A stretch of 64,000 nucleotides of DNA from an uncultured Pseudomonadales bacterium. GTDB lineage: Bacteria; Pseudomonadota; Gammaproteobacteria; Pseudomonadales; Azotimanducaceae. The stretch spans positions 868,001-932,000 of the forward strand of contig OY282455.1 of NCBI GenBank assembly GCA_958296195.1, given 5' to 3'. A program made the position numbers and the translations under genes. Below are positions 1 to 64,000 of this stretch, in pieces. Within the stretch, counting starts at the first letter, position 1, and each line of letters begins with the position of its first letter. A model generated the notes under the pieces. That model saw nothing but the letters and a program-made list of their open reading frames with translations. It searched no databases and was not told the DNA's origin.

Positions 1-132
1 TCGGTCTTGGCCGATGGCCAGGGCCTCGGCGGCGAAGCTCCGCGCTATGGTGTGAACCACCTGCGGGCCGAGGTTCTGATCGACTATGCCGCGGATGTCG
101 TAAGCGCGGAAAATTCTAGGATCCAACACTGA
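1..132 (+). CDS. C-terminal end of an unidentified protein (partial)
   Basis: Frame 1 is open from the first base of the window to a TGA at 130-132 and gives 43 residues, including GEAPRYGVNHLRAEVLIDYA. The start lies outside the window. The composition and the GC-rich third positions look like real coding sequence, but I do not recognise the family from this tail. About 120 bp separate it from the sulfatase downstream on the same strand. Confidence 0.45.
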   Translation, partial: SVLADGQGLGGEAPRYGVNHLRAEVLIDYAADVVSAENSRIQH

Positions 133-255
133 TGAGCGCCCTATGAGGTTTTTGCCATGTTAGTCACGCCGTTCGGTTTTGGCTAGTCGACGACCTGACG
201 CGGGGCATTGGAGGAAGCCTGTTAATATTGGCGCCAGCCGATAGGTTGCGAACTC

Positions 256-1968
256 ATGTCCGACCCTCCACTTGGCAAAACTAGCGTAAGCGGCGCAAGG
301 CGGGATTGCATAAAGCGCTGTCCGCCGGCCCAATCCAAGCCCTGGTTGCGTGGGTTGAAGCTGAACGGGTGCATTGCGCTGGTCGCACTTTGCGCTTTCG
401 TGGTTGCGCCGGCCAACGCGGCGGAGCGGCCCAACGTCATCGTCATGCTGGCGGATGACTTGGGCTGGGCGGACGTGGGTTTTCACGGTGGGGACATCGA
501 CACGCCTTCCTTGGACCGGCTGGCCACCGAAGGGGTGGAGCTCAGCCGCTTTTACACCACGCCGATATGCTCCCCCACCAGAGCGGCCCTGATGACCGGG
601 CGCAACCCCATTCGGCTGGGCGTCGCCTACGGCGTCATCCTGCCTTGGGACAACAACGGCGTGCATACGGACGAGCGCTTCCTTTCCGAAGCCTTCCGGG
701 ACTTGGGCTATCAAACGGCGATGGTCGGCAAATGGCATTTGGGCCATGCGCAGCAGACCTACCATCCCAACAGCCGCGGTTTCGAGCACTTCTACGGGCA
801 CCTGCACACGGAGGTGGGCTACTATCCGCCGTTCGCCAATCAAGGCGGCAAGGACTTCCAGCGCAACGGCGTCTCCATAGACGACCAAGGCTACGAAACC
901 TTCCTGCTCGCCGCCGAGGCGGTGCGCTACATTCGGCAGCGTGACCGGAGCAGGCCTTTTTTCCTCTACCTGCCGTTCCTAGCCCCGCACACGCCCTTGG
1001 ACGCCCCGCAGGACCTGCAGGACAAGTACGCGGACATCGACACCGAGTTGCCGCCCGCCCGCAGTTCGCAAACGGACGGCACCCGCACCATCTCCAAGCT
1101 GCTGCTGCGGGACAGCGCTCGGCCGCTGTACGCGGCGGTGGTGGACGGCATGGACCAGGCGGTCGGCCAAGTTCTGCGGGCCTTGGACGACGAGGGCCTT
1201 AGCGACGACACCCTAGTGTTGTTCTTCAGCGACAACGGCGGCGCCGCCTACTCCCACGGCGGTGCCAACAACGCGCCGCTGCGCGGCGGCAAAGGAGAGG
1301 TGTTCGAGGGCGGCATACGGGTGGTGTCCTTGCTGCGTTGGCCAGCGCAGCTGCAGGGTGGCGGCAAGATGGACCAGATCATGTCGGTGATGGATGTCTT
1401 CCCCACCCTCATGGAGGCGGTCGGCGGAACTGCGGGTGAGCATTTGCCTTGGGATGGCGCAAGCCTGTGGCTCGCCATCCGCGACGGCCAGGCCGCGCCC
1501 CGCAACGAGGACCTGTTCTTTGCTTCGGAAACGCCCATTTACGGCCACTTCAACCTGACGCTGTTCAATGAGGAATGGAAGCTGGTGCAGGAAATACAGC
1601 AAGATCAGGTGACCACAACGGTCACCAACCACCTCTTCAAAATTTCCGAAGACCCTAATGAATACAACAATTTAGCTGCCGCCCACCCGGATCTGACGGC
1701 AGACATGGCGCAGCGCATCCGCAATTGGCGGGCGCTCTATCCCATCCACGGCACCCGCTCCCATTTGGTGGCCCCGCCAGGCTGGCGGGCGCCAAAGGAT
1801 TGGGCGACCTATCCGCGACCCTTGGACGCCCTGCAGAATGCCCCAGCTCCCGGCATGCCGCCCCCCGGCGTTGAGAGGATTCTGGACTGGCAGCACGGCG
1901 AGCGCGGCCGGCTGATCTACAACTGCGAATCCAAGTGGTATCTGGGCGGGTTGTGCTTGCGGCGCTAG
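256..1968 (+). CDS. Secreted sulfatase, S1 family (arylsulfatase B-like)
   Basis: The 570-aa product hydrolyses a sulfate ester, probably on a sulfated polysaccharide or oligosaccharide, in the periplasm or outside the cell. A hydrophobic export segment lies near residues 35-56 and ends at an ANAA-type cleavage site. The mature part opens with PNVIVMLADDLGWADVG, which supplies the metal-binding Asp pair of sulfatases. Cys105 in CSPTR is the residue that would be converted to formylglycine. GKWHLGH and FFSDNGG (the second metal site) are also present. The run from RNPIRLGV to the GVHTDE segment resembles arylsulfatase B/J-type enzymes. The N-terminus before the signal peptide is long, so the true start may lie further downstream. 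The last codons lie in a 130-bp tandem duplication. No formylglycine-generating enzyme gene is seen in the window. Confidence 0.9.
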   Translation: MSDPPLGKTSVSGARRDCIKRCPPAQSKPWLRGLKLNGCIALVALCAFVVAPANAAERPNVIVMLADDLGWADVGFHGGDIDTPSLDRLATEGVELSRFYTTPICSPTRAALMTGRNPIRLGVAYGVILPWDNNGVHTDERFLSEAFRDLGYQTAMVGKWHLGHAQQTYHPNSRGFEHFYGHLHTEVGYYPPFANQGGKDFQRNGVSIDDQGYETFLLAAEAVRYIRQRDRSRPFFLYLPFLAPHTPLDAPQDLQDKYADIDTELPPARSSQTDGTRTISKLLLRDSARPLYAAVVDGMDQAVGQVLRALDDEGLSDDTLVLFFSDNGGAAYSHGGANNAPLRGGKGEVFEGGIRVVSLLRWPAQLQGGGKMDQIMSVMDVFPTLMEAVGGTAGEHLPWDGASLWLAIRDGQAAPRNEDLFFASETPIYGHFNLTLFNEEWKLVQEIQQDQVTTTVTNHLFKISEDPNEYNNLAAAHPDLTADMAQRIRNWRALYPIHGTRSHLVAPPGWRAPKDWATYPRPLDALQNAPAPGMPPPGVERILDWQHGERGRLIYNCESKWYLGGLCLRR

Positions 1969-2160
1969 GTTTTGCCGCGGCGCCAAGGCCACGCTGGAAG
2001 GATTTTGGGGCCCTCTGGGATGTTTGACCAAGCGCGGCCGGCTGATCTACAACTGCGAATCCCAATGGTATCTGGGCGGGCTGTGCTTGCGACCCTAGGT
2101 TTTGCCGCGGCGCCAAGGCCGCACTGGAAGGATTTTGGGACCCTCTGGAATGTTTGACCA
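1901..2160 (+). repeat. 130-bp direct tandem duplication across the sulfatase 3' end
   Basis: Copy 1 is 1901-2030 and copy 2 is 2031-2160, exactly adjacent. They differ at about nine positions (about 93% identity). Each copy carries the final 22 codons of the sulfatase, its stop codon and the spacer after it. Copy 2 still reads RGRLIYNCESQWYLGG and a stop in the matching frame, so it is a vestigial gene tail with no function of its own. The second copy lies directly upstream of the next gene and forms its leader. Confidence 0.95.
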
Positions 2161-2179
2161 GAGACAAGGTGCATTGGAT

Positions 2180-3862
2180 ATGCAAGTACACTCCGAACTG
2201 CCTAGCCACAGGATGTCGTGGTCATCAACTTTCCCAGCAGTTCCTCGCAATTTACGAAGGGTCCTGCTGAGCGCCATCGCCTTAAGCGTCGCTGCGATGC
2301 CGGTGCAGGCGGCCAACATGCCGCCGAGAAATCCTTATTTGGCGGACTCCAGCTACTCAATGGCCCACGGCAACCCCGCCCAACAGGACGCGGTGCCTCA
2401 AGCTGGGCCGACCGGCCCTAGCCGGACCCTGCTGCCGGAGCAGATCGACTACCGCCATGTCGGCCCCGGCCATTTCGGCGCCACCACCTCCGGCCTGTAT
2501 GCGGACGGAAGGCGCATCCTTTGGGGCAACGGCATCGATCGCATCGTCAAGATCGACCACGATAGCTTTGAAGTGCTGCAGGAATTCCATTTTCCGGGCG
2601 CGGAGGTTTACGCGACGGAGGAGGCCGAGGCCGCCATCGCCGCCTTGGACGCCAACAACGACGGCTTCTTCGCCTTGGCTGGAGCGTTCCGGCAAATGCT
2701 GAAGTACCGCGACCTCGCCAACCTCTACACCGTGCTGGACCGGGACCACAACTACTACATCGGCAGCCGCGACGGGACCATCACCGCCTACGGCGATGCG
2801 GACCCACGGGACTCCCGCTCCGCCATCGTCAAGCTGCGGGAAATGCGCCTGCCGCCTGAAGTGACCGGCTCCGTCATGGGCCTGAACATGACCTACGACG
2901 GCTGGCTGTTGGTGGTCACGGAGCACGGCCATGTAGTGACGGTGAAGCGGGACTTCAGCGCAACCCGCACCCTGCGCCTGCAGCACAGCGAGGGTGCGGA
3001 GGCCAAGGCCACAGGCCCCACCGGGCGTGGCTGGATACGCAACGCCCCCGCCTTGGACGCCGACGGCGGCATCTACGTCGTCTCCCAGGAACACATGCAC
3101 AAAGTGGTGTGGAACGGCGAGCGGCTGTCCCGCGAACCCCGGGACGGCGCCTGGACCTCCCCTTACCGCAACGGCTGGGGGCATGGTAGCGGCGCCACGC
3201 CGGCGTTGATGGGCTTTGGCGAAGAAGATCGATTCGTGGTCATCACCGATGGCGAGCCGCGCATGAACCTAGTGCTCTATTGGCGTGACCGCATTCCCGA
3301 GGACTGGCCGGGGTTGCCAGGCTACGACCGGCGGGTGGCAGGTGTGCAGCCGGTGACGATGGGCGACGAATCGCTTGCCGAAATTCAGTCCGAACAGTCC
3401 GTGGTGGTGGCCGGCTACGGCGCCCTGGTGGTCAACAATGAAGCGCGCAACGCGCCTTGGTATTTGCCGGCGCGGGCGCGCGGCCTGTTGGTGGGATTGC
3501 TGGGCAACAATCCCCGCCATCAGCCCTATGGTGTGCAGAAGTTCGCTTGGCGGCCCGCTACGCGATCCTTCGCTCCCGCGTGGGTGAACGGGGAGATCAG
3601 TTCGCCGAGCTCCGTGCCCTTGGTCAGCCTGGCCTCCAACTTGGTTTACTTCATCGGTGCAAGGGATGGCCAATTCACATTGGAGGCGCTGGATTGGAGC
3701 ACCGGCGTCGCCAGCTTCCACTACGTCATCGGCGGCCAAAGGTACAACGTGATGTACGCCGGCACCTTGTTGGACGAAAACGGAAGGGTTCACTACGGCA
3801 CCCCTTGGGGGCGGGTGCGCCTGCGCCCTTCGGCGATTCGGCGGAACGGCGCCGCCAAATAG
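2180..3862 (+). CDS. Exported protein of unknown function, beta-propeller-like
   Basis: The product is about 560 aa. From the ATG at 2180 the N-terminus carries a basic stretch and a hydrophobic helix ending in AAMPVQAAN, a likely signal peptide cut near residue 44. A start at 2213 or further upstream is also possible. The rest alternates short beta-rich segments such as YYIGSRDGTITAYG, GWLLVVTEHGHVVTV and GIYVVSQEHMHKVVW, which looks like the blades of a PQQ- or SMP-30-like propeller. A DANNDGFF segment resembles an EF-hand calcium loop. It follows the sulfatase on the same strand, so the two may be cotranscribed, but I cannot assign a substrate. Confidence 0.7.
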   Translation: MQVHSELPSHRMSWSSTFPAVPRNLRRVLLSAIALSVAAMPVQAANMPPRNPYLADSSYSMAHGNPAQQDAVPQAGPTGPSRTLLPEQIDYRHVGPGHFGATTSGLYADGRRILWGNGIDRIVKIDHDSFEVLQEFHFPGAEVYATEEAEAAIAALDANNDGFFALAGAFRQMLKYRDLANLYTVLDRDHNYYIGSRDGTITAYGDADPRDSRSAIVKLREMRLPPEVTGSVMGLNMTYDGWLLVVTEHGHVVTVKRDFSATRTLRLQHSEGAEAKATGPTGRGWIRNAPALDADGGIYVVSQEHMHKVVWNGERLSREPRDGAWTSPYRNGWGHGSGATPALMGFGEEDRFVVITDGEPRMNLVLYWRDRIPEDWPGLPGYDRRVAGVQPVTMGDESLAEIQSEQSVVVAGYGALVVNNEARNAPWYLPARARGLLVGLLGNNPRHQPYGVQKFAWRPATRSFAPAWVNGEISSPSSVPLVSLASNLVYFIGARDGQFTLEALDWSTGVASFHYVIGGQRYNVMYAGTLLDENGRVHYGTPWGRVRLRPSAIRRNGAAK

Positions 3863-3867
3863 ACGGC

Positions 3868-5076
3868 CTAGTGCGGACTTTCGGGGAAAAACAACTCGGC
3901 TAGGCGCTGCACCAAAGCTGCGGCGAGCGCCTCCTTGCTTTGGTAGGGCAACTCCGCTTCACCATCCGCCCAGATTAGGGTGGCGGCGTTGTGGTCGCTG
4001 TTGAAGCCAATCTCTTTGTTGGACACATCGTTGACGACGATGGCGTCAAGGTTCTTGTGCCGGCGCTTGCTGCGGGCGTGCTCCAGGGCGTTTTCCGTTT
4101 CGGCGGCGAAGCCGACCACCACCGGGGCTTGGGGCAAGGCGGCCACTGCGGCGATGATGTCCGGATTCTCCACCAAGGAAAGCTTGAGCGGCGCCCCGTT
4201 GCGCTTCTTCAGTTTTTGCTGGTTTTGGACGCTGGGTCGATAGTCCGCCACGGCGGCCACGCCGACCACCAGCGCCTGCTCCGCGGCGCGGGCCAGCACG
4301 GCGTCGTGCATGTCCTGGGCGCTGACAACCTCAATGCGCTCCACGTTCGCCGGAGCCGGCAGGTTGCTCGGGCCGGAGACAAGGATGGTTTGGGCGCCGG
4401 CGGCAGCGGCGGCTTGGGCGATGGCGTAGCCTTGCTTGCCGGAGCTTTGGTTGGAAAGGTAGCGCACCGGGTCCAGCGCCTCCTGGGTGGGGCCGGCGGT
4501 CACCAGCACCTTGCGGCCCTTTAGGCAGGGTGCCGCCAAGGTTTGTTGCACGGCCAACAGCAGCGCTTCGGGTTCCGCCATGCGGCCCGGCCCGGTGTCG
4601 CCGCAGGCTTGGTCGCCAACCTCGGGGCCGATGATGCGCCGCTCGTCTTCGGCCAGGATGGCGGCGTTGCGGCGGGTTGCCGGATTCCGCCACATGGCTT
4701 GGTTCATGGCGGGAGCCAGCAGAATCGGCGCATTGGTTGCCAGGCACAAAGTCGTCAACAGATCGGGCGCCAAACCCTGAGCCAAGCAGGCCATGAAATG
4801 GGCAGTGGCCGGCGCCGCTAGAACGAGGTCCGCCCAGCGGGCCAACTCGATGTGCCCCATGGCGGCCTCCGCCTCTCGGTCCCACAGGTCGTCGCGCACC
4901 GACCGCCCGGAAAGGGCCTGCATGGTGACAGGCGCCACGAATGCATGGGCGCTGCGGCTGAAGACCACCTGCACGTTAGCGCCTTCGTTGCGCAAATGTC
5001 GCACAAGAATTGGAGCTTTGTAGGCTGCAATTCCGCCTGTCACACCGAGCAGAATGTTCTTTTCCGCGAGAGTCAT
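3868..5076 (-). CDS. coaBC: Bifunctional phosphopantothenoylcysteine decarboxylase / phosphopantothenate-cysteine ligase
   Basis: This cytosolic enzyme carries out two steps of coenzyme A synthesis: joining cysteine to 4'-phosphopantothenate using CTP, then decarboxylating the product with FMN. The N-terminal CoaC flavoprotein half (about residues 1-185) shows GVTGGIAAYKAP, the catalytic His in MGHIELARWAD, the PAMN motif, and the Cys-containing flap in ACGDTGPGRMAEP. The CoaB half begins at KVLVTAGPTQEALDPVRYL and keeps SSGKQGYAIA and VVGFAAETEN. The length of 402 aa is normal. It is divergent from radC, with only about 30 bp between the two start codons, as in many gammaproteobacteria, and convergent with the secreted protein gene, which ends 5 bp away. 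Confidence 0.97.
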   Translation of the reverse strand: MTLAEKNILLGVTGGIAAYKAPILVRHLRNEGANVQVVFSRSAHAFVAPVTMQALSGRSVRDDLWDREAEAAMGHIELARWADLVLAAPATAHFMACLAQGLAPDLLTTLCLATNAPILLAPAMNQAMWRNPATRRNAAILAEDERRIIGPEVGDQACGDTGPGRMAEPEALLLAVQQTLAAPCLKGRKVLVTAGPTQEALDPVRYLSNQSSGKQGYAIAQAAAAAGAQTILVSGPSNLPAPANVERIEVVSAQDMHDAVLARAAEQALVVGVAAVADYRPSVQNQQKLKKRNGAPLKLSLVENPDIIAAVAALPQAPVVVGFAAETENALEHARSKRRHKNLDAIVVNDVSNKEIGFNSDHNAATLIWADGEAELPYQSKEALAAALVQRLAELFFPESPH

Positions 5077-5105
5077 GCCGGCATCTTAGCAGCATAATTT
5101 GGCCG

Positions 5106-5789
5106 ATGAACCGAATGAAAATCACCGACAGGCGCATCGTTGACCGTCCTCGTGAGCGGCTGCTGGCCGCCGACCACGGCATGCTCAACGATGCGGAGCT
5201 TCTTGCCGTGCTGCTGCGCACCGGCCAAGCCGACTGTGACGCGCTGGAACTCGGCTACCATCTCCTGGCCGCCTACGGCTCCGTGCGCGGCTTGCTCGAC
5301 GCGCCGGTTGCCGAACTGCTCAAGCGGCCGGGGCTCGGCCCCACGAGGGTGGCTAGCCTGAAGGTTGTTATGCCCATCACGGCCCGTTACGTCGCCAGCC
5401 GCTTGAAGGAGCCGCGCAGCTTTCCCGGGACGAAGGAAGCCACGATGTTCGTGATGGCGGAGTATGCAGGGCTGGAGCGGGAGATCTTCGGTTGCCTCTT
5501 TCTCGACGCCCGGCATCGCCTGCTCAGTTTCGACAAGCTGTTTTTCGGTTCGGTGGACCGGGCCAACGTGTTCCCTAGGGAGGTTGCCAAGGCTGCTCTG
5601 GACTGCAACGCCGCCGCGGTGATTTTCGCCCACAACCATCCCTCCGGCATGGCCGAGCCTTCGCTCACGGACATCGAACTCACCAAGCGCTTGGTACACA
5701 TCCTCCAGGAGCTCGACGTGCGTGTCCTGGACCACTTGGTGGTGGGCCATGACGGTGCCGTGTCCATGGCGGAGCGTGGCTACCTCTGA
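5106..5789 (+). CDS. radC: RadC family JAB/MPN metalloprotein
   Basis: The product is a 227-aa RadC/YicR homologue. An N-terminal helix-hairpin-helix-like region contains KRPGLGPTRVASLK. The JAMM metal-binding motif is complete: HNHPSGMAEPSLTDIELT has both histidines and the Asp. Despite the name, the family has no settled role in DNA repair. The ATG at 5106 was chosen because it gives the usual family length and the typical opening KITDRRIVDRPRERLL. Earlier in-frame starts would run into the divergent coaBC promoter region. The position between coaBC and rpmB is the classic one. Confidence 0.95.
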   Translation: MNRMKITDRRIVDRPRERLLAADHGMLNDAELLAVLLRTGQADCDALELGYHLLAAYGSVRGLLDAPVAELLKRPGLGPTRVASLKVVMPITARYVASRLKEPRSFPGTKEATMFVMAEYAGLEREIFGCLFLDARHRLLSFDKLFFGSVDRANVFPREVAKAALDCNAAAVIFAHNHPSGMAEPSLTDIELTKRLVHILQELDVRVLDHLVVGHDGAVSMAERGYL

Positions 5790-5926
5790 CCGCCGGTGCC
5801 GAGTTCGCCGGAAGAGCCCAGCAAGCCGCGAAAAAGATTGCATTTTTGTTTTTGGTGGTATTAGTATTCATCGCCCCGCCGGGTCGAAAGCAGCAAGCCG
5901 GCGAAACGGAACAAGGAGATTGACCC

Positions 5927-6310
5927 ATGAATGATCGGAGCAAATTCAAGGTCGCCCGCGTGGTCGGTGCCGCGTTGGTGCTTTTGGCACTGCCGGCGGC
6001 GCTGCAGGCGGCGCAGGCGCGCATGACCACCAACGTCGTTCGGACGCTAGCGTCGGAGGATGCGTCCTACGGCGGCTGCATGGCGCAGTTGCAGGATTCC
6101 GTGATGGAGGCGACGGGCTTGGACTGCCCAAGCAAATGGGTGACTTTCAGTTGCGCCGGCGAGCACACCAGCAAAGCCACGGCGCGGCGCCTGTACGACT
6201 CTGCACAGTTGGCCTTCGTGACCGGCCGGCAAGCGATGGTGGCCGTGGACGACGAGCGTAAGCACGATTCCTACTGCTTCGTCTCAAGGATCGACGTGCT
6301 CGGCAACTAA
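5927..6310 (+). CDS. Small secreted cysteine-containing protein, unknown function
   Basis: The product is 127 aa. An N-terminal helix (VVGAALVLLALPAALQAAQA) is a clear signal peptide, so the mature protein is about 95 aa and exported. Four mature cysteines (in GGCM, LDCPS, FSCAG and SYCF) could form two disulfides. The segment LYDSAQLAFVTGRQAMVAVDD followed by a Cys-containing strand recalls small OB-fold B-subunit-like exported proteins, but this is only a weak visual resemblance. A good AAGGAG ribosome binding site lies just before the ATG. It is an unusual passenger between radC and rpmB. Confidence 0.75.
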   Translation: MNDRSKFKVARVVGAALVLLALPAALQAAQARMTTNVVRTLASEDASYGGCMAQLQDSVMEATGLDCPSKWVTFSCAGEHTSKATARRLYDSAQLAFVTGRQAMVAVDDERKHDSYCFVSRIDVLGN

Positions 6311-6335
6311 ATAGGCGTGAGTTCGGGGTAGGGCC

Positions 6336-6572
6336 GTGGCGCAAGTGTGCCAAGTAACCGGCAAGCGGCCGCTTGCGGGGAACAATGTCAGCCATGCGCA
6401 AAATAAGACGCGGCGGCGTTTTGCGCCGAATCTGCACTACCATCGGTTCTGGGTGGAGAGCGAAAAGCGCTTCGTTCGGCTGCGGATTTCCGCCAAGGGC
6501 ATGCGCATCGTTGACAAGAAGGGCATAGAGTCGGTGCTCGCCGAACTGAGGGCCCGGGGGGAGAAGGTTTAG
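6336..6572 (+). CDS. rpmB: Large ribosomal subunit protein bL28
   Basis: The 78-aa product is a full-length L28: [20 protein letters not shown], then [20 protein letters not shown] and the C-terminal [11 protein letters not shown]. Translation most likely starts at the GTG at 6336, because the conserved second-residue region follows directly and no ATG is available upstream. rpmG follows about 30 bp downstream, so the two should be cotranscribed. Confidence 0.97.
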
Positions 6573-6601
6573 CGTCGCCCGCCGGCGACTGGAGGCTGTT
6601 C

Positions 6602-6763
6602 ATGGGCAATCGGGACAAGATCAAGCTCGTTTCGAGCGCGGGCACCGGCCACTACTACACCACGGACAAGAACAAGCGCCGCACACCGGACAAGCTGGAG
6701 CTCAAGAAGTTTGACCCGGTGATTCGCAAGCATGTCCTCTACACGGAAGCCAAAATAAAGTAG
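6602..6763 (+). CDS. rpmG: Large ribosomal subunit protein bL33, zinc-free type
   Basis: A 53-codon gene between rpmB and mutM encodes a protein with [20 protein letters not shown] and [12 protein letters not shown], diagnostic for L33. It has no cysteines, so it is the zinc-independent (C-minus) form. It sits in the standard rpmB-rpmG pair. The GGAGG of the sequence CTGGAGGCTGTTC just before the ATG acts as the ribosome binding site. Confidence 0.97.
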
Positions 6764-6784
6764 TCCTGCGCCGGCCATGCACCC

Positions 6785-7603
6785 ATGCCGGAGCTGCCGG
6801 AAGTTGAAACCACTAGACGCGGCCTGCAGGACCACATTGTGGGATGCCGGCTTGGCGGCTGGAACGTACGCAACCCCGCCTTGCGCTGGCCTGTTGAAAT
6901 TCCGGCGCTGCTTCAGGGTCGTCGCCTGCTCGCCCTGAATCGAAGGGCCAAATACTTGCTGTTCCAATTCCGTCCCGGCACTCTGCTGCTGCATCTAGGC
7001 ATGTCCGGCAGCTTGCGGTTGTTGGCGGCGCCGGCCTCCAAGCCGCTGCGGCACGACCATGTGGATCTGGCGTTCAGCGGCGGCAAAGTCTTGCGGCTGA
7101 ATGATCCGCGGCGGTTTGGCTGCATTCGCTGGCAACCCGGCGCCGCGGCGGCGCATCCGTTGTTGGCCCATCTGGGAGTGGAGCCGCTGAGCGGCGACCT
7201 GACCGGTCGCTATCTCAAGGACTGCGCCAAGAGCCGCAAGGTGGCGGTCAAGACCTTCATCATGGACAGTCGCATCCTCGTGGGCGTTGGCAACATCTAT
7301 GCGGCGGAATCCCTGTTTTTGGCTGGCGTTCGCCCTTCAACAGCGGCCGGACGGGTGACCTTAAGCGGCTTCGCGGCCTTGGCGGAGGCCATTAAGCGGG
7401 TCTTGAACCAAGCGCTGGACGCCGGTGGCACAACCTTGCGGGACTTTGTGGGCAGCGACGGCCGGCCTGGCTATTTCAGGCAGAAGCTGAATGTTTACGG
7501 CAGAAGCGGAAGGCCCTGCCGACGCTGCGGCGCCAGCTTGCAGCATAGGCGAATAGGCGGACGGGCGACGGTTTTCTGCCGGCGCTGCCAAGCTGCCCGA
7601 TAG
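6785..7603 (+). CDS. mutM: Formamidopyrimidine-DNA glycosylase (8-oxoguanine repair)
   Basis: Fpg removes oxidised purines from DNA and nicks the abasic site. The protein begins MPELPEVETTRRGL, where Pro2 is the Schiff-base nucleophile and Glu3 the catalytic acid. The H2TH region contains ILVGVGNIYAAESLF. The C-terminal zinc finger is C-x2-C (CRRCGA) followed by CRRC at the end. The length of 272 aa is typical. It follows rpmG by about 20 bp and is convergent with ftsX, whose stop codon is 2 bp away. A second, more divergent member of the family is at 27598-28482. Confidence 0.97.
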   Translation: MPELPEVETTRRGLQDHIVGCRLGGWNVRNPALRWPVEIPALLQGRRLLALNRRAKYLLFQFRPGTLLLHLGMSGSLRLLAAPASKPLRHDHVDLAFSGGKVLRLNDPRRFGCIRWQPGAAAAHPLLAHLGVEPLSGDLTGRYLKDCAKSRKVAVKTFIMDSRILVGVGNIYAAESLFLAGVRPSTAAGRVTLSGFAALAEAIKRVLNQALDAGGTTLRDFVGSDGRPGYFRQKLNVYGRSGRPCRRCGASLQHRRIGGRATVFCRRCQAAR

Positions 7604-7604
7604 G

Positions 7605-8555
7605 TCAGAGCACCTCCAGTCGGAACAGCCGTTGCCGCACGGCCAGCACTGCTCCGGCAACGCCGAGGGCGCCGCCCGTGGCCAGCAACGCCAGAACGAA
7701 GAGAATGTCAAAGCCGCGCAGTTCAAGGGTCTCATTGAAGCTGCCCAGCAGCCCCCGCAAGGGCGTCTCCAAGGCGAGCAGGCCCAAGCTGAGCAGCACG
7801 GCCGCGAACAGCCCGCCGCCGACCCCGTAGAACACGCCGAAATACAGAAAGGGTCGGCGAATCTGCGCATTGCTGGCGCCGACCAGCTTCATCACCTTGA
7901 GTTCGTCGAGTTGCGCTTCGATGGCGAGACGCACGGTGGTCGCGCTGATGAGCACGGTGCCGACGCCGAACAATACTCCCAGCACCCATCCGAGCCGCTG
8001 CGCCAAACGGGAGGCGGCGTTGATGCGCTCCAGCCAAGTGCGCTCCACCATCACCTCGGCGACGCCGTTTTCCTTGCGCAAGCGGACCGCCATGGCATCC
8101 AATTGATCCGCCGTCAAACTGGCCGCGACATTCACGCGCAGGGAGGCGGGCAGCGGGTTGGTCTCCAAATCCGCCAAGGCGTCGTGCAAGTTGGTGTGCT
8201 GGAGAAATTCCCTCAATGCCTCGTCTTGGCTGGTCAACACCACGGATTCCACCTCCGGCTGCTGGTCCAGACGCATGGCCAGCAAGGGCGCATCCTTGGC
8301 GCCCAGCTCGAAGTAAACCGAAATGCCCGGGCGCCCGCCCCAATCCGCAGCCAACCGGGACAGATTGGCTTGAGTCAGCATTAGGCCCGCCGGCAGTGCC
8401 AGGGCAATGCCGACCAACGTCCACACCAAGAGGCTGGTGGCAGCCCGGTTGGAGGTGAATTGCAGCATGTCCTGAGCCACTCGATAGTGGTCTTGCCAGC
8501 GCGAAGAACGGCGCGACGGACGCGGCCAAGGACTTTTTGGAAGCTTGCTGCGCAT
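7605..8555 (-). CDS. ftsX: Cell division protein FtsX
   Basis: FtsX is the membrane subunit of the FtsEX complex, which couples divisome state to periplasmic peptidoglycan hydrolase activation. The 316-aa product has a cytoplasmic N-terminus, a first TM helix (LLVWTLVGIALALPAGLML), a periplasmic loop of about 110 residues, and three further TM segments in the second half, with the conserved ELKVMKLVGAS motif at the start of the second TM region. It lies 13 bp after ftsE in the ftsY-ftsE-ftsX operon. Confidence 0.95.
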   Translation of the reverse strand: MRSKLPKSPWPRPSRRSSRWQDHYRVAQDMLQFTSNRAATSLLVWTLVGIALALPAGLMLTQANLSRLAADWGGRPGISVYFELGAKDAPLLAMRLDQQPEVESVVLTSQDEALREFLQHTNLHDALADLETNPLPASLRVNVAASLTADQLDAMAVRLRKENGVAEVMVERTWLERINAASRLAQRLGWVLGVLFGVGTVLISATTVRLAIEAQLDELKVMKLVGASNAQIRRPFLYFGVFYGVGGGLFAAVLLSLGLLALETPLRGLLGSFNETLELRGFDILFVLALLATGGALGVAGAVLAVRQRLFRLEVL

Positions 8556-8568
8556 CAGCGGCTAACCC

Positions 8569-9264
8569 TTAGGCGTCATAAGAGGAAGGCGGCCCGTCGG
8601 GGCGTCCCCGCAGCAAAACGCCGTGGTCCAGTTCAACCACGGGCTTGTCCATGCTTTCGATTAGGCTGCGGTCATGGCTGGCGACGATGACCGTGGCGCC
8701 CACATGGTTGAATTGCTGGAACAGCGCCATGATGTCTCGGGACAGCTCCGGGTCCAGGTTTCCGGTCGGCTCGTCGGCCAGCAGTATTTTGGGGCGGCTG
8801 ACCACGGCCCTGGCGATGCCCACTCTTTGCTGTTCGCCGATGGACAGCTGCATGGGCAGCAAGGACTCCCTTTGCAGTAGTCCCACCCGAGTCAGCGCGG
8901 CGCGCACCCGCCGCCCCACGTCCCGTTCGCCCATGCCCGCCACCCGCAGCGGCAGGGCCACGTTGTCGAACACGGTGCGGGCGCCGAGCAGGTTATGGTC
9001 TTGGAACACGGCGCCGAGATTTTGCCGGTAGTAGTGCAGTTGGCGGCTGCCCAGCTGACTGATGTTGACGTCATTGACCAGAATTTGGCCTTGGGTGGGC
9101 CGGGTTACGCACAGCAGCAGTTTCAGCAGAGTGGTCTTGCCCGCCCCGGAATGGCCGGTCAGAAACGTCATGGAGCCTTCCTCGAGGACGAGGGAGACGT
9201 CCTTCAGCGCTTCAAAACCACTGGGGTAGCGCATGTAAACGTTATGGAACTCGATTTGGCCCAA
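8569..9264 (-). CDS. ftsE: Cell division ATP-binding protein FtsE
   Basis: The 231-aa product is the ATPase partner of FtsX. It has Walker A (GHSGAGKTTLLKLL), a Q-loop (FQDHNLL), a signature-type motif (QLSIGEQQRVGIARA), Walker B (ILLADEPTGNLD) and the H-loop (VASHD). I chose the TTG at 9264 because it sits seven bases after GGAG and gives the usual FtsE opening (GQIEFHNVYMRYPSG). The upstream ATG would overlap ftsY by 16 codons and add residues unlike the family. The stop codon of ftsY lies 5 bp upstream, so translation is probably coupled. Confidence 0.93.
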   Translation of the reverse strand: MGQIEFHNVYMRYPSGFEALKDVSLVLEEGSMTFLTGHSGAGKTTLLKLLLCVTRPTQGQILVNDVNISQLGSRQLHYYRQNLGAVFQDHNLLGARTVFDNVALPLRVAGMGERDVGRRVRAALTRVGLLQRESLLPMQLSIGEQQRVGIARAVVSRPKILLADEPTGNLDPELSRDIMALFQQFNHVGATVIVASHDRSLIESMDKPVVELDHGVLLRGRPDGPPSSYDA

Positions 9265-9268
9265 GCTG

Positions 9269-10222
9269 CTACTCCGGCGCCAACAGCGCATCGACAAAGG
9301 CGTTGGCGTCAAAGGGCTTGAGGTCGTCTTGCCCCTCGCCCACGCCGATGAAGTAAATGGGTTTCGGCGTTCCCGCCTGCTGCAATTGCTGGGCGATGGC
9401 GAAAATGACGCCGGCCCGGGCGCTGCCGTCCAGCTTGGTGATGACGAAGCCGGTCAGGCCGACCGCGGCGTCGAACTCCGCCACCTGGCTCAAGGCGTTC
9501 TGCCCGATGCCGGCGTCAAGCACGAGCAGCACCTCTTGGGGCGCTGCCTCATCGAGGCGTTGCACCACCCGCCGGATTTTCTTGAGCTCCTGCATCAGGT
9601 TCACTTTGGCTTGCAAACGCCCCGCCGTGTCCGCCAGCACCACGTCATGCCCCCGCGCCTTGGCCGCCGCCACCGCATCATAGACCACCGAAGCGCTGTC
9701 CGAACCTTGGCGTTGCGCGATGACGGGTACGCCGTTGCGCGCCCCCCAGTGCTGAAGCTGCTCCACCGCGGCGGCGCGGAAGGTGTCCCCGGCGGCGAGG
9801 AGAACGCGCAACCCCTGATCTTGAAGGCGCTTGGCCAGCTTGCCCATGGTGGTGGTCTTGCCGGCGCCGTTGACGCCCACCATCAACACCACGCATGGGT
9901 GCGCCTCTCCCACTCGGAAAGGGGCCTGCAGGGGTTTAAGCTGCTTCTTCAAAAGATCGGCCAAGGCTTGGCGCAAGGCTTGGGCGTCGCCGAGCTCCCG
10001 GCGCTGCACTTGGGCGGCCAAGGCCTGAGTGATGCGTTCCGTGGCGGCCATTCCCACATCGGTCATGAGCAGCGCCGTTTCCAAGTCCTGCAACGCGCTC
10101 TCGTCGATTTCGCGCTGGCCAAGCAGCAGATTGCCGACCCCTTCGGCAAAGCGCCGCCGGGTCTTCCCCAACCCGGCCTTGAGCCGCCGCCAGACCGGAC
10201 CCTTTGCTTCGACTTCGCTCAT
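9269..10222 (-). CDS. ftsY: Signal recognition particle receptor FtsY
   Basis: FtsY docks SRP-bound ribosomes at the inner membrane. The 317-aa product has a short N-terminal region without the long acidic A domain of E. coli, then the four-helix N domain, and a G domain with [15 protein letters not shown] (G1), [18 protein letters not shown] (G3) and TKLDG (G4). Two motifs differ from the common form: DAGIGQNAL where DATTGQNA is usual, and SARAG after TKLDG where TAKGG is usual. It is the first gene of ftsYEX and is divergent from rsmD, with 64 bp between them. Confidence 0.95.
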
Positions 10223-10286
10223 GGTTTGCGCTTCATTCCCATGTGCAGTTTACAAACACTTGGCGCGGTGGGATATGGTTGCGTGA

Positions 10287-10874
10287 ATGCCGCAGAACCA
10301 AGTTCGCATTATCGGCGGTTTCTGGAAAGGACGGAAGCTCGGCTTCCCCCAAAGGGATGGCTTGCGCCCAACCTTGGCCCGAGTGCGGGAGACGCTGTTC
10401 AACTGGCTGGCCCCGAGCATCGCCGGGGCGGATTGCCTGGATCTGTTCGCCGGCAGCGGAGCGCTTGGCTTCGAAGCCCTCTCGCGTGGGGCCGGCAGCC
10501 TGACGCTAGTGGAAGTGGACCGCCCAGTGGCGCAATGCCTGCGCGAAAATGGCGCAAAGTTTGGTGCGCGACGGCTTTTGGTGCGCCGTCAGACGGCGCT
10601 TGCCTTTCTTCGGCAGGCGGCCGGCAAAGGGATTGCGGTGGGCGGCGAGCGAGTGCTGGGCTGGAACTGCGTCTTCCTGGACCCGCCATTCACATCGGCG
10701 CAGTTGCCGGCGGCGTTGGCGCTGCTCGCCGGCGGCGGCCTGTTGCGTCCCGACGGCCTCGTCTATTTTGAAACGCGCACGGGGGCAGCCTTGGACCTTA
10801 AGGATTGGGTGGTTGTGCGCGACGGCAAGGCGGGGGACAGCCGCTTCGGGCTGTTGCGCCGGATTGTTGCCTAG
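10287..10874 (+). CDS. rsmD: 16S rRNA (guanine966-N2)-methyltransferase
   Basis: RsmD methylates G966 of 16S rRNA using S-adenosylmethionine. The 195-aa product shows the family opening RIIGGFWKGRKLGFP, the LRPTLARVRETLFNWL segment, the SAM-binding motif LDLFAGSGALGFEALSRGA, and the catalytic FLDPPF. coaD follows 48 bp downstream, the usual rsmD-coaD pairing. Confidence 0.95.
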   Translation: MPQNQVRIIGGFWKGRKLGFPQRDGLRPTLARVRETLFNWLAPSIAGADCLDLFAGSGALGFEALSRGAGSLTLVEVDRPVAQCLRENGAKFGARRLLVRRQTALAFLRQAAGKGIAVGGERVLGWNCVFLDPPFTSAQLPAALALLAGGGLLRPDGLVYFETRTGAALDLKDWVVVRDGKAGDSRFGLLRRIVA

Positions 10875-10922
10875 CTGCGGCCGCGCCGCTACCATCATCG
10901 CCTTTCTGCAGGGTTTGCCCCA

Positions 10923-11396
10923 ATGTCCGTTGTCGTTTACCCCGGCTCCTTCAACCCGATCACCAACGGCCACACCGACTTGGTCAAGCGGGCGCTCAAC
11001 CTGTTTGACAGCGTCATCCTGGCCATCGGCACTTCTTCGGAGAAGGCGCCGGAGGTCCACCTCAAGAGCCGCATTGAGCTTTGCCGAGAGGTTTTGGCGG
11101 AGTTTGGCGACCGAGTCTCCGTAGAGGGGTTTAACTCGCTCTTGGTCGATTACGTGCGCTCCAAGAACACCACTTTCATTCTGCGCGGGCTGCGCACCGT
11201 CACGGACTTCGACTATGAGTTTCAGATGGCGGAGATGAATCAGTCCTTGGACCGGGAAATCGAGTACGTCTTTCTGCCGACCTCCCAGGAATGCTCCTTC
11301 ATCTCTTCGACTCTAGTGCGGGAAATCGCCTCCCTCGGCGGCGACGTCAGCAATTTCGTCCATCCCGCCGTCAGGGCGGCCTTAGCGCCCCGTTGA
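10923..11396 (+). CDS. coaD: Phosphopantetheine adenylyltransferase
   Basis: CoaD makes dephospho-CoA from 4'-phosphopantetheine and ATP. The 157-aa product starts VVYPGSFNPITNGHTDLV, with the T/HxGH nucleotidyltransferase site. It also has FILRGLRTVTDFDYE and the C-terminal SFISSTLVREIASLGG (ISSTxxR motif). With coaBC at 3868-5076, two of the last three steps of CoA synthesis are encoded in this core segment. Confidence 0.97.
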   Translation: MSVVVYPGSFNPITNGHTDLVKRALNLFDSVILAIGTSSEKAPEVHLKSRIELCREVLAEFGDRVSVEGFNSLLVDYVRSKNTTFILRGLRTVTDFDYEFQMAEMNQSLDREIEYVFLPTSQECSFISSTLVREIASLGGDVSNFVHPAVRAALAPR

Positions 11397-11583
11397 GCTG
11401 CTGGGGGTTGCTTTTCTCGCGATCGTCCCCATGAACCGTAGGTGGGCGCAGGAACCAGGAGGCGTAGCCAAGGTCTAACTTTTAGTGTCGGCAAGTGCTA
11501 GAATCCGCCGCACGGCAACATTGGCGTGTGCGGCCCAATAAGCATTGGCGGCAATGAAGGGAACGATGTCAGGCGAAAAGACC

Positions 11584-12477
<894 letters not shown>

Positions 12478-12486
12478 AGGCTTTGC

Positions 12487-15400
12487 TTGAGCGCATTTTT
12501 CGAGCAGCCCATCCTCAACTCCCCCTACGAGCCCCCAGCGCAGCACTGGGAGCTGGACGGGGACGGCCAGCCCACCAACAAGCGCATCGCCACCCGCCGC
12601 GCCGTCGATTTCGTCTCGCCCATTCCCCAACCCAAGAGGCGCGGGCGCACTCAGCGCCAGATGGTCTTCGACAAGGCGGCGGAGGATCTCGGCACCGCCA
12701 GCCAGCAATACGACCTGACGCCCATCATCAACGGCCTGCGCTTGGAAGTGGAGGCTTGGCGAAACCTGCCGGACCCCAACCAATGGCGGGTGACTCCGGA
12801 AACCGCCCGCCTGCTGCGGCATTGGCGGCAACATCAATTCAGCGGCATCCGGCCCTTCTTCTGCCAAGTGGAGGCCGCGGAAGCGGTCATCTGGCTGACC
12901 GAGGTGGCGCCTAGTTCGGGGCGCAAGGGCAAGCGCTATCTAAACCACCTGCAGGCAGCCAACGACCAAGCCAATCCCGGCCTCGCCCGGCTAGCCCTGA
13001 AGCTGGCCACGGGCGCCGGCAAAACCACCGTCATGGCCATGTTGATCGCTTGGCAGACCGTCAACGCCGTGCGCCATCCGAGCAGCCCACGCTTCACCCG
13101 GGGATTTCTGGTGGTGACGCCGGGCATCACCATCCGCGACCGGCTGCGGGTTTTGCAGCCCAACGATCCCGACAGCTACTACGCCAGCCGGGAACTGGTC
13201 CCCCAAGACATGTTGGGCGACTTGGAGCGGGCGAAGATCCGCATCACCAACTACCACGCCTTCATGCGCCGCGAGGTGCTGGAGCTTTCCAAGGGCGGGC
13301 GCGCCCTGCTGCGCGGGCGGGGGCCGGACCTGCGAACCCAGGAAAGCGAAGGCCAAGTGCTCAAGCGGGTGATGCCGGAATTGCTGGGCATGAGGAACAT
13401 CATGGCCCTGAACGACGAGGCCCACCACTGCTACCGGGAGCGGCCCCGGACGAGGACGAGGAAGGCGCCCTCAAGGGCGAAGACCGGGCCGAGGCGAAGA
13501 AGAACCAGGAGGCGGCCCGCGTGTGGATTTCCGGGCTGGAGGCCGTGGGGCGCAAGCTGGGTCTAAGCCGGTTGCTCGATCTTTCCGCCACGCCCTTCTT
13601 CCTGCGCGGCTCCGGCTATGCGGAGGGCACTCTGTTCCCTTGGACGATGAGCGACTTCTCCCTGATGGACGCCATCGAATGCGGCATCGTCAAGCTGCCC
13701 AGAGTGCCGGTGGCGGACAACATCCCCGGCGAGGACATGCCGCGCTTTCGCAACCTCTGGGAGCACATCGGCAAAAAGATGCCCAAGGCGGGGCGGGGCC
13801 GCGCCCGCAATGCCGCCGACCCCGACGGCAAAGGGGCGGCCAAGGCACCTAGCCTGGATCCCCTGAGCATCCCCGTCGAACTGCAAACCGCCTTGGAGGC
13901 CCTGTACGGCCACTACGTCACAACCTTCGAGCTCTGGCGGCAGGCGGGCATAGCAGTGCCGCCCTGCTTCATCGTGGTGTGCAACAACACTTCCACCTCC
14001 AAGCTGGTCTATGACTACATCTCCGGCTTCCATCGGCAGGGCGATGAGGGCGCCAAAGCACTGGAGAACGGGCGCCTGCCGCTGTTCCGCAACTTCGACG
14101 ATGGCGGCAACCCCCTGCCCCGCCCCAACACGCTGCTGATCGACAGCGAGCAACTAGAGTCCGGCGAAGCCTTGGACAGGAACTTCCGCACCCTGGCCGC
14201 CGACGAGATCGAGCGCTTTCGCCGGGAAATCGTGGTGCGCACCGGCGACCGTCGGCAGGCGGAAAACCTCTCCGACCAAGCGCTGCTGCGGGAGGTGATG
14301 AACACCGTGGGCAAGGAAGGGCGGCTGGGCGGCGCCACCCGCTGCGTGGTGTCCGTCTCCATGCTGACCGAGGGCTGGGACGCCAGCACCGTCACCCATG
14401 TGCTGGGGGTGCGCGCCTTCGGTACCCAACTGCTGTGCGAGCAGGTGGTGGGCCGGGCGCTGCGCCGCCAGTCCTACGACCTGAACGAGCATGGCCTGTT
14501 CGACGTGGAGTACGCCGACGTCCTGGGCATCCCCTTCGACTTCACCGCCGAACCCGTCTCAATCCCGCCGCAGCCGCCCCGGGAGACCGTGCAGGTGCGG
14601 GCCGTCTCCCCGGAGCGGGACGCCTGCGAAATCCGCTTTCCGCGGGTGCAGGGCTACCGCGTGGAACTGCCGGAGGAGCGCCTTGCCGCCACCTTCAATG
14701 AGGACGCCACCCTAGTGCTGACGCCGGAAATTGTCGGCCCCTCCATCACCCGCAACCAAGGCATCATCGGCGAAGGCGTTGACCTCAACTTAGTGCATAC
14801 CAAGAACCTGCGCCTCTCCACCCTGCTGTTCCACCTGACCAAGCGGCTTCTGGAAACCAAGTGGCGGGACCCAAACGAAGCGCCGAAACTACACCTGTTC
14901 GGCCAACTCAAGCAGATCACCCGCCAATGGTTGAACCACCATCTGCAATGCAAGGGCGACACCTATCCCGCGCAACTGATGTATCAGGAACTTGCCGACC
15001 TGGCCTGCGAGCGGATCACCCAAGGCATCGTCGCCCGGCACGAAGGCGAACGTCCCATCACCGCCGTGCTGGACCCCTATAACCCCAGCGGCAGCACCGC
15101 CAACGTCCGCTTCGCCACGTCCAAGAAAACCCGCTGGCAAACCGCCCCGAACCGCTGCCACGTCAACTGGGCGATCTGCGACAGCGATTGGGAGGCGGAG
15201 TTCTGCCGCGTTCTGGAAGCCCATCCCTCAGTGCGGGCCTACGTCAAGAACCAAGGCTTGGGCCTGCAAGTACCCTATCGCTTCGGCGCCGAATCCCGCA
15301 TCTACCTGCCGGACTTCATCGTGCTGGTGGAGGACGGCCGCGGCGAGGACGACCTGCTGCGCCTAGTCGTCGAAATCAAGGGCTACCGCCGCGAAGACGC

Positions 15401-15596
15401 CAAGGACAAGAAGGCGACCATGGACCGCTACTGGATTCCCGCAGTCAACCACCTAGGCGCCTACGGCCGCTGGGCCTTCGCCGAGCTGCGGGACGTCTAT
15501 GAGCTGGAGGCGGACTTGGAGGCCGAGATTGGGGCGCAGTTCGACGGGATGGTTGGGCGGTTGTTGGCTGAGCAACTGGCGCATGGTATATATTAG
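12487..15596 (+). pseudogene. res: Type III-like restriction enzyme Res subunit, broken by a frameshift
   Basis: Together the two frames encode about 1036 aa of a helicase-nuclease that would pair with the methyltransferase at 19315-22392. The first frame (TTG at 12487 to about 13440) has Walker A (LATGAGKTTVMAMLI) and the DEAH-type NDEAHHCYRE. The homologous reading then continues one frame over, from about 13441 to the TAA at 15594-15596. It carries LDLSATPFFL, LTEGWDASTVTHVLGVRAFG, QVVGRALRR, and a C-terminal PD-(D/E)xK nuclease site (PDFIVLVED then VEIKGY). The shift lies near 13438-13442 (CGGGAGCGGCCCC), where one missing G would restore a single frame. It may be a true mutation or a sequencing error. 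As it stands, the helicase N-half and the nuclease are separated. Confidence 0.85.
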
Positions 15597-15624
15597 CTGA
15601 ACTGGCTACAAAAGGAGCAAGCCA

Positions 15625-15807
15625 ATGAAGCTGCAGGTAATCGTACACCAAGCGGAGGAAGGCGGCTATTGGGCGGAAGTGCCGGCAATCCCCAGTTGCG
15701 CCACTCAGGGGAATTCTTGGGATGAATTGCTTGAAAATGTCCATGAGGCCATTGACGGGTGTCTGGCTGCCAGTGTTTCGGGCAAGCCTACTTTTCAGAC
15801 CGGCTGA
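15625..15807 (+). CDS. HicB-like antitoxin, without an adjacent HicA
   Basis: The 60-aa product, MKLQVIVHQAEEGGYWAEVP and on through PSCATQGNSWDELLENVHEA, is the partial RNase-H-like fold of HicB/UPF0150 antitoxins. It is short and has no C-terminal DNA-binding domain. A good AAGGAG precedes the ATG, and TATATT at 15589-15594 is a likely -10 element. No HicA toxin is seen on either side: res ends 28 bp upstream and an unrelated gene follows. A decayed copy including this promoter lies at about 18626-18790. Confidence 0.8.
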   Translation: MKLQVIVHQAEEGGYWAEVPAIPSCATQGNSWDELLENVHEAIDGCLAASVSGKPTFQTG

Positions 15808-15865
15808 GTTATCGGAAGTTCATCTTAGAATTCCTCAACCAATCCCCTTTCTGGTGCAGACATAG

Positions 15866-16342
15866 ATGAGTACTCGACTTTATACGGATCAGGAACTCGC
15901 GGACCTCAGGTCAATGCGGAAGCGAGTAGCTAACCCCGGTGCGCGTTGGTCCGAAAAGCCAAAGAAACGCCCTTCGCATAAACAACGCAATTTTCAAGCT
16001 GCCGATCTGGAGGGAAACCACCGCTTCTCGATCTATCAGCGCCAAAGCTTGATGGACGAAAGCGACTTCTCTTGCGGCATCCTGTATCTCCCGCTTGGCG
16101 GCCCATCGCTGACGCTGGCCCGCTATAACGGGCAGGGTCATATCCATGGAGACATCGCTTTTCGTCCGCACATTCATCTGTCGTCTGAAAGGGCCATTGC
16201 GGCTGGCAAAAAACCTGAATCCGAGGCCGAAGAAACTGATCTATTCGAAACTCTTGAGGGTGCTCTTGCTTGTCTTATAGATGACTTTCATCTCAGCGGT
16301 ATCAAGGCTGAGCCAGATAATCAGGGAAGGTTGCCACTGTGA
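15866..16342 (+). CDS. Hypothetical protein paired with a DUF1828-type protein
   Basis: The 158-aa product has a basic N-terminal third (RSMRKRVANPG, SEKPKKRPSHKQR) and an acidic-to-mixed beta-rich body (RFSIYQRQSLMDESDFSCGI, HIHGDIAFRPHIHLSSE). I do not recognise a named family with confidence. Its last codons overlap the start of the next gene by 4 bp, so the two are translationally coupled and probably work together. The two-gene cassette sits between res and mod, which suggests a toxin-antitoxin or defence role, but that is inference. Confidence 0.8.
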   Translation: MSTRLYTDQELADLRSMRKRVANPGARWSEKPKKRPSHKQRNFQAADLEGNHRFSIYQRQSLMDESDFSCGILYLPLGGPSLTLARYNGQGHIHGDIAFRPHIHLSSERAIAAGKKPESEAEETDLFETLEGALACLIDDFHLSGIKAEPDNQGRLPL

Positions 16343-17121
16343 CTATTGACCATGAAGCTCTTCGCAATTTACTGTGCCAACGCCTTTGCGAAGACGTGCG
16401 GGTGGACCGGCGGCCCGACGGCGTATTGGTGCTTCGAGCACACTTCCGATTTCCCGATGGGGACACCTATCCCATCCATCTAATCGAAGCGGAATCAGGC
16501 TGCCTACGCCTGTCCGACTTTGGCCATACGCTTATGCACATCAGCTACGAGCATGATGTTGACTCCTTCATGGACGGCACTAGGGGAATGCTGCTTGAGC
16601 GCATCATGGCCGAAAGTGGCCTGCAATGGGACGGAGGCGCCTTCTCCTTCGATACAGCACCAGAGCGCCTTCCGGAAGCGATCTTCCAATTCGGGCAAGC
16701 GCTGACCAAGATCTACGACTTGACGTTTTTGTCCCGATCAAACGTCGGTTCCACCTTTTATGACGACCTTGCTGACCTCCTCCTGCGTTCGGTGGACGAG
16801 GCCAGGATTCAACAAGACTACCAACCGGATGTGCCAAACGCCCAAGTTTACCCAGTGGACTACCGGATTGAGGGCAAGGGCGAGATTCCGTTGTTCCTGT
16901 ACGGTGTACCCAACCGAGACAAGGCGCGATTGGCGACGATCATGCTCTCCTATTTCCATCGGCACGAATTGAAATTCGAGTCCATCTTGGTTTTTCAGAA
17001 TCAAGCGGAAATTCCTAGGGTGGACTTGGCTAGGCTTTCGGATGTCGGAGGCGACATGATTTCCTCGTTGGAGTCGCACGAAGACTTTAACCGAAAAATT
17101 CTCAATCGCGTTGCAGCATGA
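16339..17121 (+). CDS. DUF1828/DUF1829-like protein
   Basis: The 260-aa product matches my memory of DUF1828-containing proteins: an N-terminal domain with LRLSDFGHTLMHISYEHDVD, then GTRGMLLERIMAESGLQWDGG, and a C-terminal DUF1829-like domain. Such proteins often sit in phage and defence islands, but their biochemical role is not established. The start (GTG at 16339) overlaps the preceding stop codon. Part of this gene (about 16603-16790) is duplicated as a fragment at 19135-19302. Confidence 0.75.
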   Translation: MTIDHEALRNLLCQRLCEDVRVDRRPDGVLVLRAHFRFPDGDTYPIHLIEAESGCLRLSDFGHTLMHISYEHDVDSFMDGTRGMLLERIMAESGLQWDGGAFSFDTAPERLPEAIFQFGQALTKIYDLTFLSRSNVGSTFYDDLADLLLRSVDEARIQQDYQPDVPNAQVYPVDYRIEGKGEIPLFLYGVPNRDKARLATIMLSYFHRHELKFESILVFQNQAEIPRVDLARLSDVGGDMISSLESHEDFNRKILNRVAA

Positions 17122-17262
17122 CGATTCGTAAGCAAGAGCGCAACACGATGAAGAATGCAGTCGCGTGTTTCTGGCTCAACTTTCATGGTACTTGTTTGTC
17201 CAACGCTTATGCGACCAGACGAATGAGTGATGTAAATTCCTCAGAGTGTGGAGGGGAAAGAT

Positions 17263-18297
17263 ATGGCATCGGAGGAAAAAGTTCTGGAATTAGAGAAATC
17301 CTTGGAGACCATCACTAAGTTTTCCAAAAAGGACCTCATTAGACGCCAAGAGTGGAGAGCTATTACGTTCGATATTGCCCGTGGCGATATTGAGAATATT
17401 CTCTCTGTTGCTACCGACTTGACGGAGTCGAAACTTCGGCTATTAGCCGATAGCGCTATAGATAATATAAACGCCTCAATCCCGGGCGTGGTGGCATGTC
17501 TTGAAGCGATTGATCAATTCAATATTGAAAGTGGTAGCTCTGCGCAGGATAGGGATAACATAGCTACAGGTCTTCGTTCCTATGCTGAGGCGTTCATTCT
17601 GCACTCCAGTCAGTGGATTCCTTACTTGGCTTACAAGCGGGGTGACCTGTCGGCCAGTGTTGATAAAATTGAGCAGCAGGTTAATCACTCTAGACAGTTA
17701 CTTGAAAAAACCGAAGTGTATGCGCTCGAATGGCAAAAGAAGATCGATCAGATCTTTGAGGCTGCTCGAGAAGCCTCAGCCCGTGGGGGAGTTGGTATTT
17801 TCACGAGGACATTTGAGCACGAAGCTTATACTTTAGACATGTCTTCCGAGAAATGGCTGAAAACTGTTGTGCTGATGACACTACTAACGACTTGTCTAGC
17901 GATTGGATTCTTTTTCTGGCCTGCAATATCGGATGACGCTACTAGTTGGGTGACATTGCGCCATGTCGTAGCCAAGGTGTCTGTTATTGCCCTGTTTTTC
18001 ACGGGCACTGTTTGGTGTGGTCGCATATATCGAGCGCTGATGCATCAAAGTGCGGTCAACAGGCACAGAGCGCTTAGCCTCCAGACGTTTCAAGCATTTG
18101 TGGAGGCAACCGATGATCCTATAACCCGAGATGCGGTACTGATGGCTGCAACAAGAAGTATATTCTCCAATGTCCCTACTGGACTAGTAGATGAACGGCC
18201 TAATAATCAAGATCCCGTTATCCAGTTCATGGACATCGGGAAAACAGTTGGGAAGGCGACCCCGACGTCGCAAAATATTAGCCAACCCCAAGTGTAA
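17263..18297 (+). CDS. Two-TM membrane protein of unknown function
   Basis: The product is 344 aa, started at the ATG at 17263, just downstream of GGAGGGGAAA. The N-terminal 190 residues are mostly helical and include a coiled-coil-like stretch (about 125-165, with LSASVDKIEQQVNHSRQLLE). Two TM helices follow near residues 200-222 and 236-257, then a cytosolic C-terminal tail. GC content is clearly below that of the neighbours, which suggests recent acquisition. A soluble sensor-like part joined to a two-helix membrane anchor is a common layout for membrane-acting defence effectors, but I see no motif that proves this. Confidence 0.75.
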   Translation: MASEEKVLELEKSLETITKFSKKDLIRRQEWRAITFDIARGDIENILSVATDLTESKLRLLADSAIDNINASIPGVVACLEAIDQFNIESGSSAQDRDNIATGLRSYAEAFILHSSQWIPYLAYKRGDLSASVDKIEQQVNHSRQLLEKTEVYALEWQKKIDQIFEAAREASARGGVGIFTRTFEHEAYTLDMSSEKWLKTVVLMTLLTTCLAIGFFFWPAISDDATSWVTLRHVVAKVSVIALFFTGTVWCGRIYRALMHQSAVNRHRALSLQTFQAFVEATDDPITRDAVLMAATRSIFSNVPTGLVDERPNNQDPVIQFMDIGKTVGKATPTSQNISQPQV

Positions 18298-18625
18298 GTC
18301 AGTCATTGCCTTACAGCGCCGTGGTCACGACTCGTGTTCCTGCCCCAGCAACGTCGTTACGGCCGGCATTGCCTAGACAGCAGGTCTGAAGTACGCTTCG
18401 GATGTGCTAAACAATTCTATTAACAGGACTTTTCAGACTTCTCTAGCTGAGCTGGCGAACAAAATCCGTTGTGCAAACGTTAGTGAGGCGGGTGCTATCC
18501 CTAGGAGCGACGGACTCCGCCCGAATCAACGATTCCTGGGCCTTGCCCACTTCCGCGGGGCTGGACTTCGGCTTAGGTTCAGCGGACAATGCCGGCGAAG
18601 GCTAGGGTAAATGCGCTTGGGGGCG
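18298..18625. other. Intergenic stretch without recognisable gene
   Basis: About 330 bp with stop codons in every frame at short intervals. I see no tRNA, terminator or convincing coding remnant. It separates the low-GC membrane protein gene from the decayed hicB copy. Confidence 0.5.
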
Positions 18626-18790
18626 GGTAGTATATACTGACTAGATTGGCGGTAAGAGGAGAAGGCAAAATTGGGCGAAAGGGACGGTCCACTAGGCGGA
18701 GGAAGGCGGCTATTGGGCCGAAGTGCCGGTAATCGCCGGTTGTGTCGCCCAAGATGGTCCTTGGAACGAATTGCCGCAAAACGTCGATCT
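18626..18790 (+). pseudogene. Decayed second copy of the hicB-like gene and its promoter
   Basis: This stretch aligns with about 15586-15750. It keeps a TATACT in place of the TATATT -10 element, an AGAGGAG ribosome binding site, and the coding run for EEGGYWAEVP followed by a diverged middle. The start codon is ATT in place of ATG, and spacing changes break the frame before the conserved run. It is not expected to make protein from its own start. Confidence 0.7.
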
Positions 18791-18833
18791 CGACGCCAAC
18801 AATGATTCAAGAACAAAACCACAAAGCAAACTC

Positions 18834-19124
18834 ATGACTAGGGATGAAGCTCTGAATCTGCTTCGGGAACACCAAGCAACCCTTTCCAAGCGGTTTGGGG
18901 TGGCCGCTCTCGCTTTGTTTGGTTCCGTTGCCCGTAACCAAGCGACTGGAGACAGCGATGTCGATATTTTGGTCCGTTTTAACGGGCCGACCACCTCGAA
19001 GAATTACTTCGGCACTCAGCTCTACTTGGAAGACCTGATAGGTCGCCCAGTCGATCTGGTCACCGACAAAGCGTTGCGCCCAGAGTTGCGCCCCTATGTG
19101 GAGCGGGAGACGATCCATGTCTAA
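18834..19124 (+). CDS. MNT-type nucleotidyltransferase (antitoxin-like)
   Basis: The 96-aa product has the minimal nucleotidyltransferase core: LFGSVARNQATGDSDVDILV, giving the GS-x10-D-x-D metal-binding motif, and a later Asp in GRPVDLVTDKAL. Such MntA-like proteins neutralise HEPN toxins by AMP transfer. The expected HEPN gene is missing: an ATG (19118) overlapping the 3' end opens an ORF that after a few codons becomes a fragment of a DUF1828-type gene. This is therefore a solitary antitoxin in a scarred cassette. Confidence 0.8.
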   Translation: MTRDEALNLLREHQATLSKRFGVAALALFGSVARNQATGDSDVDILVRFNGPTTSKNYFGTQLYLEDLIGRPVDLVTDKALRPELRPYVERETIHV

Positions 19125-19134
19125 AGCCAGCCAA

Positions 19135-19302
19135 ATGGCTGAAAGTGGGCTGCAATGGGAAGGTGGCGCGTTCTGCTTGGACACCGCCCCGGAGCAACTG
19201 CTGCAAGCAGCATTTCAATTTGGGCAAGGGCTGACTGGAATCTGTCAGTTGGCTGCTTTGCCCCGGCCGGAAGCCAAACACGCCTTCGCTGACACTGCTT
19301 GA
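19135..19302 (+). pseudogene. Fragment of a DUF1828-type gene
   Basis: The reading MAESGLQWEGGAF and LLQAAFQFGQGLTGI matches residues about 90-140 of the intact gene at 16339-17121 (MAESGLQWDGGAF, FQFGQALTKI). It starts abruptly within the homology and ends at a stop codon just before mod. Both ends of the full-length protein are missing. It is a remnant left by duplication and recombination. Confidence 0.75.
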
Positions 19303-19314
19303 CGAGTAAGGACG

Positions 19315-22300
19315 ATGCCCCGCCAATCCAAACAGTCCAAGCAAGTTACGGCGCTGACCCATGAGGAGGCGTCGCGCAGGAACATTCCCACGGCGGAGTA
19401 TCAGGCGTTGTTGGGGAGCGATGCGCGGAGTCCCGTGCCGGTGGCTTATGAGCGGCGCAATCGGGACTTGGACCCGCAGTTGGTTTGGCGCGGCAAGGAC
19501 GAGCAGGACTGGTCGGACCTGGTGGTGCCGGCGCCGCCCTTGTTCATTCAGGAAAAGCTGCATCCGAAGGTGCTGATCGACGATCTGCTGCGGCGCAGCA
19601 GGGAGGCGGATGCGGAGGCCGCTGGCGAGGCGGTTGGTCAGGTGGATCTGTTTGCGGACTTCAATGGCCTGCCGAGCGATGACGCCCGTGCGGAGTTCTA
19701 TCAGCATGACGCCAACTGGTCGAACCGGATGATTCTGGGGGACAGCCTGCAGGTGATGGCGTCCTTAGCGGAGCGGGAGGGGCTGCGCGGCAAGGTGCAG
19801 TGCATCTACATCGACCCGCCCTACGGCATCAAGTTCAACTCCAACTTTCAGTGGTCCACCACTAGCCGGGACGTGAAGGACGGCAAGGCCGAGCACATCA
19901 CCCGGGAACCGGAGCAGGTGAAGGCGTTTCGGGACACTTGGCGGGACGGGATTCACTCGTACCTGACCTATCTGCGCGACCGGCTGACGGTGGCAAGGGA
20001 CTTGCTGACGGACAGCGGCTCGGTGTTTGTGCAGATTGGGGATGAAAACGTGGGCCGCGTCAGATCACTTTTAGATGAGGTGTTTGGCGAAACCAATTTT
20101 GTTGCTCAAATTGCATATGCAAAAACTACCGGATTTTCCGGCTCTTACTTATCCTCTGTCTGCGACTACTTGGTTTGGTATGCCAAAAACTCTTCAAATC
20201 TAAAATACAGGTCGTTGTTTGACCTTAAAGAACAGGGTTCCCCTGGTGCATCCAAGTATCGAGACGCTTCTTCCATTAAGGCACTGGCGAACTCTTGTGT
20301 GGCCCCGACGCGCCTTGCGACGTCAGATCAGCTGACGTCGCAAGGCGCGTCGGGGCTCCAAACAGAAAGCCAGTTCCTATATAGAGGCGAGGAATGGAGG
20401 CCGCCTTCTGGCCTCCATTGGAAGACAACTGTATTGGGGCTGGATCGATTATCAAAAGCCGAGCGGGTTGTTCCAGAAGGAAGATCCATTCGCTACATTC
20501 GATTTCTAGATGATTTCGCTGTATATCCTCGCACAAACGTATGGCTGGATATCGGCGGTGTTCAAAGCCGTACAGACCCCAAGGTTTATGTTGTTCAGAC
20601 CGCCACCGAAGCTGTAAAGCGCTGCATCCTAATGACCACCGACCCTGGCGACCTAGTCCTCGACCCCACCTGCGGCTCCGGCACAACCGCCTATGTTGCC
20701 GAGCAATGGGGCCGCCGCTGGATCACCATCGACACCAGCCGCGTGGCCCTCGCCTTGGCCCGCGCCCGCGTCATGGGCGCCCGCTATCCCTACTATCTGC
20801 TGGCGGACTCGCCGGAAGGCCAGGCCAAGGAAGCGGAGCTCTCCCGCAAGGTGCCTTCCGAGGCGCTCACCCAAGGGGACATCCGCCAAGGCTTCGTCTA
20901 TGAGCGGGTGCCGCACGTCACCCTGAAGTCCATCGCCAACAACGCGGAAATCGACATCATTTGGGAGAAGCACCAGCAAGAGTTGGAATCCTTGCGCCGG
21001 AAGCTCAACGAGGCAAAGGCGTCCAACTGGGAGGAATGGGAAATCCCCCGCCATGCCGAAACGCCGTGGAATCCAGCGGCGCAGAAGTTGTTCGCAAAAC
21101 TGCGAACCGAGCTGGATGCCCGCCCCCCCGGAGGATCCGCCGATACAGCAAGCGAAGGACGCAATCATCCAGATGCCGCGTTGCGGACAGGGAAGCCCCG
21201 CGACGACAGCAAAGTGCAGCGCCTTCTGCGCGACCTCAACGCGACCCTCAAGCGCAGCTACACCTTGGATGCGCTTCCGCCCCGTCCCGCCGACCCTTGG
21301 GAGCCGACACCAACCGCCCTGCACGGGGAGTGGTGGCGGCAGCGCATCGCTCGCCAGCGGGAGATCGACGCCTCCATCGCCGCCAAGGCGGACTACGAAT
21401 ACCTGTACGACAAACCTTATCAAGACGGCAAGAAGGTGCGCGTGGCTGGCCCCTTCACCGTGGAGAGCCTGTCGCCGCACCGCATCCTCGGCGTGGATGA
21501 GAACGATGAACTGATCGACCGGGTGGCGGACACCCGCCTCGGCTACAATCGGCAGCAGGATTTCACCGCCACTATCCTGGAGAACCTGCGCACCGCCGGC
21601 GTGCAACAGGCGCACAAGGCGGACAAGATCGCATTCTCGTCCATCGTCCCTTGGCAGGGCGAACTGGTGTGCGCGGAGGGCCGCTACGCCAATGGAGGCG
21701 GGCAGACCCACGGCGGGAAGGCTGCTGGCGAACACGCAGGAGGCGAACGGCTTGGAACTGAGCAGCGGGCCGGCATCTTCATCGGCCCGGAGTTCGGCAC
21801 CGTCACCCGTCCCGACTTGGTGGTCGCCGCCCGGGAGGCCGCGGATGCCGGCTTCGACCTGCTGATCGCCTGCGCCTTCAACTATGAGGCCCACGCCTCG
21901 GAGCTCAGCAAGCTGGGCCGCGTCCCCGTCCTCAAGGCGCGCATGAATGCCGACCTGCACATGGCCGAGGACCTCAAGAACACCGGTAAGGGCAACCTGT
22001 TCGTCATCTTCGGCGAACCGGACATCGACATCCTGCCGATAGAGAAGGACAGCCCGAACAGCGGCCAGATCCAAGTGAAGGTCAACGGCGTGGACGTCTT
22101 CCACCCCAACACCGGCGAAATCCGCAGCGACGGCCCGGAAGGCATCGCCTGCTGGTTCATCGACACGGACTACAACGAAGAGAGCTTCTTCGTCCGCCAC
22201 GCCTACTTCCTAGGCGCCGCCGACCCCTACAAATCCCTGAAGACCACCCTAAAGGCCGAAATCAACCCCGACGCTTGGGCCACCCTGCACAGCGACACCT

Positions 22301-22392
22301 CCCGCCCCTTCGAGAAGCCGAAATCGGGCCGCATCGCGGTAAAAGTGATCAACCATCTGGGGGATGAGGTGATGAAGGTATTTCGGTTATGA
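19315..22392 (+). CDS. mod: Adenine-specific DNA methyltransferase, Mod-like (type III-like system)
   Basis: The 1025-aa product has motif IV (IYIDPPYGIKFNSNF) early and motif I (LDPTCGSGTTAYVAEQWG) late, the beta-class order of N6-adenine or N4-cytosine methyltransferases. The middle (about residues 255-440) is the target recognition region. The large C-terminal half (from about residue 480) continues with KVRVAGPFTVESLSPHRI and further domains found in long Mod proteins that pair with Res-type nucleases. The likely partner is the frameshifted res gene at 12487-15596, unusually separated by almost 4 kb of small genes. The recognition region (about 20080-20640) is AT-richer than the rest and contains an in-frame palindromic insertion at 20302-20356. 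The next gene overlaps by 4 bp. Confidence 0.92.
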   Translation: MPRQSKQSKQVTALTHEEASRRNIPTAEYQALLGSDARSPVPVAYERRNRDLDPQLVWRGKDEQDWSDLVVPAPPLFIQEKLHPKVLIDDLLRRSREADAEAAGEAVGQVDLFADFNGLPSDDARAEFYQHDANWSNRMILGDSLQVMASLAEREGLRGKVQCIYIDPPYGIKFNSNFQWSTTSRDVKDGKAEHITREPEQVKAFRDTWRDGIHSYLTYLRDRLTVARDLLTDSGSVFVQIGDENVGRVRSLLDEVFGETNFVAQIAYAKTTGFSGSYLSSVCDYLVWYAKNSSNLKYRSLFDLKEQGSPGASKYRDASSIKALANSCVAPTRLATSDQLTSQGASGLQTESQFLYRGEEWRPPSGLHWKTTVLGLDRLSKAERVVPEGRSIRYIRFLDDFAVYPRTNVWLDIGGVQSRTDPKVYVVQTATEAVKRCILMTTDPGDLVLDPTCGSGTTAYVAEQWGRRWITIDTSRVALALARARVMGARYPYYLLADSPEGQAKEAELSRKVPSEALTQGDIRQGFVYERVPHVTLKSIANNAEIDIIWEKHQQELESLRRKLNEAKASNWEEWEIPRHAETPWNPAAQKLFAKLRTELDARPPGGSADTASEGRNHPDAALRTGKPRDDSKVQRLLRDLNATLKRSYTLDALPPRPADPWEPTPTALHGEWWRQRIARQREIDASIAAKADYEYLYDKPYQDGKKVRVAGPFTVESLSPHRILGVDENDELIDRVADTRLGYNRQQDFTATILENLRTAGVQQAHKADKIAFSSIVPWQGELVCAEGRYANGGGQTHGGKAAGEHAGGERLGTEQRAGIFIGPEFGTVTRPDLVVAAREAADAGFDLLIACAFNYEAHASELSKLGRVPVLKARMNADLHMAEDLKNTGKGNLFVIFGEPDIDILPIEKDSPNSGQIQVKVNGVDVFHPNTGEIRSDGPEGIACWFIDTDYNEESFFVRHAYFLGAADPYKSLKTTLKAEINPDAWATLHSDTSRPFEKPKSGRIAVKVINHLGDEVMKVFRL
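20302..20356. repeat. Perfect 25-bp inverted repeat inserted in frame in mod
   Basis: The left arm 20302-20326 and the right arm 20332-20356 are perfect reverse complements, with a 5-base loop (ATCAG). The palindrome is read in frame as APTRLATSDQLTSQGAS inside the target recognition region. Because it is self-complementary, the opposite strand would encode nearly the same peptide. No other copy was found by eye in the window. Confidence 0.95.
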
Positions 22393-23501
22393 AGAAAATC
22401 GAATTTGGTCCCATCGACTGGATTACTGTCGAGGGTTTCAGGAGCATTGCGCGAGTGGAGCGGCTCCCGCTCAAGCCCATCAATGTTTTGATTGGCGCGA
22501 ATGGCGCCGGCAAATCGAACATGATCGGCGTCTTCGACCTCCTTCGTGAGCTTCGCCTCGGCAGGCTTAATCATTATGTGGAGCGTTCGGGCGGTGCCAA
22601 CAGGAATCTCCATTTCGGTTCCAAGGTCACCAAGAAGGTGCGGATTGAAATTTCCTTCGCTGACGGAGATGAAACTCATTACGCCGTTTTTGAGCCTACG
22701 GACGCAGATAGACTGCTGCTGCGTTCCGAGGGGATGGGTGGACAAATGGCGGGCCAAGTGTTCCGTGAACGTAACGAGGTTGAAGGTGTCCGAGAAGGAA
22801 TGGTCGAGATGGTGCAAAAGCGGCTGGATAGATGGCGCGTTTACCACTTCCACGACACGGGAAGAGATGCGCCTTTGCGGCAAACGGCACAACTAAACGA
22901 CAATCGACTCCTGCGGAAGGACGGCGAGAACTTGGCCGCCTTCCTCTACTATCTGCAGGAAAAGGAGCAGACAGCCTACAACAGAATAAGAAAAATATTT
23001 CGACTTGTCACCCCGTTCTTTGATGACTTCATCCTTGAACCGCAAGCGCTGAACGAGCGGACGATCCGCCTCGAATGGCGGCACCGCGCGTGGGACGCAC
23101 ACTTCGACGTCTCCGCATTTTCTGACGGATCGCTTCGCTTTCTGGCGCTGGCGACGCTGCTGTTGCAACCCGCTCGGTTGCGGCCTTCGGTCATCCTGCT
23201 CGACGAACCGGAGCTTGGCCTGCACCCCTACGCAATGGTCGTGCTGTGCTCGCTCATACGTAGCGTTGCGGCGGAAACCCAGGTCATTCTCGCTACGCAG
23301 TCGCCCTTCCTAGTCGATCAATTCGAGCCGGAGGATGTCATCGTGGTGGATCGGGTAGAGGGCCGGTCGGAGTTCAGAAGACTGTCAGCGGAGAATCTCA
23401 AGGATTGGTTGGAGGACTACAGCCTAGGCGACCTTTGGTTGAAGAACGAACTTGGTGGACGTCCTGCCTATGAGAGACTACCGGAGGAAAGAGGCTCCTG
23501 A
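22389..23501 (+). CDS. AAA family ATPase (AAA_21 / OLD-like), defence-associated
   Basis: The 370-aa product is an SMC/ABC-like ATPase. It has VEGFRSIARVERLPLKPIN followed by Walker A (LIGANGAGKSN), a signature-like FSDGSLRFLALATLLL, Walker B (VILLDEPELGLHP) and an H-loop region (VILATQSPFLVDQF). The start codon overlaps the mod stop and its own stop overlaps the next start (ATGA), so mod, the ATPase and the DUF4276 protein are translated as a coupled unit. Such ATPases commonly sense phage infection and act with a nuclease or TOPRIM partner. Confidence 0.88.
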   Translation: MKKIEFGPIDWITVEGFRSIARVERLPLKPINVLIGANGAGKSNMIGVFDLLRELRLGRLNHYVERSGGANRNLHFGSKVTKKVRIEISFADGDETHYAVFEPTDADRLLLRSEGMGGQMAGQVFRERNEVEGVREGMVEMVQKRLDRWRVYHFHDTGRDAPLRQTAQLNDNRLLRKDGENLAAFLYYLQEKEQTAYNRIRKIFRLVTPFFDDFILEPQALNERTIRLEWRHRAWDAHFDVSAFSDGSLRFLALATLLLQPARLRPSVILLDEPELGLHPYAMVVLCSLIRSVAAETQVILATQSPFLVDQFEPEDVIVVDRVEGRSEFRRLSAENLKDWLEDYSLGDLWLKNELGGRPAYERLPEERGS

Positions 23502-24193
23502 TGCGCCTTCTGGTTCATGTGGAAGGCCAAACCGAAGAGACGTTTGTGAACAGCGTGCTCTGTCCCCACCTTGTAAGCCAAGGCTATTCGTCCGTGGCGG
23601 CGCGCTTGATGGGAAATGCGCACTATAGAAACCAGCGCGGGGGAGGCGTATCATGGCAGTCTGTCCAGAAAGCCATTCTGCGCCACTTGAAAGAAGACCG
23701 GCAGGCCGTTGCCACCACAATGGTGGGCTACTACGGTATGCCACAGAGCCGGTCGAGGCAATGGCCAGGCCGCATCGCGGCAAACAGTTTACCCTTTGAA
23801 CAAAAGGCCACGACCATACAGAATACCCTTGCTCGAGACATCCGGGAGCACATGGAGACGGATTTCGACCAAAGCCGGTTCATACCCTACGTCTCCATGC
23901 ACGAGTTCGAGGCGCTGCTATTCTGCGACTGCCAAGGTTTCGCGGACAGCATTGAAGATCCCAAAATCGGCAGCGCCATGCAAGAGATGCTCGACCAGTT
24001 CGGCAACCCCGAGAAGATTAACGACTCGCAGAAAAACGCCCCGTCAAAACGCATCCTTGACTTGCTCCCAACCTACGACAAAGTGGCAATGGGCGCCACG
24101 GCGATTCAAGAAATCGGTTTGGAGAACATTCGCGGCAAGTGCCAAAACTTTGCCTGTTGGCTATCTAGGCTTGAAGCTGCTGCAAAGCGCTAA
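23501..24193 (+). CDS. DUF4276 family protein, partner of the ATPase
   Basis: The 230-aa product opens MRLLVHVEGQTEETFVN, the first strand and acidic residue typical of TOPRIM-like DUF4276 proteins. It continues with YVSMHEFEALLFCD, which carries the conserved HEFEALLF run. The family usually lies directly after an AAA ATPase, as here with ATGA overlap. It is predicted to be the effector, possibly a nuclease, of a two-gene defence module. The catalytic role is inferred from the fold, not shown. Confidence 0.85.
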   Translation: MRLLVHVEGQTEETFVNSVLCPHLVSQGYSSVAARLMGNAHYRNQRGGGVSWQSVQKAILRHLKEDRQAVATTMVGYYGMPQSRSRQWPGRIAANSLPFEQKATTIQNTLARDIREHMETDFDQSRFIPYVSMHEFEALLFCDCQGFADSIEDPKIGSAMQEMLDQFGNPEKINDSQKNAPSKRILDLLPTYDKVAMGATAIQEIGLENIRGKCQNFACWLSRLEAAAKR

Positions 24194-24365
24194 TCTGCTT
24201 ACTTGGAGCGGTCAGGGACTTGGCAGAGGGCCAAAATGGAGCCCACCCCCGCGATAAAAACGCCCTCTGCAGGGGGTGGTCTAGCTCAGCGGTCGGCGAT
24301 CATTGTAGAACGACAGCTAGTTGCTGATGTTGAACAGCGCCGCCCGACACCCTATATTCCCGCCC

Positions 24366-24701
24366 ATGGACCGCCAGATATTCTTGGACCACATTCGCCA
24401 AACCCGCTTTGCGCTTGGCGACAAAGCGGCAGCGCAAAGGGATGCGCGGCGCATTGCCCGCTATTTGATTCGGCAGGGCGCCGCCCGCGTCTTCGGCGTT
24501 GGCTCGGCGTTTGTTTCGAGCCGCCGCTTCACGTCGCGCTCCGACATTGATCTTGCCGTTGAGGCCCTTGATCCAAAGCGCTTCCTTGCGGCGTCGGCAA
24601 AGGCGGCGGAAATGACTGATTTTGCGCTGGACGTCATTCCGGTTGAGTCGGCCTCCGAGGCCATGCTGCGCACCATACGCAAAGAAGGTGTTGAGCTGTG
24701 A
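24366..24701 (+). CDS. MNT-type nucleotidyltransferase, antitoxin of a HEPN/MNT pair
   Basis: The 111-aa product has RVFGVGSAFVSSRRFTSRSD followed by IDLAV, the nucleotidyltransferase GS-x-D-x-D core, and a final Asp in FALDVIPV. The ATG at 24366 starts right after the Pro-rich upstream stretch; earlier in-frame codons are less likely. Its stop overlaps the GTG start of the next gene, so the pair is coupled. The expected role is to neutralise the HEPN partner by AMP transfer. Confidence 0.82.
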   Translation: MDRQIFLDHIRQTRFALGDKAAAQRDARRIARYLIRQGAARVFGVGSAFVSSRRFTSRSDIDLAVEALDPKRFLAASAKAAEMTDFALDVIPVESASEAMLRTIRKEGVEL

Positions 24702-25165
24702 AGCCTGATGAAGCCTTTGTGCGGCGGCTCGCCGCCGAAATTGAGGATGAGCTGGAAAGCCTTGAGCTGCTCCGGGAACAGAGCGCCAAGGCACCGCAAG
24801 GTGAAGACACTTTCACGCTGCGGGCCCGAGGGTCAATTCTTCACGACTTCTATAACGGCGTTGAGCGGGTGTTCACGCGCATCGCGGAGGAGCTGAATGG
24901 CGGCCTGCCCCAAGGCGAACGATGGCATCAACAGCTTCTCCGGGACATGAGTTTGGAGATTCCGGGCGTTCGGCCCGCGGTGATTGACGCGCAGTTGGCA
25001 AACTCCCTTGGAGAGTACCTGCGGTTCCGCCATCTGTTCCGCAACGTCTATGGGTTCGTGCTGGAGGCGGAGCGCATGCGCCCGATTGAGGAGCGGTTGT
25101 CGGGTGTCCTCGTGGCGTTCCGGGGTCAGGTCCGGGCGTTTCTCTCTTGGGCTGTGGGCGATTGA
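24698..25165 (+). CDS. HEPN/HepT-like protein, toxin of a HEPN/MNT pair
   Basis: The 155-aa all-helical product has RGSILHDFYNGVERVFTRIA near residue 45-65 and YLRFRHLFRNVYGFVLEAER near the end. These are the layout of HepT-like proteins, although the classical R-x4-6-H ribonuclease motif is not seen in its usual form. It starts with GTG inside the stop of the MNT gene. It could be a ribonuclease toxin or an inactive variant; the neighbour supports a toxin-antitoxin role. Confidence 0.72.
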   Translation: MKPDEAFVRRLAAEIEDELESLELLREQSAKAPQGEDTFTLRARGSILHDFYNGVERVFTRIAEELNGGLPQGERWHQQLLRDMSLEIPGVRPAVIDAQLANSLGEYLRFRHLFRNVYGFVLEAERMRPIEERLSGVLVAFRGQVRAFLSWAVGD

Positions 25166-25201
25166 TGCTAGGCTTTGCTCTGGCTCACTAGGACCGCGTT
25201 C

Positions 25202-26071
25202 ATGGAAGGACCGACCTCGCACAACTACTTTTCGCAGCGGCTGCGGCTGCACTATGTGGATTGGGGCAACGAGGAGGCGCCGCCGATGCTGCTGGTCCAC
25301 GGCGGCCGGGACCACTGCCGCAACTGGGATTGGGTGGCCGAGGCGTTGCGCGGCGAGTACCACATCATCGCGCCCGACCTGCGTGGGCATGGGGATTCGC
25401 AATGGCTGCTCGGCGGCAGCTACAATCAGGTGGACTATGTTTACGACGTGGCGCAACTGCTGCATCAGCGCCAGCACACGCCGGTGACCATCATCGGCCA
25501 CTCCTTGGGCGGCGCCATCGCCTTGCTGTACACCGGCCTCTACCCGGAAACGGTCACCAAGCTGGTGTCCATCGAGGGCATGGGACCGCCGCCGGCCATT
25601 ATCGAGGAGCGCATGACAAGGCCCCCCGCCGAACGCCTGCACACTTGGATTGAGGAACTGCGCCACATCGCCGGGCGCATCCCCAAGCGCTACAAGTCCT
25701 TGGAGGACGCCTACGAACGGATGCAGACGGAGAACCCGCACCTTTCCGAAGCCCAAGCCCGGCACCTGACCATCCACGGCAGCAACCAAAATGAAGACGG
25801 CACCTATAGTTGGAAGTTCGACAACTACATCCGCGCCTTTCCGCCCATCGGCCTGCCGCAAGAGGAGGCGAACGAGCTATATGGGCGCATCGCCTGCCCC
25901 ACCCTGCTGTTTCACGGCAAGGAAAGCTGGGCGTCAAACCCGGAGGAGGACGGCCGCACTCAATGCTTCAAGAATGTCCAGGTGGCCAGCATCAAGGACG
26001 CCGGCCACTGGCTGCACCACGACCGCCTTGAGGAGTTCGTGGCGCTGACCCGTGCTTTTCTGGCCGAATGA
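25202..26071 (+). CDS. Alpha/beta hydrolase
   Basis: The 289-aa alpha/beta hydrolase fold protein has LLVHGGRDHCRNWD (oxyanion-side HG motif), DLRGHGDSQW, the nucleophile elbow IIGHSLGGAIALLY (Ser nucleophile), and a late His in DAGHWLHHDR. The substrate is not evident; esterase, epoxide hydrolase and C-C hydrolase roles all fit this fold. The ATG at 25202 begins MEGPTSHNYFSQRLRLHYVD, which aligns with the usual start. Confidence 0.88.
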   Translation: MEGPTSHNYFSQRLRLHYVDWGNEEAPPMLLVHGGRDHCRNWDWVAEALRGEYHIIAPDLRGHGDSQWLLGGSYNQVDYVYDVAQLLHQRQHTPVTIIGHSLGGAIALLYTGLYPETVTKLVSIEGMGPPPAIIEERMTRPPAERLHTWIEELRHIAGRIPKRYKSLEDAYERMQTENPHLSEAQARHLTIHGSNQNEDGTYSWKFDNYIRAFPPIGLPQEEANELYGRIACPTLLFHGKESWASNPEEDGRTQCFKNVQVASIKDAGHWLHHDRLEEFVALTRAFLAE

Positions 26072-26241
26072 GCGAGCGCCGCAGAGTGCAGCTAGGCGAA
26101 CATCTCGGCCGCCGAGCGGGAACAAGCCGAGTTTTTGGCCTCTTAGCGGAGTCTGCCGCGGTGCCGCAATGGCTGGCGTTCGCTTGACGAGGGCGGCACC
26201 TGAAGACAGCGCCGCCGCCGTTCAAGGCGGGTTGTGAGGCG

Positions 26242-27549
26242 ATGAGCGAACGCGCCAAGCTGCTTCATGACAGCCCTTGGCGGGGTGCATTCCACCTCAC
26301 GGGCGGGGCTGGGTTCTTGGGTGAGATGCTCGGCGTCGCCGGCGCCTCCCGCACCGTTCTTGAGGTCAAGGTTCCCTACGCGGCGGCTAGCCTAGCCGAA
26401 CTGCTGGGTGGCCAGCCGGAACAGGCGTGCAGCGGGCCGACAGCTAGGGCCATGGCCATGGCCGCCTTGCAGCGGGCGTTAAAGCTGGCGCGAGGGGGCG
26501 AACCATCGGACGGTGGTGGTGCCGATGCATTTCCCGCCAACCCGAATGTGGTGCCGGCCGCAGACCAGCTCTTTGGCTTCGCGGCCACCGCCAGCTTGGC
26601 GACGGACCGCTCCAAACGCGGCCCCTGCCGCGCCCACATCGCCGTGCAAACTCTGGCCGGCACCAGCCATGCGGCCTTTGCGCTGTCCGGGGACCGACCG
26701 GCCCAGGAAGCGGCGTTGGTGGAGCATTGCTGGCGGACGCTGCTGGCGGCGCTGAAGCTGGAGACGCCGGAAAAACTGGTGACGGCAAAGGCAGCCGCAG
26801 AAAACGCCAAATCACAAGCGGGGAAGGTCGAACAGGTGCTGGCCCCCAAGCCGTGGCGCAGCCTCATGAGCGGCGCCAGCGCGGCAATTCTCATAGACCA
26901 GGGCAGCGAGGTGCATTTTTCGCGGCCAGAGAACGTCAACAACGCCGTCGCGGGGTCGCCACCCGCAAACCAGGACGGCGATTCGCCGTTTTCAGGGCCG
27001 GGCGGCGCCACAGTCCCTTCCGCTTTGGAGACACCCGTGGAGCAATGCAGCGAGCTGCTGTTCCCCGGCGCCTTCAACCCCCTGCATGAAGGCCACCGGC
27101 GCATGATGGCCATCGCCGAGGCCATGACCGGGTTGGCCGGCGCATTTGAGCTTTCCGTGCAGAACATCGACAAACCGTTGCTGGACTACATTGAAATCCA
27201 GCGGCGGCTGGCTCAGTTCGAGCATCCGCTGTGGTTGACGCGCCTGCCCACTTTTGTCGAGAAGGCGAACCGCTTTCCGGGCGCCACCTTCGTCGTTGGC
27301 ATCGACACCCTAGTGCGCATCGCGAACCCCCGTTACTACGGTGGCGACGCCGAACTGGACCGGGCGCTGGCGGCGCTTGCCGACCGGAAGGCGCAGTTCT
27401 TAGTCTTCGGGCGCACCCTCAATCGGACCTTTCAGGGCCTAGCTCAAGTGGAACTGCCCCCGGCGTTGCGCCAAATGTGCGTCGCCGTGAGCGAAGCCGA
27501 GTTCCGCGCCGACATCTCTTCGACCGCGCTGCGCCGACAACGGGGCTGA
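26242..27549 (+). CDS. CinA-like domain fused to a nucleotidyltransferase domain
   Basis: The product is 435 aa in two parts. Residues 1-180 resemble the CinA C-terminal (PncC, NMN deamidase-like) domain: LHDSPWRGAFHLTGGAGFLG, VPYAAASLAELLGG, and a later FGFAATASLATD and AHIAVQT. Residues about 265-435 are a cytidylyltransferase-like fold with LFPGAFNPLHEGHRRM (HxGH site), FVVGIDTLVRIANPRYYG and a C-terminal ISSTALR motif, as in NMN or nicotinate mononucleotide adenylyltransferases. A low-complexity linker joins them. A combined role in pyridine nucleotide salvage is an attractive guess but is not proven. Confidence 0.8.
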   Translation: MSERAKLLHDSPWRGAFHLTGGAGFLGEMLGVAGASRTVLEVKVPYAAASLAELLGGQPEQACSGPTARAMAMAALQRALKLARGGEPSDGGGADAFPANPNVVPAADQLFGFAATASLATDRSKRGPCRAHIAVQTLAGTSHAAFALSGDRPAQEAALVEHCWRTLLAALKLETPEKLVTAKAAAENAKSQAGKVEQVLAPKPWRSLMSGASAAILIDQGSEVHFSRPENVNNAVAGSPPANQDGDSPFSGPGGATVPSALETPVEQCSELLFPGAFNPLHEGHRRMMAIAEAMTGLAGAFELSVQNIDKPLLDYIEIQRRLAQFEHPLWLTRLPTFVEKANRFPGATFVVGIDTLVRIANPRYYGGDAELDRALAALADRKAQFLVFGRTLNRTFQGLAQVELPPALRQMCVAVSEAEFRADISSTALRRQRG

Positions 27550-27597
27550 CCTGCCCCCGCAACAGCCCGCACAGCCGCCGCCGATCCGTTCCGCAAG

Positions 27598-28482
27598 TTA
27601 CTCCAGATCCTCCAGCCGCTTCGGCCAGTTGTCCTTCAGCAGGCGGGACAGGGAGCGGTCCGCCAGCAACCGCCCCCCGGTTTGGCAGCCGGCGCAGTAG
27701 TTGGCTTCGTTCTCCGCATAGACGATGCGCTGCACCGGGGCGCCGCAAACCGGGCAGGGTTGGCGGTACTTGCCATGCACGGCCATTGCGTCGTGGAAGG
27801 CGGTCACCTTAGTTGGGAACTTGCCGCCGGCCTGCCGCCGCAAGCGCTCTGTCCAATCTTTGATGACGAAGCGGCAGGCCTCATAAAGACGGGCAACCTC
27901 TGCGTCGTTCAAGGCGCTGGTTCGCTTGAAGGGAGACATGCGGGCGCGGTGCAGGATTTCATCCGAGTAGGCGTTGCCGATGCCGGCCAGCACCCGTTGG
28001 TCCGTGAGCGCCCGCTTTAATGTGTGGCCGCAATCCCGCAGCCGGGTCGCGAAGGCGTCCGCTTCTATCGTCAGCACGTCCAAGCCGCCGGGGTCCAAGG
28101 CCGCCAACGCCTTGCGGCCCTGCACGAAGCGCAGGGAGGCCCGCTTCTTCTTGCTCGCCTCGGTGAGCGTCAAGGTGCCGGTGGAGAAATCGAACCGCGC
28201 CAACCCGATGCGACCTGGCGTGGAGGCACCGCGTTTGCGCCATTGCAGGCGCCCGGCAATCATGAGGTGGATGACCATGAAGTGGTCGTCGGTGAATTCA
28301 AAGACGAGCTGCTTCGCCAATCGACTGACCGTGGTTAGAGTGCGTCCCAACATTTCATCCGCGCTTGGCGCCACGGAGCGCAGCACGAAGGGGCTGCGCA
28401 AACTCAGGCTCTCCAAGACGGTGCCGCGGAGCCTAGCGGAAAGGTGTTCTTGATAGACTGCTAGATCTGGTGCCTCAGGCAT
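27598..28482 (-). CDS. Fpg/Nei family DNA glycosylase
   Basis: The 294-aa product starts MPEAPDLAVYQEHL, so Pro2 and Glu3, the catalytic pair, are kept, but the text differs from the MPELPEV of MutM. The H2TH region has VLAGIGNAYSDEILHRA. The C-terminal zinc finger is CPVCGAPVQRIVYAENEANY then CAGC. It probably removes damaged bases different from those of the MutM at 6785-7603, perhaps as an Nei-type enzyme. It is convergent with the fusion gene. Confidence 0.88.
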   Translation of the reverse strand: MPEAPDLAVYQEHLSARLRGTVLESLSLRSPFVLRSVAPSADEMLGRTLTTVSRLAKQLVFEFTDDHFMVIHLMIAGRLQWRKRGASTPGRIGLARFDFSTGTLTLTEASKKKRASLRFVQGRKALAALDPGGLDVLTIEADAFATRLRDCGHTLKRALTDQRVLAGIGNAYSDEILHRARMSPFKRTSALNDAEVARLYEACRFVIKDWTERLRRQAGGKFPTKVTAFHDAMAVHGKYRQPCPVCGAPVQRIVYAENEANYCAGCQTGGRLLADRSLSRLLKDNWPKRLEDLE

Positions 28483-28533
28483 GTGGAGCCTTTGCGTTGC
28501 GCCTCACTGGCCGTTACCGGTGCGCCCACGCCG

Positions 28534-29934
28534 TCAGGCGAGGGGCGGGACAGTGCGCACCGCGGTTTTCCACCTGCCCCGGCGAAAACGCTGCACTAGG
28601 AGCACCGCCTTCAGGACGTAGTCGCCTATCAGCGCAGCATAGACCCAAACCACCGGCAGACCGAGGTAGGTGAACAGAGCCGCCAGTCCGCAACGCATGC
28701 CGATGAGGCCCAAGCAGGTCGCCATGAGGGGAAAGCGGGTGTCCCCGGCGCCGCGCAGGGCGCCGCCCAAGGCGAACTCCACCGCCAGCAAGGGCATGGC
28801 CCCGCCCAGCACATGGATGAAAACCGTCGTGTACTCGACGGTCAACGGCTCGTCGCCAAGAAAATAGACGGCAAGGTCGCCGGCGAAGACGATCACCGCC
28901 AAGCTCAAGCCGCCCATGGACAGCACCGCCCAAGCGCAGGCCCGCCAGCCGGCGCGCACTGCGCCTTGTGGGTTCTCCGCGCCGAGATTCTGCCCCACCA
29001 AGGTGGCGCCGGCGATGGAGAAGCCGAACCCCACCGTGATGCAGACCATCAACAGATTGGCGCCCACGTTGTAGGCGGCGAAAGCCTCGGTGCCGTAGAA
29101 GTTGCCAATGAGCATCAGGAAGATGAAGAATCCCACCTGAAAGACCAATTGCTCCAGCGCGGCTGGATAGCCGATGTCCAGCAAGCGGTGCAGCCGCTCC
29201 CGCCGCCACCAGCCGCCGCGCATATGCGGAACGCGGAATTTCTGCTTGAGCCACAGGGACAGCAGCAGCAGAGCGCCGACGCTGAAGGAAACCCCGCCGG
29301 CCGCCGCCGCGCCGGCCACGCCCATTGCCGGCAGTCCGTAGCGCCCGAAGACCAGACCGTGGAGCAGCGGCAGGTTCAGCATGTTGATGCCAAAGCCAAT
29401 CCACAGCGGCGACCAAGCATCCCCCGCGGCCCGCAACGCCGCGCTCAGGATGAAGGTGACGGCGAAGGCGACGTTGAACCAACTCAGCATGCGGATGTTC
29501 GCCTCGGCCAAATCCAAGGTGTCCGGGTCTAGCCCAAACAGGCCGGCGATGGGTCGTGCCAGAGTGACGCCAACCAGCATGACGAAGAAGGCCAACAAGC
29601 AGCCGAGGGTCAGCGAGGCCATGGTCACCCGGCTGGCCTCCTTGTGGTCCCCAGCGCCCCAAGCGCGGGCCACCAAGGCCGTGGTGCCGGCGCTCACCGC
29701 GAACATCACCGCCTGCATGGCGAAGAAGACCCTTTGCCCGGCGCCCACCGCGGCCAGCGCCTCGGCGCCCAGAACGCCGACGAACTTCGTCTGCACCATG
29801 CCGACGACGGTGAAGGAGACGTTGCCAAGAATGGAGGGGAAGGCGAGTTGCCAGACGCCGGGCCGCCGGCCCTCGCCTAGCCCGGATATTGCGTCAAGCC
29901 GCTTGTCCCCTGGAGAAACATCTTTTGACTTCAA
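28534..29934 (-). CDS. MATE family efflux transporter
   Basis: The 466-aa inner-membrane protein has about 12 predicted TM helices in two related halves. The first half opens with LAFPSILGNVSFTVVGMVQT and contains GAEALAAVGAGQRVF; the second contains DIGYPAALEQLVFQVG. MATE pumps export drugs or metabolites using a sodium or proton gradient. It is divergent from the crotonase gene, with about 150 bp between them. Substrate unknown. Confidence 0.93.
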   Translation of the reverse strand: MKSKDVSPGDKRLDAISGLGEGRRPGVWQLAFPSILGNVSFTVVGMVQTKFVGVLGAEALAAVGAGQRVFFAMQAVMFAVSAGTTALVARAWGAGDHKEASRVTMASLTLGCLLAFFVMLVGVTLARPIAGLFGLDPDTLDLAEANIRMLSWFNVAFAVTFILSAALRAAGDAWSPLWIGFGINMLNLPLLHGLVFGRYGLPAMGVAGAAAAGGVSFSVGALLLLSLWLKQKFRVPHMRGGWWRRERLHRLLDIGYPAALEQLVFQVGFFIFLMLIGNFYGTEAFAAYNVGANLLMVCITVGFGFSIAGATLVGQNLGAENPQGAVRAGWRACAWAVLSMGGLSLAVIVFAGDLAVYFLGDEPLTVEYTTVFIHVLGGAMPLLAVEFALGGALRGAGDTRFPLMATCLGLIGMRCGLAALFTYLGLPVVWVYAALIGDYVLKAVLLVQRFRRGRWKTAVRTVPPLA

Positions 29935-30084
29935 TCAGTTGCCTGCAATGTTCCGGAACCCCGTGGGCGCCAACTGCGCCGCGCTGCTGGTGTTGGTTGC
30001 GCTGGACAGGGTGGTGCGCTGCAGTGGAGCCTTAAGCTAACATGCCCGTTCCCGAAACCTTTCAGAACATCAAGGGGCTTCCCA

Positions 30085-30894
30085 ATGACTGACACTGGCC
30101 GTTATGCGGACATCTCCGTGACCTTGGAAAACCAGGTCGCCACGGTGGAAATTCAGCGTCCGCCTTACAACTTCTTCGACTTCAGCCTGATCGAGCAGAT
30201 CGCCGACGCCTTCGACAGCTTGGACGAAAACCCGGAGTGCCGGGCCCTAGTGTTGGCTGCGCAAGGGAAGTCGTTCTGCGCCGGCGCCAACTTCGGCACC
30301 GGCAAGGACGACGGCACGGGCAGCGGAGATTTTACCGAAGATGGGTTCCGCAACACCACCGGCCGGCTGTACCGCGCCGCCGCCCGTCTGTTTGGCAACA
30401 GGAAGCCCATCGTCGGCGCCATCCAAGGCGCGGCCGTCGGCGGCGGACTAGGGCTGTCCTTGGTGCCGGATTTCCGGGTCGCCTCCCCGCAGGCCCGCTT
30501 CGCCGCCAACTTCGTCAAGCTGGGCATCCACCAAGGCTTCGGCATCTCCGTCACCCTGCCCCGGGTGGTGGGCAAGCAGGCGGCGCAGATGATGCTCTAC
30601 AGCGGGCGGCGGCTGAACGGGGAGCAGGCGAGAGCCATCGGCCTGGTGGATGTGCTGGTGGATGCGGACAATCTACGCAGCAAGGCCGTGGAGCTGGCTC
30701 AGGAGATTGCGGAGAACGCGCCTTTGGCGGTGGCCTCCGTACGCGCCACCCTGCGCGCCGACTTGATGGAGGCGGTGGCCGAGGCCACCGAGCACGAACT
30801 TAAGGAGCAGCAATGGCTGCGGGCCACGGCGGACGCCCAGGAGGGCATCCGCGCCGTCGCCGAACGGCGCCCCGGCAACTTCAAGGGCGCCTGA
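30085..30894 (+). CDS. Enoyl-CoA hydratase/isomerase family protein (crotonase fold)
   Basis: The 269-aa product has the two oxyanion-hole segments of the crotonase superfamily: VLAAQGKSFCAGANFG and IQGAAVGGGLGLSLVPDFRV. In the usual hydratase position the text reads FVKLGIHQGFGIS, and I do not see the two catalytic glutamates expected in true enoyl-CoA hydratases. It may therefore act on a different acyl-CoA by another mechanism. A flavin reductase and an acyl-CoA dehydrogenase follow, so the region is lipid- or acyl-CoA-related. Confidence 0.9.
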   Translation: MTDTGRYADISVTLENQVATVEIQRPPYNFFDFSLIEQIADAFDSLDENPECRALVLAAQGKSFCAGANFGTGKDDGTGSGDFTEDGFRNTTGRLYRAAARLFGNRKPIVGAIQGAAVGGGLGLSLVPDFRVASPQARFAANFVKLGIHQGFGISVTLPRVVGKQAAQMMLYSGRRLNGEQARAIGLVDVLVDADNLRSKAVELAQEIAENAPLAVASVRATLRADLMEAVAEATEHELKEQQWLRATADAQEGIRAVAERRPGNFKGA

Positions 30895-30953
30895 AGGCGC
30901 AACGGAGGAGGCTTGGCTGCGGCGCCGCCATGCAAATTGCCGGGCGCCAGGGT

Positions 30954-31439
30954 TCAAAACCCCGCAAATTTGCCGTAGCCGCCACGACAGTACAGCAGCG
31001 GGGACCGCCCTTCGTCAAAGATGCCCATGTCGCGCACCCGGCCTATGACGATGCTGTGGTCGCCGGCGTCGTGCTCCTCGGCCAGTTCGCAATCAATGAA
31101 GGCCAACACGCCGACTAGCACCGGCGAGCCGGTTTCGCTGGGCTGCCAGCTCAGTTCTCTGAACTTGTCGATGCCGGTTTGCGCAAACAGGTCGCAGATG
31201 TGCTTCTGGTCCTCCCCTAGGATGTTGATGCAGAAATTGCCGCTTTCCCGGAGTTTCGGCCAACTTGCGCTGGTCTTGGCCGGGCACAGCGTCACCAATG
31301 GCGGGTCCAAGGATACGGAGGCGAAGGACTGTGCTGCAAAGCCAGCCGGCTCGCCCTCCAAGCAGCCAGTGGCCACCACCACCCCCGTAGCGAACTGGCC
31401 AAGCGTGTTGCGGAATTCTTGCTGGTCGATCTGCGCCAT
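30954..31439 (-). CDS. Flavin reductase-like FMN-binding protein
   Basis: The 161-aa product has the split-barrel flavin reductase fold. It opens RNTLGQFATGVVVATG, then has GFAAQSFASVSLDPPLV and the helix LRESGNFCINIL. A late DHSIVIGRVRDM stretch is typical of FMN reductases that supply reduced flavin to a two-component monooxygenase. No oxygenase partner is adjacent. It is convergent with the crotonase gene and divergent from the acyl-CoA dehydrogenase gene. Confidence 0.92.
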   Translation of the reverse strand: MAQIDQQEFRNTLGQFATGVVVATGCLEGEPAGFAAQSFASVSLDPPLVTLCPAKTSASWPKLRESGNFCINILGEDQKHICDLFAQTGIDKFRELSWQPSETGSPVLVGVLAFIDCELAEEHDAGDHSIVIGRVRDMGIFDEGRSPLLYCRGGYGKFAGF

Positions 31440-31592
31440 TTAGGCCTCCCTTGCGAATGGAGCGGCCAATATACCCCGGCTGTGCTACACCACCAATCGG
31501 GCTTGATGCGCCAATCACAGCGGTCGGCGCATAGTGCTTTGGGCGATGGGGCACTACAATGCCCTGCAACTGACTTGATGGGGTTGTTTGCG

Positions 31593-32786
31593 ATGTCTGA
31601 ATTGGAGGGCTTTCGCGCTGAGGCCCGGTCGTGGCTGGAGGAGAACTGCCCCCCGTCCATGCGTACGCCGACGCCGGAGGACGAGGTGGTTTGGGGGGGA
31701 AGGCGCGAACGGATCAAGAATCCGGAGTCTAAAATCTGGCTGGAGCGCATGGCCGAACGGGGCTGGACCGCACCGCGCTGGCCGACGGCCTATGGCGGCG
31801 GCGGCCTGTCCTTCCAGGAAGAACGCATATTGCAGCAGGAAATGCAGCGCATCAAAGCGCGCCTGCCGCTGAACAGCTTCGGCCTGTGGATGCTGGGTCC
31901 AGCGCTGCTGGAGTTCGCCAGCGAAGCGCAAAAGCAGGAGCATCTGCCGAAGATCGTGCGCGGTGAAATTCGCTGGTGCCAAGGCTATTCGGAGCCCGGC
32001 CACGGCTCCGATTTGGCGGCGCTGCAAACCAAGGCTGAAGATCAAGGGGATAGTTATTTGGTCAACGGCGCGAAGATATGGACTTCCTACGCCGATGAAG
32101 CGGACTGGATCTTCTGCCTAGTGAGAACGGACCCCAAGGCGCCCAAGCATCGGGGCATTAGCTTCCTGCTGTTCGACATGGACTCACCGGGGGTGACCAC
32201 CTCCCCCATCGAACTCATCAGCGGTTCCTCGCCCTTTTGCCAGACCTTCTTCGACAATGTGCGGGTGCCCAAGAGCAATCTGGTGGGCGAGGTCAACCAA
32301 GGCTGGACCATTGCCAAGCGCCTGCTGCAGCATGAGCGCAACATGGTCGCCGGCATCGGCGGCAACTCCGCCACTGGCGGTTCCGGGCGCAAGCTGGAGG
32401 ACCTCGCCAAGCGATACGTCGGCGAACGGGATGGGCGCATTGATGACCGAATGTTGCGGCACCGGATATCCGCCCACCGCATGAATGACCGCGCCTTCCA
32501 GCTCACTCTGGCGAGAGGCGGGGCGGAGGCCAAGACCGGCGCGGCCAACGGCCATCTGGCCTCCTTGTTCAAGTACTACGGCACCGAACAAAACAAGCGC
32601 AAGTACGAGCTCATGCTGCAGGCCATGGGCAGCGCCGCCTTGGGCTGGGAAGGCGCCGGCTTTGCGGACGGGGAGCTTGGAACTACGCGGCAATGGCTGC
32701 GCTCCAAGGCCAACTCCATTGAGGGCGGCACCAGCGAGGTTCAGTTGAACGTGATTGCCAAAAGAATGTTGGGGCTGCCGGACTAG
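31593..32786 (+). CDS. Acyl-CoA dehydrogenase family protein
   Basis: The product is a 397-aa FAD-dependent dehydrogenase. It has WCQGYSEPGHGSDLAALQTK (FAD and substrate contacts), NGAKIWTSYADEADWIFCLV, and the C-terminal INSIEGGTSEVQ-type motif (here SIEGGTSEVQLNVIAKRML). The ATG at 31593 gives the typical short N-terminus MSELEGFRAEARSWLEEN; the ATG at 31578 is an alternative. Its precise substrate chain length cannot be read from the sequence. Confidence 0.92.
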   Translation: MSELEGFRAEARSWLEENCPPSMRTPTPEDEVVWGGRRERIKNPESKIWLERMAERGWTAPRWPTAYGGGGLSFQEERILQQEMQRIKARLPLNSFGLWMLGPALLEFASEAQKQEHLPKIVRGEIRWCQGYSEPGHGSDLAALQTKAEDQGDSYLVNGAKIWTSYADEADWIFCLVRTDPKAPKHRGISFLLFDMDSPGVTTSPIELISGSSPFCQTFFDNVRVPKSNLVGEVNQGWTIAKRLLQHERNMVAGIGGNSATGGSGRKLEDLAKRYVGERDGRIDDRMLRHRISAHRMNDRAFQLTLARGGAEAKTGAANGHLASLFKYYGTEQNKRKYELMLQAMGSAALGWEGAGFADGELGTTRQWLRSKANSIEGGTSEVQLNVIAKRMLGLPD

Positions 32787-32824
32787 GGCATTTCCGGCTC
32801 ATTGGATCCGACCAGAGCAATTTC

Positions 32825-34330
32825 ATGGCTGAATTCGCTAGTGGCGTTGCCCATCAATTGGCCGCTCTGGACCTCGGCTCCAACAGCTTCCATCTCATAG
32901 TCGCCCAAGACACCAGTGGGCGCTTGCAGGTTGTCGATAGGATCAAGGAGATGGTGCGTCTGGGCGAGGGCTTGGACGCCCAGCAACGCTTGAGCGCGGC
33001 CGCTCGGCAGCGGGCCTTGGAGTGCTTGGAGCGCTTTGGGCAGCGGCTGCGGCATCTGCACGACGAAAACGTGCGCATCGTCGGCACCAACGCCCTGCGC
33101 AAGGCGCGTGATGCGGATGCCTTCATTGCGGAAGCTGAGCGCCGGCTGGGGCACCGGGTGGAAATCATCTCCGGGCGGGAGGAGGCGAGGCTGATCTATC
33201 TTGGCGTCTCCCACGCCTTGGAGGACAACCATGACCGGCGGTTGGTCATCGACATCGGCGGCGGCAGCACCGAGTTGATCTTGGGCCGGCGTTTTCGCCC
33301 GGAGATCATGGAGAGCCTGTACATGGGCTGCGTGTCGGTCAGCAGCAAGCGCTTCCAGGATGGGGTCTTGTCCAAGCGGGCTTTCAGGACCGCCATCAAC
33401 GAATGCCTGCAGGAGCTTGAGAGCGTCAGCGCCCAGTACAGGAGCGCTGGCTGGGACGTAGCCATTGGGGCCTCCGGCACCATGTTGGCTGTGCGGAGCG
33501 TCTTGGCCGGCCTGCACGGCGATGACCTCAGGCATGTCGAGGCGGCGGGCGTGCAGGGCATCATTGACCGAATGGTCGAGGCCGGCCGCTTGGATCGAGT
33601 GGAGCTGCCAGGCTTGCCCCCGGAGCGCCGGGCCGTGTTCCCTGGGGGTGTTGCGGTGGTGGCTGCGCTGCTCGAGTCCCTAGGCTTGCAAAGTCTGCGG
33701 GTGAGCGACGGGGCGCTGCGCGAGGGGCTGCTCTACGACCTGCTCGGCCGGGTGCATCATCAGGACACCCGGGACCAGAGCGTGCGCAATCTGATGAGCC
33801 GCTACCACATTGACGAACCGCACGCCAAGCGGGTGCGGGACATCGCCTTGAGCCTGCTTGCGCAAGTAGCTGCGCCTTGGGGCCTGCAGTCGCCGGAGGA
33901 CCGCTTGCTGCTGGCTTGGGCGGCGGACTTGCATGAGATCGGCATGGACATCGCCCACAGCCAATACCACAAGCACGGCGGTTATCTGCTGGCCCACATG
34001 GACCTGCCAGGCTTCTCCCGCTTGGATCAGAGCCAGTTGGCGAGCTTGGTGCGCCTGCATCGGCGCAAATTCGCCGTTGAGGATGACTCCATCTCCACGG
34101 AAGGCCGAATCCTCGGCTTGGCGGTGCTGCTGCGCTTGGCCGTCGTCCTGCACCGCAGCCGCAGCACCGTTCCCTTGCCCCACATCGCCGCCTCCGGCAA
34201 GAGCGGCCAGATTACGCTTAGGTTGCCGAAGGAATGGTTGGACAAACATCCCTTGACCAAGCTGGACTTGCAGGAGGAAGCCGATTACCTAGACAACTCG
34301 CCGGTGGTCTTGAAGGTGAAGGCGGTTTGA
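32825..34330 (+). CDS. ppx: Exopolyphosphatase Ppx/GppA family
   Basis: The 501-aa product removes terminal phosphate from polyphosphate (or acts on pppGpp). It has the actin-like ATPase motifs AALDLGSNSFHLIVA, VIDIGGGSTELILGRR and GASGTMLAVR. A C-terminal HD-like domain carries DLHEIGMDIAHSQYHKHGGY. It faces polyphosphate kinase in a convergent arrangement, so synthesis and breakdown of polyphosphate are encoded side by side. Confidence 0.95.
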   Translation: MAEFASGVAHQLAALDLGSNSFHLIVAQDTSGRLQVVDRIKEMVRLGEGLDAQQRLSAAARQRALECLERFGQRLRHLHDENVRIVGTNALRKARDADAFIAEAERRLGHRVEIISGREEARLIYLGVSHALEDNHDRRLVIDIGGGSTELILGRRFRPEIMESLYMGCVSVSSKRFQDGVLSKRAFRTAINECLQELESVSAQYRSAGWDVAIGASGTMLAVRSVLAGLHGDDLRHVEAAGVQGIIDRMVEAGRLDRVELPGLPPERRAVFPGGVAVVAALLESLGLQSLRVSDGALREGLLYDLLGRVHHQDTRDQSVRNLMSRYHIDEPHAKRVRDIALSLLAQVAAPWGLQSPEDRLLLAWAADLHEIGMDIAHSQYHKHGGYLLAHMDLPGFSRLDQSQLASLVRLHRRKFAVEDDSISTEGRILGLAVLLRLAVVLHRSRSTVPLPHIAASGKSGQITLRLPKEWLDKHPLTKLDLQEEADYLDNSPVVLKVKAV

Positions 34331-34429
34331 ATTCGGTTCTTCCGATGGACAGTCAGATGGGCGCACTCCAGTCCCAGCGCTTTGCCGTGGCTGATCCCTT
34401 CGGCAAGGGTGCAGCTTGGGGGAGGGGGC

Positions 34430-34471
34430 TTGGGGGCGGGGGTTTGGGGGCGGGGGTTTGGGGGCGGGGGT
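34430..34471. repeat. Three tandem copies of a 14-bp G-rich unit
   Basis: The unit TTGGGGGCGGGGGT occurs three times in exact tandem at 34430-34443, 34444-34457 and 34458-34471, preceded by further G runs from 34418. It lies between the convergent ppx and ppk genes. It contains more than six G5 runs and could form G-quadruplexes. It could block or end transcription from one side, or simply be a microsatellite. Confidence 0.95.
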
Positions 34472-34516
34472 GTCGAAAGACTTGGCGGCTCGCCGAGATG
34501 CCGCCGTGATTGCGTT

Positions 34517-36589
34517 CTAGCTTGCTGCAAGCGCCGCCAACAGGGATTCCTGTGCGCTTCTGCGCTTGCCGGTCTGGCCGGTGGCAGCTTGGTAGGAGCC
34601 ATCGGTTTGCAGTTCCCAGGCTTGGCGGTTGTCTTTGAGGTAGTTGTCGAAGGACTCCGCCACGACGCGCCGTTTTAGGGCCTCGTCCTCAACGGGGAAG
34701 CAGATCTCCACGCGGTTGAAGAAGTTGCGCCCCATCCAGTCCGCGCTGGAGAGGTAAACTCTTGGTTCGCCTTCGTTCTCGAAGTAGAACACTCGGGTGT
34801 GCTCCAGAAATCGACCAACGATGGAGCGCACCCGAATGTTCTCCGACACGCCCGCCACGCCAGGGCGCAGGGCGCAGATGCCGCGCACGATCAGCTCCAC
34901 CTTGACGCCGGCTTGGCTGGCCCGATAGAGCGCCTGAATGACTTGCGGCTCCACCAGCGAGTTCATCTTCGCCATCACTCGCGCTGGTTTGCCGAGGCGG
35001 GCGTTCTTGGCCTCCGCATCAATGAAGTCGAGCATGGATTTGTGCAGCGTGAAAGGCGATTGCAGCAGCTTTTTCAACCGACCGGCCCGGCCCAAGGCGG
35101 TTAGTTGCTGAAACACCTTCTGCACGTCGTTGCCCAAGGCTTCGTCGCAGGTGAACAGGCCGTAATCCGTGTACAAGCGGGCGGTGCGAGTGTGGTAGTT
35201 GCCTGTGCCGAGGTGGACGTAGCGCTTGAGGGCGCGGCCCTCGCGCCTTATCACCATGCTCATTTTGGCGTGGGTCTTGTGTCCGACAACGCCGTAAACC
35301 ACTTGGGCGCCGGCGCTCTTCAGATGGTTGGCAAGCTCGATGTTGTCCGCCTCGTCGAATCGCGCCCGCAGCTCGATGACCACCACCACTTCCTTGCCGT
35401 TGGAGGCGGCGTCGGTAAGCGCCTCCACCACCGCCGATTGGGCGCCGGTTCGGTAGAGCGTCTGGCGGATGGACAGCACTTGCGGGTCCTTGGCCGCTTG
35501 GCGTAGAAACTCCAGCACCGGCGCGAAGGATTCGAATGGGTGGTGCAGGAGGATGTCCCCCGCCGCGACGGCTTCAAACATGTCGTTGGCGCGGCGAATG
35601 CGCTCCGGCACTGCCGGCGTAAAGCCCGGATACTGGAGGTCCGGTCGGTCCACCAGTTCCGGCACGGTGGCCAAGCGCATCAGGTTTACGGGCCCGTTGC
35701 AGCGGTAAACGTCGTCCGCTGACAGGTGGAAGCGCTCCATAAGGAAGCTCTCGAGCTCCTCCGAGCAATCCTGGGCCACCTCGAGACGCACCGCATCGCC
35801 ATAGCGGCGTGACGGCAGCTCACCTTCCAACGCCCGCAGCAGGTCGTCCACCTCCTCTTCGTCCACGAACAGATCGCTGTTGCGCGTGACCCGAAACTGG
35901 TAAACCCCAGTGGCGTGCATACCGGGAAAAAGCTCGTCCATGTGGGCGTCGATGATTGAGGAAAGCAGGACGAACTCGTTGGGCCCATCGGCGCAGGATT
36001 CGGGGAGCCGCACCACGCGGGGCAGCGCCCGAGGCGCTTGGACGATGGCCTTGCCGCTGTTGCGGCCAAAGGCGTCCTTGCCCTTGAGGTTGACGATGAA
36101 CGCCAAGCTCTTGTTCAGCGGGTCCGGAAAAGGGTGGGCCGGATCTAGGCCGATGGGACTCATAATGGGCGCTAATTCATGGTTGAAGTAGCGCTTGATC
36201 CACCTTCTCTGCGCATCGCTCCAGTCCTCCTTGCTGATGAAGCGTATGTTCTGCTCGTTCAAGGCCGGCAGCAGCACTTCGTTCAGCACCGAGTACTGCT
36301 CGTCGATGATCGTCAACGCGGCTTGGGCAATGCGCCGCAACTGCTCGGAGGGCGAAAGGTTGTCTGGGCCGCGCTGCACGGCGCCGTAGGCTTGCTGTTG
36401 CTTGAGGCCGGAAACCCGTATCTCAAAAAACTCGTCGAGCACGGAACTGGAAATGCAAAGAAAACGCAGCCGCTCGAGCAGCGGCAACGCTTCATCCCTG
36501 GCTTGGGCCAACACCCGGCGGTGGAACTCCAACAGGGAGAGCTCCCGATTGACGTAGAGGTCCGGGTTGCTGAAGGTTTCAGTGGTCAC
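34517..36589 (-). CDS. ppk1: Polyphosphate kinase 1
   Basis: The 690-aa enzyme makes polyphosphate from ATP. It has the N-terminal helical domain (NRELSLLEFHRRVLAQA), the central IRQTLYRTGAQSAVVEAL, and the two catalytic histidine regions: GVVGHKTHAKMSMVIRREG and YFENEGEPRVYLSSADWMGR. The length is normal. It is divergent from cmoB and convergent with ppx. Confidence 0.97.
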   Translation of the reverse strand: MTTETFSNPDLYVNRELSLLEFHRRVLAQARDEALPLLERLRFLCISSSVLDEFFEIRVSGLKQQQAYGAVQRGPDNLSPSEQLRRIAQAALTIIDEQYSVLNEVLLPALNEQNIRFISKEDWSDAQRRWIKRYFNHELAPIMSPIGLDPAHPFPDPLNKSLAFIVNLKGKDAFGRNSGKAIVQAPRALPRVVRLPESCADGPNEFVLLSSIIDAHMDELFPGMHATGVYQFRVTRNSDLFVDEEEVDDLLRALEGELPSRRYGDAVRLEVAQDCSEELESFLMERFHLSADDVYRCNGPVNLMRLATVPELVDRPDLQYPGFTPAVPERIRRANDMFEAVAAGDILLHHPFESFAPVLEFLRQAAKDPQVLSIRQTLYRTGAQSAVVEALTDAASNGKEVVVVIELRARFDEADNIELANHLKSAGAQVVYGVVGHKTHAKMSMVIRREGRALKRYVHLGTGNYHTRTARLYTDYGLFTCDEALGNDVQKVFQQLTALGRAGRLKKLLQSPFTLHKSMLDFIDAEAKNARLGKPARVMAKMNSLVEPQVIQALYRASQAGVKVELIVRGICALRPGVAGVSENIRVRSIVGRFLEHTRVFYFENEGEPRVYLSSADWMGRNFFNRVEICFPVEDEALKRRVVAESFDNYLKDNRQAWELQTDGSYQAATGQTGKRRSAQESLLAALAAS

Positions 36590-36736
36590 GGTTAACCTTT
36601 CAACTAGCCAAGCGGTGCCAGCAAGCGACAGTGTAGCACTCCGCGCTGGCGCCCATTGCGCATCGACCGGCTAACATGGCCGTCCAAGGGATGGTGGCGC
36701 TGCGCCGCCGAAAAGGGGGTAGTGAGGCCTGAACCC

Positions 36737-37780
36737 GTGTCGGACGACCGCTTTGCAGCTCTACGCGATCTGCTGCCTGATTGGGCGGCGCTTGACGAGG
36801 CGCTGCTGGGCAATTTAGGCGTTCACGGCGACTTTCGCCGCTGGCAAACAGCCCTCGATCGTTTGCCGCCGCCCCGAGGCCCAACCTTGGCCACCGGCTC
36901 TTGGTCCTGTGCGGAGTTCGTAGGCGGCTCGGTGGAGGCCAAGGGGCCGGGAGCAGCCGCAGTTGCGGCCTCGAATCTTCGCCTGAACGCTGGCGATGTG
37001 GTTGCGGTGGATGGCGAATTGCCCCTTGGCGGCGAAGGCTTGGTTAGGGAGGTGCTGCAGGCGCTGCATCCTTGGCGCAAGGGGCCGTTTGCGTTGTTCG
37101 GCGTTCAAGTGGATTCCGAATGGCGTTCGGACATGAAATGGCGGCGGGTGGCGCCCTTTGTGGACCTTGTCGGCCGCCGGGTGCTGGATGTGGGTTGCGG
37201 CAACGGTTACTTTGGTTGGCGGATGCTGGCGGCGGGAGCGGAACTGGTGGTTGGCATCGATTCGTCGGTGTTGTTCCACATGCAGCACCAAGCCGTCAAC
37301 CACTTTGTGCGCAGCCGCCGCAACTGGGTTTTGCCGCTGCGCTTTGACGAATTGCCGGCGACGCTGGCCGAAGCAAAGTTCGACGCCGCTTTCAGCATGG
37401 GCGTGATCCATCATCAAAGGGTGCCTAGACAGCACCTTGAGCGGCTGCGGAGCTGCCTGAAGGCCGGCGGCCAAGCGGTGGTGGAAAGCCTGGTGGTCGA
37501 TGGCGCCGAGCCTTTGCGCCCGCCGGGCCGCTACGCCCGCATGCGCAATGTTTGGGTGGTGCCGACGCCAAGCGCCCTAGTGGACTGGTTGGCCGCCGCC
37601 GGCTTCGCCGACATTCGGATCGTTGACCTCAGCGCCACCACCGCTGCGGAGCAGCGCACAACTGCATGGATGCGCTTTCAGTCGCTGGCCGATGCGCTTG
37701 ATTCGGCAAATCCAAGCCTGACCGTTGAGGGCCATCCGGCGCCGAAGCGTTGCGTTGTGACGGCAAGGAATCTAATCTAA
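36737..37780 (+). CDS. cmoB: tRNA U34 carboxymethyltransferase
   Basis: CmoB transfers a carboxymethyl group from carboxy-S-adenosylmethionine to 5-hydroxyuridine in the wobble position of several tRNAs. The 347-aa product has a helical N-terminal region, then DMKWRRVAPFVDLVGRRVLD, the SAM-site VGCGNGYFGWRMLAAGAE, FSMGVIHHQRVPRQHLE, and RYARMRNVWVVPTPS, all diagnostic. I use the GTG at 36737, nine bases after GAGG; the GTG at 36722 is an alternative. No cmoA gene is adjacent, although the two enzymes act in series. Confidence 0.92.
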   Translation: MSDDRFAALRDLLPDWAALDEALLGNLGVHGDFRRWQTALDRLPPPRGPTLATGSWSCAEFVGGSVEAKGPGAAAVAASNLRLNAGDVVAVDGELPLGGEGLVREVLQALHPWRKGPFALFGVQVDSEWRSDMKWRRVAPFVDLVGRRVLDVGCGNGYFGWRMLAAGAELVVGIDSSVLFHMQHQAVNHFVRSRRNWVLPLRFDELPATLAEAKFDAAFSMGVIHHQRVPRQHLERLRSCLKAGGQAVVESLVVDGAEPLRPPGRYARMRNVWVVPTPSALVDWLAAAGFADIRIVDLSATTAAEQRTTAWMRFQSLADALDSANPSLTVEGHPAPKRCVVTARNLI

Positions 37781-37786
37781 ACTGCC

Positions 37787-38158
37787 ATGTTCAGCCTGAT
37801 TCCGCTTAACTTTAGGTTCCGAGGCAGGGTTCGGCGGCTATTTGACCTTTACCTCTGTTTCCTGAACCATCCCGGCAAGGCTCTGCATCCAACGCAGGTC
37901 GCTCGCAGCACGGGAATCGCGTTCGCTGACGCGGTGCGGCTGTTGGAGCGCACGCCGGAGCTGTTCGTGCGGCTGCCCAAGCGCGATGGCATAACCCGCT
38001 ATCGTCTAACTAGCGCCATGACCGCCCGCGAGCCGGAGCAAGTGCAGCAGTTCCTGCTGCGGTCCGCCCGTTGGGAGAGCCTGATTTTCTATGCCTTTGC
38101 CGCTATGGTGCTGTGCGTGTTGTTGATTGTTGTCATCCTAGTCGGGCCGGCCCTGTAG
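37787..38158 (+). CDS. Hypothetical protein with winged-helix-like N-terminus and one TM helix
   Basis: The 123-aa product begins 6 bp after cmoB. Residues about 30-75 (HPTQVARSTGIAFADAVRLL then PKRDGITRYRLT) look like a small winged-helix domain. A single C-terminal TM helix follows (FYAFAAMVLCVLLIVVILVG). It is a possible tail-anchored protein whose helical domain faces the cytosol. I do not recognise a family. Confidence 0.72.
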   Translation: MFSLIPLNFRFRGRVRRLFDLYLCFLNHPGKALHPTQVARSTGIAFADAVRLLERTPELFVRLPKRDGITRYRLTSAMTAREPEQVQQFLLRSARWESLIFYAFAAMVLCVLLIVVILVGPAL

Positions 38159-38216
38159 AGAAGCGACAGCTTTGAGCGGGCGTTGCCGTCGCCTAGCCCT
38201 GATCAGTGGCGGTGCT

Positions 38217-38513
<297 letters not shown>

Positions 38514-38519
38514 CCCCGA

Positions 38520-38546
38520 AGCCCCGCCGTTAGCGGGGCTTTTTTG
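38520..38546 (+). terminator. Rho-independent terminator
   Basis: A perfect 8-bp GC-rich stem, AGCCCCGC (38520-38527) and GCGGGGCT (38533-38540), encloses a 5-base loop and is followed by a run of T. It ends transcription that comes through the 23S fragment on the plus strand. Confidence 0.95.
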
Positions 38547-38728
38547 TTTGTGGGTCGCGAGCCCCTTGTGGCGTGGCGTCGATTTTGGTTCCGCCCACCC
38601 GCCGAAACTGCGCACCTGCCCGTCAGCAATCGACCTCTGTGTCTTTGACCAAGCTCAGGCGAGGGGCTATGGTGCGCCAGTCTCTCAGGCCTGAACAACT
38701 ACATCGACATCCCCTTGGAGGCAGCGCC

Positions 38729-39664
38729 TTGTCTGAACAACTGTCCCGCCTGTTGCTCCGAATCGTCCGCGAAGGCGGCATCCCGAAGGATGAATTCGAC
38801 TTCGGGCAGGCCGCCCCGGAAGAGCTTGGCTTGGCGGTGAAGGACGGTGCCGTGGGCGTGGTGGGGAATGTTGACCTGCTTGACGAAAGCACCATTCGCA
38901 ACACCCTTTCCCCCCTCGCGGCCGCTTGGCTGCGGGACCTCAAAGTCCTTCTGGCGGTGGACTCCACCAACTCCCGCATGGCGGCGACGGCCCAATCCGC
39001 CTCGGTGGATGGCTGCGCCTGGTTGGCGGAACTGCAAACCGCCGGCCGCGGCCGGCGCGGTCGCCGCTGGCTAACGCCGTTCGCCCGGAACATTGCGCTC
39101 ACTCTGGGCTTCTCAGTCAACCAGCAGCCCTCCCAACTCGGCGGCCTAAGCCTAGCTGTCGGCCTAGCCGTCGCCGGGTTGCTGCAGCGCGAGGGCGTAG
39201 GCAACGCCGCAGTCAAGTGGCCGAACGACGTTTACATCGGCGACGCCAAGGTCTGCGGCGTCCTCATCGAGGTGGTCACCCGCGCCAACGCCTGCGACTG
39301 CATCATCGGCGTCGGCCTAAACTTGGACTTGCCGGAGAGCGCCCGCACCGGCGTCGACCAAAAAGTCACGGACCTAAAGTCCCAAGGCGTAACCCCCAAC
39401 CGCAACTTGTTCGCCGCCGCCTTGGTCTCCGCGGTGGTGGATGCCGCCAACCGCTTCAAGCATGAAGGCTTCGCCCCAATGCGCCCCGCCTACGACGCCC
39501 TGCACCTATGCCACGGCAAGCAGGTGCGCATCATCCGAGGCAACCAGACCCACACCGGCCAAGTACAGGGCGTCACCGCCACAGGTGCCCTGCGCGTCCG
39601 CGGCGACGGCAAAGTCACCGAATTCACCGGCGGCGAAGTCAGCCTCCGCCCCTGCAGCCCATAA
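38729..39664 (+). CDS. birA: Biotin-[acetyl-CoA-carboxylase] ligase
   Basis: BirA attaches biotin to the biotin carboxyl carrier protein of acetyl-CoA carboxylase and may repress biotin genes. The 311-aa product has an N-terminal region of about 75 residues that fits a winged-helix domain, then the catalytic core: VDSTNSRMAA, AELQTAGRGRRGRRWL (biotin/AMP loop), VKWPNDVYIGDAKVCGVLIE and IIGVGLNL, and a C-terminal beta domain. I choose the TTG at 38729, eight bases after GGAGG. The upstream in-frame reading goes through non-coding sequence near the rRNA fragment. Confidence 0.93.
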   Translation: MSEQLSRLLLRIVREGGIPKDEFDFGQAAPEELGLAVKDGAVGVVGNVDLLDESTIRNTLSPLAAAWLRDLKVLLAVDSTNSRMAATAQSASVDGCAWLAELQTAGRGRRGRRWLTPFARNIALTLGFSVNQQPSQLGGLSLAVGLAVAGLLQREGVGNAAVKWPNDVYIGDAKVCGVLIEVVTRANACDCIIGVGLNLDLPESARTGVDQKVTDLKSQGVTPNRNLFAAALVSAVVDAANRFKHEGFAPMRPAYDALHLCHGKQVRIIRGNQTHTGQVQGVTATGALRVRGDGKVTEFTGGEVSLRPCSP

Positions 39665-40187
39665 CCCTTATCCTCGATCAAGAGCCCGCATGGTGACGCG
39701 GCACGTCGAATCGAGATGTGTCCGCGTTCCAAGGCGGCGGCCAGCAACTCCGCGAACGGCCTCGAGAACAGCGTAGGCGACTCACGAGGCGGCGCTTCCT
39801 GACCGTTATTGTGGTGCAGGGCGCCCTCTGGAATCGCTCGCGCTCTTGCCTTGGTCAATCGCCGCAGGCCCACCAAGCGCCACCTCAGCGCCGAGGACGT
39901 CACCCTCAATTCGTCCGCGACCGCGTTCAGTCGCATTGTCAGTTCGTCCATGTCCAGTCGTGCGCAGTCGTCGAACTCCCGCAACGCCGACGAGGGCATT
40001 AGCATGGCCGTCGCGAAGTTGTTCGCAAGCTGCTCGACGCGGTTGCCGCCGAAATCGCTGGCGTCCTCCATGTGCCTGGGGGGCATCGCTTCCCATGTCA
40101 GAATGTGGAACAACTCGTGGGCGAGGTCGAAGTGCCGGCGCCCGGCCACCTCGCCTCGTGCGATTAGAACGGCATCGAGCGTCGTCC
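39665..40187 (-). pseudogene. Remnant of an ImmA/IrrE-like metallopeptidase gene
   Basis: On the minus strand the reading ARGEVAGRRHFDLAHELFHI contains the HExxH zinc site (HELFH), followed by EQLANNFATAMLMPSSAL, a signature of the ImmA/IrrE family. The C-terminal helix (HISIRRAASPCGLLIED) is cut off where the reading runs into the birA stop codon. The N-terminus is missing, replaced by a fragment of another gene. It is therefore incomplete at both ends. Confidence 0.72.
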
Positions 40188-40189
40188 GC

Positions 40190-40372
40190 AGCGGAGGCGT
40201 CACGCAGGTAGCGCGGCGTTAGCCGCACCCCGTCAAAGGCGTCGCGGTTGCGGCGCTTGCCCGTCTCCCGGTCGATGCCTGCCTCCATGTAGTCGAAGGC
40301 GAAGTTGGGGATGCGCCGCCTCGCCAAGCGCTTCAGATCGTCAATTCCGGGATAGCGGGTGTCGTAGTCCAT
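40190..40372 (-). pseudogene. N-terminal fragment of an LldD-like FMN alpha-hydroxy-acid dehydrogenase
   Basis: The reading from the ATG at 40372 has DDLKRLARRRIPNFAFDYME, AGIDRETGKRRNRDAFDGV and LTPRYLRD, the N-terminus of L-lactate dehydrogenase (LldD)-type flavoproteins. The homology stops after about 58 codons, where the ImmA remnant begins in another frame. The FMN-binding barrel is absent, so it cannot be functional. Confidence 0.75.
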
Positions 40373-40886
40373 CTGCCACAGCCTAGGCCGCCCGCTCGAC
40401 TTGGAAGGCGGCGATGTTGTCTGGGACGCTCATAGGGGCACCATAACGCCTTGCCTAGGTGCCGCTAAAGCCCCGAATCTGGTTAAGGGCATGTTAGGAC
40501 TTCGTTCCAGCGTCGTTCGGCGAAGCCAACATGCGCATGTTCAGTCTCCTATTGTGAACCGACAACCCATAGGCTACCTGAACATGGGCTCCGGTTTGCC
40601 GGGCGCACCTCCAAAAAATTCGCAAGCTGGTGGTGCCATCAGGGCGATTTTAAAGTTGTTCCCTGGCGAAGCCGTTACGTCCGGCCTTGCATTTCGGGGC
40701 GAAGAAGGTGGGGGTCGGCTGCATTCGGGAGGGTCGGGGGAGCGTTTTTCCGTCCGATCGGAAGCGGTTGCGGCCGTCGGGCGTTGGCGAGTCCGGCCAG
40801 ATTGCCGGGAGGCGTCCGCTGCGACGGCCTGCAGTGGTACGCGGCCAAAGAATGCCGGACAGCACAAGCGAGCAATGCATCAGTCC
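40373..40886. other. Long intergenic region upstream of TonB receptor 1
   Basis: About 510 bp without a convincing gene. It holds a perfect 14-bp palindrome (AACATGCGCATGTT, 40528-40541) and an inverted repeat with arms CATGTTCAG (40536-40544) and CTGAACATG (40578-40586), with an inner CCTAT/ATAGG pair. This could fold as a hairpin RNA or bind a dimeric regulator. The remainder shows nothing I can assign. Confidence 0.5.
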
Positions 40887-40904
40887 AAATTGGTCATGCC
40901 AATT
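40887..40904. promoter_or_regulatory. Operator-like palindrome upstream of TonB receptor 1
   Basis: The sequence AAATTGGTCATGCCAATT contains the imperfect palindrome TTGG-N5-CCAA. It resembles binding sites of UxuR/ExuR-type GntR regulators. The core TTGGTCATGCCAA recurs upstream of the second receptor gene (51695-51707). It lies just upstream of the -35 box. The FadR/FCD-type GntR protein encoded at 44171-44914 is the natural candidate to bind it. Confidence 0.65.
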
Positions 40905-40929
40905 CAGCGAAAAAAATGTCAAAAAATGG

Positions 40930-40957
40930 TTGCAACTATTGTGATCATTGGTTATAC
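40930..40957 (+). promoter_or_regulatory. Sigma-70 promoter of TonB receptor 1
   Basis: The -35 box TTGCAA (40930-40935) and the -10 box TTATAC (40952-40957) are separated by 16 bp. The same arrangement with the same spacing is present upstream of the second receptor gene. Transcription should start near 40963-40966. Confidence 0.7.
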
Positions 40958-40960
40958 ATT

Positions 40961-40993
40961 CCTATGCAAACCTGATCGATTGATTGGCATAGG
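40961..40993 (+). promoter_or_regulatory. Leader hairpin overlapping the ribosome binding site (copy 1)
   Basis: CCTATGC (40961-40967) pairs perfectly with GCATAGG (40987-40993). The 3' arm runs into the Shine-Dalgarno AGGAGG at 40991-40996, eight bases before the ATG at 41005. The hairpin would sit at the very 5' end of the mRNA. The second copy keeps the pairing with a different stem sequence. Confidence 0.6.
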
Positions 40994-41004
40994 AGGATTC
41001 TGAG

Positions 41005-44000
41005 ATGCAAATCAACTGCAAAGTGGCTGAATCGGTCTCCAGAATGTGCTGCGGGAGGTCGTCCGACCCGGTTGCCCCCCTAAGCGGCAAGGCGAAGGGA
41101 CGGGCGGCAGCCCGTGGCAGCCTGCGCCCCCTAGTGCTGCTCACATCCGTCTTGTCCTTGTCGATTGCCCCTTCGGGCTTTGCGCAAGAGGCCGTTGAAG
41201 AGCAAGAGACCTTTGAAGGCTTAACACTGATCGAGGAGGTGGTCGTCACCGGCATCCGCGGCTCCATGCAGGCGTCTGCGGAGATGAAGCGCGCCGACGC
41301 CCGTGTCGTCGATGCGATCGTGGCTGAAGACATTGGTAAACTGCCGGACAACAACATTGCCGAGGCGCTTCAGCGGGTCACCGGCGTTTCCATCAACCGT
41401 GACTTTGGCGTGGGCTCTGAGGTTTCAATCCGCGGTCTTCCTCAGAACCGCGTTGAACTGAATGGCCGCAGCACCATGGGTGATGGCCGAAACGGCATCA
41501 ACTTTCAGGACTTTCCCGCCAACTTTCTGTCCTCGGTGGCCGTGATCAAATCGCCGACTCCCGAAATGATCGAGGGTGCGCTCGGTGGAACGATCAGCCT
41601 GAACACGGCACGTCCACTCGATCTGAAAGCGCCTCGCATGGCCATAGGCGTGGAAACCGAGTACGCGGACAAGGCCGATCATTGGGCGCCAATCGTCAAC
41701 GGGCACTTCGGCAACAAGTGGGAATTGGACGGTGCCGGCACGTTTGGAGTCCTGGGCATGGTTTCATACCAGGATCGAAAGCTGCGCCGCGACACCTACG
41801 AAACCAGTCTTTTCGTTTTTGACAACGTTGACGTCAACCTCGACGGTACGGTGGACATCAATGACGCGGCGCAAAACACGCCGAGCGGACAGTACGTCGT
41901 GCCGGTCGAGCCCAAGATTGAGCCCTGGACGGAAGATCGCGAGCGCACCGCCCTGAACCTGATGCTGCAGTGGGCCCCGGAATCTGGACAAGGCAATTTC
42001 TACGCCGACCTGAACCGCACGGAGCGTGACGGTGGACAGGAAGCCTACTCGATCCTCAGTGTGGTCGGGAGTCCCGTTGCCACGGCCGCCACCTATGAGG
42101 ACGATAACGGTGCGCTGAACAATTACCGTCTGGAAGGCAACCATTTTGCCATCCCCAAGACATGGAGTCAGTTCCGCGCAACGGACAGCTTTTCCTATGC
42201 CATTGGCGGTGAGTGGGACTTCACGGAGAACCTGACCATTTCCGGTGAGATCTCCTTCGCCGACTCCGACACCTCAAATCCGAAGTCCGAGTTCAATTGG
42301 CGAGCGATCGACCCGATGCTGGAAGCAGCGAACCCGGCTGCCTCCAACGAACGCTGGACCGAGGTCACGATAGTCAACAGCTCGAGTCAGGCACCGAGCG
42401 TCGTTTACGACGATGGCGAGATCTACACGCAGACCAATTACTATGCCTTCCGCGAATTCAGGCACATCACCGACGACATCGACAATCAGGAAGACGCTTT
42501 CCGTCTGGATGTCGAATACGCCCAGCCCTTTGGGCTGGAGTGGGCGACTGCGCTCAAGGCGGGCGTTCGCGCCACCAGTCGTGAATACGAGAGAAACCGA
42601 GCGGAAGCGCGCGTAAAGGACATCCACAAGGACATGAGGGATGCCGACGGGAACCCGACGATCATCTGGATGAACGACGTAATCAGCGACTACCCCGGAA
42701 CGATCATCACGCCCGATGTGCATTCCGACTTGTTTGAACATGCCGGCATCAACGGCACCAACCATCTGTCTCCCTTCACGGTTTATGACGCCAAACTATT
42801 GCGGGACACCGAGCAAACGTTCGCCATGGTTCAGGAGCTTCTTGCCGGCAGCAACTACAACAGCCCCGGCAACAGCGACGGCTATATCAGTCCCACCGGC
42901 GGTCTGAGTGACAGTCTTAGGGAGCTAAAAAGCTCCTACGCGCTGATCGAAGAGGACACGGCCGCGTTCTACCTGCAGGCGAATCTGGATTTTGATCGGG
43001 TCCGCACCGTAGTGGGTGGCCGCTACATCAGAACCGAGATCACTTCGGACGCCTACGATCAGAGCGGCACGTCGATCGTTTCCGACAAGAGCACTTACGG
43101 GGAGTTTCTGCCGAGCTTTAACGCCGTGGTTGACCTGACTGAAAACACGCTTATGCGGTTCAGTGCGGCCAGGGTCATGCGCAGGCCGGATTTTGGCGAG
43201 TTAAGCCCCACCTTCCAATACAATTCAGACCGCGTTCTGGCCACCCGCGGCAACCCAGAGCTGGACCCTTACCGCGCCAGTCAGTTTGACATAGCGTTTG
43301 AGCGCTATTTCGGCGATGGCAACTTGATTTCGGCAACCGTTTTCTACAAGGACGTCGCCTCCTTCCTTAAAACCACCACCTTCTGTGCGCACCAGCCTGA
43401 AGCGCTTGCCACTCAGAACACGACCATCTACAACAACATCTGCATTCGGCCTGATCCAACCGGAGATTCGGAAAATTACGTCTTTGCTGCGTCCCAGGAG
43501 GAATTCGACAGCTTTCTGGCGGCGGGCCGCAATGGCATCCTGACCACCACCGTAGCCAACGGATCAAGCGGCACGGTGCAGGGTTTCGAGTTGGGCTGGG
43601 CGCAATCCTTCGGCTTTCTGCCGGGGCTCTGGTCCGGTTTGGGCGTTAATGCAAACTACACCTTCTCGGACAGTGAAGACCCCGATGGTGTGCCGCTGGA
43701 GGACATCTCCAAAAACACCTACAATTTGCAGGTGTTTTGGGAATATGCCGGCGTGGGCATTCGCCTTGCTTACACCTACCGAGACCGCTTCCTGGACAAC
43801 AACTATGCAAAACGCGTGGAAAGAGTCGGTGTGGCGGTCGCCAACCGTGACCCCAGCGTTGACGATCCGACCGAAGGCAACGACTACCGCGACGACCTGT
43901 CGCAGCTGGATCTGGCGTTCAACTGGGACATTAGCGACAAGTACAGCGTTTTCGCACATGTTTACAACCTGACTGCTGAGCCCACCATTAACCAAAGCGT

Positions 44001-44070
44001 GACTGGCACGCCCTGGCAGATCCGCGAGACCGACCGCCGGTTCACCGTGGGTTTTCGCGGCAGGTTCTAG
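41005..44070 (+). CDS. TonB-dependent receptor, probable alginate oligosaccharide importer
   Basis: The product is a 1021-aa outer-membrane receptor. After an export region with a hydrophobic stretch, the plug domain begins at IEEVVVTGIRGSMQASAEMK and contains ALQRVTGVSINRD and the VSIRGLPQNRVELNG motif. The long beta-barrel ends in a terminal aromatic residue (RRFTVGFRGRF), as required for barrel insertion. The large size and the layout match receptors of carbohydrate clusters in marine gammaproteobacteria. It should take oligosaccharides from PL6 lyase into the periplasm with energy from TonB. It is followed by the GntR gene. The leader contains an operator-like site, promoter and hairpin shared with the second receptor at 51808-54801. 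Confidence 0.93.
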   Translation: MQINCKVAESVSRMCCGRSSDPVAPLSGKAKGRAAARGSLRPLVLLTSVLSLSIAPSGFAQEAVEEQETFEGLTLIEEVVVTGIRGSMQASAEMKRADARVVDAIVAEDIGKLPDNNIAEALQRVTGVSINRDFGVGSEVSIRGLPQNRVELNGRSTMGDGRNGINFQDFPANFLSSVAVIKSPTPEMIEGALGGTISLNTARPLDLKAPRMAIGVETEYADKADHWAPIVNGHFGNKWELDGAGTFGVLGMVSYQDRKLRRDTYETSLFVFDNVDVNLDGTVDINDAAQNTPSGQYVVPVEPKIEPWTEDRERTALNLMLQWAPESGQGNFYADLNRTERDGGQEAYSILSVVGSPVATAATYEDDNGALNNYRLEGNHFAIPKTWSQFRATDSFSYAIGGEWDFTENLTISGEISFADSDTSNPKSEFNWRAIDPMLEAANPAASNERWTEVTIVNSSSQAPSVVYDDGEIYTQTNYYAFREFRHITDDIDNQEDAFRLDVEYAQPFGLEWATALKAGVRATSREYERNRAEARVKDIHKDMRDADGNPTIIWMNDVISDYPGTIITPDVHSDLFEHAGINGTNHLSPFTVYDAKLLRDTEQTFAMVQELLAGSNYNSPGNSDGYISPTGGLSDSLRELKSSYALIEEDTAAFYLQANLDFDRVRTVVGGRYIRTEITSDAYDQSGTSIVSDKSTYGEFLPSFNAVVDLTENTLMRFSAARVMRRPDFGELSPTFQYNSDRVLATRGNPELDPYRASQFDIAFERYFGDGNLISATVFYKDVASFLKTTTFCAHQPEALATQNTTIYNNICIRPDPTGDSENYVFAASQEEFDSFLAAGRNGILTTTVANGSSGTVQGFELGWAQSFGFLPGLWSGLGVNANYTFSDSEDPDGVPLEDISKNTYNLQVFWEYAGVGIRLAYTYRDRFLDNNYAKRVERVGVAVANRDPSVDDPTEGNDYRDDLSQLDLAFNWDISDKYSVFAHVYNLTAEPTINQSVTGTPWQIRETDRRFTVGFRGRF

Positions 44071-44109
44071 TGGACCGGCGATAGAATGGCGTCGAACTGG
44101 CCGTCTGTG

Positions 44110-44137
44110 TTAACGGGCGGCCATTTGTGAGTAGAAT
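44110..44137 (+). promoter_or_regulatory. Possible promoter of the GntR gene
   Basis: TTAACG (44110-44115) and TAGAAT (44132-44137) are 16 bp apart in the 100-bp gap between the receptor and the regulator. The -35 match is weak, so this is a suggestion only. Confidence 0.3.
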
Positions 44138-44170
44138 TGCCGCACTGTAGATGCTGGCAGGAAGCGAACC

Positions 44171-44914
44171 ATGGCGGGCAAGCGACTTTACCACTCGGTG
44201 GCCGAACAGATCCTCACCATGATCGATGACGGCACGTTCCCGCCCGGCAGCCGATTGCCGGGTGAGAGAGAGCTTGCCGACCAATTCAACGTCAGCCGCG
44301 TGTCGGTCCGGGAGGCCGCAATCTTCCTTCAGGCCCGGGGCGTCATCCAAGTGAAGAGGGGTTCCGGAGCCCAGGTGCTCGACCCGTCGAAGCACAATAG
44401 CGGCTCGCCGAACGTCAGCGCTTTCGAATTGACCGAGGCCCGCACGTTGTTCGAGTCGGAGGCGGCCGCCTTGGCAGCGCGACACATCAGCGATGCAACG
44501 CTGAGCCTGCTTGAGGAGCACCTCAAGAAGATGAGCGGCAACGGCCTACACACCGAGCACGAGGCCGAATTGGCGGATCGGGACTTCCACCTGACGATCG
44601 CCGCGGCCAGCGGCAACGCCGCAGTGCGCCACGTTGTGGAGGTGCTGTGGCGGATTCGCATGGAGTCCGTTCCCGTGCGCAAGGTGTACGACTCGGTGTG
44701 TCTGGAGGATTCCGGTGCGCGCCAAACCGAGCACCAGCAAATTCTCGACGCGCTGCGCGCACGGGATCCGGCAGCGTCCCGCGTTGCCATGCGTGAGCAT
44801 TTTCGGCGCCTGATCGAGTCGATGCTCGACGTCACCGAAGAGCAAGCGCTCGAAGAGCTTCGATGCAAGGCGACCGAGAGCCGTGAACGGTTCCTGACCA
44901 GTTTTGAACTCTGA
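44171..44914 (+). CDS. GntR family regulator, FadR/FCD subfamily (probable cluster regulator)
   Basis: The 247-aa product has an N-terminal winged helix (VAEQILTMIDDGTFPPGSRL, then FNVSRVSVREAAIFLQARG) and a C-terminal FCD ligand domain (about residues 80-235) that contains RDFHLTIAAASGN and a late HQQILDALRARDP, the metal-binding histidine helices of the family. FCD-type regulators related to UxuR and ExuR respond to uronates or KDG. It is the likely repressor of both receptor genes. An FCD fragment similar to it lies at 54801-54905. Confidence 0.93.
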   Translation: MAGKRLYHSVAEQILTMIDDGTFPPGSRLPGERELADQFNVSRVSVREAAIFLQARGVIQVKRGSGAQVLDPSKHNSGSPNVSAFELTEARTLFESEAAALAARHISDATLSLLEEHLKKMSGNGLHTEHEAELADRDFHLTIAAASGNAAVRHVVEVLWRIRMESVPVRKVYDSVCLEDSGARQTEHQQILDALRARDPAASRVAMREHFRRLIESMLDVTEEQALEELRCKATESRERFLTSFEL

Positions 44915-44935
44915 CTTCGGGCTAAGGATGGGAAT

Positions 44936-47134
44936 TTGCTGATCCGGATCACGCTGGTCGTGCTGACTCTCATGCTGGGCCGGACAGGGCTCGCCGAGAC
45001 TCTGCTGGTCAGTTCTCAGGACGAATTCGAGGACGCCGTAGGTGGCCTCCAGCCTGGCGATGTGATCATGCTGGCCAACGGCGAATGGCGTGATTTCGAA
45101 ATCCTCTTCACCGGGTTCGGCATGCCCGGCCAACCGATCAGGCTGACAGCCGAAACCAAGGGCGGGGCCATCATCACCGGACAATCCAACCTGCGCATGG
45201 CGGGGGGACATCTCGTCGTATCCGGACTGGTCTTCAGGGACGGTTACACGCCCACCAACACTGTAATCTCCTTCCGGCGCACCCGCGGCGACTTGGCGCA
45301 CCACTCCCGCGTGACCGAAACCGTCATCGACCGGTTCAACAATCCGGAGCGCCACGAGACCGAACACTGGGTGATGATGTACGGCAAACACAACCGCTTC
45401 GATCACAACCACCTGGTTGGCAAAAGCACTGTGGGCGTTACCATGGCGGTGCGGCTCGACAGCGAGGAGAGCCAGGAGAACTATCACCGCATCGACCACA
45501 ACTACTTCGGTCCCCGGCCGACCCTCGGCTCCAACGGCGGCGAGACCCTGCGGATTGGGACCAGCCACCACTCGCGATCCAACTCCTTCACGGTGGTCGA
45601 AAACAACTACTTCGACCGGTGCAATGGCGAGCATGAAGTCATATCGAACAAGTCCGGCGGGAATAAGTTTCGCGGCAACCTCTTCTTCGAATCGCGCGGT
45701 ACGCTCACCATGCGGCACGGCAACGGCACTGTCGTGGAGAACAACGTGTTTCTTGGCAACCGCGTGGATCACACCGGCGGCATCCGGATCATCAACGCAG
45801 ACCAGGTGGTGCGCAACAATTACATGCACGGACTGACCGGTCATCGCTTCGGCGGAGCGCTGGTGGTGATGAACGGCGTGCCGAACTCACCGCTCAATCG
45901 CTACGACCCGGTGGACAATGCCCTCATCGAGAACAATTCGATCATCGACAGCGACCACATCGAGCTAGGCGCGGGCAGCGATGAAGAACGTTCGGCAACG
46001 CCCACCAACAGCCTGTTCAGATCGAATCTGGTCCACAACGAAGATGGGCGGAACATCGTTACTGTCCACGACGGTGTCGGCGGCATTGAGTTTCAGGGCA
46101 ACGTGCAGAACAAAGTGGAAGAACCGGCGCTGACGAAAGGGTTCGTCAACACCTCGCTAGAACTGGCGGCGGCTGCCAACGGGCTCTTGTATCCGGTGGA
46201 CGAGCAATTTTCCGACGTCGGCGCGAGCAGGGACATCGAGGTGCTTGAGCGGGAGAGCACAGGGGTGCCTTGGTATCCGAAGCCCGGCCCCAAGACCAGC
46301 TTCGACACCGGCGAGACGATCACCATCGGTCCCGGTGAGGATACGCTCTTCGATGTGGTGGAAGGCGCCGGGGGCGGCGACATCATTGCACTGGAACCGG
46401 GCGAGTACATGGTGACAAAAATCATCGTCGTTGACCGACCGCTGACGGTTCGGGCCGCGCCCGGGACGGCGAGCATCGAGTTCGAGCGGACCGCGCTGTT
46501 CGAGATCGCCGATGGCGGCAGCCTGAAGCTCGGCGGCTTGAGGATTTCAGGCCGGGCCGCGCCGGACATGTCCGGAAACTCAGTCGTTCGGACGAACCGC
46601 TACTCGATGCTGAACAACTACGCCCTGGTCGTGGAGGACTCGACGATTCAGGATCTCAACATCAACCATTCGTTCAACTTTTTCACCATCGCCAAACATA
46701 CGTTTGCCGACCGCATTGAAATCTCCAATTCCATTTTCCGAAACATCACCGGACAGGTTCTGACCCTGACGCAGGAAACGGACGATCTCGGCATCTACAA
46801 CGGCGAGTACATTTCCATTACCGGGTCAAGGTTTCAGAACATTGAGGGCGCCGTCGCCGACATCTACCGGGGCGGCACCGACGAGAGCACCTTCGGGCCG
46901 CATTTCGAGTTGCGCGCATCCTCGCTGGATTCGGTGGGAAACGGGTTCCGCAACAAGTCCGCCGCCTCCGTCCGGCTGCTGGGCGTGCAGGCGACCGACA
47001 TATTCGACAATGTCTTTGCCAACAGCCGGCCGGTCCGGGTGATCCACACCGTTGGCGACCCCGTCACCCGGTTGGGCGGCAATCGGTTTGAAGAAACGCC
47101 GGAACCGATTATCCACGAATTCATCAGGCCATGA
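44936..47134 (+). CDS. PL6 family alginate lyase, secreted, two-domain form
   Basis: The 732-aa product has an N-terminal signal peptide (TTG start, LVVLTLMLGRTGLAETLLVS) and a parallel beta-helix of the chondroitinase B-like PL6 family. The active region reads CNGEHEVISNKSGGNKFRGN and then GTLTMRHGNGTVVENNVF, giving the Lys and Arg used as base and acid. A second beta-helix-like domain follows from about residue 440, as in two-domain PL6 enzymes. It should cleave alginate in the periplasm or outside into unsaturated oligomers. It begins the block lyase-eda-kdgK. Confidence 0.93.
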   Translation: MLIRITLVVLTLMLGRTGLAETLLVSSQDEFEDAVGGLQPGDVIMLANGEWRDFEILFTGFGMPGQPIRLTAETKGGAIITGQSNLRMAGGHLVVSGLVFRDGYTPTNTVISFRRTRGDLAHHSRVTETVIDRFNNPERHETEHWVMMYGKHNRFDHNHLVGKSTVGVTMAVRLDSEESQENYHRIDHNYFGPRPTLGSNGGETLRIGTSHHSRSNSFTVVENNYFDRCNGEHEVISNKSGGNKFRGNLFFESRGTLTMRHGNGTVVENNVFLGNRVDHTGGIRIINADQVVRNNYMHGLTGHRFGGALVVMNGVPNSPLNRYDPVDNALIENNSIIDSDHIELGAGSDEERSATPTNSLFRSNLVHNEDGRNIVTVHDGVGGIEFQGNVQNKVEEPALTKGFVNTSLELAAAANGLLYPVDEQFSDVGASRDIEVLERESTGVPWYPKPGPKTSFDTGETITIGPGEDTLFDVVEGAGGGDIIALEPGEYMVTKIIVVDRPLTVRAAPGTASIEFERTALFEIADGGSLKLGGLRISGRAAPDMSGNSVVRTNRYSMLNNYALVVEDSTIQDLNINHSFNFFTIAKHTFADRIEISNSIFRNITGQVLTLTQETDDLGIYNGEYISITGSRFQNIEGAVADIYRGGTDESTFGPHFELRASSLDSVGNGFRNKSAASVRLLGVQATDIFDNVFANSRPVRVIHTVGDPVTRLGGNRFEETPEPIIHEFIRP

Positions 47135-47150
47135 TGACGGTGGACAACCC

Positions 47151-47855
47151 ATGACAGTGGTTTCACCACATGGGGCGGAAGATCGCAGGGCCGAAGGCGG
47201 CCCATCGTCCAACGATGCGTCCCGGCTGACGGAGTTGCTCCAGCGCGCGCCCGTCATTCCCGTCGTGGTCATTGAAGACGCGCCCTGCGCCGTGCCCGTT
47301 GCCCGGTCCCTGGTCGCGGGCGGGCTGCCGATCGTGGAGATCACGCTGCGCACGGCTGCAGCGCTCGAGGCCATTGGCAGCGTTGCCGCTGAGGTGCCGG
47401 AGGCCCATGTGGGTGCCGGCACCGTGCTGAGCGAAGAACAGGCCAGGGCAGCGGTGTCGGCCGGCGCCAAGTTCATCGTGTCGCCCGGCCTGCACGGTGG
47501 CGTCGTCTCCGCCGCCAGCGAATTGTCGGTCCCTGTCATGCCCGGCGTCACCACGCCAAGCGAAGTGCAGTGCGCATGGAATCTCGGGCTACGGGTGCTG
47601 AAGTACTTCCCGGCGGGCTTGGCCGGCGGCATTCCCATGCTCAAAGCCCTTGCCGCCGTATTCCGCGATGTGGGATTCATACCTACCGGGGGAATATCGG
47701 CAAAGAATCTGCGTGACTACCTTGAGGTCCCGTCGGTAATAGCCTGCGGCGGAAGTTGGCTCACGCCGTCCACCGCTATCGCCGACGGCGACTACGAAGA
47801 GATCAGGCGACTAGCGGCTGAAGCCAAGGCAATCGCAAACGAGTCGAAGGAGTAG
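47151..47855 (+). CDS. eda: 2-keto-3-deoxy-6-phosphogluconate aldolase
   Basis: The 234-aa product splits KDPG into pyruvate and glyceraldehyde-3-phosphate, the last step of uronate catabolism. It shows LVAGGLPIVEITLRT, HVGAGTVLSEEQA, FIVSPG, the Schiff-base lysine in LRVLKYFPAG, and FIPTGGIS. The N-terminus is about 20 residues longer than usual from the ATG at 47151. kdgK starts 3 bp after its stop, so the two are coupled. Confidence 0.95.
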   Translation: MTVVSPHGAEDRRAEGGPSSNDASRLTELLQRAPVIPVVVIEDAPCAVPVARSLVAGGLPIVEITLRTAAALEAIGSVAAEVPEAHVGAGTVLSEEQARAAVSAGAKFIVSPGLHGGVVSAASELSVPVMPGVTTPSEVQCAWNLGLRVLKYFPAGLAGGIPMLKALAAVFRDVGFIPTGGISAKNLRDYLEVPSVIACGGSWLTPSTAIADGDYEEIRRLAAEAKAIANESKE

Positions 47856-47858
47856 AAC

Positions 47859-48887
47859 TTGGCCGAATTCGTAACCTTTGGCGAGATCATGCTGCGTCTC
47901 AAGGCACCGGGTCACGAACGTTTTTTTCAGTCGCCGTCCCTTGAAGCAACCTTTGGGGGCGGCGAGGCAAACGTGGCGATCGCCCTGGCCAACTTTGGGC
48001 TGAATGCCGCGTTCGTCAGTTCCTTGCCCGACAACGACATCGGCGAATCGGCCATCCGCGAACTGCGGCGATTCGGCGTCGATGCGACGCACATTAACCG
48101 TTCGGGCGCTCGGGTCGGCATTTACTATCTCGAAGCCGGTGCCAACCAGCGTCCCTCAAAGGTCGTTTACGACCGCGCCGGCTCGTCCATATGCACCGCG
48201 CAACCCGGCGACTTCGACTGGCCGGCGATTTTTCGCGGCGCCAAGTGGTTCCACATCACGGGCATCACCCCGGCGCTCAGCGCATCCGCAGCGGAACTGA
48301 GCCTTGAAGCAGTTGCCGCGGCCAGGAAGGCCGGCCTCACCGTATCCTGCGACTTCAACTTCCGCGGCAAGCTGTGGAAGTACGGCAAGTCGGCGCCTGA
48401 AGTGATGACGGAACTGGTCAAGCACGTCGATGTCGGCATCGCCAACGAAGAGGATTGCCAGAAATCCTTGGGCATTTCCGCCGGCGTCGACGTCGAGACG
48501 GGAAAGCTGGATCCGGCCCGGTACGAGGCCCTGAGCGCGAAGGTGCTGGCGCAATACCCCGACATGGCCATGATCGCGATCACCCTGCGCGAGTCCCACA
48601 GCGCTGACCGCAACGGCTGGTCCGCGTGCTTGCGCGACTCCGAGGCGTTCAGGATGTCGAGACGCTACGAGATCACGGACATCATTGACCGAGTCGGCGG
48701 CGGTGACAGCTTCGCCTCCGGCCTGATATACGGTCTGAACGCCTATGACGACCCGCAGCAGGCACTGGAGTTCGCAGTCGCCGCAAGCTGCCTCAAACAC
48801 TCTATCCCAGGTGACTTCAATCGGGTCTCGGTTGCCGAAGCGGCTCGCCTCATGGGGGGTGACGAGTCGGGGCGTGTGCAAAGGTAA
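47859..48887 (+). CDS. kdgK: 2-keto-3-deoxygluconate kinase (PfkB family)
   Basis: The 342-aa PfkB-type kinase phosphorylates KDG to KDPG for Eda. It has [20 protein letters not shown], the substrate loop [16 protein letters not shown], and the catalytic [16 protein letters not shown] with its base Asp. It starts with TTG at 47859, preceded by GAAGGAG within the end of eda. With eda this completes KDG breakdown. Confidence 0.95.
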
Positions 48888-48928
48888 GCGGACTGATTCT
48901 GGGACTGCCGCGCCGCGGAAGAGCAGAC

Positions 48929-50176
48929 ATGTCGAAGCTGATCAAAGCCGTTCTGGGTTTCGGCCCGGGCATTTTCGCGATCGGCTACACCATCGGCACC
49001 GGCAGCGTTACCGCTATGATCGTGGCGGGAAGCACCTTTGGGATGCAGCTCCTATGGGTTCTGCTGCTGAGTTGCATGTTTTCCGGGGCGCTGATTTACG
49101 CCTATGGAAATTTCGCGCTCGTCACTGGCGAGACCGCGCTCCATGCCTTCAGGAAGCACCTGCCGTACGGCAGGTTGATCGGCATAGCAATTATAGTGGG
49201 CGTCATCTTTGGCCAATGGAACTCACTGATTGGCATTCTTGGCATCTCTTCCAATATCATCTACGAACTGCTGCGACTCTATTTTCCCTCGCTCGGTCAA
49301 TACAAGTACGGCATTGTCGTTGCGATAGCCGCAGTGGTCATCGGCGTCATGTACTCCATACTGCTGATTGGCAGATATTCCCTGTTCGAAAAGATTCTGG
49401 TGTTCTTTGTAGCCGTTATGGGAGTTTCGTTCATTGTCTCGCTGGCCTTCGTACACCCTTTGCCCGTTGAAGTTGCCAGAGGATTGATCCCAAGCATTCC
49501 CGAAGTGCCGGGTGGGCGGATGATGGTCGCAGCTTTTGTCGGAACAACGATGGCGGCGGCCACGTTTCTCTCCAGGCCATTGTTTATTCTGGGCAAGGGC
49601 TGGACCATGGATCACCGTGACCAGCAGAAGAAGGACGCGATCTTGGCCGCACTGCTGGTGTTCATTGTCAGCGCATCAATCATGTCGGTTGCTCAGGGCG
49701 CCCTCTTTCATGAACAAAAGCAGATCACCGACGTTCTGGGCATGGTGGATGCCCTCGAGCCCATGGCTGGGAAGTTGTCCCTCACGCTATTTTTCTTCGG
49801 GACGCTCAGCGCGGGACTATCTTCCGTATTCCCCTGTTTGTTGATTGCCCCGCTGTTAATCGAGGACTATCGTTCCGGAAGAATGGACACCAAGTCCAGG
49901 CAGTTTCGCACCATCACGGGCATTGCGTCCGTGATGGCACTGACCATTCCAGTGCTGGGGTTCAACCCGATCCAGGGCCAGCTTCTGACTCAGGTATTCA
50001 ATGTCTTCGTTTTGCCCCTCGTCGTTTTCGGGATCATCGTCATTATCAACAACCGCAAGTTAATGGGGCCTCACGCTGCCGGCGCTCTGCTGAATACGAT
50101 TCTGGGGTTTGCGTTCCTGTTTTCTGTAATGATTTCCTACAACGGTATTCTCGCCATCCGGCCCCAATTGGGGTAG
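48929..50176 (+). CDS. Nramp-related transporter lacking the metal-binding motifs
   Basis: The 415-aa product has 11-12 TM helices and resembles the Nramp/SLC11 fold. TM1 reads GPGIFAIGYTIGTGSVTAMI, where metal carriers have DPGN at the GTGS position. In the TM6 region VGTTMAAATF replaces the MPHN motif. Both metal-ligand sites are therefore gone. As it sits between kdgK and manD, it probably carries a sugar acid (unsaturated uronate, KDG or mannonate) through the inner membrane. That substrate is inferred from context. Confidence 0.85.
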   Translation: MSKLIKAVLGFGPGIFAIGYTIGTGSVTAMIVAGSTFGMQLLWVLLLSCMFSGALIYAYGNFALVTGETALHAFRKHLPYGRLIGIAIIVGVIFGQWNSLIGILGISSNIIYELLRLYFPSLGQYKYGIVVAIAAVVIGVMYSILLIGRYSLFEKILVFFVAVMGVSFIVSLAFVHPLPVEVARGLIPSIPEVPGGRMMVAAFVGTTMAAATFLSRPLFILGKGWTMDHRDQQKKDAILAALLVFIVSASIMSVAQGALFHEQKQITDVLGMVDALEPMAGKLSLTLFFFGTLSAGLSSVFPCLLIAPLLIEDYRSGRMDTKSRQFRTITGIASVMALTIPVLGFNPIQGQLLTQVFNVFVLPLVVFGIIVIINNRKLMGPHAAGALLNTILGFAFLFSVMISYNGILAIRPQLG

Positions 50177-50469
50177 CCAAGCCTGATACTCGTCGTCTGT
50201 GGGGGCCGGCCACAAACATGGCTTGAAGAGACCGGGTTGAAAAAGACTGCGCCCAAGAAGGTGGATTTGGAACAACAACATGCCGGGCTGTCGAGTTTGC
50301 CATTCGCGTTGCGCGGAGAGGTGCTTTTGCTGGGAGACCTGCTAGGCTGCATGATCGCCAATCTGCAGTGGCCTGCATTATATTCGCCGCACCGTTCGGC
50401 GGCGCGCAGCGCGTTCGATAGGCAGACGCACACGGAAAGCACAGTGCGCTTAGAAGTTGGGAGGCTGCC
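50177..50469. other. Intergenic region upstream of manD
   Basis: About 290 bp with no gene I can support; one short frame from 50237 runs to 50473 but has no recognisable similarity. A TATATT near 50397 may be a -10 element for manD. The Shine-Dalgarno GGGAGG lies before the ATG at 50470. Confidence 0.4.
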
Positions 50470-51678
50470 ATGACAATCACTGGCGCTCGGGTCATCGTCG
50501 CCTGTCCGGGCCGCAATTTCGTGACGCTCAAGATCGAAACCGATCAGGGCATTTACGGCATTGGCGATGCGACCTTGAACGGGCGCGAGAAGGCCGTGGT
50601 CGCCTATCTGGAAGAGCATGTCATCCCCTGCCTGCTCGGCCGGGACGCCACGCGCATCGAGGATGCTTGGCAATTCCTGTACCGCGGTGCCTACTGGCGG
50701 CGGGGGCCGGTGACTATGGCGGCCATCAGCGCCGTGGATGTCGCGCTTTGGGACATCAAGGGCAAGGCCGCGGGGCTGCCGCTCTACCAATTGCTGGGCG
50801 GTGCTTCGCGCAGCGGTGTGCTAGTCTATGGGCACGCCAGCGGCGCGAGCATCGAGCAGGCCGTGGATGCGGTGGGCCGCTATGTGGCTATGGGCTACAA
50901 GGCGGTTCGCGTGCAGTCCGGCATTCCGGGGGTGCGTGGCGCCTACGGCATCGACCGAGGGGATCTGAGCTACGAACCGGCGGATGCTGCCCTGCCCAGC
51001 GAAACCCTCTGGTCCACCCCCGCCTATCTGGATTTCGCGCCCAAGTTGTTTCAGCGGGTGCGGGAGGTTCATGGCTTCGACATTGAGTTGCTGCACGATG
51101 CCCACCATCGCCTAACGCCCATTGAAGCCGCGCGTCTGGGCAAATCCCTGGAACCTTTCCGCCTGTTCTGGCTGGAGGATCCTACTCCCGCGGAAAATCA
51201 GGAGGCGTTCCGCCTCATCCGCCAGCATACGGTCACGCCCTTGGCGGTGGGGGAGGTCTTCAATTCCATCCACGATTGCCGGGAGCTGATTCAGAATCAG
51301 CTAATCGACTACATCCGCTGTTCCGTAGTTCACGCCGGGGGCATCACCCAGCTGCGCCAGATTGCTGGGCTGGCGGCGCTGTTCCAAGTGCGCATGGGCT
51401 GCCACGGGGCAACCGACCTGTCCCCAGCCTGCATGGGTGCCGCGCTGCACTTCGATTTGTGGGCGCCGAACTTCGGCATTCAGGAGTACATGCGCCACAC
51501 ACAAGCGACCGACGAACTGTTCCCCCATGCCTATGTCTTCAAGGACGGCTGCCTCCACCCCGGCGATGCGCCTGGCATCGGAGTAGATATCGACGAAAAG
51601 CTGGCCGCCAAGCATCCCTACCAGGCCAAGCAGCTGCCCATCGCCCGGCTGGCCGACGGAACCATGTGGAATTGGTAG
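50470..51678 (+). CDS. manD: D-mannonate dehydratase, enolase superfamily (ManD type)
   Basis: The 402-aa member of the mandelate racemase subgroup has the features of Man[41 protein letters not shown] (metal ligand Asp), [12 protein letters not shown] and [13 protein letters not shown] (metal ligand Glu), and [10 protein letters not shown]. ManD converts D-mannonate to KDG, which KdgK and Eda would then use. Some related enzymes act poorly on mannonate or on D-gluconate, so the activity is predicted, not certain. The gene lies upstream of the second receptor. Confidence 0.9.
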
Positions 51679-51694
51679 CGGATGTCCAGCGAAA

Positions 51695-51707
51695 TTGGTC
51701 ATGCCAA
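51695..51707. promoter_or_regulatory. Operator-like palindrome upstream of TonB receptor 2
   Basis: TTGGTCATGCCAA is identical to the core of the site at 40890-40902. It lies upstream of the -35 box at the same relative place as in copy 1, just downstream of the manD stop. Shared control by the FCD-type GntR protein is inferred. Confidence 0.65.
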
Positions 51708-51733
51708 TCCAGAGAAATTATCAGAAAAAATGA

Positions 51734-51761
51734 TTGCAATGATTGCGCTCATTGGTTATAT
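51734..51761 (+). promoter_or_regulatory. Sigma-70 promoter of TonB receptor 2
   Basis: TTGCAA (51734-51739) and TTATAT (51756-51761) are separated by 16 bp, as in copy 1. Because the receptor has its own promoter, it can be expressed separately from manD. Confidence 0.7.
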
Positions 51762-51763
51762 CT

Positions 51764-51796
51764 CTCATGCCAATCAGATCGATTGACTGGCATGGG
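51764..51796 (+). promoter_or_regulatory. Leader hairpin overlapping the ribosome binding site (copy 2)
   Basis: CTCATGCCA (51764-51772) pairs with TGGCATGGG (51788-51796), nine pairs with one G-U. The 3' arm overlaps the GGGAG Shine-Dalgarno (51794-51798) before the ATG at 51808. The stem differs in sequence from copy 1 but keeps its position relative to promoter and start. Confidence 0.6.
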
Positions 51797-51807
51797 AGAA
51801 CTGTGAG

Positions 51808-54801
51808 ATGCAAATCAACCGCAAAGCGGCCGAATCGGTCTCCGAAGTGTTCGACCTGAACAAACTGCTCCCTTCCGCGCTGGCCACCTGTTTGGCCTTG
51901 GCGGCGACGGCGGCCTTTGCGCAAGAGAGCGGAAACGACGCCACAGTGATCGAGGAAGTGGTGGTCACCGGCACCCGCAGCACGATTCAGTCCTCCATCG
52001 AGACCAAGCGTCTCGCGGACAACATCGTTGAGGCGCTTTCGGCGGAGGACATAGGCGACATACCCGCGCTCTCCATCGGCGAAGCCTTGGAAACGCTGAC
52101 CAGCGCCGCTTCCCATCGGGAGCAAGGCGGCGCCACCGAAATTTCCATCCGCGGCCTGGGTCCCTTCCTTGGCTCAACCACCCTGAATGGCCGCGAGGCC
52201 ACCAACGGCAGCGGCGACCGGTCGGTCAACTTCAGTCAGTTCCCGTCCGAGTTGTTCAACAAGCTGGCCATTTACAAGACGCAACAGGCCAGCTTGGTCG
52301 AGGGGGGCGTTTCGGGCCAGATCGCGCTGGAGACGATCAAGCCCCTCGTTTACGGCAAGCGGCGCGTCCAGGGCGATTTCAAGGGCAACTACAACCCCGA
52401 CAACGCCGACATCAACATCAACGAACGGGACTGGGGCTACCGCGCCACCGCCAGCTACATCGATCAATTCGCAGCGAGCGAGTTTGGCGAGCTGGGCATT
52501 TCCATAGGCTTTCAGAAGAATGTCGCAACCAATCCAGAGCAGGAATATCGATCCAGCAGCGCCTATCGGGACTGCCGCAACGATCCGGCAGTCTCCACCG
52601 GAGTGTATTCCAGCGGAAATTGCGACAGCGGCAGCGGCGACCTGAGAATGGAGGTGGACCCGCAAACCGGCGTCGCTCCAGACGCGAATGCGCCCTTCAT
52701 ATTCGTGCCGAGCCAGCGATCCTTTCGCCAGAACATCACCGATGACGACCGGGATTCGGTCTTCGCGGCCTTGCAGTGGCGGCCCAATGACCGAGTGGAC
52801 CTCAATGTCGATTTTCAGTATTCGGACCGGATCTTCACCGAAATACGCAACGATCTGGTGTTCGCTGAGCAACGGCGTGTGCATCCGGAAGGGCTGGTCG
52901 CATCGCCAACCGGGATCGTTTCGGCCTTCAAGAACGAAGGTCGCATCGAAACGCTCAGCACCTATCAGGAACGCTTGGAAGAATACGTCGGCGGCGGCTT
53001 CAACCTAGCCTTCCAGGTCAACGAGCGGCTGCACCTATCCTTCGACGCTTCCTACTCCGACACCTCGCGCCGCGAAAACATCATCCATACGCGGCTGCAA
53101 TCGGAGCCGCGCGACATTTTTGGCGACCCGACCCCGGCCGGCACGGATCGCCCGGACACGGCCTACAGGCTGCCTGGCGAGGGCTCCGAAATTCCTCTGG
53201 TGACCGTAACCAACTTCAATGTGACCAACGCCGATCTGTTCGCCGACAACGCCCGCACCCGAATCGATCTAAACCAAGCGAGGGAGAACACCATAGCCGC
53301 CTTTCGGGGGGACTTCGAACAGATGACGGATTGGGGCTTGGTGTCGAGCATCGAAGGCGGCATTCGCTACTCCCAACTGAAATTCAAGAGCTGGCCCCGG
53401 GTGAGGGACCAAAGAACCTTTTCCGATTCGGCCATCGCCGGCGCCAGCATGGCCTGCCGCAACGACGAGTTCCCGGAAAGCGGGTTCCTCTCGGAACCGA
53501 GCAACGGCCAGGCGCTGGTCACCAATGTCGATGAAGACGGCAATGTCATCCCGCAAGGCACCGGCAGCAGCTATGCGACCTTCGACCCCCTTTGCCTGGT
53601 TCGGGAATTCGTCGGCGAAGTGCCGCCCATACCGTCCACGCAACCCACTGTCGGCAATGTCGATGTGGATGAGACGACGATCGCCGGGTACATTCAGGCC
53701 AACTACCAAGGTGAGATTGGCGGGCGGCCGGTGCGCGGCAACTTGGGGTTGCGCATCGTCAACACCGATGTGGACTCCACCGGATTGCGCACCACTTTCA
53801 CCACCGCGGCCAATCCGGACGGCACCATTAGCGTAAACGAAGATTCATCCAATTTCCAAACCGTCATTGGGGGTAAAAGCTACACCGAGCTTTTGCCGAG
53901 CTTCAACGCGGTGATCGATTTGGAAGAGGATCTGCTGCTCCGGGCCGGCATATTTCGCGGCCTATCCCGGCCAGATCCCGCTGACCTCGGATTCGGCCGC
54001 AGCCTGAGCGTCAACGACGACGATGATCCAACTTCAATCGCCGATCTGGAGGGCACGGCCACCGCCCCCGGAAACCCGGATATGAAGCCGCTCATGTCTT
54101 GGAATTTCGACTTTGCTTTGGAGTGGTATCCGAACCCGGACACCATGCTTGCCGGGGGCATCTACTACAAGCGGTTCCTCGGCGGTTTTGAAAACACCCA
54201 GCGCGTCGAGCAATTCGAGATCGACGGCCAGCCGTTTCAGGCGGACGTCACCACCTCGCGCACGATTTCCGACCCGAGCAACCTGTTCGGGTTCGAGGCG
54301 ACCCTTGCCCATGCCTTCACCTACCTTCCCGGAGCTCTGAGCGGGCTTGGCGCCAAAGTGAGCTACAACTACGCAGACTCCAACTTCGAGTTCGAAGATC
54401 AAAATTTTGGCGCTTCGCTGGTGGTGAACGAAGCTGGCAAAACAGTCTCGGAGCGCGTTGGCCTAGTCGTTCCGGCCGGCATTTTCGGGCTGTCCAAGCA
54501 CGTTCTCTCCACCCAGGCGTACTATCAAATCGGCAGGTTCGATCTGCAGGTCATCTACAAGCACCGCAGCCGGTATTTTCAGCAATTCATCAGCAGTCCG
54601 GGGCTTATTCGGTACATCGGCGATACGGGCGTCGTCGAGGCCCGGGCGACCTATCGCTTGAACGATCGGGTTTCGTTCCGGGTGGAAGGCATCAATCTGT
54701 TCGACGAGCCTCGCAAGCAATACATCCCCACGCCGGACAACCTGTCCGAGCTGAACAGCTACGGTCCCCGGCTATTCGTGGGCGTTCGGATCAAACTTTG
54801 A
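51808..54801 (+). CDS. TonB-dependent receptor, second alginate oligosaccharide importer
   Basis: The 997-aa outer-membrane receptor opens MQINRKAAESVSEV, nearly the same as receptor 1 (MQINCKAAESVSRM-like), then an export region, plug domain (VIEEVVVTGTRSTIQSSIET, ALETLTSAA, ISIRGLGPFLGSTTLNGREA) and a beta-barrel with a C-terminal SYGPRLFVGVRIKL. The barrel diverges strongly from receptor 1, so the two probably differ in ligand size or sugar. It stands just before the PL17 lyase gene. Confidence 0.93.
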   Translation: MQINRKAAESVSEVFDLNKLLPSALATCLALAATAAFAQESGNDATVIEEVVVTGTRSTIQSSIETKRLADNIVEALSAEDIGDIPALSIGEALETLTSAASHREQGGATEISIRGLGPFLGSTTLNGREATNGSGDRSVNFSQFPSELFNKLAIYKTQQASLVEGGVSGQIALETIKPLVYGKRRVQGDFKGNYNPDNADININERDWGYRATASYIDQFAASEFGELGISIGFQKNVATNPEQEYRSSSAYRDCRNDPAVSTGVYSSGNCDSGSGDLRMEVDPQTGVAPDANAPFIFVPSQRSFRQNITDDDRDSVFAALQWRPNDRVDLNVDFQYSDRIFTEIRNDLVFAEQRRVHPEGLVASPTGIVSAFKNEGRIETLSTYQERLEEYVGGGFNLAFQVNERLHLSFDASYSDTSRRENIIHTRLQSEPRDIFGDPTPAGTDRPDTAYRLPGEGSEIPLVTVTNFNVTNADLFADNARTRIDLNQARENTIAAFRGDFEQMTDWGLVSSIEGGIRYSQLKFKSWPRVRDQRTFSDSAIAGASMACRNDEFPESGFLSEPSNGQALVTNVDEDGNVIPQGTGSSYATFDPLCLVREFVGEVPPIPSTQPTVGNVDVDETTIAGYIQANYQGEIGGRPVRGNLGLRIVNTDVDSTGLRTTFTTAANPDGTISVNEDSSNFQTVIGGKSYTELLPSFNAVIDLEEDLLLRAGIFRGLSRPDPADLGFGRSLSVNDDDDPTSIADLEGTATAPGNPDMKPLMSWNFDFALEWYPNPDTMLAGGIYYKRFLGGFENTQRVEQFEIDGQPFQADVTTSRTISDPSNLFGFEATLAHAFTYLPGALSGLGAKVSYNYADSNFEFEDQNFGASLVVNEAGKTVSERVGLVVPAGIFGLSKHVLSTQAYYQIGRFDLQVIYKHRSRYFQQFISSPGLIRYIGDTGVVEARATYRLNDRVSFRVEGINLFDEPRKQYIPTPDNLSELNSYGPRLFVGVRIKL

Positions 54802-54905
54802 TGGATGAAGCTGCGGCCTTGGCGGCCCTGGACGTCAGCAACGAAACCTTGGCGCATCTCGAAGGGCTGGTCGAGAAAATGACGCACAGTACGAGCAATG
54901 CATAA
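54801..54905 (+). pseudogene. Fragment resembling a GntR FCD domain
   Basis: A 34-codon frame starts at an ATG that overlaps the receptor stop codon. It reads DEAAALAALDVSNETLAHLE, which matches SEAAALAARHISDATLSLLE in the FCD domain of the regulator at 44171-44914. No DNA-binding part is present. It is most likely the remnant of a second regulator gene; a coupled small peptide is less likely. Confidence 0.55.
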
Positions 54906-54917
54906 GGCCAACGCCTC

Positions 54918-57095
54918 TTGAACCTTGGAATCCCAGGAATAATTTTGCTCTGCGCGATTTTCGCCAACGCAGCGCTCGCCGACCATCCAAGGCTGCTGCT
55001 GACGGCCGGCGACATCCGGGCGCATGGGGACGAATGGCAAAGCGTGCCGAAGTTTGCGGCCTCTTTGCAAAGGATCGACGCGCAGCTTCGGGCGCATTTT
55101 GCCAATCCGCCCGAGGTTCCGGTGCCAGTTGACCCGGGTGGCGGCTACACCCACGAGCAACACAAGCGCAACGGCATAGTCATCCAGGAAGCGGGCTTCC
55201 TGCACCAGTGGACCGGCAGGGACGAATTCGCCCAATACGCAAAACAGCTTTTGCTGACTTATGCAAGCATGTATCCGAAGCTCGGCAACCATCCGGCGGC
55301 CAAGGCTCAGTCCCCCGGGCGGCTATTCTGGCAGATCCTCAACGAAGCCGTTTGGGCGGTTTACGCCATTCAGGGCTATGACGCGATTCATGACTTTCTG
55401 CTGGCCGAAGAACGCCAAATCATAGAAAACAATCTGTTCCGGCCGCTTGCGCAATTCCTATCCGCCGAATCGCCGACGACATTCGACAAGATTCACAATC
55501 ACGGCGTCTGGGCGGTTTGCGCAGTTGGGATGATTGGGTATGTGCTGGACGATTCCCTGCTTGTCGAGCGAGCCCTGTTTGGCCTGAAGCAAGATGGTTC
55601 GGCGGGGTTCTTGAAGAGCCTCGACGTTCTTTTTTCCCCCGATGGCTACTATGCTGAAGGGCCGTACTACCAGCGCTATGCCCTGCTGCCCTTTGTTGCA
55701 TTCGCAGACGCCATCGCGCAAAATGAACCGGAGCGCAAAATCTTCGAATACCGCGAAGGGATGTTGCTGAAGGCCATTCATGCAACCATTCAGCTAAGTT
55801 ACGGCGGCAAGTTTTTTCCAATAAACGACGCGATCAAGGACAAGGGCCTCGATACCGTCGAAGTTCTCTACGGCGCAGCCATCGCCTATGGGGAGACCCA
55901 GGATCCGAGCCTGCTGTCGATCCTGAAGCATTCGCCCACGGCATTGCTTACCGGGGACGGCTTCAGGGCGGCCGCGGCCAGCGCCAAGGGCGAGGCGCAA
56001 CCCTACAGGTTCAAGACGGAAAAGTTCCGCGATGGCCCTCAAGGTGCCCAGGGTGCCCTGATCGTTTTGCGCAGTGCAGCCGATGCCGGCGATTCGGCGG
56101 TTGTGTTAAAAGCCACTTCCCAAGGCATGGGGCATGGGCATTTTGACCGGCTCAATTGGCTGTATTACGACAACGGCAACGAAGTCGTTGCCGATTACGG
56201 CGCAGCCCGGTTTCTGAACGTCGTGCAAAAAAATGGCGGTCACTATCTTCCAGAAAATGAAAGTTGGGCGAAGCAATCCATCGCGCACAACGTCTTGGTG
56301 GTCGATGAACGCAGCCATTTCGGCGGAGATCGGCGGCGCGCGGAACGGACGGCGCCGGAGATCCGCTACTATGAAAGCCAGCCGGGCACACACATTGCAT
56401 CCGCCATTGAAGGCCATGCCTACGAGGGCGTTTCGATACACAGAACGCTTTTGCTCCTGGAAAACGCCGGCTTCGAGCGGCCCATTGTTTTGGATGTTGT
56501 GGATGCAAGCAGCGCAAAATCTCGCCAATACGATCTGCCGCTGTATTTCAAGGGGCAAATCATCGACGCCAAGGATGGCCTCGCGGCAAGCACCGACCGC
56601 CTCGAGCCTCTTGCAAAAAGCAACGGCTATCAACACCTTTGGCGGACGGCAACAGGCACTCTCGAGGCGGGGGCGACCTTCCAATTGACCTGGCTGCTGG
56701 GCGACCGCTTCTATACCTACACAGTGGCGTCGAACAAGGATATGCAAGTCCTGCTGGCGGAAGTCGGGGCCGGGGACCCCAACTTCAATCTTCGACGCGA
56801 ACAGGGCCTGATTCTGCGGGCACAGTCCGCCGCCGGCGCGACCTTCGTGGGAATTCTTGAACCCCACGGGGAATACGACGGCAGCCAAGAGCGCACCCGC
56901 AGCAGCGCTAGTTCAATCCGCGCCCTGAAACAAATTCATCGGGAGGGCAAACTTGTCGTTCGAATTGCCAAGCATGACGGCTCCGTCCTGAGCGTTGCGC
57001 TTTCGTTCGACGCCAATCTCTCCCTGCAGCATCGCATCGGAACGCCGGACCGAGACTACCAATGGTCTGGATTCCACGCGCTGTTCAATGGCTGA
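54918..57095 (+). CDS. PL17 family oligoalginate lyase (heparinase II/III-like), exported
   Basis: The 725-aa product begins with a TTG start and a signal peptide (GIPGIILLCAIFANAALAD). The alpha/alpha-toroid N-domain carries FDKIHNHGVWAVCAVGMIGY with the conserved Asn-His of the family. The C-terminal beta-sheet domain has the metal and catalytic histidine region GMGHGHFDRLNWLYYDNGNE and IAHNVLVVDE. PL17 enzymes degrade oligoalginate to unsaturated monosaccharides. Together with PL6 and the receptors, this completes an extracellular-to-periplasmic alginate breakdown chain. Confidence 0.93.
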   Translation: MNLGIPGIILLCAIFANAALADHPRLLLTAGDIRAHGDEWQSVPKFAASLQRIDAQLRAHFANPPEVPVPVDPGGGYTHEQHKRNGIVIQEAGFLHQWTGRDEFAQYAKQLLLTYASMYPKLGNHPAAKAQSPGRLFWQILNEAVWAVYAIQGYDAIHDFLLAEERQIIENNLFRPLAQFLSAESPTTFDKIHNHGVWAVCAVGMIGYVLDDSLLVERALFGLKQDGSAGFLKSLDVLFSPDGYYAEGPYYQRYALLPFVAFADAIAQNEPERKIFEYREGMLLKAIHATIQLSYGGKFFPINDAIKDKGLDTVEVLYGAAIAYGETQDPSLLSILKHSPTALLTGDGFRAAAASAKGEAQPYRFKTEKFRDGPQGAQGALIVLRSAADAGDSAVVLKATSQGMGHGHFDRLNWLYYDNGNEVVADYGAARFLNVVQKNGGHYLPENESWAKQSIAHNVLVVDERSHFGGDRRRAERTAPEIRYYESQPGTHIASAIEGHAYEGVSIHRTLLLLENAGFERPIVLDVVDASSAKSRQYDLPLYFKGQIIDAKDGLAASTDRLEPLAKSNGYQHLWRTATGTLEAGATFQLTWLLGDRFYTYTVASNKDMQVLLAEVGAGDPNFNLRREQGLILRAQSAAGATFVGILEPHGEYDGSQERTRSSASSIRALKQIHREGKLVVRIAKHDGSVLSVALSFDANLSLQHRIGTPDRDYQWSGFHALFNG

Positions 57096-57158
57096 CCGGC
57101 GGATGCCGCAGCGCGAGGAGTTTCCAATGCAAGACAGCACATCGGGAGGACGAGGGCC

Positions 57159-57815
57159 ATGCAAATAAAGGGACTGCGTTGGTTCGTTGTCGGGCTCGTC
57201 GCCATTGCCACGGTCATCAATTATGTGGACCGAAACGCGCTAGCCGTCATGTGGCCGAGCATTTCGGAAGAATTGGGCATGGACAAGAACGATTACGCAC
57301 TCATTCTGACCTTCTTCATGGTTGGATATGCGTTTGGCCAATCGCTCTTCGGCAAAATTTTCGACGCCATCGGAACCCGCGTCGGCTTCGTTCTCGCCAT
57401 TGCGGTTTGGTCGGTGGCCATCGCGCTGCATGCGGCGGTGCGCAGCGTCTTGGCTTTCGGCATCGTCCGTTTCAGCCTAGCCGTGGGAGAGGCGGGCAAC
57501 TGGCCCGGCGCGACCAAGGCGAACGCCGAGTGGTTTCCCATCAACGAACGCGCCTTGGCGCAGGGAATCTTCAACGCCGGCGCATCCATTGGCGCGGTGG
57601 TGTCGGCACCCCTGATCGCGCTGTTGTATATCGCGCTGGGCTGGAAGGCCACGTTTCTGGCGATAGGCGGATTGGGTGTTCTCTGGGTAATCCCCTGGCT
57701 GGCCCTGTATCGGGGCAACCCGGACTCGCATCCCTGGCTCAGCGAGATAGCCGTTCGTAATTTTTCGGCATTTTTGGCCGTTTTCCGCCTAGTCCGAAAA
57801 CCCGAATTTCCTTAA
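57159..57815 (+). pseudogene. MFS transporter, truncated (sugar acid carrier)
   Basis: The reading starts as a normal MFS carrier of the hexuronate/ACS type: INYVDRNALAVMWPSISEEL, then GYAFGQSLFGKIFDAIGTRV and SLAVGEAGNWPGATKANAEW. The typical loop LYRGNPDSHPWLSE ends near 57746. After that the frame runs only about 22 residues of unrelated sequence to a stop. Only six TM helices remain of about twelve. The C-terminal half is not found in the window. The carrier, which would import unsaturated uronates, should be non-functional. Confidence 0.85.
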
Positions 57816-57826
57816 AAATCAATCCC

Positions 57827-57856
57827 TTGTCAAATTGGCGCCTTGGGGGTTAGAAT
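57827..57856 (+). promoter_or_regulatory. Promoter of the three-gene unit
   Basis: TTGTCA (57827-57832) and TAGAAT (57851-57856) are 18 bp apart, about 30 bp before the ATG at 57886. The GAGGGG at 57871-57876 is the ribosome binding site. The unit therefore carries its own expression signals. Confidence 0.6.
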
Positions 57857-57885
57857 GCCGGCTTTCCACCGAGGGGCTGCTCCGC

Positions 57886-59745
57886 ATGGCCAATTTGGCG
57901 CTGAATGCGCGTTCCGACGAGGACGTGCTGCCGCTGGCTCCGGTGCATTTGCCGGAGTTCGGCCAGTTGGTCAGTTGGCTGATGTGCCGCAATCCGATGT
58001 GCACAAGCTTCGGGATTCCCTTTGACGGCCCCCTGCCCGGCAGTTGGGGCCGGAGCGTCGGCGACGTCCGTTGCCGGGTGGACTTGGTCAAGCCGCAGTT
58101 CCGGTGCCGGGCCTGCGGGCACTCCTTCCTGCCGCCCTCCAATGCGGGCATCCGCATTTTGGCGAGGCGCTTCCTGGCGCAGAGCCTGCCGTTCGCGGAC
58201 TGCCCGGACGAGGGCTGCGGGAACCATGGGTGGAGCGTGTTCGAGCATTGGGTGCCGACCGGCGGCGTTCGCCGGCGGCGCTACCGGAGCAACGGGCGTT
58301 GGGAGGTGGTTTGCCGGGACTGCGGGAGTCGGTTCAGCCTGGGCGAGCCGCTTCGCCTGCACTCCGTTGCGAAGGGGGACGGGCGCCGGCGGCCGGTCAA
58401 GCGGCTGGCGGGGGATGCCGTTGAAGTGGCCATGCTGGCGAAGTCGCTGCGCCAGGGGCTTCACGCCAAGGGGCTTGGTGAGGGCGCGTACTACGCCTGC
58501 TTGAAGCAGGTGGCGGCCCGGGTCAGGGACAACCTTGCGTGGCGGGCGGCTGCTCTGCTCCATCCCCGCTTTGCGAGCGTCGGGGAGCCGGTGCGCGTTC
58601 AGACGGACGTTCTGGATGTTTCGCTCAAGCGGCTTGGGCGGGGGCCTCGGCACCAGCTGCTTAAGCTGATCGTTTCGGTGGTGGCCCTGCCGCGGGACCG
58701 GACGTGGTTCATTCTGGCGGCGCATCCGGCGTTCCTGCCGGAGTCCCTGTGCCCCGACTTTCTTGAACTGCAGGAGGACCAGCAGCGCCATCGCCTTGCG
58801 CGGCGGTGGGACTTCCTGGCGCACGGCCTGCAGGTGGACAACTCCCGCGGCTCGAGGCATGCGCTGGCCGCCCTGCCCGACGTCAGCCGCAAGGGGCTTT
58901 TCGTCCACTCCCCGCATGCGGAGTTGGCGCACTTTCTGGTTGTGCGGCGGATGCTGTTCCGCTTCCCTTCGGTTCACCACTGCATGGACGGCGACCGGTC
59001 GCTTCGGGCGGCGGCGCTGACCGCGCTCGCCGGGGACGTCCGCTCCGGGCGCGTGGAGATCGCGCTGTTCCAGCACCGGAAGAAGGACGCGGGCGTTCGG
59101 GGCCGCTCGGTTCGGCGGGAGACGGACCTGGACCGGCTGGCGCGGAGCCTTGACGCCGCCCGGCGGGACATGGAGGGCCGTTTCGAGGAGAGGCTGGCGG
59201 GCCGGGGGAGTCCGCAGTCCCTGCTGGTCGAGCCCGACTGTCAGGCCCGCGCCAAGGTTTTCCGGAGCGCGTTCAAGGGGGCGCATTCGGAGAGCGGCGG
59301 TTGGGCCTGGCTGGACCATCCGGCGGGTCTGGGCCAGTACGTCGAGCCGCGCGCGCTTTGGCTGACCGAGGGGCCGGGCAAAGGCTGGGAGGCGGGGCGC
59401 GGCCTGATGCTGCATGCGACGCTGCAGGCGGTCGACTCGGCCTTCAACTCCATGCGGGAGCGGGTTCGGGCGCTGGGCCGTCCTGAGTTCCGCGCCGCGC
59501 CCGGCCGCGGCTACCGCGCCAGCAGCTTTGACGTCGATGCGGTCATGGCGGAGGTTCTGCTGTACCTTCTGGCCCGCAACTACGCCTCGGGCGCCTACTC
59601 CAAGGCCGCCTCCATGCTGCCGGCGCAGGCCATGGGGATCATGCCGCGCAAGGCCCGCGAGCCGGACGTTCTGGAGGTGGCGTGGACCTTCCGGCTGGGG
59701 CTGGAGCACGCCGGGAGGCTGAGCGGATGGCTGGCGCGCAAGTGA
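57886..59745 (+). CDS. Two-zinc-ribbon protein with a possible DDE transposase core
   Basis: The product is 619 aa. Two zinc ribbons lie in tandem: C34/C39 with C74/C77 (FRCRACGHSF), and C106/C111 (CPDEGCGNHG) with C143/C146 (VVCRDCGSRF). This style occurs at the N-termini of IS1-like and related transposases. A helical region follows (about 165-220). Strand-like segments then carry D241 (VQTDVLDVSL), D368/D370 (HCMDGDRSL) and, in a helix VDSAFNSMRERVRALG, D517/E525. This order would suit an RNase H-fold DDE triad, but the assignment is only visual. The ATG at 57886 follows GAGGGG. It overlaps the next gene by 19 bp. Confidence 0.75.
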   Translation: MANLALNARSDEDVLPLAPVHLPEFGQLVSWLMCRNPMCTSFGIPFDGPLPGSWGRSVGDVRCRVDLVKPQFRCRACGHSFLPPSNAGIRILARRFLAQSLPFADCPDEGCGNHGWSVFEHWVPTGGVRRRRYRSNGRWEVVCRDCGSRFSLGEPLRLHSVAKGDGRRRPVKRLAGDAVEVAMLAKSLRQGLHAKGLGEGAYYACLKQVAARVRDNLAWRAAALLHPRFASVGEPVRVQTDVLDVSLKRLGRGPRHQLLKLIVSVVALPRDRTWFILAAHPAFLPESLCPDFLELQEDQQRHRLARRWDFLAHGLQVDNSRGSRHALAALPDVSRKGLFVHSPHAELAHFLVVRRMLFRFPSVHHCMDGDRSLRAAALTALAGDVRSGRVEIALFQHRKKDAGVRGRSVRRETDLDRLARSLDAARRDMEGRFEERLAGRGSPQSLLVEPDCQARAKVFRSAFKGAHSESGGWAWLDHPAGLGQYVEPRALWLTEGPGKGWEAGRGLMLHATLQAVDSAFNSMRERVRALGRPEFRAAPGRGYRASSFDVDAVMAEVLLYLLARNYASGAYSKAASMLPAQAMGIMPRKAREPDVLEVAWTFRLGLEHAGRLSGWLARK

Positions 59746-60545
59746 GCGGCGGGCATCCGCTGGCCCGGGCGTTCGCGGACTTCCATCTACTGCCGGACCT
59801 GCTGGCGGCGGTGGAGCGGCGTGCAAGGCTGGCGGAGGTGCTGAAGTCGGGGGGCTGCAGCCTGGACCATGTGGAGGACGGCGACATGCCCGGCGGCTCG
59901 GTCTCCGTCCACGATTGGATGGCGAGGGACGCCGCAAGGCTTGCGGCGCGGTTGGGCCTGGTTGAAGTGGTTCGGAATGAGAGGGGCGCCGCCCGGATCA
60001 GCGGGCTGACCGATGCCGGGCGGCTGATGGCTGGAATCGCCGAGCGCCCGCCGCATGCTCGAACAACGGCGGACGCGGAGGCCGTGCGGGCTTTGCTGGA
60101 AAGGCAAGTCCGCGCTTTCCATCTGGGAAGGGACGGCGCCTCCGTTGTCGACCTGCTTGTTGAGGGCGCGGGGGTGCTGGCCGAGACATCCCATGTGTGG
60201 GCGGGCTACTGCCCGGGCCTGCTGCTGGCGGAGTTGGACGCGCTGGCGCACGAGGCGACCGCCGAAGGCGGCGATCCGAAGGGGCTGCTGGATCAACTGG
60301 TGCATAACCGGGACTACGCCATGCACGCCCACGGCATGCCGTCGCCCGACGTGGATCCTGTTGGGAACCTTCTGGCGCATGCGGACGCGGTGACGCACTT
60401 CTACCTGCACGACCTGGAGTACGACCAGCGCTCCGCCGCCACGGTGACGGGGCTTCGGGCCACGGCCATGCTGCTGGAGTGCGCCGGGCTGCTGGCGCAG
60501 GGCGCTCCGCTCGGCCCCGTTCAGTACCTGGCGCCGGCGGCGTAG
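59727..60545 (+). CDS. Winged-helix-like protein of the three-gene unit
   Basis: The 272-aa product starts inside the 3' end of the preceding gene. Residues about 50-105 (SVSVHDWMARDAARLAARLG, then a hairpin and ISGLTDAGRLMAGI) look like a winged-helix domain for DNA binding. The second half is helical and contains LLDQLVHNRDYAMHAHGMPS, which I cannot assign. The overlap shows translational coupling, so it probably acts in a complex with the zinc-ribbon protein. Confidence 0.7.
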   Translation: MAGAQVSGGHPLARAFADFHLLPDLLAAVERRARLAEVLKSGGCSLDHVEDGDMPGGSVSVHDWMARDAARLAARLGLVEVVRNERGAARISGLTDAGRLMAGIAERPPHARTTADAEAVRALLERQVRAFHLGRDGASVVDLLVEGAGVLAETSHVWAGYCPGLLLAELDALAHEATAEGGDPKGLLDQLVHNRDYAMHAHGMPSPDVDPVGNLLAHADAVTHFYLHDLEYDQRSAATVTGLRATAMLLECAGLLAQGAPLGPVQYLAPAA

Positions 60546-60550
60546 CGGGC

Positions 60551-61456
60551 ATGCTGGAGCCGCCCATTGCCGTCACCCTCCCCAACGACCGCGGCTGGCG
60601 GCCCAAGCTCGGCGCGCCGGCGGTCAGTGCGCTGCTGCAGCGCATGGCGGCGCAGGACGTAGTCGCCGTCAGCCGCACCGTGTTCAAGGCGCTGGGCCTG
60701 CCCGGCCGTCCCGAGCTCGCCAAGCGCCTGGCGTCGGAGGCGCCGAAGGAGGACGCCCAGGCGTTGAAGCTGAAGCACTACCGCTGGATCAACCGGGCGC
60801 TGTCGATGGAGCTGCTGGCCTCGCTGCTCCTGTCGCACCTGAACCGGGCCGAGCGGGTGCGGAGCTTCTGCATGGCCGATGGGGACCGTCCGCACTACTT
60901 CGCCGGCTCAGGCCGGCCGGACCTGCTCGCCGACTATCCGGCGTCCGGCGATGCGTCGGCGTTCCGGGTGCTCGGCGAGGTCAGCGCCCTGCGGGAGATG
61001 GCGCCCGAGCGGCATCTTGAGCAGCTTGAGCAGGCGCTGCGGCACGCCAAAAGCGAACTGGAGAAAAAACCGGACTCGCCCGTCATCGCCTGGGTGGTCA
61101 ACAACGGCGACGTCGGCTCGGATCCCGTGCTGAGGCGGCAGTACCAGAAGTTCGTGCGGGACAACGGGCTGCTGGAGGAGGGCTGCGGCATCACGGTGGC
61201 GCCGATGCACACTGCGGACGCGGCCCATGCGCTCGCCCTGCTGTGCTCGGAGCCGCCGGCGGGGGGCTTGAGGTTCCCAAGCGGCGGGCTGGCCGTCGCC
61301 CTGTGCGAAATGGCGGACCGGCTGGCGGGGGATGACCCGCCGGGGGCTGAGGGCTGGATGGCCCAGCTGTTTGTGCAAAGCGTTGGCGGCCAAGCCTCCC
61401 TGCTGCCGCCCGACCCGCCAAGCGACGACGATGACGGCCCGCCGGGGACGAGGTAG
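60551..61456 (+). CDS. PD-(D/E)xK-like nuclease candidate of the three-gene unit
   Basis: The 301-aa product starts 5 bp after the previous stop. The central part reads GRPDLLADYPASG and then FRVLGEVSALREM, which gives D124 and D127, a 15-residue gap, and E143-V-S145. This resembles the PD-(D/E)xK nuclease motif, except that Ser stands where Lys is usual, so activity is not certain. The C-terminus ends in an acidic Pro-rich tail (PPDPPSDDDDGPPG). A nuclease next to a DDE-like protein recalls the TnsA/TnsB division in Tn7-type elements, but no sequence relation is claimed. Confidence 0.65.
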   Translation: MLEPPIAVTLPNDRGWRPKLGAPAVSALLQRMAAQDVVAVSRTVFKALGLPGRPELAKRLASEAPKEDAQALKLKHYRWINRALSMELLASLLLSHLNRAERVRSFCMADGDRPHYFAGSGRPDLLADYPASGDASAFRVLGEVSALREMAPERHLEQLEQALRHAKSELEKKPDSPVIAWVVNNGDVGSDPVLRRQYQKFVRDNGLLEEGCGITVAPMHTADAAHALALLCSEPPAGGLRFPSGGLAVALCEMADRLAGDDPPGAEGWMAQLFVQSVGGQASLLPPDPPSDDDDGPPGTR

Positions 61457-61491
61457 CGAAGCGCTGCGCAACGGCGAAGCCCCCGCTCCGC

Positions 61492-61851
61492 TCATTGGGC
61501 TAGTTGCTCGAACGCCTGCTTGAGCAGCAGCGCCGCGGCGGCCTTCACCGTCTCCATGGATGCGGACTCGCCCTTGGACGCGATGAGCTGCTTGACCTTC
61601 TCCCACTTGCCTTTGTCCCTAACGCTATCCAAGTATTCGCATCCGGCCCATGTCAGCCTAGGCTGCATCCAAAGCGGTGGGTCGCCAGCCTCATTCATTG
61701 GAAATTCACTGAAGGGGCTGTCGATGAAGCGGGCGTCCTTCAAAAGCAGCAAATGATGAGCTTCAGTGGACCCGTGTTCGGCTTGGATCTGGTCCTCACC
61801 TAATTCGATCCGCATCAGCAGTTCCCGCACAGTGTCCATGTCCCGTTTCAC
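61492..61851 (-). CDS. DUF2513 family protein
   Basis: The 119-aa product begins KRDMDTVRELLMRIE and has HHLLLLKDARFID and a RLTWAGCEYLDSVRDKGKWE run, the pattern of DUF2513 proteins common in phages and mobile islands. I choose the GTG at 61851 because the family starts with MKRDM and a GGAG lies eight bases upstream. Its stop is 36 bp from the end of the nuclease-like gene, in convergent orientation. Function unknown; a winged-helix fold is likely. Confidence 0.82.
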   Translation of the reverse strand: MKRDMDTVRELLMRIELGEDQIQAEHGSTEAHHLLLLKDARFIDSPFSEFPMNEAGDPPLWMQPRLTWAGCEYLDSVRDKGKWEKVKQLIASKGESASMETVKAAAALLLKQAFEQLAQ

Positions 61852-62348
61852 GTCAAGCGCTCCATAGGTGGTGGCATGGGCACTGCGCAACGCATCCCTA
61901 AGCTCCGTTGCGTGTCATTAGCCGCCCGCGCTGACGCTGCCGCGGGTCATCCTTCGGGCAGCCCCCTGGTGGAGAGGCGGTTGAACCCATCCTGAAGGGC
62001 GGTTCGGTGGGCGCGCCGGAGGGAGGGCGGGCCAGGAAACCGCCCAACCCTCCATCGGTCAGGAGCGCTGGCCGGCTGCGTTCCTTGCTCATGCATTGAT
62101 TGTATTCGATTCCAGGGCGCTGGAAAGAGAGACTGCCGAGTTCGGAATCCTGCTGGCGTAAGCGGTCGGGCTCCGCGCCGCCACCGCTCCAACCTCCTCC
62201 CCCGCATCAGTCTCCGTTCGCGGGTTCAATCGGAAACCGGCATAACTGCACAAAAACAAATCTTCGTCAAACGCTTGGGCGATGGTCCCGCCGACTTTTT
62301 CCGCCCCTCCACTTGGCGTCCAGAACTGGCTTAATGTACAGTGTCCCT
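61852..62348. other. Intergenic region holding repeat copy A
   Basis: About 500 bp without a convincing gene. A minus-strand frame at 61898-62092 with a proline-rich translation (FLARPPSGAPTEPPFRMGST) is probably repeat sequence and not a gene. The rest shows nothing I can assign. Confidence 0.45.
61909..61993. repeat. Dispersed direct repeat, copy A
   Basis: This stretch aligns with copy B at about 62774-62860 in the same orientation. The shared core includes GGGTCATCCTTCGGGCAGCC and GGCGGTTGAACCC. Identity is high in the core and fades at the edges. Confidence 0.75.
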
Positions 62349-62687
62349 ATGACCGGCCTAGCTTTGCTGCGGCGCCTCAACTATCGGCGCATTGCCCTCA
62401 CTGACGGCGAGAAGCGCGAAGACGTGGGCGTGATGCTGCCCAGCGGCGAGGTGCGGATCGTCCGCTGGCTGGGCTTCATCGAGCGCCGTGAAGCCCGATG
62501 CGCACCCGGCGCCAAGCCGGTTCGGCTGGCCGACATCGCCGCCGTGGGGCGGGGAGACGGCGCAAGCCCTGCATGGCGGAGCCTCAAGCCGGACGAGTTC
62601 GTTCACGGGTGCCTGACGGCCGACGGGGCCTGGGCGGTTTACGATGCGGAGGTGGCGATTGTGGGTCCCCGGAGCGAAAGCCAATGA
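62349..62687 (+). CDS. Hypothetical protein
   Basis: The 112-aa product starts MTGLALLRRLNYRRIALTDG and continues KREDVGVMLPSGEVRIVRW, RLADIAAVGRGDG and a C-terminal GAWAVYDAEVAIVGP. It is a small beta-rich soluble protein without signal peptide or TM helix. An in-frame ATG at 62334 is an alternative start. No family recognised. It lies between the two repeat copies. Confidence 0.55.
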   Translation: MTGLALLRRLNYRRIALTDGEKREDVGVMLPSGEVRIVRWLGFIERREARCAPGAKPVRLADIAAVGRGDGASPAWRSLKPDEFVHGCLTADGAWAVYDAEVAIVGPRSESQ

Positions 62688-63113
62688 GCTTCGACCGGAC
62701 CTCAAGGAACGCCGGGGTGAAGCTGTCGGGGTGCGGACTGCTGGGCGACGACTGCCATCCCTAAGCCCCGCTGTATGTCAATGTTCGTCCGCTTTGACGC
62801 TGTCGTGGGTCATCCTTCGGGCAGCCACTTGGTGGATAGGCGGTTGAACCCGTCTTGGGGGCAACAGCGGTTTCCTCGTTCACTGGCGGAGTAAGCTATT
62901 CATCGCGCTTGTTGCCATCGGTCGACTGCACGGCACAACTGCCGTCCGGCAGCTTCATCGGTCTCATGTGGTGGTCGAAAGTCCGTTCGACCAGAAAAGT
63001 GCCGGTGCGCGTACTGGACGGAGTGTTCGATGCTATTGCTTGAACGCCTGTTGCGACTATGATGCTGGCCTGGCGTCAACATTGCGCCATGCGAAAAAGA
63101 AAGGGAATGCCCG
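62688..63113. other. Intergenic region holding repeat copy B
   Basis: About 430 bp. Repeat copy B lies at about 62774-62860. I see no supported gene in the remainder; GC content falls toward the low-GC gene on the right. Confidence 0.45.
62774..62860. repeat. Dispersed direct repeat, copy B
   Basis: This is the partner of copy A. It keeps GGGTCATCCTTCGGGCAGCC and GGCGGTTGAACCC with several substitutions between. The two copies enclose about 780 bp that contain the small hypothetical gene. Confidence 0.75.
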
Positions 63114-63971
63114 CTAATCTGCAAATTCCCAATCGCTTGGCGGGCTGATCCATAGTGAATTTGACTTTAGCAATTGGAATTTACCTCTTGTATAACATAC
63201 TCTGTGAACCTCTAATTCGCCCTCCCCTGAATCCCTCCAAGCATGTATGCGATAAATGCGCAAGGTGCATAAGAGAGGACGTCCATGATCTGGGGGGATA
63301 ATTCCAAAATCATTGAGCAGTGCTCGTTCTGCCGATTGCTCATCACCGGCCTCTCTCCAGGACCCTTCAAGCCAAAAGTAAAATGCGTTACTATCTTTCC
63401 GTATGCGCAGACCCAAGTTGGGATATCCTGCTCGGATCTTAATGACATCGATAAGGCTCCTGCGTTGCAAAAGAATCTTTTGCCTCTTTTCAGGAATCGC
63501 ATGCTCTGGAACATCATGGCCCTCAATAATGTCAACATAACACCTAAAAGGGTGCGCCAATATCCTTAGATATCGATAGAAGTTAATCAACTCCCTAAAA
63601 AAGCTATAAATTGCATTCTTATGATGGCTGATGTATAATCCGCCATTTGGCTCATCTGCTATGGAGCGTGTGATTCTGTTCTTACTCCAAATTAGAATAG
63701 CAAGCGCCACTCCCAATAAAGGCGTGAGGTGTTCACTGCATCCGCGAACTGTAATAAACAAATAGTATGCGGCATAAGAGCTACAACACCAAATCGTGAA
63801 AAGCAGCAATGCATACCACCTGCCATCCCAATATCTCAACAGCCCCACACAATCCATAGCTATTTGCACACTCCTCCTTTTTAGCACCGCATATATTCTT
63901 ATGTATCTGGAGCGGACACATCTTAGCAGCCACTCGATATAGAGGTACGGTTTCCTTAATTCAATTTTCAT
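63114..63971 (-). CDS. Low-GC membrane protein of unknown function
   Basis: The 285-aa product has a basic N-terminus, two TM helices near residues 50-75 (WYALLLFTIWCCSSYAAYYL) and 80-97 (LTPLLGVALAILIW), and a soluble C-terminal half with WLEGSWREAGDEQSAERALL and LLCTLRIYRIHAWRDSGEGE. The GC content is far below the window average, as expected for recently transferred DNA. No family recognised. Confidence 0.7.
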   Translation of the reverse strand: MKIELRKPYLYIEWLLRCVRSRYIRIYAVLKRRSVQIAMDCVGLLRYWDGRWYALLLFTIWCCSSYAAYYLFITVRGCSEHLTPLLGVALAILIWSKNRITRSIADEPNGGLYISHHKNAIYSFFRELINFYRYLRILAHPFRCYVDIIEGHDVPEHAIPEKRQKILLQRRSLIDVIKIRAGYPNLGLRIRKDSNAFYFWLEGSWREAGDEQSAERALLNDFGIIPPDHGRPLLCTLRIYRIHAWRDSGEGELEVHRVCYTRGKFQLLKSNSLWISPPSDWEFAD

Positions 63972-64000
63972 GCGTATGGCGATTGCTCCCGCAATCCTTT

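Follow-up and report, generated by a model that had tools for sequence, protein, structure and literature searches.

A probable left-end module of transposase-like and nuclease-like genes in a 30.8-kb transposon from an uncultured Pseudomonadales bacterium

Results

The locus and its boundaries

The window is a stretch of 64,000 nucleotides from an uncultured Pseudomonadales bacterium of the Azotimanducaceae (GenBank GCA_958296195.1, contig OY282455.1). Toward its right-hand side an MFS transporter gene is interrupted by a transposon of 30,846 bp, which starts at position 57747 and extends beyond the window end to G000:C1:956592. The features are listed below by window position, except where the prefix G000:C1 gives a position on the contig.

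57159..57746, plus strand: 5' part of the MFS transporter gene, host DNA (MFS_1, E 7.1e-35); the 3' part restarts at G000:C1:956602
57738..57746, no strand: 9-bp target duplication, CTCAGCGAG, left copy; its right-hand counterpart occupies G000:C1:956593-956601
57747..64000, no strand: part of the element inside the window; the remainder, gene A' included, runs to G000:C1:956592
57747..57784, plus strand: left terminal inverted repeat, beginning ATAGCCGTTCGTAATTTTTCGGCATTTTTGG; the right end, G000:C1:956592, is outside the window
57827..57856, plus strand: putative promoter of sigma-70 type serving A-B-C, within the left end (consensus match only)
57886..59745, plus strand: gene A, 619-aa transposase-like protein with two zinc ribbons, an IS1-InsA-like ribbon and HTH, and D241/D368/D517 (hhalign, conservation)
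59727..60545, plus strand: gene B, 272 aa, with homologues in G002 and G097
60551..61456, plus strand: gene C, 301 aa, with an AlwI/BspD6I-like PD-(D/E)xK endonuclease domain (D124, E143-V-S145) suggested by distant homology
61492..61890, minus strand: DUF2513 gene, the first cargo gene (Pfam PF10711, E 6.7e-14)
G000:C1:954519-956483, minus strand: gene A', 654-aa transposase-like paralogue of A at the opposite end of the element, reading inward

When the element is removed in silico, the MFS halves, which lie 30.8 kb apart, join as one 424-codon frame, and three further genomes from the family have uninterrupted orthologues that are 69.7-74.1% identical to it. Precise ends, the 9-bp duplication and a target frame that is intact without the element thus establish the insertion and the anatomy of the 30.8-kb element. 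Exact 9-bp duplications also flank many other elements.

The original prediction described three tightly coupled genes with their own promoter beside a broken MFS gene, and took them for a three-gene transposon-like unit spanning 57747..61456. The genes are indeed tightly packed, B overlapping A by 19 bp and C starting just after B, and the missing half of the MFS gene has been located. A candidate promoter (TTGTCA-18-TAGAAT at 57827-57856) was found once against 0.2 expected from shuffling; gene A starts at ATG 57886 within a longer open reading frame beginning at TTG 57835. The unit does belong to a transposon and does encode a zinc-ribbon transposase-like protein, but it is not self-contained, being the left-hand part of a larger element that includes A'. 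Position 57747 is the element's first base, whereas 61456 is simply the end of gene C.

Gene A and its paralogue A'

A is homologous to the A' family (hhalign of the family alignment to A, 99.4%, E 3.8e-21, 535 columns), and sequence comparison makes it a diverged paralogue of the A' gene. Both retain eight cysteines and three aspartates. The cysteines (C34, C39, C74, C77, C106, C111, C143 and C146) are conserved in 66-67 of the 67 sequences in the alignment, which agrees with the two C-x4-C/C-x2-C zinc ribbons foreseen. The DDE arrangement that had been proposed (D241, D368/D370, E525) fared less uniformly: D241 (67/67) and D368 (65/67) stood, position 370 is D in 42 sequences and E in 25, and E525 of the window protein is unconserved, with R in 60 of the 67. 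It is D517 (67/67) that supplies the third invariant acid.

The second zinc ribbon and HTH of A align with IS1 InsA (hhalign 95.1%, E 2.9e-8, 71 columns). InsB gave no significant alignment (hhalign 0.3%), and the D517 stretch resembles InsB IERHNLNLRQHLARLGRKS by eye only. Scores against the IS1 family NF033558 of NCBIfam were 25.9-45.5 bits in five of six proteins, all under the cut-off of 100 bits, with none for A'; at E values up to 0.01 this family matched 66 of the 67 members of alignment A3 and did not match A of the window. When a profile of the A family was run against the PDB, 147 matches came back, and among the matches listed (best 60 of 147) all were zinc-finger proteins.

Relatives of A' form a single-gene "insertion element protein" family, found for example on plasmids of Acidovorax, P. 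aeruginosa, Marinobacter and Enterococcus. A search with the A' family alignment picked up one viral contig, and one A' relative matched two Staphylococcus phage records. Plasmid searches with A, B or C alone gave no match for any of them, nor did an initial genome-contig scan with A alone.

Genes B and C

B, for which a winged-helix-like nature had been proposed, had no family match better than E 0.039 in Pfam, NCBIfam, PADLOC, PHROGs and further profile searches. It is 30% identical to B of G002, where B and C are fused in one frame, and about 41% identical to two pieces in G097. A B profile run across 369 genomes of the class matched three, G000, G533 and G735; the G533 matches lie on a contig of almost the same number, at almost the same positions, as those on G097:C66 and were taken as the same assembly, while the G735 match is weak and lies on a contig from which A and C are absent.

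The PD-(D/E)xK-like character proposed for C is consistent with what we found, but not the spacing D-x15-E-x-S: the conserved motif is D124...E143-x-S145, or D-x18-E-x-S in the window, and is invariant in 4/4 sequences. These three residues align with the BspD6I subunits, at D and E-x-S/T positions that we take to be catalytic there, and a common core, A-x-x-G-x-x-D-I...Y..F..L-x-E-V-S/T, is shared with AlwI, R.BspD6I and N.BspD6I. No single test gives more than a weak match (E values from 0.34 to 1e-4). Pfam RE_AlwI scored C of G097 at 15.8 bits (E 0.0072), under the gathering score of 23.1, and had no match in window C, the G002 B-C fusion or G097:C18. Window C, itself below the Pfam cut-off, lacks the long N-terminal part of the AlwI/BspD6I enzymes. 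C looks like the catalytic part of endonucleases of this type, distantly matched. Viral contigs searched with C gave no match.

Distribution and cargo

Co-occurrence of A, B and C in other genomes had been suggested as a check, and they lie together beside a left end in three: G000, G002 and G097. All four genes are unbroken only in G000. In G002, A is frame-broken and the contig stops before any right end; in G097, A' again lies far downstream of A-B-C with a type I restriction system in between, and A and A' are both broken. A' is unbroken in G971 (57%), where none of A, B and C lies on the three contigs read. Several elements of the family bear restriction, TIR, HipA or MNT-HEPN-like genes; a role of the DUF2513 gene in transposition is unlikely.

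Ends and target sites

The ends and target duplication could be defined by alignment, as the original prediction had suggested, and the element is not tied to one chromosomal context: contexts differ, the two copies of the 9-bp duplications agree exactly, and there are empty sites. G000 and G001 contain dozens of related ends, many of them stacked in tandem behind tRNA genes, nearly all tRNA-Ser. Among 93 ends, 59 have neither A nor A' nearby. Of the ends with a terminal A, 22 have A coding sequence nearby and two have A'; of those with a terminal C, nine have A' and one has A, one label being a marginal 17-residue match (Fisher p 9.7e-6, copies treated as independent though not fully so). A terminal base fixed to end type is only mostly true, with exceptions at 3 of the 34 labelled ends (1871726, 2560890 and 3344634). 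The idea that ends are less alike in two-transposase elements was rejected, left/right identity over 40 bp being 0.72 whether elements have two transposases or not (groups of 16 and 18).

Nine of 44 left-type ends lie at a tRNA 3' end (eight at tRNA-Ser of four anticodons, one at tRNA-Asp), seven of them exactly at the last base and two four to five bases off; another 17 of the 44 lie directly behind the right end of another element. At the MFS site of the window, the upstream stretch of 17 bp agrees with the tRNA site on its T-arm side (p 8e-5), and by this match the MFS insertion is a look-alike of the tRNA site. One duplication-proven off-tRNA site, at 1830261, has no likeness to it (p 0.75), nor have most left-type ends without a proven duplication.

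Discussion

These observations suggest, with a probability that we put at roughly 60%, that A-B-C is the left module of a transposon with two paralogous transposases, in which A and A' form a complex, C acts in a TnsA-like manner and insertion has been retargeted to tRNA 3' ends. Counting against it are the family residues lost from A, the broken genes in G002 and G097, the A' of G971 with none of the other three on the contigs read, the exceptions to the end rule, the weak match of C, the C-like domain of G097:C18, and the off-tRNA ends that do not resemble the tRNA site. The division of labour that we infer among the four proteins could be as follows. With A inside the left end and A' inside the right end, both reading inward and with the cargo between them, a mixed complex of A and A' would pair the ends and join them to the target, leaving a stagger of 9 bp. 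The second strand would be cut by C, for which B would be an adaptor, in the manner of TnsA in Tn7, and long cargo could then move by cut-and-paste. Through the A/B/C side, target choice may have shifted away from the terminator hairpins used by most of the single-transposase relatives examined and toward the 3' ends of tRNA genes, almost all of them tRNA-Ser; as the tRNA end is kept, insertion there could be repeated, and the resulting tandem stacks would build arrays of defence and toxin-antitoxin genes.

A' could, however, be the sole active transposase, with A a catalytically dead paralogue that joins B and C in selecting targets or in regulation, a role like that of TnsD/TniQ. A' retains all of the family residues checked, whereas the A proteins lack the near-invariant E485 (Y, H and Y in G000, G002 and G097) and E531 (G and R in G000 and G002), a loss through which A may be inactive; in addition, single-gene A' relatives are elements with their own ends and duplications, and the target change goes together with A-B-C. 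Nevertheless, A of G000 and G002 retains D241, D368 and D517, and A of G097 retains D241 and D368 (a frame break leaves D517 unreadable there), and we consider this explanation unlikely, if the most credible of the alternatives.

Next in plausibility, and improbable in our judgement, B and C could be cargo with no part in movement, perhaps a pair of restriction or defence genes. This would fit the resemblance of C to a restriction endonuclease, the defence genes borne by these elements and the C-like domain found apart from A and B in G097:C18, but B overlaps A, C comes straight after B, and both stay beside A at the left end in G000, G002 and G097 while much other cargo varies. Finally, independent A-B-C and A' insertion sequences flanking cargo by chance would account for the divergence of A from A' and for the single-gene A' elements, but such a composite is very improbable: no full inverted-repeat end was found within 1.2 kb after C or inside A' (the one nearest A', at 953305, has the same orientation as the right end), short derivatives still have one end with the beginning of A and an opposite end from the A' side, and the arrangement is seen again in G097.

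A broader form of the two-transposase reading, to which we would give somewhat less than an even chance, is that these are distinct mobile elements with an obligate transposase pair, one per end, working with C, a nicking nuclease derived from AlwI, and with B as the partner of C. The gain of A-B-C would then have switched insertion from terminator hairpins to sequence-specific tRNA 3' ends, chiefly of tRNA-Ser, and the tandem defence and toxin-antitoxin arrays would be a transposase-made counterpart of integron cassette arrays. If true, this would be a second, independent answer to the problem solved by Tn7, how to bring a large cargo to a fixed site where it does no harm, and its basis would be an IS1-like transposase family left unnamed by the Pfam scan. 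It would also show a target-site change arising inside one family through a duplicated transposase and a nuclease, and tRNA-anchored defence islands could grow cassette by cassette without an integrase.

Tn7 transposase consists of TnsA and TnsB and makes a 5-bp duplication. The likeness to Tn7 lies in the proposed split between DDE-type strand transfer and a restriction-like nuclease, in safe gene-end sites and in large cargo; the window element differs in its two paralogous transposase genes and 9-bp duplication. For TnsB, TnsC and TniQ/TnsD, no homologue was found: A, B and C had no match to any family better than E 0.009 in Pfam, NCBIfam, PADLOC and PHROGs, and nothing Tn7-like appeared among the other scanned open reading frames of the element (eight besides A' with NCBIfam, seven with Pfam); one of the 67 members of alignment A3 matched TnsD at E 0.0022. 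IS1 also makes a 9-bp target duplication. However, its InsA/InsB transposase has about 230 aa against about 620-650 aa in A and A', and the window element adds a second transposase gene, B, C and a large cargo. In the parts of the literature reached by our searches, no description was found of this element or of a terminator-targeting family with this transposase. Dada elements, described in two reports as animal DNA transposons inserting in multicopy small-RNA genes including those for tRNA (PMC3706591, PMC8869645), are alike in target type and are eukaryotic.

The closest comparison is with the single-gene A' family, which shares with the window element a homologous transposase with the conserved cysteine and aspartate set, AGCCGTT-type ends in many members and 9-bp duplications (29 of 31 relatives), but has one transposase gene in 1.9-5.9 kb. 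Terminator-like hairpins, with a stem score of at least 6, mark the insertion sites of 21 of 29 such relatives, against 1.7% of 5,800 controls and none of the 11 genus sites, all of which score 1-4. In 17 of the 21 the stem is preceded by A4 and followed by T4, and this preference for terminators is a useful finding by itself.

Insertion into the MFS gene

Genes A, B and C are present as the original prediction described them, and belong to a 30,846-bp transposon on a single 4.31-Mb contig (G000:C1) that contains the window (868001-932000). The element starts at window position 57747 and its opposite end lies outside the window, at G000:C1:956592; with the nine bases CTCAGCGAG on both flanks, the ends and the target duplication are defined. 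When the element and one nine-base copy are removed in silico, an unbroken 424-codon MFS frame results, which aligns over its full length with uninterrupted orthologues in three genomes of the same family (G046, G044 and G014; 69.7-74.1% identity). The MFS gene, already noted as broken in the original prediction, is thus interrupted by the element, and both the insertion and its empty site are demonstrated rather than inferred. The principal features of the element are as follows.

57886-59745 (window), gene A, transposase-like
59727-60545 (window), gene B
60551-61456 (window), gene C, nuclease-like
G000:C1:934663-939753, type IIG-like restriction-methylation protein
G000:C1:940777-943569, large protein with weak T4SS coupling-protein-like and ClpP-like matches
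G000:C1:944567-945937, 456-aa protein with tandem integrase-type SAM-like repeats (Phage_int_SAM_1, E 9.6e-5)
G000:C1:954519-956483, minus strand, gene A', 654 aa, beginning 109 bases inside the right end and reading inward

A composite of two separate insertion sequences is very unlikely, since no full inverted end was found in the 1.2 kb following C or the 1.2 kb inward of A'.

Transposase-like proteins A and A'

Relatives of A' occur in many bacteria, in 127 of 72,556 plasmid records (90 of them Enterococcus) and in 140 of 192 pattern-matched stretches from 84,980 species genomes, with 80 among the matches listed. In Enterococcus, a 24%-identical relative ("insertion element protein") is the neighbor of dfrG (L062:7851-9803). 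Judged by profile comparison (hhalign 99.4%, E 3.8e-21, 535 columns), A is a diverged paralogue of the A' family. In an alignment of 67 sequences, comprising A and relatives, the eight zinc-ligand cysteines are conserved in 66-67 members, D241 and D517 in all 67 and D368 in 65, while E525, originally proposed as the glutamate of a DDE arrangement, is R in 60 and must be set aside. The family glutamates E485 (64/67) and E531 (61/67) are retained in A' and replaced in A, the former by Y (G000 and G097) or H (G002) and the latter by G (G000) or R (G002). These replacements favor the main alternative, in which A is a dead, regulatory paralogue, whereas the aspartates retained in A argue against it.

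The second zinc ribbon and HTH of the family align to InsA of E. coli IS1 (95%, E 2.9e-8), whereas InsB gave no significant alignment and scores against the IS1 model fell under its cut-off. Pfam searches over the 67 members returned only scattered weak short-domain matches, each in at most five.

The nuclease-like domain of C

Four C sequences were compared, from the window, G002 and G097 (two, of which one is not next to A and B), and all have the motif A-x-x-G-x-x-D...Y...E-x-S...Q...N. The best PDB sequences for their profile were the restriction and nicking subunits of BspD6I, a weak match (E 0.34-1.5) in which the D and E-C-S/E-V-T of those subunits align to the D and E-V-S of C. Across 398 genomes of the phylum, the only match outside G000 (G342, E 1.2e-4) is a clear RE_AlwI endonuclease (E 3.6e-53; N.BspD6I, 2e-53), to which the C alignment matched over 132 columns (hhalign E 1.1e-4, 57%). 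RE_AlwI reached C of G097:C66 at E 0.0072, under its cut-off, whereas window C gave no RE_AlwI match. On this evidence, which agrees with the PD-(D/E)xK likeness first noticed, C is taken to be a putative nuclease domain of the AlwI/BspD6I kind, and it may be catalytically active and act in transposition. The G097 copy away from A and B (C18, L187:11-1390) shares its reading frame with an N-terminal part that resembles phage tip proteins (FNIII-A_GpJ, E 2.6e-5).

Recurrence in related genomes

A-B-C adjoins a left end in two other genomes. In G002 the main pieces are 37%, 30% and 29% identical to those of the window, B and C share one reading frame, and A is frame-broken. Contig C66 of G097 carries, in order, left end, A, B, C, type I restriction genes and A', the last at the contig edge, so that the right end falls outside the sequence; this is the anatomy of the window element, but with A and A' frame-broken. 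All four genes are unbroken in G000 only. Among 97 relatives, A was found in three genomes and A' in four; C occurs in two of nine genomes of the genus and A' in four of 206 of the family, including G971, whose three contigs that were read show A' (57%) but none of A, B and C.

Target sites

Among 44 left-type ends in the stretches fetched from G000, G001 and G002, nine lie at the 3' end of a tRNA gene, 17 directly behind the right end of another element, and 18 elsewhere. ARAGORN assigned the nine targets to eight tRNA-Ser genes (anticodons gga, gct, tga and cga) and one tRNA-Asp. At seven, the tRNA gene ends on the first A of the element, so that its CCA end is preserved; the other two have a gap of four or five bases. 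The 17 tandem junctions contain CTCTCCGCC, CCCTCCGCC or CGCTCCGCC between elements (one shifted by one base), and only some of the arrays were traced back to a tRNA gene. The tRNA-Asp(GTC) heads one array in place of tRNA-Ser (G001:C1:689628-689704; L093:2629-2705), and its 3' end, CGCTCCGCCA, differs little from that of tRNA-Ser. The window element contains a tRNA-Ser(GCT) gene of its own (G000:C1:946409-946497; L033:6409-6497), which is flanked by element ends at 946356 and 946502 and might serve as a portable landing site.

The 18 ends elsewhere include two apparent array members and two probable chance pattern matches. A matrix built from the tRNA sites (four distinct sequences) was used to score the five off-tRNA insertions whose duplications are proven, with 200,000 random windows from the same stretches as controls. 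The window site gave p 8e-5 (1.9e-4 for the 17 upstream bases alone), so that the MFS insertion most plausibly hit a look-alike of the tRNA site (actCGCATCCCTggCTCAGCG versus gttCGAATCCCTccCTCTCCG); the others gave p 0.0017 (4114769), 0.006 (1869328), 0.034 (G001 2987020) and 0.75 (1830261). Among 13 other off-tRNA ends, 2920861 (p 1.5e-4) and 1773757 (p 0.007) fit the matrix and 11 do not (p 0.06 to 0.95). An element lies at the same non-tRNA sequence, ggtctgcctcccttccgcc, at G000:C1:418498 and G001:C1:1773757, where Rfam named no RNA family.

The single-gene relatives show another pattern. Inverted ends were sought at 61 loci, and the 31 whose pair was convincing were retained; 29 of these have a 9-bp duplication (one lacks it and one lacks a right flank). 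At 21 of the 29 sites the duplication sits at the center of a stem-loop whose net score is 6 or more, a value reached by 1.7% of 5,800 control windows taken from the same loci; the other eight sites score 2-5. At 17 of the 21, four consecutive A precede the stem and four T follow it, as in intrinsic terminators. In contrast, none of 11 two-transposase sites reaches the hairpin score (1-4), some array right flanks being the next element. The family is thus not uniform in its choice of target; the difference coincides with A-B-C, and A, B or C may be its cause. Insertion into terminator-like hairpin loops, seen at L106, L109, L116, L131, L132, L162, L168 and others, seems worth study of its own.

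Beside the observed ends, duplication, empty site, conserved residues and target pattern of the element, a scheme of transposition can be proposed. A', perhaps with A, would carry out end cleavage and strand transfer, C together with B would cut the second strand, and A-B-C would recognize the tRNA end; the target would be left intact, allowing insertions to repeat there. No description of the element was found in the literature searched, a body that largely excludes subscription journals.

Derivatives and cargo

Ends sharing the core TAGCCGTTC number in the dozens in G000 and G001 and fall into at least four sequence subtypes; many form pairs with exact 9-bp duplications. In short G000 elements of the window's subtype, the retained left end measures 36 to about 340 bases and often extends into A; the retained right end measures about 90-270 bases and extends into A' when longer than 109 bases. 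A or A' coding sequence was found at 34 of 93 ends in the fetched stretches and neither at 59, a few of the 93 probably being chance pattern matches. Ends with a terminal A had A nearby 22 times and A' twice, and those with a terminal C had A' nine times and A once (Fisher p 9.7e-6, with copies not fully independent and one label marginal).

The window element also codes for an SRAP protein; its 456-aa SAM-like-repeat protein has no recognized catalytic domain, and no relaxase was found among the proteins scanned. The large ClpP-/coupling-protein-like protein recurs at G002:C148:16761-19502 and G001:C1:3178664-3181411 (42-48% identity). Cargo of the G097 element includes a type I system, and the G002 contig, which shows no right end, codes for an HKD+Snf2 helicase located downstream of its left end. 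With ten of their proteins checked in Pfam, short elements carry a CAP12-type TIR protein, HipA, an AbiEii-like protein, an MNT/HEPN-like pair, a type III system, a DNA methylase, a PIN-like protein and an AAA ATPase, the PIN-like and HEPN matches lying under their cut-offs; by eye, ORFs similar to the ATPase occur in at least three more elements. A possible core gene of the large elements is a 195-aa ORF (window 62100-62687) that shares 55% identity, across 112 residues, with an ORF close to the coupling-protein-like gene of G002:C148. A 102-bp direct repeat (82% identical; window 61893-61994 and 62756-62857) lies downstream of a DUF2513 gene.
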